Shown piece after piece: positions 1 through 40,434 of a DNA stretch of 40,434 nucleotides. Made by a program: the position numbers and the translations under genes. Source of the stretch: Merismopedia glauca CCAP 1448/3 (lineage in GTDB: Bacteria > Cyanobacteriota > Cyanobacteriia > Cyanobacteriales > CCAP-1448); the NCBI RefSeq assembly GCF_003003775.1, contig NZ_PVWJ01000039.1:1-40434 (forward strand), read 5' to 3'. The notes beneath the pieces are model-generated. The model was not told the origin of the DNA and did not search any database. It saw only the letters and a list, made by a program, of their open reading frames with translations. Within the stretch, counting starts at the first letter, position 1; every line of letters starts with the position of its first letter.

Positions 1-887
1 GGTTTTTGGGGTTGTAGGTTCAATGCTGCTAGTAGTTCTCCAGCAGTTTGATAGCGCTGTGCGGGTACTATTTCTAACATTTTGTCCAGAACTTTACCCA
101 AATTCTCACTAATTGGGGTATTGAGGTAATGTCGCCAAACCCATTGATTCTGAGTAACGTCAAATAAGTTAAAAGGAGAATTCTGACTGAGTAAATTAAC
201 GCAAGTTACTCCTAGGCTGTAAATATCGCTAGCGTAGAGAGCTTGTCCTCTAACTTGCTCTGGGGCGACGAATTCTGCACTACCAATACTAGTACCTGGT
301 TGATTCAAAGAGGCAGAACTGACAAATTTGGAAGCGCCGAAATCGACTAAAATGGGGAGGCGATCGCTCGTTCTGCGAATGATATTTTCTGGTTTAATAT
401 CTCTGTGGATGACGTGATGCTGGTGGATAAATTCTAGGACTGGAACTAAATCTGCAAGTAACTGACGGATTTGGGCTTCATTATAGGCTCCTTGATGGTC
501 TAACTCTTGGGCTAAATTGGCACCATCGATATATTCTTGAAGTAGATACTGGCGATCGTCTTGAGTGAAATATGCTAGTAAATTAGGAATTTGGGGATGA
601 TGACCTAATTCTTCTAGTCTTACCGCCTCTTGAGTAAATAATTCTACTGCTTTTTGAATGGTACTCGTACCTTGAGCCTGGGGATAAAATTGCTTAATGA
701 CGCATACAGGCTTGGAAGGTTTATCCTCATCTACCGCTAAAAAAGTCCTGCCAAAGCCACCTTGTCCTAAAGGCTTAATTGCACGATACCGCTCTTTTAA
801 CAGTAATTTACTGCCACAGGTGAGGCAAAAGTTCAGGTTTTCAGGATTTAATGGTTTAGGACAATTAGGATTAAGACAGTAACTCAT
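1..887 (-). CDS. Serine/threonine protein kinase, C-terminus cut off by window edge
   Basis: Eukaryotic-like Ser/Thr kinase; the reading frame starts at an ATG (885-887, minus strand) and is still open at base 1, so about 295 N-terminal residues are seen. It opens with a zinc-ribbon-like stretch with cysteines (MSYCLNPNCPKPLNP, then NFCLTCGSKL), usual for one class of cyanobacterial kinases. The kinase domain follows: glycine loop (LGQGGFGRT), a VIKQF lysine, catalytic HRDIKPEN near residue 158, DFGASKF metal-binding loop and an APEQVRG activation-segment end. All catalytic residues are present, so activity is expected. The substrate is unknown; any sensor domain would lie outside the window. 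It is transcribed away from the following gene, and no operon partner is visible. Confidence 0.93.
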   Translation of the reverse strand, partial: MSYCLNPNCPKPLNPENLNFCLTCGSKLLLKERYRAIKPLGQGGFGRTFLAVDEDKPSKPVCVIKQFYPQAQGTSTIQKAVELFTQEAVRLEELGHHPQIPNLLAYFTQDDRQYLLQEYIDGANLAQELDHQGAYNEAQIRQLLADLVPVLEFIHQHHVIHRDIKPENIIRRTSDRLPILVDFGASKFVSSASLNQPGTSIGSAEFVAPEQVRGQALYASDIYSLGVTCVNLLSQNSPFNLFDVTQNQWVWRHYLNTPISENLGKVLDKMLEIVPAQRYQTAGELLAALNLQPQK

Positions 888-1013
888 ATAATTTAGCTAA
901 TTTAGCGATCGCAGTATGTAATTATTATTTTGCCCTGCCAGTAGTTAAATACTCATCATTTCGATTATTGTTATATATTTTTCAAAGGGGCGATCGCTTT
1001 TTAGAAAAAGCTG

Positions 1014-1232
1014 ATGATAAACTTCCAAATTATTGCTATATCTGGTAGTCTAAGAGCCGTTTGCTGGAATAATGCGGTTTTAAAGGCTGCGACCAAATTA
1101 GCACCAAAGAATGTCAAGATTACTCTCTATACAGGTCTTGCTGACTTAACCCATTTTAACCCAGATCTCGATCAAGATCCTTTGCCAGATCCGGTTATTG
1201 CCCTTCGTCAGTTTTTTAAGGTTGGCAATTGA
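1014..1232 (+). pseudogene. NADPH-dependent FMN reductase, N-terminal fragment
   Basis: This 72-aa frame begins like the flavodoxin-fold NADPH-dependent FMN reductases: IAISGSLR is the FMN phosphate-binding loop, followed by a helix and the LADLTHFNPDLDQDP stretch typical of the family. Family members are about 170-200 aa; this one stops right after the first third, before the SPEYxxG segment and the rest of the fold. No continuation was seen before the P450 start 66 bp downstream, so it looks like a 3'-deleted remnant rather than a frameshift. The Asn/Cys pattern after the first loop (AVCWNNAVL) also departs from the usual motif. Probably non-functional. Confidence 0.7.
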
Positions 1233-1298
1233 AGAATTTACTAAGAGAATCAATTCTCAAAATCATGAGATTTAACTAATAACAAACACCAATTAATT

Positions 1299-2672
1299 AT
1301 GGCTACTATAACTTCATCTCAAATCAAAAAAAAACTACCTGATGGTCCCAAAGTTCCCGTCCTCATCCAAATAGTTCGAGCCATGTTCGATCAGTTTGCC
1401 TTGGCAGAGAAATACTATCAAAAATATGGAGAGATTTACTATACTCCAAAGTCATTATTGCTGCCAGCATTTGCTATTTTCAACGATCCAAAAGCAATTG
1501 AAAAAGTTTTTACCGCCGATCCAAATTCCTTTGAAGTCGGACAACAAAGTTCTTTGCCAATTAGGGTTTTATTGGGAGATAATTCTTTAGTTGCATTATC
1601 TGGAATCCAGCATCAAAGACAGCGCAAGCTGTTAATGCCTCCTTTTCATGGTGAGAGAATGAAAAGTTATGGCGCAACCATGATTAAAATTACCAAACAA
1701 GTTATTTCTCAGTGGGAAGTAGGTAAACCTTTTTCGATTCGCGACTACACTCAAGATATCTCTTTAAGAGTGATTTTAGAGACTATTTTTGGTTTGGATG
1801 AAGGGGAGAAATTTGAGCGTTTGAGACAAGTTTTGGTTGAATGGTTAGATATTTTCAACTCTCCTCTTAGATCTAGTTTGCTCTTTTTGCCTTTTCTCCA
1901 AAAGGATTTGGGTACTTGGAGTCCTTGGGGACAATTTATCAGAAAAAAACAAATTATTCACGAAATTCTGAATACTGAGATCGATCGCCGTAGAAATAAT
2001 CCCGATACTTTGGCGGATGATATTCTTAGTTTAATGCTAGCCGCACGGGATGAAGATGGTCAACCCATGAGCAATGCAGAGATTCGAGACGAGTTAATCA
2101 CAATGTTGTTTGCTGGTCATGAAACTACTGCTAATAGTTTAGCTTGGGCATTTTATTGGCTGCATTATCTGCCAGAAATAGGTCAAAAGTTAAGATTAGA
2201 ATTAAATTCTTTAGATAAAAATGCTGATGGCAATACTATTAATAAACTCCCTTATCTTAATGCTGTAGTTTCTGAAACTCTCCGACTTCATCCTGTAGTT
2301 GCTTTTGTCAACCGTCAGTTGAAAGTACCTTTTGAAATTATGGGATATACTTTTGAACCTGGTACATCTCTATTTCCTTCTATTTATTTAACTCATCAGC
2401 GAGAAGATATTTATCCCGAACCCAAAAAGTTCAAACCAGAAAGATTTCTCGAAAAACAGTTTTCCCCTTACGAATATTTACCTTTTGGTGGTGGTAATCG
2501 TCGCTGTTTGGGTTATGCTTTTGCTCTGTTTGAGATGAAGTTAGTATTAGCCACTGTATTATCGGAAGTAGAGTTAGAATTGCTCGATAAGCATCCTTTG
2601 AAAACGATGCGTCGTGGGATTACTTTTACTCCTGCTGGTGGAGTCAAGATGATGGTTAAAAGCTTTAAATAA
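1299..2672 (+). CDS. Cytochrome P450, CYP110-like
   Basis: Heme-thiolate monooxygenase of 457 aa, a normal bacterial P450 length. Seen directly: the I-helix oxygen-activation motif AGHETT at residues 272-277, the K-helix ExxR (SETLRLHP), the PERF segment (KPERFL) and the heme loop FGGGNRRCLG with the proximal ligand Cys403. The overall wording, above all the FGGGNRRCLGYAFALFEMK segment, resembles the cyanobacterial CYP110 family, whose known or suggested substrates are fatty acids, alkanes and terpenoids. The substrate here cannot be read from sequence. No ferredoxin or reductase gene is adjacent, so it probably uses a general photosynthetic ferredoxin. ATG start 66 bp after the FMN reductase fragment. 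Confidence 0.95.
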   Translation: MATITSSQIKKKLPDGPKVPVLIQIVRAMFDQFALAEKYYQKYGEIYYTPKSLLLPAFAIFNDPKAIEKVFTADPNSFEVGQQSSLPIRVLLGDNSLVALSGIQHQRQRKLLMPPFHGERMKSYGATMIKITKQVISQWEVGKPFSIRDYTQDISLRVILETIFGLDEGEKFERLRQVLVEWLDIFNSPLRSSLLFLPFLQKDLGTWSPWGQFIRKKQIIHEILNTEIDRRRNNPDTLADDILSLMLAARDEDGQPMSNAEIRDELITMLFAGHETTANSLAWAFYWLHYLPEIGQKLRLELNSLDKNADGNTINKLPYLNAVVSETLRLHPVVAFVNRQLKVPFEIMGYTFEPGTSLFPSIYLTHQREDIYPEPKKFKPERFLEKQFSPYEYLPFGGGNRRCLGYAFALFEMKLVLATVLSEVELELLDKHPLKTMRRGITFTPAGGVKMMVKSFK

Positions 2673-2735
2673 ACTTCTAGAATGTTAAGCTAAAACGCAT
2701 CTAGTATTGAGATTTAAATTGATTCAAACTCTTGT

Positions 2736-2758
2736 GGGGTAGGCATCCTGCCTGCCCC
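2736..2758. repeat. Dispersed hairpin repeat (GGGGxAGGCA / TGCCTxCCCC)
   Basis: GGGG-t-AGGCA (2736-2745), 3-nt loop, TGCCT-g-CCCC (2749-2758): nine paired bases with one mismatch. A related but degenerate sequence is seen near 13561-13580 (GCATCTTGCCCGCCC) and 14029-14049. It lies in the 333-bp gap between the P450 and the HerA-like gene, which otherwise shows no gene. Confidence 0.6.
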
Positions 2759-2815
2759 AGTTATCAATTTTAGATGCGGATTTGGTATTATTATGGGGTG
2801 AATCTCTTGCCATAG

Positions 2816-2842
2816 GTGGGACAGCCGAGACGGCTATCCCAC
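2816..2842. repeat. Dispersed hairpin repeat with AGA loop, copy 1
   Basis: GTGGGA-c-AGCCG-AGA-CGGCT-a-TCCCAC, eleven paired bases with one mismatch. Copies 2 and 3 lie at 13934-13946 and 22471-22492. They keep the AGA loop and ATCCCACAA tail but carry AGCCC/GGGCT, a paired change in the stem. Confidence 0.7.
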
Positions 2843-3005
2843 AATTTATTTATGATTGCTATACCAAATTTCTCTAAGTCAACCACAACAAACTATCATT
2901 CTTAGATAACATCATTAATACATCTGTTCTGTGGCGATCGCAACGCTGCGCGTAAGCGCGATCGCGCAGTCAGACTTGCCATCAATCTATCTTAACACCA
3001 AAAGT

Positions 3006-4754
3006 ATGGATAAACCGCTAGGGATAGTCATTCAAGGTTCGCTGACAGCAGGATTAGAAATTAGATTACACCCAGATATCTCGGTAGAAGATATGCGGGT
3101 AGGGAAGTTTTTGGTGGTTAGAGGTGTACGCGCAGATTTTTTCTGTATCCTCACAGATGTCTGTTTGGGAACCTCTAGTCCCCGCATTATGGCAAATCCC
3201 CCCAGTCCAGACGATGATTTTTTACAAATGGTATTAGCTGGAAGCGGTACTTATGGCACTATTGAATTAGCACCGATGTTGATGTTGAATCGGGAAGCAA
3301 ATAGGAATGAAGTCAGAAGTCAGAAGTCAGAAGTCAGAAGTTTAAATGGCAAAAATGGTCATGATGAAGAGAAGAACTCCTCTAAGTTAGCATCTTTTGA
3401 AGCGCAAACTAGTGCAGATATTCAGTTGTTACCTGTTAAAACTATTCCCAGTCATTTTAGTCAGGTTTATGATGCTCAAGAACGAGATTTTCGCTCGGTA
3501 TTTGGCTGGGAAGATGACCCTCATCGCTGCAATTTTTCTATTGGCGAACCTCTAGATATGAGCGTTCCAGTTTGTTTAGATTTACACCGATTTGTAGAGA
3601 GAAGTAATGGCGTTTTTGGAAAATCGGGAACTGGTAAATCTTTTTTAACGAGGTTACTACTAGCAGGTATCATCCGTAAACAAGCGGCTGTCAATTTAGT
3701 TTTTGATATGCACTCAGAATATGGTTGGGAAGCAGTCAAAGAGGGGAAGCAATTTAGTACAGTTAAGGGTTTAAGGCAGATATTTTCTGGACAAGTAGAG
3801 ATGTATACTTTAGATCCAGAATCAACGAGAAGAAGAGGCGTGAGAGATGCACAGGAATTGTATCTGGGTTTAGACCAAGTTGAAGTTGAAGATATTAAAT
3901 TAGTCGCTCATGAATTGAATTTATCAGAAGCAAGTATCGACAATGCCAATATTTTAGATGGGGAATTTGGCAAAAATTGGATTACTCAATTAGTGAGTAT
4001 GACTAATGAAGATATCCAAATGTTTTGCGATGAAAAAAGGGGTCATAAAGGTTCAATTATGGCACTGCAACGCAAGTTAATGCGCTTAGAAAATCTGAAA
4101 TATATGCGTAGTACTTGTCCGAAAAACTATATCGACCAAGTTTTGCAATCTTTAAAGGCTGGAAAACACGTAATTATTGAATTCGGTTCTCAATCAGATA
4201 TGCTCTCTTATATGCTGGTAACTAACATGATTACCCGCAGAATTCATCGTTCTTACGTCAAGCAAGCCGAGACATATTTGCAAAGTAAAAACGTGAGCGA
4301 TCGCCCGCAGCAATTAGTCATTACAATTGAAGAAGCTCACCGTTTTCTCGATCCTAGTATCGTCCACAGCACCATCTTTGGGACTATCGCCAGAGAGATG
4401 CGAAAATACTTTGTGACTCTCTTAATTGTCGATCAAAGACCATCAGGAATTGACAACGAAGTCATGTCTCAAATTGGAACGAGAATCACCGCGTTACTCA
4501 ATGATGAAAAAGACATTGATGCCATTTTTACAGGTGTTTCTGGTGCGGGAAATTTACGCTCTGTTTTATCTAAATTAGACTCCAAACAACAAGCTTTAAT
4601 TTTAGGTCATGCAGTACCCATGCCAGTAGTAGTTAAAACCCGTCCTTATGACCAGAAATTCTATGAAGAAATGGGCGATCGCGATTGGTCAGAAATGCCG
4701 GATGCACAGCTATTTGCTTTAGCCGAAGCAGCTAAAAACGATCTAGGATTTTGA
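3006..4754 (+). CDS. HerA-like ATPase (HAS-barrel and DUF87)
   Basis: Hexameric AAA/FtsK-HerA superfamily ATPase. The N-terminal ~90 residues (GIVIQGSLTAGLEIRL, VGKFLVVRG) look like the HAS-barrel; the ATPase core has Walker A GKSGTGKS near residue 204, Walker B VITIEEAH near residue 440 and an arginine-containing DQRPSGID segment. HerA family members translocate along DNA or remodel complexes, usually with the NurA nuclease; no NurA is seen here. The frame is open from a GTG at 2931, but that GTG sits in a HIP1-like palindromic stretch, and the ATG at 3006 (582 aa, MDKPLGIVIQG) fits the usual start of the family, so 3006 is preferred. A heptamer tandem repeat at 3309-3341 is translated in frame between the barrel and the ATPase core. 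Single gene; the partner is unknown. Confidence 0.88.
   Translation: MDKPLGIVIQGSLTAGLEIRLHPDISVEDMRVGKFLVVRGVRADFFCILTDVCLGTSSPRIMANPPSPDDDFLQMVLAGSGTYGTIELAPMLMLNREANRNEVRSQKSEVRSLNGKNGHDEEKNSSKLASFEAQTSADIQLLPVKTIPSHFSQVYDAQERDFRSVFGWEDDPHRCNFSIGEPLDMSVPVCLDLHRFVERSNGVFGKSGTGKSFLTRLLLAGIIRKQAAVNLVFDMHSEYGWEAVKEGKQFSTVKGLRQIFSGQVEMYTLDPESTRRRGVRDAQELYLGLDQVEVEDIKLVAHELNLSEASIDNANILDGEFGKNWITQLVSMTNEDIQMFCDEKRGHKGSIMALQRKLMRLENLKYMRSTCPKNYIDQVLQSLKAGKHVIIEFGSQSDMLSYMLVTNMITRRIHRSYVKQAETYLQSKNVSDRPQQLVITIEEAHRFLDPSIVHSTIFGTIAREMRKYFVTLLIVDQRPSGIDNEVMSQIGTRITALLNDEKDIDAIFTGVSGAGNLRSVLSKLDSKQQALILGHAVPMPVVVKTRPYDQKFYEEMGDRDWSEMPDAQLFALAEAAKNDLGF
3309..3341 (+). repeat. In-frame heptamer tandem repeat GAAGTCA x4.7
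   Basis: Four full GAAGTCA units plus GAAGT inside the HerA-like gene. It encodes EVRSQKSEVRS. The reverse complement (TGACTTC) is the same heptamer found in intergenic arrays at 8010-8037, 10115-10130 and 14124-14139. Confidence 0.9.
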
Positions 4755-4792
4755 TATTAACCCTAGATCGAATCGCCTTAATTAGAATTAGA

Positions 4793-4963
4793 CTATTTAG
4801 GTATTTGTAATCCTACATATGTACCCACAGCAAACTTAGTTAAATCTAAGAATTGGTTGCGACTATTTGGATCGATAATCGCCAGATATAAAGAACCAAT
4901 TACTGTGACTAACATTACCGTCCCTAAGATTTCGTCTCTGGAAAACTGTTTTTGAGAGGACAT
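4793..4963 (-). CDS. Small single-span membrane protein, function unknown
   Basis: A 56-aa product from an ATG at 4961-4963. After a short polar N-terminus (MSSQKQFSRDE) it has one hydrophobic segment (ILGTVMLVTVIGSLYLAII, about residues 12-30) and a conserved-looking tail ending FAVGTYVGLQIPK. The frame extends upstream to a TTG at 5074, but that extension (37 aa) lacks membrane or domain features and would leave only 20 bp to the divergent NACHT gene, so the ATG is preferred. It is divergent from the NACHT NTPase and converges on the HerA-like gene (38 bp between stops). I do not recognise a named family; a role with the NACHT protein is only suggested by position. Confidence 0.6.
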   Translation of the reverse strand: MSSQKQFSRDEILGTVMLVTVIGSLYLAIIDPNSRNQFLDLTKFAVGTYVGLQIPK

Positions 4964-5094
4964 TGTCTTGTTTATTAACTCTACAATTTCAGGATGCCAG
5001 ATAAGTCCTAAAACTTTGTCGCAGTCACTATTTGAGTTCACGTAAAAGTTGTCAAACTTGTTAAACTTAAACAAGATCTCAATCGGCTTGATTC

Positions 5095-7377
5095 ATGAGA
5101 AGAACCCTGACAGCATCTCCTCAAGGTATTCAACTTATCAAAAAGACCTTCAGAAATAAAAAATGGTCGCGAGATTTGATCGCGGGTAAAGCTGGTTGTT
5201 CTCGTCAGACAATTTGGAGTTTGCTAAACGGCAATCCTATTGACTGTGATACTTTTATGAATGTCTGTAGAGAATTGGGATGTAGTTGGGAAGAAATTGC
5301 TGTATTGTCAGGCGAAGCAGATCTAGAAGAAAATATAGATCTGGAATTATTCGTCCAAAAACTGAGAGAAATTGTCAAATCCGATCTAGAAACTCGTTGT
5401 GGAACAATGCGGATCTTAGATATGACTCAGCCTGTAGGTTTGAGTCATATTTACACTCAAGTTAATATCCTAGAAAAAATAATTGGACGCAGACGTAAAG
5501 ATCTTGATGAATTATTTAATAACTGTAACTTAGAAGAGTTTGAACGCTTTGGTTTAGGAAAAGTTACTGAAGCCAAAATACCAGCTAAAGAAGCTGTCAG
5601 CAAATATCGCCACCTGATGATTTTAGGAAAACCAGGGGCTGGAAAAACAACTTTTCTTAAATATCTGGCAAATCAATGTAATGAAGGTAAATTTCAAGGC
5701 GATTTAGTTCCATTTTTTGTAACTTTAAAAGATTTCGCGGAAGTAGAGAATCAGCCAGGATTATTTACTTATCTGAGCCACTATATTCTTAAACAAAAGC
5801 AAGAGACTTTAGAGCAGGTTTTTAGTCAAGGGAAAGCTTTAATTTTACTTGATGGGTTAGATGAAGTTTTAGATAGACATAGCGAACGAGTATTAAAAGC
5901 AATTCGAGATTTTTCTACCAAGTTTCCTAGTAACCAGTATGTGATGACTTGTCGTATTGCTGCCAAAGAATACGTTTTTGAACAGTTTACTGAGGTAGAA
6001 ATAGCTGATTTTGATTGGCAGCAAATTACTACTTTTACCAACAATTGGTTTAGAACTAAGGTCATTAAACCAGAAACTTTTTTAGAACGATTAGAAAAAG
6101 ATGAACCAATTCAAGAACTAGCTTCTAATCCTTTATTATTAACCTTACTTTGTTTGGCATTTGAAGAATCGGGAGATTTTCCTGGTAATCGGGCGGGATT
6201 GTATAAAGAAGGTTTGGATGCACTGCTGAAAAAATGGGATGCAAAGCGAGGAATTAGACGAGATGAAGTTTATCAAAAACTTTGGGTACAGCGCAAAGAA
6301 GATTTATTGAGTAAGATTGCTTGGGATACTTTCGCGCCAGGAGAATACTTTTTTAAACAAGACAAAGCTGAAAGATATATTAGTGAATATATCCGTAATT
6401 TACCTGGTGCTAATACGGATGAAGAAGCCTTGCAATTAGATAGTGAAGTGGTTTTGAAATCTATTGAAGCACAACATGGTTTATTAGTCGCTAGAGCTAA
6501 TCAAATTTATTCTTTTTCTCATCTGACTTTTCAGGAATACTTTACCGCACGAGAAATTATCATTGTGCGTCAATCTGCTGAATCTGCACTGCAAGAATTA
6601 GTCAATCATATTTTTGAAAAGCGCTGGCGCGAGGTATTTTTATTAGCAGTTGCTATGTCTAGCAATGCAGATAAATTAGCACTGTTGATGAAGGAAAAAA
6701 TCGATAAATTAATAGCAAATGATGAGAAATTACAGCAATTTTTGCAGTGGTTGAATGAGAAAACTAAAGCTGTTAATATTAGTTTCAAAGCCGAAGATGC
6801 TCAAAAAATTCAAGATATAATTAGTTTTTACAACAATATAAACCTCTCCCGATCCCTCTACCTCTCCCGATCCCTCTACCTCTCCCGATCCCTCGACCTC
6901 TCCCTCTCCCTCTCCCTCTCCCGATCCCTCTCCCTCGACCTCTCCCTCTCCCTCGACCTCTCCCTCGACCTCTCCCGATCCCTCGACCTCTCCCTCGACC
7001 TCTCCCGATCCCTCGACCGATCGCTCAACCTTGCTCAAAAATGTGATCGCGAACTATATCAAGAACTTCAAAAACTTAACGATAGACTTCCTGACAAAGA
7101 AAATGAAAAAAAATTTAAACGATGGTGGCAAGCTAACAGTAATTCTTGGCGAGAAGATTTAAGAGCAATTATGATTAAATACCGCAATATCGGTCACGAC
7201 TGGCAATTCAGCGACGAACAAAAAGACCTATTAAAAAAGTATTATCGTGCTAACCAACTATTAACCCAATGTCTGCATCAAGAATGTTACGTCAGCCGCG
7301 AAGTGCGACAAGAAATTGAAGAGACTTTGCTGCTACCCATCGCCGAAAGTGATCGCAGACGCTCTAGCACTCTATAG
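5095..7377 (+). CDS. HTH-NACHT NTPase with LS/RS/LD dipeptide-repeat region
   Basis: A 760-aa STAND NTPase. Residues about 15-75 form a helix-turn-helix-like domain (WSRDLIAGKAGCSRQTIW). The NACHT core has Walker A GKPGAGKT near residue 180, Walker B ILLDGLDEV near residue 250 and a sensor-like YVMTCR. The helical region follows, with the usual SNPLLLTLLCL and YSFSHLTFQEYFTA motifs and a C-terminal helical segment (RWREVFLLAVAM). Residues 584-646 are an almost pure alternation of L or R with S, D or Y, encoded by hexanucleotide repeats. The last ~115 residues are charged and include WW-type motifs (RWWQANSNSW). Bacterial NACHT proteins (bNACHT) act in antiphage defence; the effector here is not obvious, and the HTH may be a DNA- or protein-binding module. 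It is divergent from the small membrane protein and sits next to a HerA-like ATPase. Confidence 0.9.
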   Translation: MRRTLTASPQGIQLIKKTFRNKKWSRDLIAGKAGCSRQTIWSLLNGNPIDCDTFMNVCRELGCSWEEIAVLSGEADLEENIDLELFVQKLREIVKSDLETRCGTMRILDMTQPVGLSHIYTQVNILEKIIGRRRKDLDELFNNCNLEEFERFGLGKVTEAKIPAKEAVSKYRHLMILGKPGAGKTTFLKYLANQCNEGKFQGDLVPFFVTLKDFAEVENQPGLFTYLSHYILKQKQETLEQVFSQGKALILLDGLDEVLDRHSERVLKAIRDFSTKFPSNQYVMTCRIAAKEYVFEQFTEVEIADFDWQQITTFTNNWFRTKVIKPETFLERLEKDEPIQELASNPLLLTLLCLAFEESGDFPGNRAGLYKEGLDALLKKWDAKRGIRRDEVYQKLWVQRKEDLLSKIAWDTFAPGEYFFKQDKAERYISEYIRNLPGANTDEEALQLDSEVVLKSIEAQHGLLVARANQIYSFSHLTFQEYFTAREIIIVRQSAESALQELVNHIFEKRWREVFLLAVAMSSNADKLALLMKEKIDKLIANDEKLQQFLQWLNEKTKAVNISFKAEDAQKIQDIISFYNNINLSRSLYLSRSLYLSRSLDLSLSLSLSRSLSLDLSLSLDLSLDLSRSLDLSLDLSRSLDRSLNLAQKCDRELYQELQKLNDRLPDKENEKKFKRWWQANSNSWREDLRAIMIKYRNIGHDWQFSDEQKDLLKKYYRANQLLTQCLHQECYVSREVRQEIEETLLLPIAESDRRRSSTL
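6844..7030 (+). repeat. Hexanucleotide repeat array inside the NACHT gene
   Basis: About 30 units of six bases, mainly CTCTCC, CGATCC, CTCGAC and CTCTAC, in frame with the gene (codons 584 on). They encode LS, RS, LD and LY dipeptides. Strongly C+T rich on the coding strand, unlike the A+T-rich surrounding gene. Confidence 0.95.
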
Positions 7378-7601
7378 AACCCATTTGAGATCTCTTGTCT
7401 GTCTGTAAGGGTATTCTCCATATGGATTTCAGCTTTTTAAACGTATTTACTGATGATTTTCTACTTTCTGGAACTCGCTTGGTTGCTGGATCGCTCAAAA
7501 CGGATTTCCTATATCCTTTCTGTGCCAAGGAAAGATGTCAAATGGGTTCTATAAACCAGATTTTGACGGGTATAGTACCAGACTTGAGCAACACATCCTG
7601 G
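7378..7601. other. Intergenic, no gene recognised
   Basis: The first part of the 668-bp gap between the NACHT gene and the tRNA. An open frame runs through 7395-7718, but it crosses into the hairpin element and resembles no protein family I know. No hairpin terminator directly after the NACHT stop was recognised. Confidence 0.6.
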
Positions 7602-7653
7602 GTAGGGGCGCAATGCATTCATTGGTGTCAACTTAACGTGAAAGCTTTACCCC

Positions 7654-7703
7654 GCCGTGAACTCAAGTTCACGGCTCATAGTTCAAGTCCACTGAAGTGG
7701 ACT
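7654..7703 (-). repeat. Dual-hairpin repeat unit 1 (minus orientation)
   Basis: Two hairpins: GCCGTGAACT/AGTTCACGGC at 7654-7675 and AGTCCACT/AGTGGACT at 7686-7703, joined by a 10-nt spacer. Read on the minus strand it follows the same order as units 2-4: AGTCC-stem hairpin, spacer ending near AGCC, second hairpin with a CTTGAG-type core. Confidence 0.75.
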
Positions 7704-7718
7704 GAAAATAGTTCTTAG

Positions 7719-7769
7719 AGTCCTCTTTAGAGGACTTTCGCTATTAGCCAGGGGTTTTTAACCCCTGGC
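7719..7769 (+). repeat. Dual-hairpin repeat unit 2
   Basis: AGTCCTCT-TT-AGAGGACT at 7719-7736, then a spacer ending AGCC, then GCCAGGGGTT-TTT-AACCCCTGGC at 7747-7769. Together with unit 1 it forms a head-to-head pair inside the MITE-like element. Confidence 0.75.
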
Positions 7770-8009
7770 GGTTGTCGCTGAAATTGACGATGCAGCAATT
7801 ATTTGAGCCTTAACTTGACACCTATGAATGCATTACGCCCCTACAGGGGATTTATATGTAGCAGGCATTTAGCCAAATGATATAACACCCAAAGAATTCA
7901 GCCAAATCACTCAAAACAGCCCTCAGATTTGTTTGGTATCATAAGCATATGTAGCAAAGCGCAGACAAGTTAGGGCAATAGTAAAAGTCTTTACAAATAA
8001 ATCTTGATT

Positions 8010-8037
8010 ACTTCTGACTTCTGACTTCTGACTTCTG
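8010..8037. repeat. Heptamer tandem repeat (ACTTCTG) upstream of the tRNA
   Basis: Four units of ACTTCTG, ending eight bases before the tRNA gene. The same heptamer family is found between other genes and, inverted, inside the HerA-like gene. Confidence 0.9.
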
Positions 8038-8045
8038 CTATACCT

Positions 8046-8353
8046 GGGGTTGTAGCTCAGATGGATAGAGCGAGCGCCTCCTGAAATATCGGGCACCACG
8101 ATGGGGAAACCTCGTGAGTGAATGCGGTCAAATTCAAGGAAGCCTAAATCTACCTAGACTGCGATCGGCAGCTAGTCATAGATATGGTAATCTTGAGCCA
8201 AGCTCTACTCAAGTGCGGGTAGAGAAGGTGCAGAGACTAAACGATCGCCGCCTAAAGGCAAAATTTGCCGATGGTGAAGAGATAGTCCAGAGAGTGGGGA
8301 AACTCACACAAATCTGAAGCGCTAGGTCGCCGGTTCGAGTCCGGCCAGTCCCG
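8046..8353 (+). tRNA. tRNA-Arg(CCU), interrupted by a group I intron
   Basis: The exons 8046-8082 and 8317-8353 fold as a complete cloverleaf. Acceptor GGGGTTG pairs with CAGTCCC (8346-8352) with two G-U pairs; the discriminator is G8353; CCA is not encoded. D stem GCTC/GAGC; anticodon stem AGCGC (8073-8077) with GCGCT (8319-8323); T stem GCCGG/CCGGC with loop TTCGAGT. The spliced anticodon loop is CTCCTAA with anticodon CCT at 8080-8082, reading AGG codons. A37 after U36 is expected for t6A. The gene ends 15 bp before the YdcF-like start codon. Confidence 0.95.
8083..8316 (+). ncRNA. Group I intron (IC3-type) in the tRNA-Arg(CCU) anticodon loop
   Basis: A 234-nt intron placed directly after the anticodon. 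P1 is clear: exon CCT plus intron GA (8080-8084) pair with TCGGG (8089-8093), giving the conserved U-G wobble at the 5' splice site (T8082 with G8091). P2 follows (CACGA/TCGTG). Core elements are visible: P near 8131-8149 (AATTCAAGGAAGCCTAA), Q near 8189-8203 (AATCTTGAGCCAAGC), R near 8229-8243 (TGCAGAGACTAAACG) and S near 8277-8290 (AAGAGATAGTCCAG). The last intron base is G8316, as required. It encodes no homing endonuclease; the short frame at 8114-8317 lies over the catalytic core. Expected to self-splice. Confidence 0.93.
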
Positions 8354-8368
8354 TATGATTCTGGTTTC

Positions 8369-8965
8369 ATGGTCGTCAAGCAACATTATCGCCCTCAAAA
8401 AAAGCGTGTTAGAAAGCGTTCTGGTTGGCGAACCTTCTGGTTTGGGCTGTGGTTTTTGATTTGCGTAGTTTTTGGTTGGTTGGCTTCTAGACAAATCGCC
8501 AACTATTTTGTCACCCCAGATGCGATTTTTGTGTTGGGGGGAGAACCAGAAAGGGAAAAGTTTGCGGCTCGTTTTGCCAGTCAGTACCCTAATATAGAAG
8601 TTTGGGTATCTGGGGGCAGTCCTCAAGGATATGCTCAAAGGATATTTGCTAAAGAGGGGATTTCTGCGGATCGCTTGCATTTAGACTACCGTGCCGAAGA
8701 TACGGTTACCAATTTCACCACTTTAGTCTCAGAATTCCAAAATCGGGGGATTCGCAGCATTTATTTAATTACCTCAGAAGATCATATGCTGCGGGCGAGA
8801 ACTATTGGAGAAATAGTTTTGGGGACTAAGGGAATTTTAATCGAACCTGTGACCATACCAACAGAGCGATCGCCTGAACCCGTCAACAAAACCTTCCGCG
8901 ATGCTGCTAGGGCTTTTCTCTGGATAACTCTGGGTTATTCTCCTTCTAAATTACCTCCGAAGTAG
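8369..8965 (+). CDS. YdcF/SanA-family protein (DUF218), membrane-anchored
   Basis: A 198-aa DUF218 protein. An arginine/lysine-rich N-terminus (residues 1-22) precedes one membrane segment (FWFGLWFLICVVFGWLA, about 24-42), so the domain probably faces the periplasm. Domain motifs: PDAIFVLGG, VWVSGGSP, the EDTVTNF segment with an acidic residue typical of the family, and the LITSEDHMLRA motif. The biochemical role of DUF218 proteins is poorly known; E. coli relatives SanA and ElyC affect envelope barrier and lipid carrier metabolism. ATG start 15 bp after the tRNA. Its 3' end overlaps the convergent transporter gene by 20 bp. Confidence 0.9.
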   Translation: MVVKQHYRPQKKRVRKRSGWRTFWFGLWFLICVVFGWLASRQIANYFVTPDAIFVLGGEPEREKFAARFASQYPNIEVWVSGGSPQGYAQRIFAKEGISADRLHLDYRAEDTVTNFTTLVSEFQNRGIRSIYLITSEDHMLRARTIGEIVLGTKGILIEPVTIPTERSPEPVNKTFRDAARAFLWITLGYSPSKLPPK

Positions 8966-10049
8966 GTTCTGGATCTGTAGGAGTAGCTTCCGGTAAACCA
9001 GCCGTCATTTCTTCAATTTCAAACCAACTGACGATTAAACCAGCTAAAGGAATTGACATAAATACTCCCAATAATCCAGCCACTCTCGCCCCAATTAGTA
9101 ACGCAAAAAACACGACTACAGGATTAATATTGAGAGAACCGCGCATAATTCTAGGAGCAATTAAATTATCTTGAATTTGCTGCAAAATAATGCAAGCTAC
9201 GACAACTTGCACGGCTAAACCAACATTTTGAGTTAACACAATGAAAAATGTGGTAGCTACCCCTAAAGTTGCGCCTATCCCTGGAATTAAGTCCAAGAAA
9301 CCCGCGATTAGTGCTAGTAGAAGCGCGAAGGGAACTTTCAAAATTAGAAAGACAATAAAGTAAGCAGTAGTTAAAAATAAACAAAGAATTATTTGGCTTC
9401 TAAAGAATCCTAAAAAGTTGCGTTTAACTAAATAATCGAATCTATCTTGAAATTCAGTCGGCAACATTTTTAAAATAAAACCCCATAATCTTTCTCCTTC
9501 TAACAACATGAAAAATGAAACTACAGCGATGAAAATAAAATTCAGAAAATTACTCAAAAATATAGTTACAGAACCCAAACTATAATCAATTCCTTGCCCA
9601 ATTCTTGAGAGAACTTCATTATTAGCTTTTTGCCTGATTAGATCTAAGTCGATGTTAATATTTTTTTGGGCTAAGAACTTTTCAATATCATCTATAACTG
9701 GAGATACAGAATTAACTGCATTAGTCAAGCTATTTAAAGCTTGTTGTCCTTGAGAAGTAAGCGTGACTAAAATCGTGATTGTCAAGGCAACTAAAATGGC
9801 AATTCCAATCACAAATACAAAGACAACTGAGATATTTCGAGGTAAAAACTTTTGTAACCAAGTAACTGGATAGTTGAGAAGAAACGCAATAGTAGCTGCA
9901 AACGTAAAAATGAAAATGACGTTTTGAAAATATTCTAGAACTAGAATAAAAGCCCAAGCTGAAAAAAAGATCAGCAAGAATCTGATCAAGACTGAATTAG
10001 TCAATTGATTCCAGATTCTTTTATTAGATGATTTAGGCGATCGCTCCAT
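8946..10049 (-). CDS. AI-2E family transporter (PerM/UPF0118)
   Basis: A 367-aa polytopic membrane protein. Hydrophobic segments follow the family layout: two or three near the N-terminus (FLLIFFSAWAFILVLEYF, FIFTFAATIAFLLNYPV, VFVFVIGIAILVALTITIL), a long soluble loop around residues 105-150, then further segments including the diagnostic FLDLIPGIGATLGV stretch and QDNLIAPRIMRGSLN. Members export small molecules or act in ion exchange; substrates are mostly unknown and the AI-2 link holds for only a few. The C-terminus is a short acidic tail. ATG at 10047-10049 is preceded by a HIP1 site inside the coding end of the N-terminus. Convergent with the YdcF-like gene. Confidence 0.93.
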   Translation of the reverse strand: MERSPKSSNKRIWNQLTNSVLIRFLLIFFSAWAFILVLEYFQNVIFIFTFAATIAFLLNYPVTWLQKFLPRNISVVFVFVIGIAILVALTITILVTLTSQGQQALNSLTNAVNSVSPVIDDIEKFLAQKNINIDLDLIRQKANNEVLSRIGQGIDYSLGSVTIFLSNFLNFIFIAVVSFFMLLEGERLWGFILKMLPTEFQDRFDYLVKRNFLGFFRSQIILCLFLTTAYFIVFLILKVPFALLLALIAGFLDLIPGIGATLGVATTFFIVLTQNVGLAVQVVVACIILQQIQDNLIAPRIMRGSLNINPVVVFFALLIGARVAGLLGVFMSIPLAGLIVSWFEIEEMTAGLPEATPTDPEPTSEVI

Positions 10050-10061
10050 AATAACTTTCTT

Positions 10062-10132
10062 TAGTTCTGACTCCTGACTTCTGTACAGACCTAGCAGTGC
10101 TACGTCTCTACTTCTGACTTCTGACTTCTATA
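10062..10132. repeat. Heptamer tandem repeats (TTCTGAC family) between two minus-strand genes
   Basis: Two short runs: TTCTGACTCCTGACTTCTG near 10062-10082 and ACTTCTGACTTCTGACTTCT near 10110-10130, separated by CTAGCAGTGCTACGT. They fill nearly the whole gap between the transporter gene and plsC. Confidence 0.85.
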
Positions 10133-10135
10133 ATA

Positions 10136-10774
10136 TTATCTTCCCAGATCGTGAAGGCTATGAATAGCTGCAACACATTCTTGAGTCACCCCTTCTAAAT
10201 CTTCTCTTTTACTAGAAATAGGGGGAGCGATCGCATTACCAATCCTGACTGTAATAGGTACTGCTTTAGGAAATATACTACCTTTAGATATAATCTTTTC
10301 CGTGCCCCATAAACTAACAGGTAACAAAGGTACTTGGGCTTTACTAGCAATCATTGCTGCACCTAATTTAGGCTCATGAATGCGACCATCAGGGGTTCTA
10401 GTCCCTCCCAGAAACAAACCCACAGCCCAACCTAATTCTAAGCTTTTGAGGGCTTCTCGAATCGCACTGCGGTCTGCTGCACCCCGTTTGACTGGATACG
10501 CCCCATATAACTCAATTGCTTGCTTCAAAACAGGGACTTGAAACAGTTCCTCCTTTGCCATAAAAGCCACAGGACGGCGCATACAACTAGATAGAATGGG
10601 GGGGTCAAAGTCGCTAGCATGGTTAGATACAACTAATAATGGGCCTAGCTGAGGCACATTTTCCGCCCCATAGATCCTGGCGCGGAAATAAACGTGTAAC
10701 ATGGGGCTAACCACCGACCATTTTAAAGCATGGTAGAGAAAAAAAGAGGCAACTGGTTCTCGGTCTTGAGTCAT
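10136..10774 (-). CDS. plsC: 1-acyl-sn-glycerol-3-phosphate acyltransferase (PlsC-like)
   Basis: Transfers an acyl group to lysophosphatidic acid to make phosphatidic acid at the membrane. 212 aa. Motif I is intact (VVSNHASDFDPP, HxxxxD catalytic pair). Motif II-like GAYPVKRG is present. Motif III, usually FPEGTR, reads FLGGTRTPDG: a glycine stands where most homologues have Glu (GGA codon, read directly). PLLPVSLWG is the fourth motif. Upstream fabD is on the same strand, in line with fabD-plsC linkage in cyanobacteria, but a DUF29 gene on the other strand separates them. It starts 43 bp from that divergent gene. Function is likely unless the Gly change impairs substrate binding. Confidence 0.9.
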   Translation of the reverse strand: MTQDREPVASFFLYHALKWSVVSPMLHVYFRARIYGAENVPQLGPLLVVSNHASDFDPPILSSCMRRPVAFMAKEELFQVPVLKQAIELYGAYPVKRGAADRSAIREALKSLELGWAVGLFLGGTRTPDGRIHEPKLGAAMIASKAQVPLLPVSLWGTEKIISKGSIFPKAVPITVRIGNAIAPPISSKREDLEGVTQECVAAIHSLHDLGR

Positions 10775-10817
10775 TATTTATACAATAAAGCGAAGCTTAA
10801 AATGCAGGAGACAAATT

Positions 10818-11273
10818 ATGTTAACTGAACTGCAAGCCAACCAAAAGAGTCTTTATGAAACCGACTTTGTGCGTTGGATTGAGACTACATTGGAACAATT
10901 ACGTACTCAAAATTACACTTGTGTAGATTGGACAAACTTGATCGAAGAAATTGCAGATATGTCAAGACGGGAGCGGAAAAGCCTGAAAAGCAACCTGGTA
11001 GTAATTCTGCTTCATCTTCTTAAATGGCAATATCAACCAGAATGCCGTGGTGGTAGTTGGCGAGGTAGTATTAGAGAACATCGTAGGCGTATCAATGATG
11101 ACTTGAAAGATTCACCCAGCTTAGTACCCTATCTTCAAGAGGTGTTTGCTGAATGCTATGTCAATGCTTGTTCGCAAGCAGCAGATGAAACAGGTTTAGC
11201 GTTAGAAACTTTTCCTTTAAATTGCCCTTACACCCCCGAACAATCGTTAAATTCTGAATATTTACCAGATTGA
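10818..11273 (+). CDS. DUF29 domain-containing protein
   Basis: A 151-aa DUF29 protein, a family expanded in cyanobacteria and of unknown function. Typical wording: LYETDFVRWIE at the N-terminus, DWTNLIEEIADM, the SLKSNLVVILLHLLKWQYQPE helix and SWRGSIREHRRRI. The start ATG at 10818 has a good Shine-Dalgarno sequence (GCAGGAG, 8 bp upstream). It lies alone on the plus strand between fabD and plsC. DUF29 genes often occur as stand-alone copies scattered through genomes, so an insertion into a lipid operon is a reasonable reading. Confidence 0.92.
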   Translation: MLTELQANQKSLYETDFVRWIETTLEQLRTQNYTCVDWTNLIEEIADMSRRERKSLKSNLVVILLHLLKWQYQPECRGGSWRGSIREHRRRINDDLKDSPSLVPYLQEVFAECYVNACSQAADETGLALETFPLNCPYTPEQSLNSEYLPD

Positions 11274-11346
11274 AATATGGTTCCCAGAAGTTGGATACAA
11301 CAACATCGCGATCGCCAAAAACTCCTGCTGGTCATATCATTGAATT

Positions 11347-12231
11347 TTATGTCGCTAGATCGGCTACGCTGCTAATATTAACTAGCTCTAAGCCTTCACA
11401 GGTGCGTTTAATTAAACCAGTCAAAACTTGACCTGGCCCTACTTCTACTACCCTATTAATGCCTTGATTGGGCAGTTCTAAGCTGATTTCTAGCCACCGG
11501 ACGGAACCTGTCATTTGTTTTTGCAGGCGCTCTTTGAGAACTGTACTATCTGTAGTTGGTATTGGTTCTACATTAGATAAAACTGGAACCTTAGCCTCAT
11601 GAAACTCTATTTCTTCTAAAATTTGACTAAATTCGGCGGCGGCTGGAGCCATAAGATGGGAGTGAAACGCCCCAGAAACCTTGAGTTTGACGCTGCGCTT
11701 GGTTTTCACAGCCGAAAGCACTTCGTCTACAGCTTCAGGAGTTCCAGAAATTACAACTTGAGCCGCACTATTATCATTAGCTAAGACAACATCTGGGGTT
11801 TCGGCGATTTTAGCGAGTAAATCTTCCCGTTTGAAACCCATTAAAGCCGCCATAGTACCGCCAGCAGCTTGATTCATCAGTTCAGCGCGCCGCTTGACTA
11901 ACTTTAATCCGGTGGTAAAGTCAAGGACTCCGGCGGCGTAGAGGGCGACATATTCTCCCAAACTGTGTCCAGCAACTAAATCTGGAGATTGGGAGCCATG
12001 CCGCAGCAAATCGACTAAGATGCTCTCAATCACATACAAACTAGGTTGGGTATATAAAGTCTGGGATAGCTTCTCTTCATCACCTTGGCAAGTCTCAGGA
12101 ACAGACCAACCCAAAATTTCGGCAGCTTGGGCAAATTTAGCTTGTCCCACCTCAGTCTCTAATAAATCAGCCCCCATACCTAGCTTTTGAGAGCCTTGTC
12201 CTGGAAATACCCACGCAGTTTTCACGGTCAT
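11347..12231 (-). CDS. fabD: Malonyl-CoA:ACP transacylase
   Basis: Loads malonyl groups from CoA onto acyl carrier protein for type II fatty acid synthesis in the cytosol. 294 aa, near the usual length of about 300. Motifs: FPGQGSQKLGM at the N-terminus, the catalytic nucleophile loop VAGHSLGEY (Ser near residue 90), the arginine loop (KRRAELMNQA) and the second catalytic site GAFHSHLM. VVEVGPGQVLTGLIKR near the C-terminus is typical. It lies 44 bp downstream of the kinase gene on the same strand, so the two may share a transcript. plsC follows on the same strand beyond an opposite-strand DUF29 gene. Confidence 0.97.
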   Translation of the reverse strand: MTVKTAWVFPGQGSQKLGMGADLLETEVGQAKFAQAAEILGWSVPETCQGDEEKLSQTLYTQPSLYVIESILVDLLRHGSQSPDLVAGHSLGEYVALYAAGVLDFTTGLKLVKRRAELMNQAAGGTMAALMGFKREDLLAKIAETPDVVLANDNSAAQVVISGTPEAVDEVLSAVKTKRSVKLKVSGAFHSHLMAPAAAEFSQILEEIEFHEAKVPVLSNVEPIPTTDSTVLKERLQKQMTGSVRWLEISLELPNQGINRVVEVGPGQVLTGLIKRTCEGLELVNISSVADLAT

Positions 12232-12275
12232 AATTGATTAGTCGCGCACAAAATCTTCTCTAATCCAATTTACAG

Positions 12276-13493
12276 CTAAGGGTGTACCCTACCATCAGGC
12301 ATAATTGCCCCTTGTAGATCGGTATGATGGAGATCGGCTCTGTGTAAGTTAGCACCAGTTAAGTTAGCGTTGCGTAAATACGCCCCTCGCAGGTCTGCAC
12401 CCTCTAAATCAGCTTCAGTTAGATCTGCACCTTCTAGATCGACCCCTCTGAGGTCAGTTCCTTGCAAATCTGCCCATTTTAAGTTGCATCCAGGACAACG
12501 GCGGGTAGCTGATAACTGCTCAAGTGAAAGATCGATCCCAAATGAAGCACGATAGGAGTATGGTTTTTGGGAAATTGAGTGCAGAGTAATTCCGCCGATT
12601 AGACCGAAAAAGATCAGGAATCGAGAAGCGATCGCCAACTTTACATCGTGGTTTCTTGTGTTTTGACTTAAATCTACTTTCTCTAAGGCTGCTAGGGCTT
12701 CAGATGCGTTTTGGTAGCGTTTTTGGACGCTGGGTGCAACCATCTTTTCTAACCAGTTGACTAACCCAGGATGCAATTGAGGTAATTTGGGTTTGAAGTT
12801 GAGACGGTAGTCATCATCAATTAGTTGAGCGATCGCTGTTGAGGGAGTTTGAGTCAGCAAGCAAACTAAAGTTACACCTAAACTGTAAATATCGGAAGCA
12901 GTAGTTAAATTACGATTAAATAGCTGCTCTGGAGGCATAAATCCCAGAGTGCCCTTCACCGTGCTACTCGCTGCTAAGTCTTCGCCACCAAGTTTAGCCA
13001 AGCCAAAATCTACTAAATAAACCCTTAATTTGTCATCAACGAGAATATTTTCGGGTTTTAAATCTCGATGAATGATAGGAGGGATTTGGGATTGTAAATA
13101 GACTAAAACTTCTAAAACAGCCTTAGCAATCTGAATAACTTCCTCAACTTTCCAGATTCTCTGTGTCGCCAAAGAAGGAGCATTTTTATACTCCTGAACT
13201 AGACAAAACCCATTACTAGTTTCTAAAGCTTCTAAGTAGCTAGGGATGTTGGGGTGATGCAGTTGCTCTAATAACTCAACTTCCCGCTCGTAAGCGTTAT
13301 AATCTGACCAACTTGCACCAGTTTGAGCAAATTGAAACTGTTTTACGACAACTGGCTGTTGATTTTCCAGACAGGTAGCTAGATAGGTCACTCGACCCCC
13401 ACCTTTGTTATATCCCAATGGGCGATCGACCCGATAACCGTAATTAGAGAAATCGGGTAATTCTGGACTAGCAGTTGGTCTAATATTGCTCAT
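12276..13493 (-). CDS. Serine/threonine kinase with C-terminal pentapeptide repeats
   Basis: 405 aa. The kinase domain covers about residues 20-270: lysine VVVKQF, catalytic HRDLKPEN, DFGLAKLG, a GTLGFMPPEQ activation-segment end and DIYSLGVTL. A single hydrophobic segment (FLIFFGLIGGITL, about 290-305) anchors it in the membrane. The extracytoplasmic tail has RRCPGCNL and then about ten pentapeptide repeats of the A(D/N)L type (DLQGTDLRGVDLEG). This kinase-TM-pentapeptide layout is common in cyanobacteria and resembles Synechocystis SpkB, but I do not assign the symbol. The repeats form a beta helix that may sense a ligand outside the membrane. It probably phosphorylates cytosolic targets. 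Start ATG at 13491-13493. Confidence 0.93.
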   Translation of the reverse strand: MSNIRPTASPELPDFSNYGYRVDRPLGYNKGGGRVTYLATCLENQQPVVVKQFQFAQTGASWSDYNAYEREVELLEQLHHPNIPSYLEALETSNGFCLVQEYKNAPSLATQRIWKVEEVIQIAKAVLEVLVYLQSQIPPIIHRDLKPENILVDDKLRVYLVDFGLAKLGGEDLAASSTVKGTLGFMPPEQLFNRNLTTASDIYSLGVTLVCLLTQTPSTAIAQLIDDDYRLNFKPKLPQLHPGLVNWLEKMVAPSVQKRYQNASEALAALEKVDLSQNTRNHDVKLAIASRFLIFFGLIGGITLHSISQKPYSYRASFGIDLSLEQLSATRRCPGCNLKWADLQGTDLRGVDLEGADLTEADLEGADLRGAYLRNANLTGANLHRADLHHTDLQGAIMPDGRVHP

Positions 13494-14142
13494 TTCCCCA
13501 ACCTATAGCAGTTCTCAATTGAGTGAGGTACAGATTACTTTTTTGAAACTCTTGTTTGCTGTGCATCTTGCCCGCCCATGAGTAGTGCATCACAACCAGA
13601 ACCGCTATATAGGGACTGTTGACACACTGAGCCTTTCGACAGGCTCAAGGTAAGACTTGTCAAAGTGTGGCTTCCTCTTTGTACTACGATAATCGACTGC
13701 CACTAAAGTGAGTTACAGAAAATGCAACAACATTAAATCTCTTCCATAAATCCCACAATTGTATGATTTGAGTATTATTTTTAGCTAAAAATTAGCATCA
13801 AGAGCTTTAATTATCGATAAATAGCCTTTTAAATATCTAAATATCTGTATTTCGATCTTTACTCTTTACTCAAGCCTGATTGACTTGAGTTTTGCAAGAG
13901 GTCTATTTGAATTCTCTGTAGGGGTACAGGAACAGCCCAGAGGGCTATCCCACAAGTGTATCAAACAGCTAAAGCACATCTAATCTACACATTGTAATTT
14001 AATACAATTCTTGTGGGGCTTGCCGAACGGTGGGTATCCTGGCTGCCCGAATTGTGCAATTTAAATATGGAACAGCTTATTGCATTTGATTCCTTCTTTA
14101 ATTCCCCATTTCAACAATCCCACTTCTGACTTCTGACTTCGT
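13494..14142. other. 649-bp repeat-rich gap, no gene
   Basis: No convincing coding frame. Seen here: a hairpin GAGCCT/AGGCTC around 13630-13650, a palindrome TTTTTAGCTAAAAA near 13780, ACTCAAG/CTTGAGT near 13870-13892, the AGA-loop hairpin at 13934-13946, a GGTGGGTATCCTGGCTGCCC repeat near 14030 and the heptamer array at 14124-14139 next to the subtilase stop. Confidence 0.7.
13934..13946. repeat. Dispersed hairpin repeat with AGA loop, copy 2
   Basis: AGCCC-AGA-GGGCT followed by ATCCCACAA. The stem differs from copy 1 (AGCCG/CGGCT) at a base pair, not at a single base. Confidence 0.7.
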
Positions 14143-15984
14143 TTAATTACCTTGCCGCCATGACCATCCGAGCCAGTTTGGAGTCAGATCGCAACGGTGT
14201 TTCTGAACCCGTAACTTATATGTTCCACTGGTTGAGGGGGTGAAGTCAACAATCTCATAGTTGTTATCCCAACTAGCCGAGGAAGAGACTACAGTTCCCA
14301 CAGAGTTAACTATTTGCAGGTCAAGGTCGGCGCTGGGTTGGTTAGCATAGTTAACATAGCTGGGGTTATTGTCCCAAGCGATAGTGGCGCGAGTGCGTAC
14401 CCCACTGGTGAGGGAGAATGTTGCGACATCGATATTGGTAGCACTACTACAGCTATAAGACTGTCCACCCCACTTACCACCAATATTACGAGCCAAATTG
14501 ACAGCGCGATCGCTTGCTGTACCACCAGCACCATCTAGTTCGCTCAATCTGGTGCTACCTTCAATGTTATGTACCGCAGTAGTCATGAGAATTGCCTTGA
14601 CTGCTTCGGGCCAAGATGTTAAAGAACTGTTAGCTTGCATCATTTGGGCGACGACACCAGTTACCATCGGCGCAGCATAACTAGTACCACTTCCAGTCGA
14701 ACCAACCCAAGGAGAAACACGGGTTGTACTCTTGATATTTGAGCCTGGAGCCGAGATTTCTGGTTTTTCGCGATCGCCATTGGTGGAAATTGGGTCAACG
14801 CCGCTAGAAAAGGAGCTAATTATGTCATCAAGCCAACTATTCGTGTTGCGATCGTCAAAGCTCCCGACAGCAATCACGTTATAAGCCACGGCTGGACTTC
14901 CTACATTGCCACTATTTCCGCTATTACCAGCCGCAATAACCACACTCCGAGATCGATTCATCACCAGATCGTCATAAAACCTAGCAAAACTATCAACGGT
15001 TCTGCCAGAATCCCCTCCCAAGCTAAGGTTGAATACCTGCGCTCCCCAGTTTGCCGCAGCATTGGTGCGATCTTGCAATTCGCTACTCCAGCCGCCACAA
15101 GAACCACCTACCCACAAAGAAGCAGCAGGAGCAATCCCTCGAATTGTGGGATGGGTACTGCGAATCATCCCTGCTACAGCATCAGCATGAGCATTATTGC
15201 AGGAAAAAGTCAAATCTTGGACGGTTCCAGCTAGGTAAGGGTTAGCCGTATTAATCCGTCCGCCGACTTCAATTTCTCCAACTTTGATTCCTGAACCAGT
15301 AAAACCTTGACTTTGAGGAATATGGGCAAATATGGTAGCACGTGCGACATCTAAGGTCGGTTGCATCTGTTTATCTTCATAAACTTGGTCAACTTCACCC
15401 AATTTGGCTGCTTGCCGAATCTGGCTGGGAGTCAGGCTACTATAAATTACGGGAGCATTTTTGTCAGCTTTGACTTGAAAACCTAGATTTTTCAACTTAT
15501 TACTAGCTGAGTTAACCACGGGCTTGATGGCAGCAGCCCGATCTTCATCTGCTTGCTTCAATGAAACCAGAGAAGGACTATTACCATTAGCTGCTGGACG
15601 CGGTTGAGGAGTAGAAGAAGGCTCCTTGAGCCAGATTGCAACTCTAATTTGCTGTTGGGAAGATGTATTAGTTAACTTCTTAGTTAATCCTGGAGCTAAT
15701 TTTCCATTTTGAGCTACTTGAATGGATCTTTCGTTATTTTGTAGCTTGGTTGAGTTCAGTTCTTTTCCTCGATCATCTAAGGAAATACCGTAGATCTTGC
15801 CTGACTGATGATCTAAGATTTTAAATTGAGTTGTCGTCTTGCCTTGAAGTGGGTAATGAAATTGAGCCGAGTTAACGATTTTTAAACGTGTAATAGGTAC
15901 GCCAGTACTTTTCGCAATTTGTTCGAGTGCGGCGTTGTTGAGATCTTGGGCTACATCAGCTTTGCCGCAGGCAATACTCCGAAC
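14143..15984 (-). pseudogene. Subtilase (peptidase S8), 5' end missing
   Basis: The open frame runs from the stop at 14143 back to an in-frame TGA at 15985-15987. Its first 141 codons hold no ATG, GTG or TTG; the first possible start is a TTG at 15559-15561, which lies inside the propeptide. The upstream codons clearly belong to the protein (KIVNSAQFHYPLQGKTT, GKIYGISLDDRGKE, IRVAIWLKEP), so the signal peptide and start have been lost. Counted from the TTG, the protease domain shows His125 (NNAHADAVAGM), Asn213 (AAGNSG) and Ser294 (GSGTSYAAPM). The position of the catalytic Asp reads VGEIEVGG, with Glu98. A C-terminal P-domain-like beta region follows (TIAWDNNPSY, YKLRVQK). The intact ancestor was probably secreted. 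Confidence 0.75.
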
Positions 15985-15994
15985 TCAGATTGCA

Positions 15995-16060
15995 TACTTT
16001 TTCTGACTTTTTCTAACTGACATCATCAGCAACTTTGATTACAGTAAATACATGATGAAA
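15995..16060 (+). promoter_or_regulatory. Leader module, copy A
   Basis: TACTTTTTC...CTTTTT, then CTGACA, then AATACATGATGAAA at 16047-16060. The distance from TACTTTTT to AATACATG is 52 bp, exactly as in copy C (21760-21825). It starts right at the broken end of the subtilase and precedes the 50-aa gene. Probably a promoter and start of the 5' leader; the exact sigma-factor boxes are not clear. Confidence 0.6.
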
Positions 16061-16102
16061 ATCATACAAATCGAGAGAACCGACTTTTGCTTTTGAGGCT
16101 AA

Positions 16103-16138
16103 GAGGGTAGAGACTAAAGACTTCCTAGACCTACCCTC
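16103..16138 (+). promoter_or_regulatory. 5'-UTR stem-loop before the 50-aa gene
   Basis: GAGGGTAG (16103-16110) pairs with CTACCCTC (16131-16138) around a 20-nt loop. It ends 40 bp upstream of the start codon and 26 bp before the Shine-Dalgarno sequence. Confidence 0.45.
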
Positions 16139-16178
16139 ATTTCTACCTTCTCAAAAGATTATCAAAGGAGAAGCAGCA

Positions 16179-16331
16179 ATGAAAACCACTTGGCAACAGT
16201 TAACAATCAAAATACTTTTCTGGCTAATAGTAGAGGTTGCACTCAATATTTTAGGCATAGATCAATTAGCCGACTATGGGGAGTTTATAGCTAGTAAGAA
16301 GATCTCAGCTATTGTGGTTTTATTTGATTAA
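16179..16331 (+). CDS. Small protein, 50 aa, paralogue of the one at 27845
   Basis: MKTTWQQLTIKILFWL begins it. A strong Shine-Dalgarno AAAGGAG lies 8 bp before the ATG. The protein has a hydrophobic helix (about residues 8-27, ILFWLIVEVALNILGI) and a conserved acidic motif DQLADYGEF. It aligns without gaps to the 57-aa product at 27845-28018: 17 identities over residues 5-36, including W5, W15, VEV18-20, G26, D28, LADY30-33 and EF35-36. Beyond residue 38 the two differ. A hairpin terminator follows at 16439. No named family is recognised; the membrane helix or amphipathic nature suggests association with a membrane or a larger complex. Confidence 0.7.
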   Translation: MKTTWQQLTIKILFWLIVEVALNILGIDQLADYGEFIASKKISAIVVLFD

Positions 16332-16438
16332 ATTTTAAGTTTATGTATGAATGAATCTGCTTGTATTTTGTTAAGACTAATTTTCCTAATCTTAGATAGC
16401 TAAAACTGTATTCATCTAAAATTTATATTACCCCTATT

Positions 16439-16471
16439 AAGACACTTAAGTTTAAACTAAGTGTCTTTTTT
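16439..16471 (+). terminator. Rho-independent terminator
   Basis: AAGACACTTA (16439-16448), 9-nt loop, TAAGTGTCTT (16458-16467), then a T-run. It lies about 107 bp after the small-protein stop and 70 bp before leader module B. A related terminator precedes module C at 21664. Confidence 0.85.
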
Positions 16472-16539
16472 TATACCTATTTATTTTTTTATCCCTGCTT
16501 TTTTGTACTTAAAATTATGGTAAAAACCCAACTAATTCA

Positions 16540-16595
16540 TACTTTTTTTGACTGACATTATTGAATAATTTGATGAAATTGAATACATGAGGAAA
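16540..16595 (+). promoter_or_regulatory. Leader module, copy B
   Basis: TACTTTTTTTGACTGACA, then AATACATGAGGAAA at 16582-16595. From CTGACA onward it has the same 44-bp length as copies A and C; the front part is 10 bp shorter. The bases from 16587 can be read as a tiny frame (MRKFTLNNIK) ending just before the next ATG, similar to the one in copy C. Confidence 0.65.
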
Positions 16596-16627
16596 TTTAC
16601 ATTAAACAACATCAAGTAAAGGTGCCT

Positions 16628-16678
16628 ATGAACAACAAAAAGCAAGTCAAATCTCTAGTTGCTATAGCAACTTGCTAG
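16628..16678 (+). pseudogene. Signal-peptide remnant of the secreted four-cysteine protein
   Basis: ATG at 16628 gives MNNKKQVKSLVAIATC and then a stop. It matches the start of the secreted protein at 21859 (MNSKKQIKALVALAT) base by base up to the stop, including the leader upstream. The mature part is gone, so this is a truncated duplicate. The following 185 bp to the BTAD regulator hold nothing recognisable. Confidence 0.8.
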
Positions 16679-16878
16679 CCCTAAGAGAGCGAAGAGGAGT
16701 AAGACAGGAAATTTCCCTAATCTAAGAATTGATACTAGTATGCCTCACCAACTGAGAAAATCCTTATAATTTTTTTAGGAATCTTGGAGATCGATCGCCT
16801 GTTTTCTTAGATAATTATCATCTTGACCCCAATCTACCTAGTGATAATCGTTCTTAAAAGTTATTGGTAGTAAGTATC

Positions 16879-19800
16879 GTGTCTCTCACTTTGGGCATCA
16901 GGTTATTAGGAGGATTTTCCCTAACTTACGGTGATCGCACGGTGACAAAGATCGCTAGCAGCAGATCGCAAGCGTTATTGGCATACCTACTTTTGCATCG
17001 CCAATCTGCACAATCGCGTCAGCGGATTGCCTTTGACCTTTGGCCGGACTCGACCGACGCTCAAGCCCGTACTAATCTCCGCAAGGAGTTGAGCTATCTG
17101 AGACGCGATTTACCAGAAGCAGATCGATTTCTGTTAGTTGAGGCTAAAACGCTGCAATGGTTGCCAACGGCTCCCTTCACCCTAGACGTGCTGGAATTTC
17201 AAGAGTCTATCAAAGCCGCAGGGCAAACGACTGCACGGCTCGATCAGGCGCGATCGCATCTAGATCTAGCCCTACAGTTATATCGGGGCGACTTATTACC
17301 AAGCTGCGAGGATGAGTGGCTCGTCGCGGAAAGAGAACGACTGGCACAAATGAGAGTCAGAGCGTTGGAGGAGTCGATCGAGGTGCTGCAAAAACAGCAA
17401 GACTATCGAACCGCCATCGGCTGCGCTCAACAACTATTGAGAATCGATCCGCTCAATGAGGCAACTTACGCTTCCTTGATGCAATTACACGGGCTGAGCG
17501 GCGATCGCGCCAATGCCCTCCAAGTTTACTACCAGTGCATGACCATGTTGCGAGAAGAGTTGGGTGTCGATCCGAGTTTGACCACTCGCAATCTCTACCA
17601 AAGCCTTTTAAATGATGATGAACCGCCTAGCTTACAGGACTCATACCAAATCCAGATCGAGCGCCAGTTGTCGATCGAGGCGACTGAAGTAGTCGCGGCT
17701 ACCCAAATGCAGCCCGAGAGCGTGCCATCGGATTGGCGAGCGACGGCGTTGGTACAGCCTGTTACCGAGCAAAGTATCCCATTACCTCCTCTGCCACCCG
17801 TAACGACTAACAATTCCCTGCCGCTGGTAGGACGAGATCGCGAATTGCACGTCCTCCAGGACTGGCTGACCGCTACCCCAGAAACCGGCACCGCAGAAAT
17901 CCTGCTGCTGCTGGGGGAACCTGGAATTGGTAAGACTCGCCTGTTAGAAGAACTAGCAACTGCCGTTCGCGCTCAAAACGGTCAGGTGCTTTGGGGATGT
18001 GGGTTTGAAGCTGAAATGCTCAGACCCTATGGTGCTTGGATCGATGCGATCCGCTCCTTTCCCCAGCAATCTCTAGCCGACTTACCTTTAGAACTGCGAT
18101 CGCTTTTCCCCGAAGTTTCCGTTCAACCAGAAGCACCTGCCGATCGCTGTCGGCTGTTCGATGCGGTGGTTCGCCTCCTGTCCCAGCGATCAGGAGATCG
18201 GAGCTTGACTGTCGCGATCTTCGACAACATTCAGTGGTTAGACGAAGCCTCAACCGCTCTCCTGCATTATGCTGCTCGGTTGCTCGGTCGGACGACGGTG
18301 CGGTTTGCCTGTGCTGCCCGTCCTCGCGAATTGGAGCGAGATCTACCTGTCAGCAAATTGGTATCAGCCCTCCGGCGCGATCGCCGCTTGCAAACCCTAG
18401 AACTCCCACTCCTGGAACAGCCGCAGATCGTCGAACTGATTCGTGCCGTCGATGGGGCGATCGATGGCGATCGAGTATTTGCCGAAAGCGGAGGCAACCC
18501 GTTGTTAGCTCTGGAAATTGCCCGGGCTATCTCTCAATACGGTACAAATTGTACGGTTTGTTCTGACAGTCTGGAAGCTCTGATTCAGGATCGATTGCAG
18601 CAACTGGATCGATCGACCAGAGAACTCCTGCTGTGGGCGGCTGCTCTCGGTCGCAGTTTCGACCCTACCACCATCGCCCAGATTGCCGACTGTCCCATTC
18701 ACCAACTGCTGATGGCGATCGAAGAACTGGAACAAGAAGGCATCGTGCGTCCAGCCGCCGCGATTGAGGGTGAAATGCAATACGACTTCGTGCATGACAT
18801 CGTGCGTCAAGTGGCCTACAACCAGCTATCGACTGCCCGCCGTCGCTTGGTACACCTGCAAATCGCCCAAACGCTAAAAAAATCTTTCGCTGCCGATGGT
18901 TCCCTAGCTAGCGATATTGCCTACCATGCCTCTTTAGGGGGCGATCGCGCTTTAGCAGCATCGACGGCTTTAGCAGCAGCCGAACGCTGCCTGAAACTGT
19001 TTGCTTATGCCGAAGCCCTAGAATTAGCCGAACAGGGCATCCAGCACAGCCAATTTCTCGAACCCCAAACCAGAATTTCATACCATGCCGGATTCCTGCG
19101 GGTTTGCGTATTTGCTGGGGTAACGGGAGAACGCGCCGCTCGGCTAGAAACCGAGATCCAACAACTGCTCTCGGAAGCCAAGTCTTTGGGATTAAACGAG
19201 GCTGAGGCGATCGCCCTCGAAGCATTGACGATCTTACAGTTCGATCGCGGCAACTTTACCAGCGTCCACCAGCATTCCCTGCAAGCTGCCGCCAGTCAGT
19301 TTGCCAGTCCAGCAACAGCCGCTCGGATGCTTGCATTGAGCGGTTCCTGTCTGGCAGAAATCGGACGAGAGATGGCGCGAGCGGAAGCCCTGCTGCTAGA
19401 AGCGCAATCCCTGGCAGCTAGGGTGGGTTTAGAGATGGGCGATATTTTCGGTGGTTTAGGATGCGTGCGTCGCCATCGCGGAGACTATACCGAAGCCCGA
19501 TCGCATCTCCAACAGGGATGGCAAGCGATCCGAGCGCAGAAAGACCATTGGCGGGAATTTAGCTATCTCAGCTACCTGGCAATGACTGAGTTGGAGGCAG
19601 GCGAGCCGATGGCAGCGTTAACTTACTGCGATGAAATGTCGGTGGTGGCAGCTAAAATTCAAGGTGAGGGGAGCGAAGCGGCGGTTGCATCTGCCTTGAA
19701 GACCTTAGCTCGCTATGGTCTGGAATTACCGAATACAGAAGCGAAGTTGACTGAGGCGATCGCTACCTTGCAACAGTTGGATGCCAAACGAATGCTATCC

Positions 19801-20109
19801 TACGTCCTGACTGGTGCTGCCGAAATCGATTTGAGTCGCGCTCGAACTCAGTTGGCAGTCGATCGGGCTGAAGCTGCTCTCAAAAACGCTCGAATCGTCA
19901 ATCATCCCAGCGAAATCGCCCTCTCGTGGGCAATCCTGATTCAGGGCTTGTTAGCGTTGGGAGAGCGACAGAAAGCAATGGCTCAACTCGAACTGCTACG
20001 ACAGACGATCGAGCATTACGATTTGAGTTTCTCGGCTCAGTCGGCGATCGAGCGGGCAATCGAGCAGACGCAGGCAGTTACGCCTGCTATGTGCCAGCCA
20101 TTGGAATAG
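16879..20109 (+). CDS. BTAD/AAA-ATPase transcriptional regulator (AfsR/SARP-like)
   Basis: Signal-dependent transcription activator of about 1076 aa. Residues 5-100: OmpR-type winged helix (LLGGFSLTYGDRTV, SSRSQALLAYLLLH, LWPDSTDAQARTNLRKEL). Residues 100-250: bacterial transcriptional activator domain, with helical repeats (RGDLLPSCEDEWL, LNEATYASLMQLHGL, EELGVDPS). After a Pro-rich linker comes an AAA_16 ATPase: VGRDRELHVL, Walker A GEPGIGKTR near residue 350, Walker B VAIFDNIQWLDEA. The rest is TPR-like helices. The start is uncertain: the frame opens with TTG at 16864, and GTG at 16879 (VSLTLGIRLLGG) places the wHTH closer to the N-terminus; neither has a clear Shine-Dalgarno. DUF4242 genes follow after 38 nt. 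Codon use is G+C richer than in neighbours, with many HIP1 sites. Confidence 0.9.
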   Translation: MSLTLGIRLLGGFSLTYGDRTVTKIASSRSQALLAYLLLHRQSAQSRQRIAFDLWPDSTDAQARTNLRKELSYLRRDLPEADRFLLVEAKTLQWLPTAPFTLDVLEFQESIKAAGQTTARLDQARSHLDLALQLYRGDLLPSCEDEWLVAERERLAQMRVRALEESIEVLQKQQDYRTAIGCAQQLLRIDPLNEATYASLMQLHGLSGDRANALQVYYQCMTMLREELGVDPSLTTRNLYQSLLNDDEPPSLQDSYQIQIERQLSIEATEVVAATQMQPESVPSDWRATALVQPVTEQSIPLPPLPPVTTNNSLPLVGRDRELHVLQDWLTATPETGTAEILLLLGEPGIGKTRLLEELATAVRAQNGQVLWGCGFEAEMLRPYGAWIDAIRSFPQQSLADLPLELRSLFPEVSVQPEAPADRCRLFDAVVRLLSQRSGDRSLTVAIFDNIQWLDEASTALLHYAARLLGRTTVRFACAARPRELERDLPVSKLVSALRRDRRLQTLELPLLEQPQIVELIRAVDGAIDGDRVFAESGGNPLLALEIARAISQYGTNCTVCSDSLEALIQDRLQQLDRSTRELLLWAAALGRSFDPTTIAQIADCPIHQLLMAIEELEQEGIVRPAAAIEGEMQYDFVHDIVRQVAYNQLSTARRRLVHLQIAQTLKKSFAADGSLASDIAYHASLGGDRALAASTALAAAERCLKLFAYAEALELAEQGIQHSQFLEPQTRISYHAGFLRVCVFAGVTGERAARLETEIQQLLSEAKSLGLNEAEAIALEALTILQFDRGNFTSVHQHSLQAAASQFASPATAARMLALSGSCLAEIGREMARAEALLLEAQSLAARVGLEMGDIFGGLGCVRRHRGDYTEARSHLQQGWQAIRAQKDHWREFSYLSYLAMTELEAGEPMAALTYCDEMSVVAAKIQGEGSEAAVASALKTLARYGLELPNTEAKLTEAIATLQQLDAKRMLSYVLTGAAEIDLSRARTQLAVDRAEAALKNARIVNHPSEIALSWAILIQGLLALGERQKAMAQLELLRQTIEHYDLSFSAQSAIERAIEQTQAVTPAMCQPLE

Positions 20110-20147
20110 ACTTAATTCTTCCCCCTCTCCCCCATGCCCCATGCCCT

Positions 20148-20672
20148 ATGACTATTGCGATCGTTGAAACTCTCTCAGACTCTCCCCTCAACCCAGAGGA
20201 ACCGAACGATACCAGTCTTCGAGTTTTAGATTGCTTGGCAAAACGCCATGCGACCTGGCGTTATTCCCTGCTGTCGAGCGATCGCCATCGCATGATTTGC
20301 ACGTTTGATGCTCCCGATGCAGAATCCGTGCGGGAGTCGTATCGTAAAGGTGGAGCGGTATTCAGTCGCATCTGGGCTGGGGAATTGTTGAAGCCAGAGG
20401 GCATTCAACCGCAGCGCCATCCATCTCTGCTGGTGGTAATTGAAGGCACCTATCCCCCAATTGGAGAGGAAGAGTTGAATGAGATCGGCAGTAAAACGTT
20501 GAGTTGTTATGCCGAGCGAGGGATTGAGTGGATTCAATCTTACCTGTCGCTTGATCGCACCCGCCTGATTTGCGAATTGAATGCTCCCGATGCCGAGTCC
20601 GTTCGGGAAGCTCAGTATAGAGTTGGAGTTTCCTTCGATCGCGTCTGGTCGGCAACGATCCTCAAACCGTAA
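20148..20672 (+). CDS. Tandem DUF4242 (SCO4226-like nickel-binding) protein
   Basis: A 174-aa protein with two DUF4242 domains, ferredoxin-like folds known from Streptomyces SCO4226, a nickel-binding protein. Domain 1 (about 1-83) has WRYSLLSSDRHRMICTF-type wording, APDAESVRES and FSRIWAGELLKP. Domain 2 (about 92-174) has WIQSYLSLDRTRLICEL, APDAESVREA and FDRVWSATILKP. The family consensus W-x2-S-x2-S-x-D-R-x-R-x-I-C is present in both. The frame extends upstream into the regulator gene, but ATG 20148, 38 bp after the regulator stop, fits the domain boundary. The leader contains CCCATGCCCC repeats. Likely co-transcribed with the regulator. What it binds here is unknown. Confidence 0.85.
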   Translation: MTIAIVETLSDSPLNPEEPNDTSLRVLDCLAKRHATWRYSLLSSDRHRMICTFDAPDAESVRESYRKGGAVFSRIWAGELLKPEGIQPQRHPSLLVVIEGTYPPIGEEELNEIGSKTLSCYAERGIEWIQSYLSLDRTRLICELNAPDAESVREAQYRVGVSFDRVWSATILKP

Positions 20673-20721
20673 GAGCGATCGAATCCCAAACTGATATAAC
20701 AAACAAATTGGGGGTAAAACT

Positions 20722-21057
20722 ATGACTCGCGTTCTGGTTGAAAAAATCTTCGATCCACCCATCAGCGAGGAAAAGTGGAATCAAGATATCGAGCAGGCGA
20801 TACCCTGCCACAATGCTCACGATGTCCGTTGGATTCGATCGATGATGTCGCGCGATCGCTCTAGGGTCATCTGCGAATTTGAAGCCTCGGATGCAGAAAC
20901 CGTGAGGCGATCGTTTCGCAAAGTCGGTTTGCCGTTTGCCCGCGTGTGGGTAGTAGATGTCTTAGAACCAGTGGTGGTAGACGATCAAGGGACGATCGGC
21001 ACCCAAGGCTGGAGGGCGGGCGACTGTATAGAACTGAACGAAAAATCAAGGATTTAA
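20722..21057 (+). CDS. Single-domain DUF4242 (SCO4226-like) protein
   Basis: A 111-aa protein, third DUF4242 copy in a row. VEKIFDPPISEEKWN opens the domain; WIRSMMSRDRSRVICEF, ASDAETVRRSF and FARVWVVDVLEP match the two domains of the gene upstream. The last ~30 residues are an unrelated tail. ATG at 20722 follows a GGGGGT ribosome-binding-like sequence. The gap to the previous gene is 49 bp, so the regulator and both DUF4242 genes probably form one operon. SCO4226 itself is a single-domain nickel-binding protein; metal binding here is inferred from the family only. Confidence 0.88.
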   Translation: MTRVLVEKIFDPPISEEKWNQDIEQAIPCHNAHDVRWIRSMMSRDRSRVICEFEASDAETVRRSFRKVGLPFARVWVVDVLEPVVVDDQGTIGTQGWRAGDCIELNEKSRI

Positions 21058-21663
21058 GCTCAAGACGATCCCCCTAAATCCCCGCGCCTCTGCGCTAGAA
21101 AAAAGGGGGACTTTGAATCCGGTTCCTTTAAAAGGATCGACTGTAGCGAGCAGGGAGCGCTTTGGGAACGGTTTCGGATCGCTGTACTCGTTATCTTAGA
21201 TTTAAATCGATGGACAAGATACTGCTTGAGTTAAGCAAGTCAAGTCACTTCTTTGATTTGGTTGAGTGAGAGAGCAGAGCAAAAGATATTTACTAACTTT
21301 GGCTTTTCTCTCTTTACTTGCATCGCAATTTTGTCGTGTAAATAGAGGTATATTTTAACTAATATTTATCGATAGTTGCTGTTAGTAGTTTCTATTTATA
21401 GCTAAGATATGACACTACGATTATTTGTGACCAAATCAATCAAAAATATGATTTGTTGGTCGCGGAAAAACTTACATTTTTTCTAGCTTGTCGATTGCAA
21501 ATCGTATCTGCGATCGCTAAATTTAGCTTCTAACGATCATGTTCAAAACACTTTTAGGCTAAAAATTTACCAAAACTAACTATAAATCAGTTGTCCATTC
21601 ATCTGCCTTTGATAATATATATACTGGGAAAAATCGAATAAATACTATGTTCTAATATCGATT
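21058..21663. other. About 600 bp without a recognised gene
   Basis: Near 21068-21118 is a dispersed repeat: ATCCCCCTAAATCCCC, an insert GCGCCTCTGCGC, then AAAAGGGGGACTTTGA; the C and G blocks pair and may end the DUF4242 operon. A hairpin GACCAA...TTGGTC lies at about 21430-21462. The rest is A+T rich. Short frames (19 and 25 codons) resemble nothing. A terminator at its end (21664) with no gene before it leaves room for a small RNA. Confidence 0.6.
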
Positions 21664-21712
21664 AGCCAAGACACTTAACAAAGTGCCTTGGCTTTGTTTT
21701 GTTATTTTTTTG
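21664..21712 (+). terminator. Rho-independent terminator before leader module C
   Basis: AGCCAAGACACTT (21664-21676) pairs with AAGTGCCTTGGCT (21681-21693), thirteen pairs with one G-U, then a T-rich tail. The core AAGACACTT...AAGTG.CTT is shared with the terminator at 16439. No coding gene lies within 600 bp upstream. Confidence 0.8.
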
Positions 21713-21759
21713 TGAGAGCTTTTAAGATTTTTTTGTTTTGAATTTTTACTGAAACAACT

Positions 21760-21825
21760 TACTTTTTCATGCTTTTTAATGCTGACACAAACTCAAATAT
21801 TTCTTAAATTTAATACATGATGAAA
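21760..21825 (+). promoter_or_regulatory. Leader module, copy C
   Basis: TACTTTTTCATGCTTTTT, CTGACA, then AATACATGATGAAA at 21812-21825, with the same 52-bp spacing as copy A. From 21817 it contains a tiny frame MMKLTPNNIKQR ending in TAA five bases before the ATG of the secreted protein; the ribosome-binding AGAGG lies in its last codons. Confidence 0.65.
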
Positions 21826-21858
21826 TTAACGCCAAATAACATTAAACAGAGGTAAATT

Positions 21859-22389
21859 ATGAACAGTAAAAAACAAATCAAAGCTCTAGTTGCCCTAGCA
21901 ACTTTAATATCTACCAGTGCTATTTCTAATGCTGCTTTTGCAGGCGATGCCAAGGTCTATCCTGGTAGCCAATGTTATCTGGCAAACCCGACTTCTAGCA
22001 ACCTTGGGAGTATCCAGCTATTTGGCGGACAAGTCATTAACGTCAGTAATTTCACTGTGGAAGTGAATTGTCCGGTTGTGCGGGATATCACTGGTGGCAC
22101 TGAAAACGGTAAAGTCGGCCCGACGGCTTTAGTTCACGTGTATAACAACAATGCTGCTAGCACCACCATTGAATGCGACCTGCGAGCCTATGGGGTCAAT
22201 CAGCTAGGACCAACAGGCGCTCAGTTTCAGCGATTAACCAAAGTTGTGAACGGCGGTGCACCTGGCACTCCTGGGAAGTCCTCGCTTTTCTTCGACGGTC
22301 GGGTTCAGCAAACCCCTGGTGGCGCTTACGAAATCCGTTGCAATCTACCTGCTCGTACTGGAGTTGGTACGTACACGGTGACTGAGTAA
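21859..22389 (+). CDS. Secreted protein with four cysteines, function unknown
   Basis: A 176-aa protein. Signal peptide: basic start (MNSKKQIK), hydrophobic core (ALVALATLISTSAISNA) and a type I cleavage site AFA before GD at about residues 28-30. The mature part (~147 aa) is beta-rich, Gly/Thr/Asn rich, and has four Cys (GSQCYL, VNCPV, IECDL, IRCNL), likely two disulfides, which suits a periplasmic or extracellular protein. No catalytic motif or named family is recognised. AGAGG ribosome-binding site 8 bp before ATG. Preceded by leader module C; a truncated duplicate of its 5' end lies at 16628. It may once have been one of several tandem copies. Confidence 0.75.
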   Translation: MNSKKQIKALVALATLISTSAISNAAFAGDAKVYPGSQCYLANPTSSNLGSIQLFGGQVINVSNFTVEVNCPVVRDITGGTENGKVGPTALVHVYNNNAASTTIECDLRAYGVNQLGPTGAQFQRLTKVVNGGAPGTPGKSSLFFDGRVQQTPGGAYEIRCNLPARTGVGTYTVTE

Positions 22390-22706
22390 GTACCTCTTGA
22401 GATGGACTGCCAATGCTAGCTGAATCTATTTCGGTTAAGCATTGGAGTCCCCGATCTGGGGCTGTGACAGGGACAGCCCAGAGGGCTATCCCACAAGAAA
22501 TTACCCAATTATTTTTTAAATTCCTTAAACAGACTCAAAATACTCTATTTTCAGCCCAAAATTAACTCAAAAAGATAAAACCAATGGCACGATACAGAGA
22601 CAATTTACCCCAACTATTGATCGCCATGTAACAGCGATCTGTAAAGCTTGCTTGCCCGTTTTGTGGACTCACCTTGCATCAACCATCACACTATAGGAGA
22701 ACAACT
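22390..22706. other. 317-bp gap with a dispersed hairpin repeat
   Basis: Contains CCCC-GATCT-GGGG near 22450-22462 and the third AGA-loop hairpin repeat (22471-22492: GGGA-c-AGCCC-AGA-GGGCT-a-TCCC). No gene seen. Confidence 0.6.
22471..22492. repeat. Dispersed hairpin repeat with AGA loop, copy 3
   Basis: GGGA-c-AGCCC-AGA-GGGCT-a-TCCC followed by ACAA. Same loop and tail as copies 1 and 2, same stem as copy 2. Confidence 0.75.
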
Positions 22707-23771
22707 ATGGAAACCCTAGATCTAGCCAAATCGGAAGCATTCGCCGGACGGATGCTAGACATATTAAATAGTGGTGCGATCGCCATTATGACCTCGATCG
22801 GACACCGCACCAGATTATTCGATACGATGGCTAATTTGCCACCTTCTACCAGCCAACAAATTGCCGATGCTGCCAGATTAAACGAGCGATACGTGCGGGA
22901 ATGGTTAGGTGCAATGGTGACGAGCAGTTTTATCGATTACGATCCGGCAACGGGCAATTACTTTTTGCCTCCCGAACACGCCGCTTGGCTGACCCGAACC
23001 TGTCCTCAAAATATCGCGGTGACGGCTCAATTCGTTCCCGTGTTAGCAGGAGTTGAAGATCGAGTAATTGAGTGCTTCTACCAAGGCGGGGGCGTTCCTT
23101 ACTCTGCTTACGAACGCTTTCATCAAGTTATGGCAGAAGAGAGCGGTCAATCGGTAGTTGCGGCTTTAGAAGAAACAATTCTGCCCGTGATTCCCGATCT
23201 AGTAGCAGCGTTGGAACGGGGAATAGATGTTTTGGATGTTGGTTGCGGTTGTGGTAGGGCGATTAATCTCATGGCCCAGCGATTTCCCAACAGTCGCTTT
23301 ACTGGGTATGACTTTTCAACAGAAACGATCGCCGTTGCCCAATCGGAAGCAAGCGATCGCAGTTTAACCAATACGCGGTTTCAAGTCAAAGATGCCGCCC
23401 AACTCGACGAAGTAGAACAGTATGACTTGATTTGCACCTTCGATGCGATTCACGACCAAGCGCGCCCGGATTTGGTGTTGCGCGGCATTTATCGAGCCTT
23501 GCGCCCCGACGGGATTTATTTGATGCAAGAGATTCGGGCTTCCAGTCAAGTAAATAACAATCTGGAGCATCCCATCGCACCCTGGCTCTACACCATTTCT
23601 TGCCTGCACTGCATGACGGTATCTCTGGCATCAGGCGGCATGGGATTGGGGACTATGTGGGGTCAAGAAAAGGCATTAGAAATGCTCGCTGAAGCAGGAT
23701 TTGAGAATGTAGAAATCAAGCAACTCGAACATGATTTTGTCAACGATTATTACATCGTTCGGCAGAAATAA
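22707..23771 (+). CDS. SAM-dependent methyltransferase with N-terminal winged helix
   Basis: A 354-aa class I methyltransferase. The N-terminal ~95 residues are helical with a winged-helix look (ATNL-type LPPSTSQQIADAARLNERY, REWLGAMVTSSFI), as in the Rv2258c-like family. The SAM domain has motif I DVLDVGCGCGRAI near residue 185, the acidic residue in FTGYDFS, and later motifs CTFDAIHDQ and LRPDGIYLMQE. The substrate cannot be predicted. Start: ATG 22707 (METLDLAKSEAF) has AGGAG 7 bp upstream; an in-frame upstream start at 22674 would add only 11 unlikely residues and place the AGGAG inside the gene. Plus strand like the preceding accessory genes but 317 bp from them. Confidence 0.9.
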   Translation: METLDLAKSEAFAGRMLDILNSGAIAIMTSIGHRTRLFDTMANLPPSTSQQIADAARLNERYVREWLGAMVTSSFIDYDPATGNYFLPPEHAAWLTRTCPQNIAVTAQFVPVLAGVEDRVIECFYQGGGVPYSAYERFHQVMAEESGQSVVAALEETILPVIPDLVAALERGIDVLDVGCGCGRAINLMAQRFPNSRFTGYDFSTETIAVAQSEASDRSLTNTRFQVKDAAQLDEVEQYDLICTFDAIHDQARPDLVLRGIYRALRPDGIYLMQEIRASSQVNNNLEHPIAPWLYTISCLHCMTVSLASGGMGLGTMWGQEKALEMLAEAGFENVEIKQLEHDFVNDYYIVRQK

Positions 23772-23808
23772 GCACAAATCCGGTTTAAATACCCATGCTC
23801 GATTCATG

Positions 23809-23854
23809 AGTCCGCGCCGGCGGACTTAGATTGTGTAGCCGCGACTTTAGTCGC
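23809..23854 (+). repeat. Dual-hairpin repeat unit 3
   Basis: AGTCCGC-GCCG-GCGGACT (23809-23826), spacer TAGATTGTGTAGCC, then GCGACT-TT-AGTCGC (23841-23854). It forms an inverted pair with unit 4, 220 bp away. Confidence 0.8.
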
Positions 23855-23896
23855 CAGGGGCGATCGATGCAGATGTAGTTTCAGAGGCAAACAACC

Positions 23897-24082
23897 ATGT
23901 GTCAAATATGCGCTTTAGCAGCAAGTTATCAAAAACTAAAAAAACGCGATTCGCTAGTTTTTGAAACCAAACTTTCCTCGGCATTGTTTCCCAAAAAGTT
24001 GATAGAACGAGCGAATTTACCAACTCGATCGCTTGGTAATATCAGATCCAGCGATCGTCAACCATTTTCTTCTGGCGGTTAA
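23897..24082 (+). pseudogene. Possible gene fragment (MCQICALAASY start)
   Basis: A 61-codon frame. The first eleven residues (MCQICALAASY) resemble the Cys-containing N-terminus of some secreted calcium-binding or M10-type proteins; the rest resembles nothing and the C-terminus runs into the hairpin of repeat unit 4. It lies between two inverted dual-hairpin repeats. It is either a remnant or a chance frame. Confidence 0.25.
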
Positions 24083-24144
24083 AACCGCAGCTACACAAGC
24101 AAAGTCCGCCTATCTCCTGCGGAGAGGCTACGCCAACGCGGACT
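24075..24144 (-). repeat. Dual-hairpin repeat unit 4 with an inner palindromic insert
   Basis: On the plus strand: GCGGTT-AA-AACCGC (24075-24088), spacer AGCTACACAAGCAA, then AGTCCGC (24103-24109) and GCGGACT (24138-24144). The second hairpin loop holds an insert with CTCC-TGC-GGAG (24114-24124) and GGC-TAC-GCC (24126-24134), itself a common cyanobacterial palindrome. The reverse complement matches unit 3 in order and spacer. Confidence 0.8.
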
Positions 24145-24161
24145 AAAAAATCAATGGGCCA

Positions 24162-27100
24162 CTATAAACTCGTTAAAGGCTGCACAAAAGCGCTAAAACG
24201 AGCCGAATTTAACGCTTCTACGGCAGCTTGGCGGTCTTGCACCCAGAATTGACGACCTAAACGGACAAATTGTCGGCGATCACCTGTACCTACAATTCCA
24301 AAAACGGGGATTTTCTGGGTTTCTTTGTCGGCGGAATGTTCTTTAAGGATGGTACGCAGGCGGTATTGTTCTTGTAGGTCGCTGGCTTGCTGTAAGGTGA
24401 GTTCTACCATCACCATTCGCACTTGTTCGATGATTTCTGCGTCTTCAACAATCACTTGGATGCGATCGTCCTTTCTGTCTATTTTGCCCCAAATAATTAG
24501 TTGTGCGTCTGCTTGTAAAACGGTTTCTATGCGTTCGTGGGTTTTGGGGAAAACGACAGCTTCTGCTAATCCAGTTAGGTCTTCAATTTGTAATACTGCC
24601 ATGCGATCGCCTTTTTTGGTTAAAATAGGCTTGATTGAAGTGACCATCACCGCAGCACTAATGGCTGTATCTTGTTTGTAATCTCCCAATTCGGAAAGAC
24701 TGATGGGGGAGAGTAATTTAGTCGATTGACGGACTGATTTTAAGGGGTGTTCGGAAACGTAAAAGCCGAGATATTCTTTTTCAAACCGGAGTTTTTCTTT
24801 TTGGGATAGTTCGGGTACGGAACGGGCTTTAGGAATTGATTCAAAGCCTGAATTAGCATTATTAGGGACAGTATCTTCGCCTAATAAGTCTAACAAGTTT
24901 TTTTGACCTGTGACGCGGTCTTTTGCCCTAGATTGTGCCCAATCTACGATTAATTCTAGGTTTTTTAAAGATTGATTGCGGTTGGTTTCGAGGCGATCGA
25001 ATGCACCAGAATAGATTAAGGCTTCTAAGGCTTTTTTGTTAACTACTCGCAAGTCTACGCGATCGCACAAATCTGATATTGATTTAAAGTTACCACCAGC
25101 ATTTCTGGCTAGTAAAATCGCATCAATTGCACCTTGTCCTAAATTTCTTACCGCCGATAAACCAAATAAAATCTTACCATTATCTGGAGTAAAATCGATT
25201 CCCGAACGGTTCACATCTGGCGGTTCAATTTCAATATTCATCGTCATACAAGTCGATAAATATTTCTGCACTTTGTCTGTATCACCGCTATTAGCCGTGA
25301 GTAATGCCGCCATGTATTCTACAGGATAATTACCTTTCAAATATGCAGTTTGATAGGTAACATAGGCATAAGCTGTAGAGTGAGATTTATTAAAACAGTA
25401 TTCTGCAAACTGAACCATCTGAGCGAATAATTCTTCAGCTATTTTCTGCTTAATTCCATTTTTTGTACAACCATCAATGAAGTTACTTCTTTGTTTTTGC
25501 ATCTCATCTGCTTTCTTTTTACCCATCGCCCTTCTGAGTAAATCTGCTTGTCCTAAAGAGTAGCCACCCAAGTCTTGAGCCACCTTCATAATCTGTTCTT
25601 GATAGACTAAAACCGCATAGGTTTCTTCTAAAATTGGCTCTAAAGTTGGATGCAAATATTCCATTTTTTCCCGCCCATGTTTGCGGTTGATAAACTTAGG
25701 AATTAGTCCTGCATCTAATGGCCCTGGGCGATATAAAGCTAATATAGAAGAGATATCTTCTATACAAGAAGGTTGCAAATCTTTGACGACTTGACGCATC
25801 CCTGAAGATTCTAATTGGAAGATACCTTCTAATTGAGCTTTGGCTAAAACTGCATAAGTTTTCTCCACCGCTTCTGGCATTTTCTTAACTTCACTTTTAG
25901 CGAAGATTTTCTGTGCTTTTCTCTCTTCAGCAGTGATGTCATCGGGATCGATTAGTACATCATGGTTTTGTTTAATTAAGTCTAGGGTTTTTTGAATTGT
26001 GGTTAAATTCTTTAAACCCAAAAAGTCCATTTTCAGTAACCCTAAAGCTTCTAAATCCTCCATGAAATATTGAGTAATCACCGAACCATCATTGTTTCTT
26101 TGCAAGGGCACAATTTCGTCTAAAGGTTCTGCCGAAATAACTACCCCTGCTGCATGAACTCCAAAGGTTTTGTTAGTTCCTTCGATCCTGATTGCCATAT
26201 CTAACCAATGACGGACTTTGGCATCATTGTCGTATTTCTCTTTAAACTCTGGTGCTGGAGTAGCATCAGAAATCATGACTTTTAACTTAGTTGGTTTACC
26301 CCGAACTACAGGAATTAATTTAGCTAATTTATCCGCGTCTCCATAGGGTATATCTAATACCCTGGCGACATCTTTTAAAACTGCTTTAGAAGTCAATCTA
26401 TTAAAAGTAATAATTTGAGCAACTTTATCTGTACCATATGTTTCGGTGACATACTTAATCACTTCATCTCGTCTTTCGATACAAAAATCAGTATCGATAT
26501 CCGGCATAGATTTCCGTTGAGGATTCAAGAATCTTTCAAATAATAAGCCATGATGAACCGGATCTATATTAGTAATTCTTAAAGAGTAAGCAACTAAAGA
26601 ACCCGCCGCCGAACCTCTACCTGGTCCCACAGGGATATTTTGTTTTCTGGCAAAATTGATGTAATCCCAAACTACTAAAAAGTAGGTAGAAAATCCCATC
26701 TGCTGAATAATTCTTAATTCATATTCTAGCCGTTCTTTGTATTCAGAACTAATTTCATTACGGCTATGACAGCCTAATCTTTTTAATAATCCGTCCCAAG
26801 TTTCTTGTTCTAAATAAGTATCGATTGTATGTTCTGGAGGAACTGTATAGTTAGGGAGACGAGGTTCGCCGAGAATATGATAAGGTTGAACTTTTTCAGC
26901 TACTTCTAAAGTGTTGGCGATCGCCTCTTGAATGACATCTTCTGGCAAATGATCGCGAAACAGTTGCGCCATCTCTTCGGCTGATTTCAGGTATTCTGTC
27001 CCGCTATAGCGCATCCGATTATCTTCAGCAATCAGTTTACCTGTTTGAATACATAATAGAGCATCGTGGGCTTCCACATCATAACAAGAAGTATAGTGGG

Positions 27101-27719
27101 AATCATTAGTAGCGACAATTTTAATGCCCAATTCCTTGGCTATTTTCACAATAGCCACATTGACAATTCGGTCTTCTTGAGAACCGTGATCTTGAATTTC
27201 TAAGTAATAATCATCTCCAAAAACATCTTGATACCATTTAGCAACTTCTTTCGCTGTATCTAGTTTCCTTTGTAAAATCATTTGGGGGACTTCACCACCC
27301 AAACAAGCACTAGTAACTATTAATCCCTCTTTATATTGTTTCAGAAATTCTTTATTAATACAAGGACGAGCGAATATTCCCTTACCTTGAAACCCATCTA
27401 GGTGAGAAATTGTGGTAATTTTAACTAAGTTTTTATAACCTTGAGTGTTTTTTGCTAAAACAACTTGATGGTATTTTTTATACTTTTGTTGAACTGTAAT
27501 ATCCCCATTTATGACATACATTTCATTGCCAATTATGGGTTTAATATTACGAGTACGACAAGCTTTAATTAACTCAATTGCACCATACATTACACCATGA
27601 TCTGTCAGTGCGATCGCCGGCATTTTTAGCTCAATTGCTCTGTTAATTAAATCTGGTAACTGACTAGCACCATCGAGAAGGCTGTAATCGCTATGAATGT
27701 GTAAACCAACAAAAGACAT
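24162..27719 (-). CDS. dnaE: DNA polymerase III alpha subunit, uninterrupted
   Basis: Replicative DNA polymerase, 1185 aa, full length for the DnaE1 class. PHP domain at the N-terminus ([24 protein letters not shown]); polymerase palm with [12 protein letters not shown] and the catalytic acidic motif PDIDTDF near residue 405; helix-hairpin-helix region; OB domain near residues 1010-1090 ([19 protein letters not shown]). The split-intein insertion point used in many cyanobacteria, between AEY and CFN, is here continuous ([16 protein letters not shown], Cys775 at 25395-25397), so this gene has neither an intein nor a split. ATG at 27717-27719. It is divergent from the small-protein gene at 27845 (125 bp between). 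The C-terminus ends 17 bp before the repeat unit 4. Confidence 0.98.
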
Positions 27720-27844
27720 AGGTATAAACTCTAGGGGTAAAAGTAAAGAATTATGGCAGATTGAGAAAAAACTCGACCCTGCATAAGAAATCTAATTAGT
27801 TCCTATTGAAGTAAAGAACAAGGGGAACAGTAGGGGATAGGGAG

Positions 27845-28018
27845 ATGTTACGCAATTGGCACCAAACTTTAGCAAAAACATTAATCTGGATGGTAGTGGA
27901 AGTATATCTAGATTTTGTAGGGTTAGATAACTTAGCTGATTATAGTGAATTTGTCTTTGAACGTCACTGCCATCAATCAGCCAGTCAGATGCTAGTTGTG
28001 GTAAATGTAATTAACTAA
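27845..28018 (+). CDS. Small protein, 57 aa, paralogue of the one at 16179
   Basis: Begins MLRNWHQTLAKTLIW. It has a hydrophobic helix (about residues 9-27) and the acidic motif DNLADYSEF. Residues 5-36 align without gaps to the 50-aa protein at 16179 (17 identities). Its C-terminus is longer, with ERHCHQSASQ and a hydrophobic end (MLVVVNVI). A purine-rich AGGGGATAGGGAG precedes the ATG. It is divergent from dnaE. No named family recognised; conservation of the W/VEV/LADY pattern between two distant loci argues that both are real genes. Confidence 0.65.
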   Translation: MLRNWHQTLAKTLIWMVVEVYLDFVGLDNLADYSEFVFERHCHQSASQMLVVVNVIN

Positions 28019-28074
28019 AAGATTGTTACAACCATTGTAAATCTTTCTTCCACTCCTTTAAAGTCCCTCTTCAA

Positions 28075-28554
28075 TTAAAAAGCGATTACAGTTTGATTTT
28101 TACCAGTTTGTTTAGCTTGATATAAAGCTTGATGAGCGCGTTGGACTAATTTTTCACAGTTTTCTTGAGTGTTCCACGTTGCTACTCCCGCCGAAAAGGT
28201 TTGGCTTTGGTGTTCGGAAAAAGCAGTACGTAAACGCTCAGTTAGTTTGACTGCATTTTCCGTCTCACACCCAGGTAGAATTAGACCAAATTCTCGTCCT
28301 TGATAACGAACTAGCCAGTCTATCCTACGCAAATGTTGCTTCCAGGTTTGACTCACTTGACGCAGGAAAAGATCGTCACCTTGAGCTTCCCAAGTGTGAA
28401 GCGAGTCGTCAATCTCAATCAAGACTATAGAAACTGGCTTTTTACTATCTTGCGATCGCTTTAGCTCTAATGGTAATTGCTCTTCCCAAAATAGTCGATT
28501 ATAGATTCCGGTTAAACTATCAATTCGTCCTAAAAGCTGGAGTTTATCAGTCAT
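28075..28554 (-). CDS. GGDEF-domain protein, degenerate active site
   Basis: A 159-aa protein made of one GGDEF domain with no sensor. MTDKLQLLGRIDSLTGIYNR is the usual domain opening; IVLIEIDD is the metal-binding strand; the signature loop, normally GG(D/E)EF, reads QGREF (RYQGREFGLILPG). The conserved end KQTGKNQTV is typical (family NG-like). With Gln and Arg in the loop it probably lacks diguanylate cyclase activity and may bind nucleotide or protein only. Start: ATG at 28552-28554; an upstream TTG at 28572 would add six residues. It is divergent from purM (137 bp). Confidence 0.88.
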   Translation of the reverse strand: MTDKLQLLGRIDSLTGIYNRLFWEEQLPLELKRSQDSKKPVSIVLIEIDDSLHTWEAQGDDLFLRQVSQTWKQHLRRIDWLVRYQGREFGLILPGCETENAVKLTERLRTAFSEHQSQTFSAGVATWNTQENCEKLVQRAHQALYQAKQTGKNQTVIAF

Positions 28555-28691
28555 TTTGTCGAAAATTAGCAATTAATAGGTTTGAAAGGCTTTGAGGGAG
28601 AATTTTACCTGAGTTTTATGATATATTTATCACCCTCAACTAGAAAAATCAATTAATTCAAGATCGAAGCTCTTTCCCCAAAGCAAAAGTT

Positions 28692-29720
28692 ATGGATTAT
28701 AAAGACGCAGGTGTAGACGTTGAAGCTGGTAGAGCTTTTGTAGAACAAATTCGTAACTTAGTTAAAAGTACAACTCGGAGCGAAGTTTTAGGGAAATTAG
28801 GAGCCTTTAGCGGTTTTTTTGAGTTACCTAGTGGCTATCAACAGCCAGTATTAGTTTCCGGTACAGATGGAGTTGGAACCAAGCTGAAAATCGCTCAAGC
28901 TGTTAACTCTCATGAGACTGTAGGCATAGATTTGGTGGGAATGTGTGTCAATGACGTTCTCACCTCTGGCGCAGAACCGTTGTTTTTCTTAGATTACTTA
29001 GCTACAGGAAAGCTAGATGGCGCACAACTAACAGAAGTAGTCGCGGGAATTGCCACTGGTTGTCGTCAAGCAGGGTGCTCTTTGGTAGGGGGAGAAACGG
29101 CGGAAATGCCTGGATTTTATCAGCCAGGAGAGTACGATCTGGCTGGTTTTTGCGTCGGTATTGTCGAAAAAAGCCGTATTCTGGATGGAAGCAGAGTAGA
29201 AGTCGGTGATATCGCCATTGGTTTAGCCAGTACGGGAGTACATAGCAACGGTTTGAGCCTAGTCAGGAAAATTGTAAGCGATCGCCAATTAAGTTGGAGC
29301 GATCGCCCCGATACATTCACCGGTAAAACCCTGGGTGAAGTCTTCCTCACTCCCACCCAAATCTACGTCAAACCAGTTCTAGAAGCCTTACGAGTCCAAC
29401 ATCTACCCATTCACAGTATGGCTCACATCACAGGTGGTGGCTTACCCGAAAATCTACCCCGTTGCTTGGGTACGGGTCAATCTGTCAAAATAGACCCCAC
29501 AAGCTGGCAAATCCCCCCCGTGTTCGATTGGTTAGCCCAGATGGGAGAAGTTAGCCCTGATGCCATGTTTAACACGTTTAACATGGGAATTGGCTTCGTG
29601 GTGTTAGTTCCCCCAGATGGAGTTGCAGCCACCTTAGAATGGTTTGCGTCTCAAGGTTTGGGTGCTTGGGCGATCGGTGAGGTTGTCCCTGGGAATGGGG
29701 AATTGTTGGGGATTGGGTAA
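28692..29720 (+). CDS. purM: Phosphoribosylformylglycinamidine cyclo-ligase (AIR synthase)
   Basis: Fifth step of purine synthesis: ATP-dependent ring closure of FGAM to AIR. 342 aa, standard length. It begins [26 protein letters not shown] is the nucleotide/substrate loop; [14 protein letters not shown] and [11 protein letters not shown] are classic motifs; [10 protein letters not shown]-type wording appears as [27 protein letters not shown] lies in the C-terminal domain. ATG at 28692. It stands alone; the next gene is convergent 32 bp downstream. Confidence 0.97.
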
Positions 29721-29752
29721 TAAGAGAGCATTTATATGGACTCGCAACTCAA

Positions 29753-29953
29753 TTAGACCTCTGCCTCATCGTTATTATCTGCTGCTTGCATTTGTCGCCA
29801 AACGGCTGCTTGGATCTTGGCATCAAAGTCAGGATCGTCTACGGTAGTAATAACCTTGTGTGGACGGTCACTGAGTCTATCCAGATAAGCTCTAAGAGCT
29901 ATCTTATCGTCGCGATGTTGAAGAAAATGTTGTCTTAACTCCCGATCTGACAT
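29753..29953 (-). CDS. Small DUF6887-like protein
   Basis: A 66-aa protein starting MSDRELRQHFLQHRDDKIAL, with AYLDRLSDRP and a C-terminal acidic stretch. The start and the REL-x-HRDD-x-A-x2-AYLDRL pattern match a family of small cyanobacterial proteins of unknown function that I associate with DUF6887. It is convergent with purM and lies on the same strand as opcA upstream (69 bp away), so it could be the last gene of that transcript. The intervening hairpin argues for at least partial termination. Confidence 0.7.
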   Translation of the reverse strand: MSDRELRQHFLQHRDDKIALRAYLDRLSDRPHKVITTVDDPDFDAKIQAAVWRQMQAADNNDEAEV

Positions 29954-29968
29954 AGCTTGAATATAAAG

Positions 29969-30004
29969 AAGCGATCGCCCTCTTGTAACTACGAGCGATC
30001 GCTT
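29969..30004 (-). terminator. HIP1-based hairpin downstream of opcA
   Basis: AAGCGATCGC (29969-29978) and GCGATCGCTT (29995-30004) pair perfectly around a 16-nt loop, each arm containing a HIP1 site. It starts 18 bp after the opcA stop. The tail on the minus strand is only weakly T-rich, so termination is uncertain. Confidence 0.45.
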
Positions 30005-30021
30005 GATCCTGTATCCTTTAG

Positions 30022-31395
30022 CTAAACAGGTAATTGCAATATTTGAGCAGTTACCACCAAGCTCTCTTGATACAGTACATCAGAGCCAGATTGACGCAGT
30101 TGCTGGCTCAACAGAAATTCAGCTTTTTGGTCAGTTAAAGGCGTTACTTGCTGAATTCGACAAGCTTGCGCCCCCCCACCAGCTTCCATCCGCATACAGC
30201 CAGTAGTTTCAGAACACAGCACAGTACAGCAATCTGCCTGAAGATTAGTCGAACTGAGGCGTAAACCCACCAAATCTCCAGCAACTTCCCCTACATCCGC
30301 CGTTGGAGCGCCAGCTAGCTCAGCCTCGATACTGCGCTGCTGCTCTGCCATGAAAAATTTGACGCGGGTGATGTCATAATCGGCTTTAGTTTCTCCCAGT
30401 TCGCGTTCAATAGATATTGGTCGCCATTGCAAACGGCTAGCCAACCAGCCTAAAAATAGCAAAGCTTGGGCAGGATTACCTTTTTCATAGTCAATCGTCA
30501 CCCGATCTACTTCCATAATCGCATCGCGACGTTCTGGGGGGTCGAAAGCTTCTGCGGTTAATTCTTGCCATGCACCCAAACGGCTCCAATTTAAGTCAGC
30601 GATAGGGAGTCCTTGAGAGACTAAAGCTTGAGCGTGGATTAAATCTGTTTCTGGTTCGCCAAAGAAGCTGGAGTCAATAATCACCGAAGAACAGACATTA
30701 GACAGGCGTTTAAATAACAGATTGTTAGCATCAGGGGCGGCTTTCCACCACAAAAACTTAGGCAATTCTCCAATTGTCAACGCTTCAACTACCCCAGCAA
30801 TTCTCTCTAAAGCCGCGACTGTACCCGTTAGAGTAATATATTCGCAACAAATCAGCCGATTTTGGTTGCGCTTATTAATGGGACAATAGGCAGAAACTTG
30901 AGCCGTTACCCCTTCATCTTCACCAGATGTAGGCACTAAAGCAATGATCCGACAAGGGTTAGCCGCAGCTATAGCATCTGCCACTCTGAGCTTAGTTTCC
31001 GATTGGATCGGTTGATCGACGGGAATTTCCGCTCCAGCTTGCTCTTTTTTGGCAACTGCCTCTCGTAATTTTGCTAGAGTTTCTGGGTCAGCTTTCCCCG
31101 TAACGGTTAATCCATAAGCTTTTTGAGCTACTTTCAGAGCCGATTCTGTAGCTGGTCCAGCAATGCCATCAATTGGTCCAGAATAGAACTTCAATACCGC
31201 TAGTAAGTACTGGGTTTCTTCTGGTTCGTAAATAATTAAAGTAAAGGTACTTGCCCGACTAGCAATGGGAATCTCTCCATTTTCGTCACCAGAGTTATAA
31301 CTGCGCCAAATTCCATCTAATTCAGCTTCTATGGCGCTAATTGAAACATCTTTAGGCGCTTGGACAGATAGAAGAGGTAGAGATTGTGTACTCAT
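30022..31395 (-). CDS. opcA: Glucose-6-phosphate dehydrogenase assembly protein OpcA
   Basis: Allosteric partner needed for active cyanobacterial glucose-6-phosphate dehydrogenase; the Zwf-OpcA pair is redox-tuned by thioredoxin. 457 aa. Residues about 55-115 form a peptidoglycan-binding-like module (VLKFYSGPIDGIAGPATESALK, split here in wording), characteristic of cyanobacterial OpcA. The OpcA domain follows (CRIIALVPTSGED, VSAYCPINKRN, CCEYITLTG, LPKFLWWKA, DLNWSRLGAWQEL). Several Cys are present near the C-terminus (DCCTVLCSETTGC), which could be part of the redox switch. It is last in the fbp-tal-zwf-opcA order on the minus strand, 206 bp after zwf. Confidence 0.97.
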   Translation of the reverse strand: MSTQSLPLLSVQAPKDVSISAIEAELDGIWRSYNSGDENGEIPIASRASTFTLIIYEPEETQYLLAVLKFYSGPIDGIAGPATESALKVAQKAYGLTVTGKADPETLAKLREAVAKKEQAGAEIPVDQPIQSETKLRVADAIAAANPCRIIALVPTSGEDEGVTAQVSAYCPINKRNQNRLICCEYITLTGTVAALERIAGVVEALTIGELPKFLWWKAAPDANNLLFKRLSNVCSSVIIDSSFFGEPETDLIHAQALVSQGLPIADLNWSRLGAWQELTAEAFDPPERRDAIMEVDRVTIDYEKGNPAQALLFLGWLASRLQWRPISIERELGETKADYDITRVKFFMAEQQRSIEAELAGAPTADVGEVAGDLVGLRLSSTNLQADCCTVLCSETTGCMRMEAGGGAQACRIQQVTPLTDQKAEFLLSQQLRQSGSDVLYQESLVVTAQILQLPV

Positions 31396-31483
31396 AGTTT
31401 TTCAAGGAAGAAGGAAGAGGGAAGAGGAGGGAAGAAGGAAGAAGGAAGAGGGAAGAGGGAAGAGGTGATGTAAGGGATTGTAG

Positions 31484-31593
31484 GGGCGGGTTTAGCAGAC
31501 AGATTTTGATTTTACAGATAGATATTAAACAAAACCCGCCCTCTTGGGATCAATTTTCATGTTACAGATTAATATCAAACAAAACCCGCCCTC
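31484..31593. repeat. Direct and inverted repeats between zwf and opcA
   Basis: Two copies of TTACAGATnnATATyAAACAAAACCCGCCCTC start at 31512 and 31562 with a 50-bp period. The sequence GGGGCGGGTTT (31484-31494) is inverted to the end of both (AAACCCGCCC). A purine-rich GGAAGAGGGAAGA tract precedes it at 31408-31462. Confidence 0.75.
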
Positions 31594-31601
31594 GTCAGCC
31601 C

Positions 31602-33131
31602 TTATAATCGCCGCCAGCGACGACCATCGCGATTAATCAACTGTTCAGCCTCTGCTGGTTCCCAAGTTCCCGCCGGATACAAAGGAATTAATGAAGGATC
31701 TGCGGGTGCATCCCAAGCATTGAGAACGGGGGTAACGATGCGCCATGCTTCTTCAACTTCATCAGCGCGGGTAAATAGAGTTTGATCCCCCAGCATACAA
31801 TCTAGTAGCAGGCGATCATAGGCATCAGAGGTTGCCATACCAAAAGAAGAATCGTAGTCAAAGTCCATTTCCACTGTCCGCGATCGCAGGTCTGGTCCTG
31901 GCATTTTTGCCTCAAATCTCAAGGAAATTCCTTCATTTGGCTGAATCCGCATGACCAAAACGTTGGGACTTATCTGTTGAGCGGCTGATTGAAAGATGAG
32001 TAATGGTACATCCCGAAACTGAATGGCAATTTCCGAAACTTTTTTGGGTAGGCGTTTACCTGTACGCAAATAAAAAGGTACTCCCTGCCATCGCCAGCTA
32101 TCTACCAAGAACTTCATAGCAACGTAAGTTCCTGTAGTAGAGTTGGGATCGACCCCTGGTTCTTCTCGATAACCAACTACTGGCTTCCCTTTCATCCAAC
32201 CAGCCGAATATTGACCTCTAACTGCCGAGTTTTCTAAATTTAACGGATCGGCAAGGCGAGTTGCTTGCAATATTTTGACTTTCTCTGTCCTAATACTATC
32301 TGCATCTAAAGCATTAGGTGGTTCCATCGTGGTAAAACAAAATAGTTGCATCAAATGGTTTTGCAACATATCCCGCAACGCCCCAGCCGATTCATAGTAA
32401 CCAGCCCTTTCTTCTACCCCAACCGTTTCGGCTACAGTAATCTGGACGTGATCGACATATTGGCGGTTCCACAAGGGTTCAAAAATAGCATTAGCAAACC
32501 GGAAGACTAAGAGGTTTTGGACGGTTTCTTTACCTAAATAGTGATCGATCCGGTAAACTTGCTGTTCTCTACATACCTGCTGCACCGTGCGATTGAGCTT
32601 TTGGGCTGATGCGAGATCGCGACCAAAAGGCTTTTCAATCACGATCCTAGTTTTTAGAGGATCTGCAATAGCATTCGCCACACCCAATTGACGGATTGCT
32701 TCTGGGAAGAAGTTAGGGGAAACAGACAGGTAAAATACCCGATTTCCCATCGTTCCTCTTTTACCATCCAAATCTTCCAACAAGGATTTGAGTTTCTGGT
32801 AACTTTCTGGATTATCTATATCTCCAGAACAGTAATATAATCCTTCGGCAAAATCCTGCCACAATTCTTCCGAACCAATACCATCAGAGAACTGTTCGAT
32901 GCCCTCTTTCATTTGTTCGCGGAAATAATCGTGACTCCAATCACGGCGTGCGAAACCGACAATTGTCATTTCTGGCGGTAATCGTCTAGCGCGTTTGAGT
33001 TTATAAATCGCTGGCACCAGTTTTCTTTGAGTCAGATCTCCAGAAGCCCCAAAAATTACCATAATTAGAGGTTCGGGAGTCCGTTGTTGCCGCAAACCAA
33101 CCCGTAGGGGATTTTCTAAAAGTTTAACCAT
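31602..33131 (-). CDS. zwf: Glucose-6-phosphate 1-dehydrogenase
   Basis: First enzyme of the oxidative pentose phosphate pathway: glucose-6-phosphate to 6-phosphogluconolactone, producing NADPH. 509 aa. The N-terminal Rossmann loop [13 protein letters not shown] binds [15 protein letters not shown] and the active-site signature RIDHYLGKE (near residue 195, catalytic His) are intact; [10 protein letters not shown]-type wording appears as [11 protein letters not shown]. The C-terminus [12 protein letters not shown] is typical. It is third in the fbp-tal-zwf-opcA block; 242 bp separate it from tal, holding purine-poor CCTCTTCCCC and heptamer repeats. Confidence 0.98.
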
Positions 33132-33189
33132 ACTAGATTTCAGCTATGTGGTTGGGAAAATCTTTCAGAAGCCAAAAAGGGAATTGGGT

Positions 33190-33368
33190 GTTAGGGGTTA
33201 GGGATTGGGCATGGGGCATGGGGCATTGGGAATCAGGAATCTGGGAAATATAAGTTTATCCTCCTTGTCCTCCCAGTCCTCTCCCTCTTCCCCCTCTTCC
33301 CCGTCCTCCTTGTCCTCCCCGTCTCCCTTGTCCTTCTAACTTCTAACTTTTGACTTTTGACTTCTGCT
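33190..33368. repeat. Heptamer-type repeats between tal and zwf
   Basis: GGGCATG units near 33207-33227 (GGGCATGGGGCATGGGGCAT), CTCCTTGTCCTCCC-type pyrimidine repeats to about 33330, then CTTCTAACTTCTAACTTTTGACTTTTGACTTCTG. No gene. The heptamer family is the one seen at 8010 and 3309. Confidence 0.8.
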
Positions 33369-33373
33369 AGCGG

Positions 33374-34522
33374 CTAGACTTTTGCCAAGCTATTAACTTT
33401 ATCTTCCAAAGAGCTTATCAAGGATTTAAAAGGGGTAACGAATTTGTCAATTCCATCAATTAAGAGGTCATTCATGACTTTATCAATGTTAATTCTAATC
33501 TCAGGGTCTTTGAGAGTTTTCATGAGGGCGTAGGCTTTATCGATATCAGTTTCAATCCGATTATCGACATTGCAGTGATCTGCACAAGCTTCAATGGTGT
33601 TAGGAGGTAAGGTGTTAACTGTATCAGGGCCTACCAATTGATCGACGTACATCACATCAGGATAATTAGGGTTTTTGGTACTGGTGCTGGCCCAGAGGAG
33701 ACGTTGTGGCTTGGCACCTTTAGCAGCTAGGGCTTTCCAGCGATCGCTCTCGATAATTTCCTTATACTTTTGGTAGGCGATTTTGGCATTGGCAATGGCG
33801 ACTTTGCCTTTAATGGCTTCTAGTTTGGCTTTTTTGACTATATCGCTGGCTCTTTTGAGCTTTTTATCAATTTCGGCATCGATATGGCTATCAATCCGGC
33901 TCAGGAAGAAGCTAGCCACAGAAGAGATGTTACTAATATCTTCTCCCTTAGCGACTCTAGCTTCTAAACCGCGAATATATGCCCAAGCGCTATCAACATA
34001 ACTTTGGATGGAAAATAGCAAGGTGACATTGACGTTAATTCCGGCAGCAATGACGGCTTCTACTGCTGGCAACCCTTCTTTAGTGCCAGGAATCTTAATC
34101 ATGACGTTTTCTTTGCCGATCGCTTTATAGTAACGTTTTGCTTCGGCGATTGTTTTTTCCGTATCGTTGGCGATAGTAGGTGTAACTTCGATACTGATAT
34201 AGCCATCCAAGCCGTTGCTAGACTTATATACTGGCTGGAATATCTCACAAGCATTTCTAATATCGTCAAATATTAGAGATTCGTAAATATCTAGCACCGA
34301 TTTTTTGGCTTTAATCCCAGCCTCGATATCAGTATCGTAGATTTTGTTGCCAGCGATGGCTTTTTCAAAAATGGCTGGATTGGATGTAATTCCCAATACC
34401 CCTCTTTTGGCGATTAATTGCTTTAACTCCCCAGATTGGATGATATCTCGGCTCAGATTGTCCATCCAGATACTTTGCCCGATAGCCTCAATTTCCTGAA
34501 TATGATTGGCTGTGACTGTCAT
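33374..34522 (-). CDS. tal: Transaldolase
   Basis: Moves a three-carbon unit between sugar phosphates in the non-oxidative pentose phosphate pathway. 382 aa, the longer bacterial type rather than the ~317-aa E. coli TalB. It begins with SIWMDNLSRDII; GITSNPAIFEKAI is the classical transaldolase signature; the Schiff-base lysine lies in MIKIPGTKEGLPA; NVNVTLLFS and DVMYVDQLVGPDTVNTLPP follow. ATG at 34520-34522, 59 bp after fbp. Part of the dark-metabolism cluster. Confidence 0.97.
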   Translation of the reverse strand: MTVTANHIQEIEAIGQSIWMDNLSRDIIQSGELKQLIAKRGVLGITSNPAIFEKAIAGNKIYDTDIEAGIKAKKSVLDIYESLIFDDIRNACEIFQPVYKSSNGLDGYISIEVTPTIANDTEKTIAEAKRYYKAIGKENVMIKIPGTKEGLPAVEAVIAAGINVNVTLLFSIQSYVDSAWAYIRGLEARVAKGEDISNISSVASFFLSRIDSHIDAEIDKKLKRASDIVKKAKLEAIKGKVAIANAKIAYQKYKEIIESDRWKALAAKGAKPQRLLWASTSTKNPNYPDVMYVDQLVGPDTVNTLPPNTIEACADHCNVDNRIETDIDKAYALMKTLKDPEIRINIDKVMNDLLIDGIDKFVTPFKSLISSLEDKVNSLAKV

Positions 34523-34581
34523 GACTCGTTTCTACTCCTAAAATTTAGTTGCGATATCGCCAAACTCTATAATTGAATTCA

Positions 34582-35646
34582 TTAACTGTTTGCCATAGCG
34601 GCTACTTCCATTTCTTCCACCCGTTCTTGAATAAATGACTCGACTAAGGCAACGTCTTCCTGACTACCAATAAACAAAGGGGTACGGGCATGGATTTTGT
34701 CAGGAACGACATCTAAGATCTCCTGCTTTCCAGTACTAGCTCTACCACCAGCTTGTGCCATCAAAAATGCCAAGGGAGCAGATTCATATAACAGCCTTAA
34801 TTTGCCCTCCGGTTTCTTTACAGTACCAGGATAGAGAAATACACCACCCTGCATCAAGATTCTGTGAATATCTCCTACTAAAGCACCACCATACCTGGCA
34901 GTATAGCCTTCATGACGGTGGACGTAGCGGATGTAATTTCTAATTGATTCCTCCCACTGCCAGAAATTACCTTCATTAACGCTATAAATTGGACCATGCT
35001 CTGGAATACGGATTTTTTCGTGAGATAGGATAAACTCTCCTAAACTAGGGTCTAGGGTAAAGGCGTGTACCCCCCTACCAATGGAATATACCAACACTGT
35101 ACTAGGCCCATATAACACGTACCCAGCCGCTAATTGTTGGTGTCCACTTTGGAGTAAATCCTTGGCTTCCCCATCGACATCATTACCTTGTTGCTGACGA
35201 ATTGAGAAGATGGAACCGACATTTAAGTTGATATCTACATTTGAAGAACCATCTATAGGGTCATATAACAGAGTATAGCGTCCTAAAGGACAATTTTCGG
35301 GAATGTAGTAGGTTTCTTCCATTTCTTCTGAAGCTAAGCGGCACACCAATCCACTTTGCTTAAAAACTGAAATGAAAACGTCATTGGCATAGATATCCAT
35401 CTTTTTGACGGATTCCCCTTGGACATTAACTTCCCCAGTAAATCCTAAAGCACCTTCCACCAACCCAGCGCGGGTGAGGCGACGGGAAATCAGCTTGGCG
35501 GCTAGACTAATGCGATTCATAATCGCGCTTAAGTCTTGGGCTTCTGGACTGTAACTTTGGAGTTGTTGCAATACATGGCGCGATAGAGTAGTGCAATCTC
35601 TGTCTAGAGCGTGTTCCGCTACTGACGATTGCTTGACATCTGCCAT
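34582..35646 (-). CDS. fbp: Fructose-1,6-bisphosphatase, class 1
   Basis: Hydrolyses fructose-1,6-bisphosphate to fructose-6-phosphate in gluconeogenesis and the Calvin cycle. 354 aa. Metal-binding signature [15 protein letters not shown] near residue 125-140; [14 protein letters not shown] and [13 protein letters not shown] near the C-terminus. First gene of the fbp-tal-zwf-opcA block. The class 1 enzyme lacks the SBPase activity seen in GlpX-type enzymes; here it may supply hexose phosphate for the pathway. A long upstream region (35647-36183) probably holds the promoter. Confidence 0.97.
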
Positions 35647-35758
35647 AGGTGAGTTTCCTCCACTCGGTTGAGAAACGGTGCCAAGTTGGCTGTCTCTACT
35701 CTCTATCTTATGTAGGGGATCGCAAAATCGCCCTTAACTTTAGATCAAGTTTAGATCG

Positions 35759-35926
35759 ATGGTGAAGTTGGAAAAGAAAAAGATGACTATAGCTAAAATG
35801 CTCGATTTAGTCAATACGCCTAAAAACTCCAGAAGTAACAGGGAATTTAGCCGGAGATATCAATCCACGGATAGACTAGAGCGGCTCAAACAGAGTCGAT
35901 CTCAGAGCGCACAGATAAGTAGTTAG
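35759..35926 (+). CDS. Possible small basic protein
   Basis: A 55-codon frame from ATG, MVKLEKKKMTIAKML at the start, then rich in Arg, Ser and Gln (REFSRRYQSTDRL). No Shine-Dalgarno sequence and no recognised family. It lies in the region upstream of fbp on the opposite strand. It may be a chance frame. Confidence 0.25.
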   Translation: MVKLEKKKMTIAKMLDLVNTPKNSRSNREFSRRYQSTDRLERLKQSRSQSAQISS

Positions 35927-35956
35927 ACAAAATTAATTGAATATTTGGCTAAGTAA

Positions 35957-35998
35957 CGAGTAATGAGTAATGAGTAATGAGTAATGAGTAATGAGTCA
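35957..35998. repeat. Heptamer tandem repeat GAGTAAT
   Basis: Five to six units of GAGTAAT ending GAGTCAAT, between the fbp promoter region and the terminator of the channel-like gene. Confidence 0.9.
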
Positions 35999-36134
35999 AT
36001 GCGAATCTGGCACACCGCCGAGCGGCGGCTAGGTTAATCGGAAGGCAAGGTGTAATAAGCGGATATTTAGCTGATTTTATCTGAAATTTGGCAAGAAAAA
36101 AGCGATCACCCTAGGTTCGATCCACCTACCCCAC

Positions 36135-36161
36135 AAAAAAGAACCGATCGCTGTCGGTTCT
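36135..36161 (-). terminator. Rho-independent terminator of the channel-like gene
   Basis: On the minus strand AGAACCGA (36161-36154), a six-base loop, TCGGTTCT (36147-36140), then six T. It lies 22 bp after the stop codon at 36184. Confidence 0.88.
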
Positions 36162-36183
36162 AGAGATTAAATCAAATAGTCTA

Positions 36184-37812
36184 TTAAAAGCGATCGCTTT
36201 TAAAAGAAGCCAACCACTCTCGTACTTGTTCGGCAGCAATCTCGCGACTACCCAAACCAAAAGATAGAGCAATAGCCACCGCTATAGCCCCTAGAAGCAA
36301 GCCAAAGGCGAGGTTGACTATATTACTCGCAATTCCCATTTGTTGTAGCGCCATCGCTAAGACAAAGGCAATTATGGAAATCCGTGCTACTTGAGCTAAA
36401 GTTCTAGCTTGGCGGGAACCAGAACTATCGATCAAGGTAAAGGCGAGATTGGCTAAATAGAGTCCAATCGCTAAAACTACTAAACCTCCTAAAATTCGCC
36501 CTAGAATTACCACTATTCCGGTGAATAAGGAAGTCAAGGCAGGGATTTGCAAGACATCTATTGCCCCTACTGTGGCAAAGAGCATAATACCCACCAGTAC
36601 CGCAATTCCCGCCAGTTCTGAGGGCGTTTTCGGAGGAACTGCTGGTGATTGCAAGATAGTTGCTTGTCCACCTTCACCAGGAATCGTCGGATCTATAGTG
36701 GGTTGAGGGGGGGTTCTGGTTTCCACAAATTTGGGCGATCTTAACCCTAACCACTCAAAAACGTGGTTAAATCCGATTCCTGTCAAGATATCCGTGACTA
36801 AATCTGCGACAAACTTGCCTAAAAAGTAGGCGATCGCTAAAATTAAGCCAGCAGTCAGAATTTGGGGAATTGTGGTTAAAACTTTCTCCAGCATAGAAGT
36901 AGCTGGATCGGAAATAGCATCAATTCTTAAAGCTCTGAGGGCAGATATAGCCGTAGGAATCAAAATCAGCACGTAAACTAAAGTGCCGATAATCCAAGAC
37001 AGGGGTTGACTTCCCGTCGTAGTACGCAAGCCAAACCGAGAACCTAACCTATCTACACCACTAGCAGCAAGTAAGTTACTAACGATCCGCCGGACAACTT
37101 GAGCCACTAACCAACCAGTTACGCCGATCAGTATAGCTTGGAGAATGAATGGCAGGCTCGACAGAATTTGGTTGAGTAGGTTTTGGACTGGTTGCAGCGT
37201 TCCCTGCAACTCTAAGGTGCTAAGGATAGATGGCAAAAACAAGAGGAAAATGAACCAGTAAATCGCATTTCCTAAAGTTTCGCTAATTGATAGCTGATCG
37301 CCTCCTCTAGGCTCTCCTACCTGCTGTTGTAACCTTTCATCTAGACGAAAAGTTGTCATTACTCTAGTCAAAACCAACTTGGAGACAGTAGCTAATCCCC
37401 AAGCGATCGCTAATAAGGCGATCGCTGCACCAATTTTAGGTAAAAAACCTAAAACTTGATTTAGTAAAGTATTGAGAGGCTGAGAAACTACAGTTAGCTT
37501 GAACAGATCCAGAATAGCAACCAAAACCAAGAGCATGATAGTCCAGAAGATCAAGCTCGAGATCAGTTTTTCTACAGCTAGCTGTTCGCTAGGTTCATTT
37601 CTACCTGTAATCCAAGTAGCTAGACGATTATCAACATTTGTACGTTTGAGTAAACCACCAATTAAACTGGAAGTAACAATCGCGATGATCCAGCCTAAGA
37701 CGAAGATTAAGATAGCTTTGATTAAGTTATCTACTGCTGGATCGATCTCGAAGCCAAACCACCGATTGAGTAGTACCGGTGTCTGAGCCGTTATTTGCAA
37801 AAATGCTTCCAT
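36184..37812 (-). CDS. Mechanosensitive-channel-like membrane protein with TM-helix repeats
   Basis: A 542-aa polytopic protein. Four repeats of the conserved TM helix type (PF05552-like) are visible, each beginning LLNQ/LLEK and followed by ILPKIGAAIALLAIAWGLA-type helices: near residues 115, 215, 310 and 430. A hydrophobic N-terminal block (LIKAILIFVLGWIIAIV) and a Pro-rich loop (TRTPPQPTIDPTIPGEGG) lie between. The beta domain of true MscS was not recognised, so channel function is inferred from the repeats only. Start: ATG at 37810-37812; the frame also opens with a TTG three codons earlier. A terminator follows. No operon partner. Confidence 0.87.
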   Translation of the reverse strand: MEAFLQITAQTPVLLNRWFGFEIDPAVDNLIKAILIFVLGWIIAIVTSSLIGGLLKRTNVDNRLATWITGRNEPSEQLAVEKLISSLIFWTIMLLVLVAILDLFKLTVVSQPLNTLLNQVLGFLPKIGAAIALLAIAWGLATVSKLVLTRVMTTFRLDERLQQQVGEPRGGDQLSISETLGNAIYWFIFLLFLPSILSTLELQGTLQPVQNLLNQILSSLPFILQAILIGVTGWLVAQVVRRIVSNLLAASGVDRLGSRFGLRTTTGSQPLSWIIGTLVYVLILIPTAISALRALRIDAISDPATSMLEKVLTTIPQILTAGLILAIAYFLGKFVADLVTDILTGIGFNHVFEWLGLRSPKFVETRTPPQPTIDPTIPGEGGQATILQSPAVPPKTPSELAGIAVLVGIMLFATVGAIDVLQIPALTSLFTGIVVILGRILGGLVVLAIGLYLANLAFTLIDSSGSRQARTLAQVARISIIAFVLAMALQQMGIASNIVNLAFGLLLGAIAVAIALSFGLGSREIAAEQVREWLASFKSDRF

Positions 37813-37975
37813 TGCGGACAAATCTCCTACAAATCGGAAACTGAGAGTATATTAGGTTAATTGGAACCACTTTGTTACTAAGACTTTTAGCTTATTTTTA
37901 AGATTGATTGCCAAAAAAAGGATGAGGGAGTGCATAAGTCTACTGCTGGTTTCGGCTAAACTAATTGCAGCATTA

Positions 37976-38106
37976 GGCGTTGCTGAATCAAGGTATGAAC
38001 TAGGTTGACACCCCAATTCGGAATAGTGAGAAATAAGGGCGAAAGAAAACCCAATCAACAATCAACAATCAACAATCAACAATTCATACTTCAAATCAGC
38101 AATGCC
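37976..38106. mobile_element. MITE-like element with 26-bp inverted ends
   Basis: Left end GGCGTTGCTGAATCAAGGTA (37976 on) and right end (38081-38106, inverted) match at about 20 of 26 positions. The 131-bp element encodes nothing. The ends resemble the terminal repeats of cyanobacterial IS elements, so a transposase elsewhere could mobilise it. Inside is a CAATCAA heptamer array (38052-38080). Confidence 0.65.
38052..38080. repeat. Heptamer tandem repeat CAATCAA
   Basis: Four units of CAATCAA plus a partial fifth, directly before the right end of the MITE-like element. Confidence 0.9.
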
Positions 38107-38153
38107 CAGCATTACCTCATGGGCATAATTCCCAAACTTTGACTCTCTAAAAT

Positions 38154-39047
38154 ATGCAAATTCGCCGCCGTCCTCCCAATCCCCCAGTAAATGTTACTAC
38201 TTTGCGCTATCAAGTCCCAGTAGAAGATGCCGAGCCTCGTCACATTTTAGAAGAAATTGTTTGGCATAAAGAACTTGAAGTCGAAAAAATGCGAGAGCGA
38301 GTGAGTTTGCTAGAACTGCAACGCCAAGCCAAGGATACTCCATCTCCAAAAGACTTTATGGCAGCTTTGCGTCTGGGAAAAACTCAACCTGCTGTAATTG
38401 CAGAAGTAAAAAAGGCTTCTCCTAGCAAAGGGGTAATCAGAGAAGATTTCGATCCAGTGGCGATCGCTAAATCTTATCAAGCAGGTGGCGCTACTTGTTT
38501 ATCCGTCTTGACTGACAGTAAGTTTTTTCAAGGTAGTTGGGAAAACTTGGCTTTGGTACGTCAAGCAGTAGACTTACCGATTCTTTGTAAAGAGTTTGTC
38601 ATCTATCCCTATCAGATTTTCCTAGCTCGTACCAAAGGTGCAGATGCTATCTTACTGATTGCAGCTATCCTCAGTGATAAAGACTTAAAATATTACCTGA
38701 AAATAATTAAAACTTTAAAAATGACAGCTTTGGTGGAAGTACACACATTAGAAGAACTAGAGCGCGTATTATCTCTAGCAGATATCGATTTAGTTGGAAT
38801 TAACAACCGGAACCTCGAAACTTTTGCTGTCGATTTACAAACCACTTCTCAACTATTAGCCGCTAAAGGTAGTGAACTTGGCGAACGGAACATCTTGACT
38901 GTGAGTGAGTCTGGGTTGTATGAAGCTAAAGATGTCAAACTAGTCGCCGATGCTGGAGCCAAAGCCATTTTAGTGGGCGAATCTCTGATCAGACAAGCTA
39001 ACCCAGGAGCCGGAATATCGGCTTTTTTTGCGGAAAAGAACTGGTAA
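38154..39047 (+). CDS. trpC: Indole-3-glycerol phosphate synthase
   Basis: Closes the indole ring in tryptophan synthesis (CdRP to indole-3-glycerol phosphate). 297 aa, slightly longer than typical because of a ~30-residue N-terminal extension ([13 protein letters not shown]), as in other cyanobacterial TrpC. The TIM-barrel motifs are intact: [13 protein letters not shown] with catalytic Lys, [46 protein letters not shown] and [11 protein letters not shown]. Stand-alone, as is common in cyanobacteria. ATG at 38154, 48 bp after the MITE-like element, so the element could affect its promoter. Confidence 0.97.
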
Positions 39048-39330
39048 TTTGCCCATCAATTCAATTTTCAAGGTGATTTATGAGGGAGGAATTTCTCGCT
39101 CCTCAGTAGAACTCTTGCAAAAGTGAAAAAATAATGGTTTCTAGACATGAAAGCGTCAAAAGTAGTACCGATTCCCGACTCCCGATTCCCCGACTTCTGC
39201 AAGAAGTCTAGTCTCTAGTTACCAATCCCTAATCCAGACCATCACTAAATCCTGTTAAGATGTTTTAGCGATCGCTGAATACATTTATAACTAAGTTTTT
39301 CCGTATCTATTAGATTGGGAGAATACCAAC
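39048..39330. other. Gap between trpC and the glycosyltransferase
   Basis: No gene. Contains the hairpin GACTTCT-GCA-AGAAGTC (39192-39208) next to short CGATTCCCGACTCC repeats, and a HIP1 site at about 39269. The glycosyltransferase promoter should lie near 39240-39320. Confidence 0.6.
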
Positions 39331-40359
39331 ATGAGAATTGCCCAAATTGCTCCCTTGTGGGAAAGAGTACCCCCTTTTCGGTACGGTGGCATTGAGTTAG
39401 TTGTTAGTCTTTTAAGTGATGAATTGGTGCGTCGAGGACACGAAGTAACTTTATTTGCTTCTGGAGATTCTCTAACTACTGCCAAGCTAGAATCAGTTCA
39501 CGAACAAGCTTTACGACTAGATAAAAGGATTAAAGAGCCAGGTGTATACGAGCAAATGATGCTCGCTAACGTCTATCAACAGGCAAATGATTTTGATATT
39601 ATTCATTCCCATGTTGGTTGTGCGGCTCTTCCCTTCACCCCATTTGTAAAAACTCCAACCGTACATACCACCCACGGAATTTTTACCCCAGATAACGAGA
39701 AGATTTTTCGTCAATTTGCTTGGGAACCCTATATCAGTATTTCTGAAGCTCAAAGAGAGCCAAGACTAGGGCTAAATTATATTCATACTGTCTATAACGG
39801 GATTGATACATCAGCTTACACTTTTCAAGCCGATCCAGACCAAACACCATATTTAGCCTTCGTCGGACGTTTATCTCCAGAGAAAGGGCCAGAAGGAGCT
39901 ATAAAAATTGCTAAAGCTACGGGTATGCAGTTAAAAATGGCTGGAAAACTAGATTTAGTAGATCGAGATTACTATAACGAAAAATTAGCCCCTATGATTG
40001 ATGGGGAACAAATTCAATATTTAGGGGAAGTTTCCCACGAGGAAAAAGTTAAACTTTTAGCTGGAGCTAGTGTAACTTTATTCCCTATTACTTGGCGCGA
40101 ACCTTTTGGTTTGGTGATGATTGAATCAATGGCGACAGGTACACCTGTAGTCGGAATAGGAATGGGTGCTGTACCTGAAGTTATCGCTCATGGCAAAACA
40201 GGTTTTGTTTGTCACACTATAGAAAAAATGATGGAATCTGTACCAGAAGCGATGAAATTGAGTCGCCAAACTTGTCGCGATTATGTAGTTGAGCAATTTA
40301 GCGTCAATAGCATGGTGAATGAGTACGAAAAGGCTTATCAAGTGGCGCTATATCCTTAA
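39331..40359 (+). CDS. Glycosyltransferase family 4
   Basis: A 342-aa GT-B glycosyltransferase. The N-terminal domain opens MRIAQIAPLWERVPPFRYGG, with the Gly-rich acceptor-side loop (YGGIELVVSLLS), DIIHSHVGC and HTTHG. The C-terminal domain has FVGRLSPEKGPE and the nucleotide-sugar motif EPFGLVMIESMATGTPVVG (E-x7-E). Retaining mechanism expected; donor and acceptor unknown. GGGAG precedes ATG by 9 bp. The 3' end lies in purine-rich repeats (GGAAGAGGGAAGA) that continue to the window edge. Confidence 0.95.
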   Translation: MRIAQIAPLWERVPPFRYGGIELVVSLLSDELVRRGHEVTLFASGDSLTTAKLESVHEQALRLDKRIKEPGVYEQMMLANVYQQANDFDIIHSHVGCAALPFTPFVKTPTVHTTHGIFTPDNEKIFRQFAWEPYISISEAQREPRLGLNYIHTVYNGIDTSAYTFQADPDQTPYLAFVGRLSPEKGPEGAIKIAKATGMQLKMAGKLDLVDRDYYNEKLAPMIDGEQIQYLGEVSHEEKVKLLAGASVTLFPITWREPFGLVMIESMATGTPVVGIGMGAVPEVIAHGKTGFVCHTIEKMMESVPEAMKLSRQTCRDYVVEQFSVNSMVNEYEKAYQVALYP

Positions 40360-40434
40360 GTAAGGAAGAAGGAAGAGGGAAGAGGGAAGAAGGGGGACAA
40401 GGGAGAGGGGAAGAGGGGGAGGACAATCCAATCC

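Follow-up and report, generated by a model that had tools for sequence, protein, structure and literature searches.

A cyanobacterial tRNA-Arg(CCU) gene in Merismopedia glauca carries a group I intron of a widespread, apparently undescribed one-site family

The window analyzed here, a 40,434-nt stretch of Merismopedia glauca CCAP 1448/3 (contig NZ_PVWJ01000039.1), carries a tRNA-Arg(CCU) gene on its plus strand at positions 8046-8353 for which an earlier note, made from the letters of the DNA, had claimed a 234-nt group I intron and suggested an Infernal search. Using cmscan at gathering thresholds, we obtained a single Rfam match in the window, RF00028 on the plus strand, which spans the full-length model with a score of 77.5 bits (cut-off 50, E 3.6e-18). 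ARAGORN detected no tRNA in the window when run without introns; with introns allowed, it reported a tRNA-Arg(cct) whose 234-nt intron lies between ctcct and aagcg; the joined exons give the normal cloverleaf with anticodon CCU that the note had described. The 5′ exon (8046-8082) runs to anticodon C34-C35-U36 and the 3′ exon (8317-8353) ends in discriminator G with no encoded CCA. Between them lies the intron (8083-8316), with a G as both first and last nucleotide and with splice junctions common to 132 distinct related genes. It interrupts the anticodon loop immediately 3′ of the anticodon (CCU|AA), separating U36 from A37. The unspliced gene also folds better than 100 of 100 shuffled sequences (z -3.3). 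The interrupted tRNA-Arg(CCU) gene is confirmed by the covariance-model match, by a spliced tRNA that is intact, by covariation, and by intron-free sites at orthologous loci; the note was right on its coordinates, its length, and its splice features. Assignment to subgroup IC3, which the note had assumed, is plausible, its basis being the host gene and the small size of the intron only.

Immediately 3′ of the tRNA, a DUF218 (YdcF-like) gene occupies 8369-8965 on the plus strand (Pfam PF02698). By synteny, the same gene follows tRNA-Arg(CCU) in many cyanobacteria, intron-bearing and intron-free alike, and serves below as a marker of the locus. On the other side, a heptamer tandem repeat (ACTTCTG x4, 8010-8037) lies directly upstream of the tRNA gene; other heptamer tandem repeats occur at 3309-3341, 35952-36001, and 38052-38083. 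Further upstream, 5095-7377 encodes a NACHT NTPase with a helix-turn-helix start and an NCH2 end (bacterial NACHT type), possibly a defence protein, whose middle part contains LSRSLDLS-type repeats encoded by tandemly repeated DNA at 6842-7018.

For the secondary structure of the intron, we aligned 44 diverse endonuclease-free Arg intron copies (alignment A1). A P1-P9 structure including the P3/P7 pseudoknot kept 98.0% of its pair cells, a share favoured by construction since most of the structure came from RNAalifold on the same alignment. Compensatory changes on both sides were seen in 32 pairs, compared to 22.0 in shuffles, and the covariation score was 0.362 versus 0.148 in shuffles and at most 0.084 when partners were slid by one to three columns. 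The clearest independent sign of structure is that three adjacent P4 pairs switch together, dividing the 44 copies into 24 and 20 sequences. Together with the RF00028 score, covariation in this alignment rules out a chance match.

All elements that the earlier note had listed (P1 with its U-G wobble, P2, the core segments, and the terminal G) were found on the plus strand. P1 (8080-8093, 99% of cells paired) joins exon CCU to intron GGG, with the U8082-G8091 wobble at the 5′ splice site, and is extended by a G-C and an A-U pair; the U-G pair is invariant (44/44). P2 (8094-8120) shows compensatory changes in 8 of 10 pairs. In the core, the 5′ strand of P3 (8124-8129) pairs with 8243-8248, supported by compensatory changes in 4 of 6 pairs, and the 5′ strand of P4 (8133-8139) pairs with 8191-8197, again with compensatory changes and with the UUCAAGG form that marks subtype A (see below). 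The P5 arm (8143-8187) contains the loop that holds an HNH gene in subtype-B relatives, while P6 (8203-8224) has compensatory changes in all six pairs. P7, the G-binding helix, is formed by 8233-8238 and 8284-8288, and its pairs are nearly invariant. Between P7 and P3 lies J7/3 (8239-8242), which is short in the window copy; according to the alignment and motif positions, subtype-A relatives have either a LAGLIDADG gene or a hairpin in this place. P8 (8249-8276) shows compensatory changes in both its outer and inner part, and P9 (8294-8307, GUGGG-GAAA-CUCAC) has 100% of its cells paired.

The intron and the tRNA are thus directly observed, and by close analogy we infer that the window intron is self-splicing. 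Judging from the structure and established group I chemistry, the intron in the precursor would fold around P3-P7 and P4-P6, and guanosine bound in P7 would direct a cut after U36 at the U-G pair of P1. The freed exon end would then attack after the terminal G, joining the exons into a normal tRNA. The window genome (5.2 Mb, completeness 99.97%) contains no group I match other than this intron, and the tRNA-Arg(CCU) exons match one place only, the 8046-8353 locus. A second, intron-free tRNA-Arg(CCU) copy was found neither in this genome nor in six complete genomes. With a sole group I intron in the sole tRNA-Arg(CCU) gene found, production of CCU tRNA should hinge on splicing; the AGG codon is in use, making up 7 of the 1836 codons of five genes in the window.

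How common is this arrangement? Among 60 relatives, 28 have an intron at the same site and most others have an intron-free gene; across Cyanobacteriia, about 31 of 390 sampled genomes carry it. Altogether, we found 132 distinct forms of the same gene with an intron at the same base. A search with the 3′-junction pattern matched at least 116 named genome records, and ARAGORN confirmed the interrupted tRNA-Arg(CCU) in at least 109. The matches listed all belong to Cyanobacteriota and cover eleven orders; carriers include diatom endosymbionts as well as the complete chromosomes of Picosynechococcus PCC 7117, Arthrospira PCC 9108, Microcoleus vaginatus HSN003, and Calothrix. The rarity that the earlier note had supposed for such an intron in cyanobacteria does not hold up against at least 109 named cyanobacterial genome records with a copy at this site. 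The same pattern gave no match in viral contigs, and a plasmid search returned short tRNA-exon matches only.

The P4 sequence divides the family into two subtypes: A, with UUCAAGG facing UCUUGAG, and B, with a GUCGGUG type facing a AUACCGAG type; three of the 132 introns remained unclassified, and the window intron belongs to subtype A. Endonuclease genes, present in 21 of the 132 distinct relatives, follow this division. Subtype-A introns carry a LAGLIDADG_2 gene on the sense strand in J7/3 (17 of 79 distinct introns), and subtype-B introns an HNH_2 gene on the antisense strand in P5 (4 of 50), with no crossed combination of subtype and endonuclease. The four HNH genes (in L076, L081, L184, and L196) lie within the P5 loop, opposite the tRNA strand. 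Three of the LAGLIDADG proteins and one HNH protein were searched against Pfam, the others being assigned by motif and likeness; these candidate endonuclease genes could enable some family members to spread. At least two LAGLIDADG genes are broken (L043 and L055), as expected for an endonuclease that decays once its intron is fixed. Many gene-free subtype-A introns have a hairpin of ∼60 nt at the LAGLIDADG place in J7/3, perhaps a scar. The 234-nt window copy has neither this hairpin nor an intron-encoded endonuclease gene.

The DUF218 gene allowed us to follow the locus independently of the intron. The closest DUF218 sister of the window locus is that of G390, a genome of the same family (support 96/94), which has the same gene order (tRNA, DUF218, AI-2E transporter, acyltransferase) and an intron-free tRNA gene. 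This provides, in a close relative, the orthologous intron-free allele looked for with homing introns. A single-gene tree of 75 DUF218 proteins, in which some branches are long and just 12 loci are intron-free, implies at least eight changes between presence and absence of the intron and at least six between subtypes A and B. Such repeated changes along the tree suggest mobility at the same site plus loss. In close Microcoleus relatives, both subtypes occur at the DUF218 locus. Their A introns (L189, L177, L042) and B introns (L154, L038, L168, L183) have a nearly identical P1-P2-P3 5′ part: the first 49 nt are 98% identical and the rest 68%, compared to a mean of 80% over the first 49 nt for other A-B pairs. 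We take this as a sign of a recombination breakpoint inside these introns, such that the exchange would have involved recombination within the intron.

Taken together, these observations very strongly favour a functional, endonuclease-free group I intron of subtype A that interrupts the sole tRNA-Arg(CCU) gene detected in its genome and belongs to a cyanobacterial one-site family. This family appears to spread by homing and recombination and then to lose the endonuclease. In this scenario, Arg introns would have entered intron-free alleles through homing and recombination, with the endonuclease later disappearing, as in the window copy. For the family at large, we lean toward a live homing system at the anticodon: a large, apparently undescribed cyanobacterial tRNA-Arg(CCU) intron family with two one-site subtypes that have recruited endonucleases unrelated to each other, placed in separate loops and read from opposite strands, with exchange and recombination within close Microcoleus.

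A less probable account, which nonetheless deserves some weight, holds that the intron descended vertically from an early cyanobacterium, with many losses along the way, and that it is thus a long-standing resident, the endonuclease genes being late invaders and homing a minor process. In its favour, copies from many orders share one insertion site and often the tRNA-DUF218 locus as well, and the intron tree contains host-related clusters; loss, too, is able to yield a presence/absence pattern. However, A and B replace each other at the orthologous locus in close Microcoleus, with a recombinant 5′ part, and the intron closest to that of the window (80-85% identity) comes from another family, whereas the sister within the family has none. 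The A/B replacement calls for more than loss; sorting of old alleles is a possible route to it.

Somewhat less likely still is same-site transfer from alphaproteobacteria, or the reverse. The same tRNA gene hosts introns there: in the available text of PMC7717549, alphaproteobacterial Arg(CCU) introns have been known since Agrobacterium, as the earlier note had stated, and splicing was shown in Bartonella. These introns (including Bartonella BbgpI) are similar in size, the Bartonella gene measuring 308 nt, but belong to another phylogenetic group, and the likeness drawn here is one of host gene and size. That text mentions no endonuclease gene, whereas the cyanobacterial relatives include LAGLIDADG or HNH carriers. 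Against a transfer, the cyanobacterial family is diverse and broadly distributed, which points to long residence. One 3.5-Mb Sinorhizobium record gave no group I match.

A recent transposition of the cyanobacterial tRNA-Leu(UAA) intron into the Arg(CCU) anticodon loop is very improbable. Like the Arg intron, the Leu intron is a small group I intron of an anticodon loop in the same phylum, and the Leu(UAA) gene of the window genome is uninterrupted. Leu introns, though, sit after U34, and in a tree of 118 introns (the second we built, with L159 excluded for its isolated place) they group as a single clade, separate from every Arg intron (support 100/97), while the Arg introns occupy one side of a branch with support 96/93. 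The earlier note had seen a bearing on intron spread between anticodon loops; rather than a recent jump from Leu(UAA), which the tree does not support, our data point to gain and loss at the same site. Finally, the idea that the locus is a tRNA pseudogene with a degenerate, nonsplicing intron is extremely unlikely, given that no core pair and neither splice-site feature is damaged and that the tRNA, the sole one of its type detected, is likewise intact.

Other known bacterial introns of a comparable kind are the tRNA-fMet introns of cyanobacteria (Synechocystis, I-Ssp6803I), which share the anticodon loop and in some cases an endonuclease gene but differ in site and in the endonuclease, that is, a PD-(D/E)XK enzyme (PMC1995217) rather than LAGLIDADG or HNH, and the tRNA-Ile(CAU) introns of Azoarcus, Acidovorax, and Burkholderia, also anticodon-loop group I introns though in another tRNA. 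In the portions of the literature available to us (PMC5733544, PMC1995217, PMC3984707, PMC8450103, PMC7717549), bacterial tRNA intron hosts are Leu, fMet, alphaproteobacterial Arg(CCU), and Ile(CAU), and Leu and fMet are the sole cyanobacterial ones apart from very short introns claimed for other tRNAs. The latter, called "group I introns" in PMC5733544, measure 22-49 nt, much too little to accommodate a group I core, and do not belong to the Arg(CCU) family. Our search, which covered little subscription literature, found no cyanobacterial Arg(CCU) intron, and within that scope this widespread family is apparently undescribed. The window copy is a further case of a known intron type; it is the family as a whole that deserves a short description.

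Group I introns hide tRNA genes from standard annotation, here also from intron-free ARAGORN, so that AGG-decoding tRNAs can look absent in many cyanobacterial genomes. The family also offers a dense natural series of alleles at one site (intron-free, intron-only, with intact endonuclease, and with broken endonuclease). Cultured strains with complete genomes are among the carriers, and with such a series the gain, homing, and loss of a tRNA intron can be tested directly.

Beyond the Arg family, we observed a group I intron of 278-302 nt splitting the anticodon loop of tRNA-Asn(GUU) (CTGT|TAA) in three genomes of one family (G123, G341, and G277; introns L030, L031, L305, L306, and L307), that is, in 3 of 390 genomes searched. 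RF00028 scores about 85 bits in two of them, and no canonical U-G P1 pair is visible by eye. Asn is absent from the bacterial tRNA intron hosts named in the literature surveyed. In our first intron tree, the branch of these introns reached 7.7 changes per column, an alignment failure, and we discarded their placement. Further group I matches were L022, L028, L217, and L218, the flanks of which, by eye only, resemble ribonucleotide reductase coding sequence.
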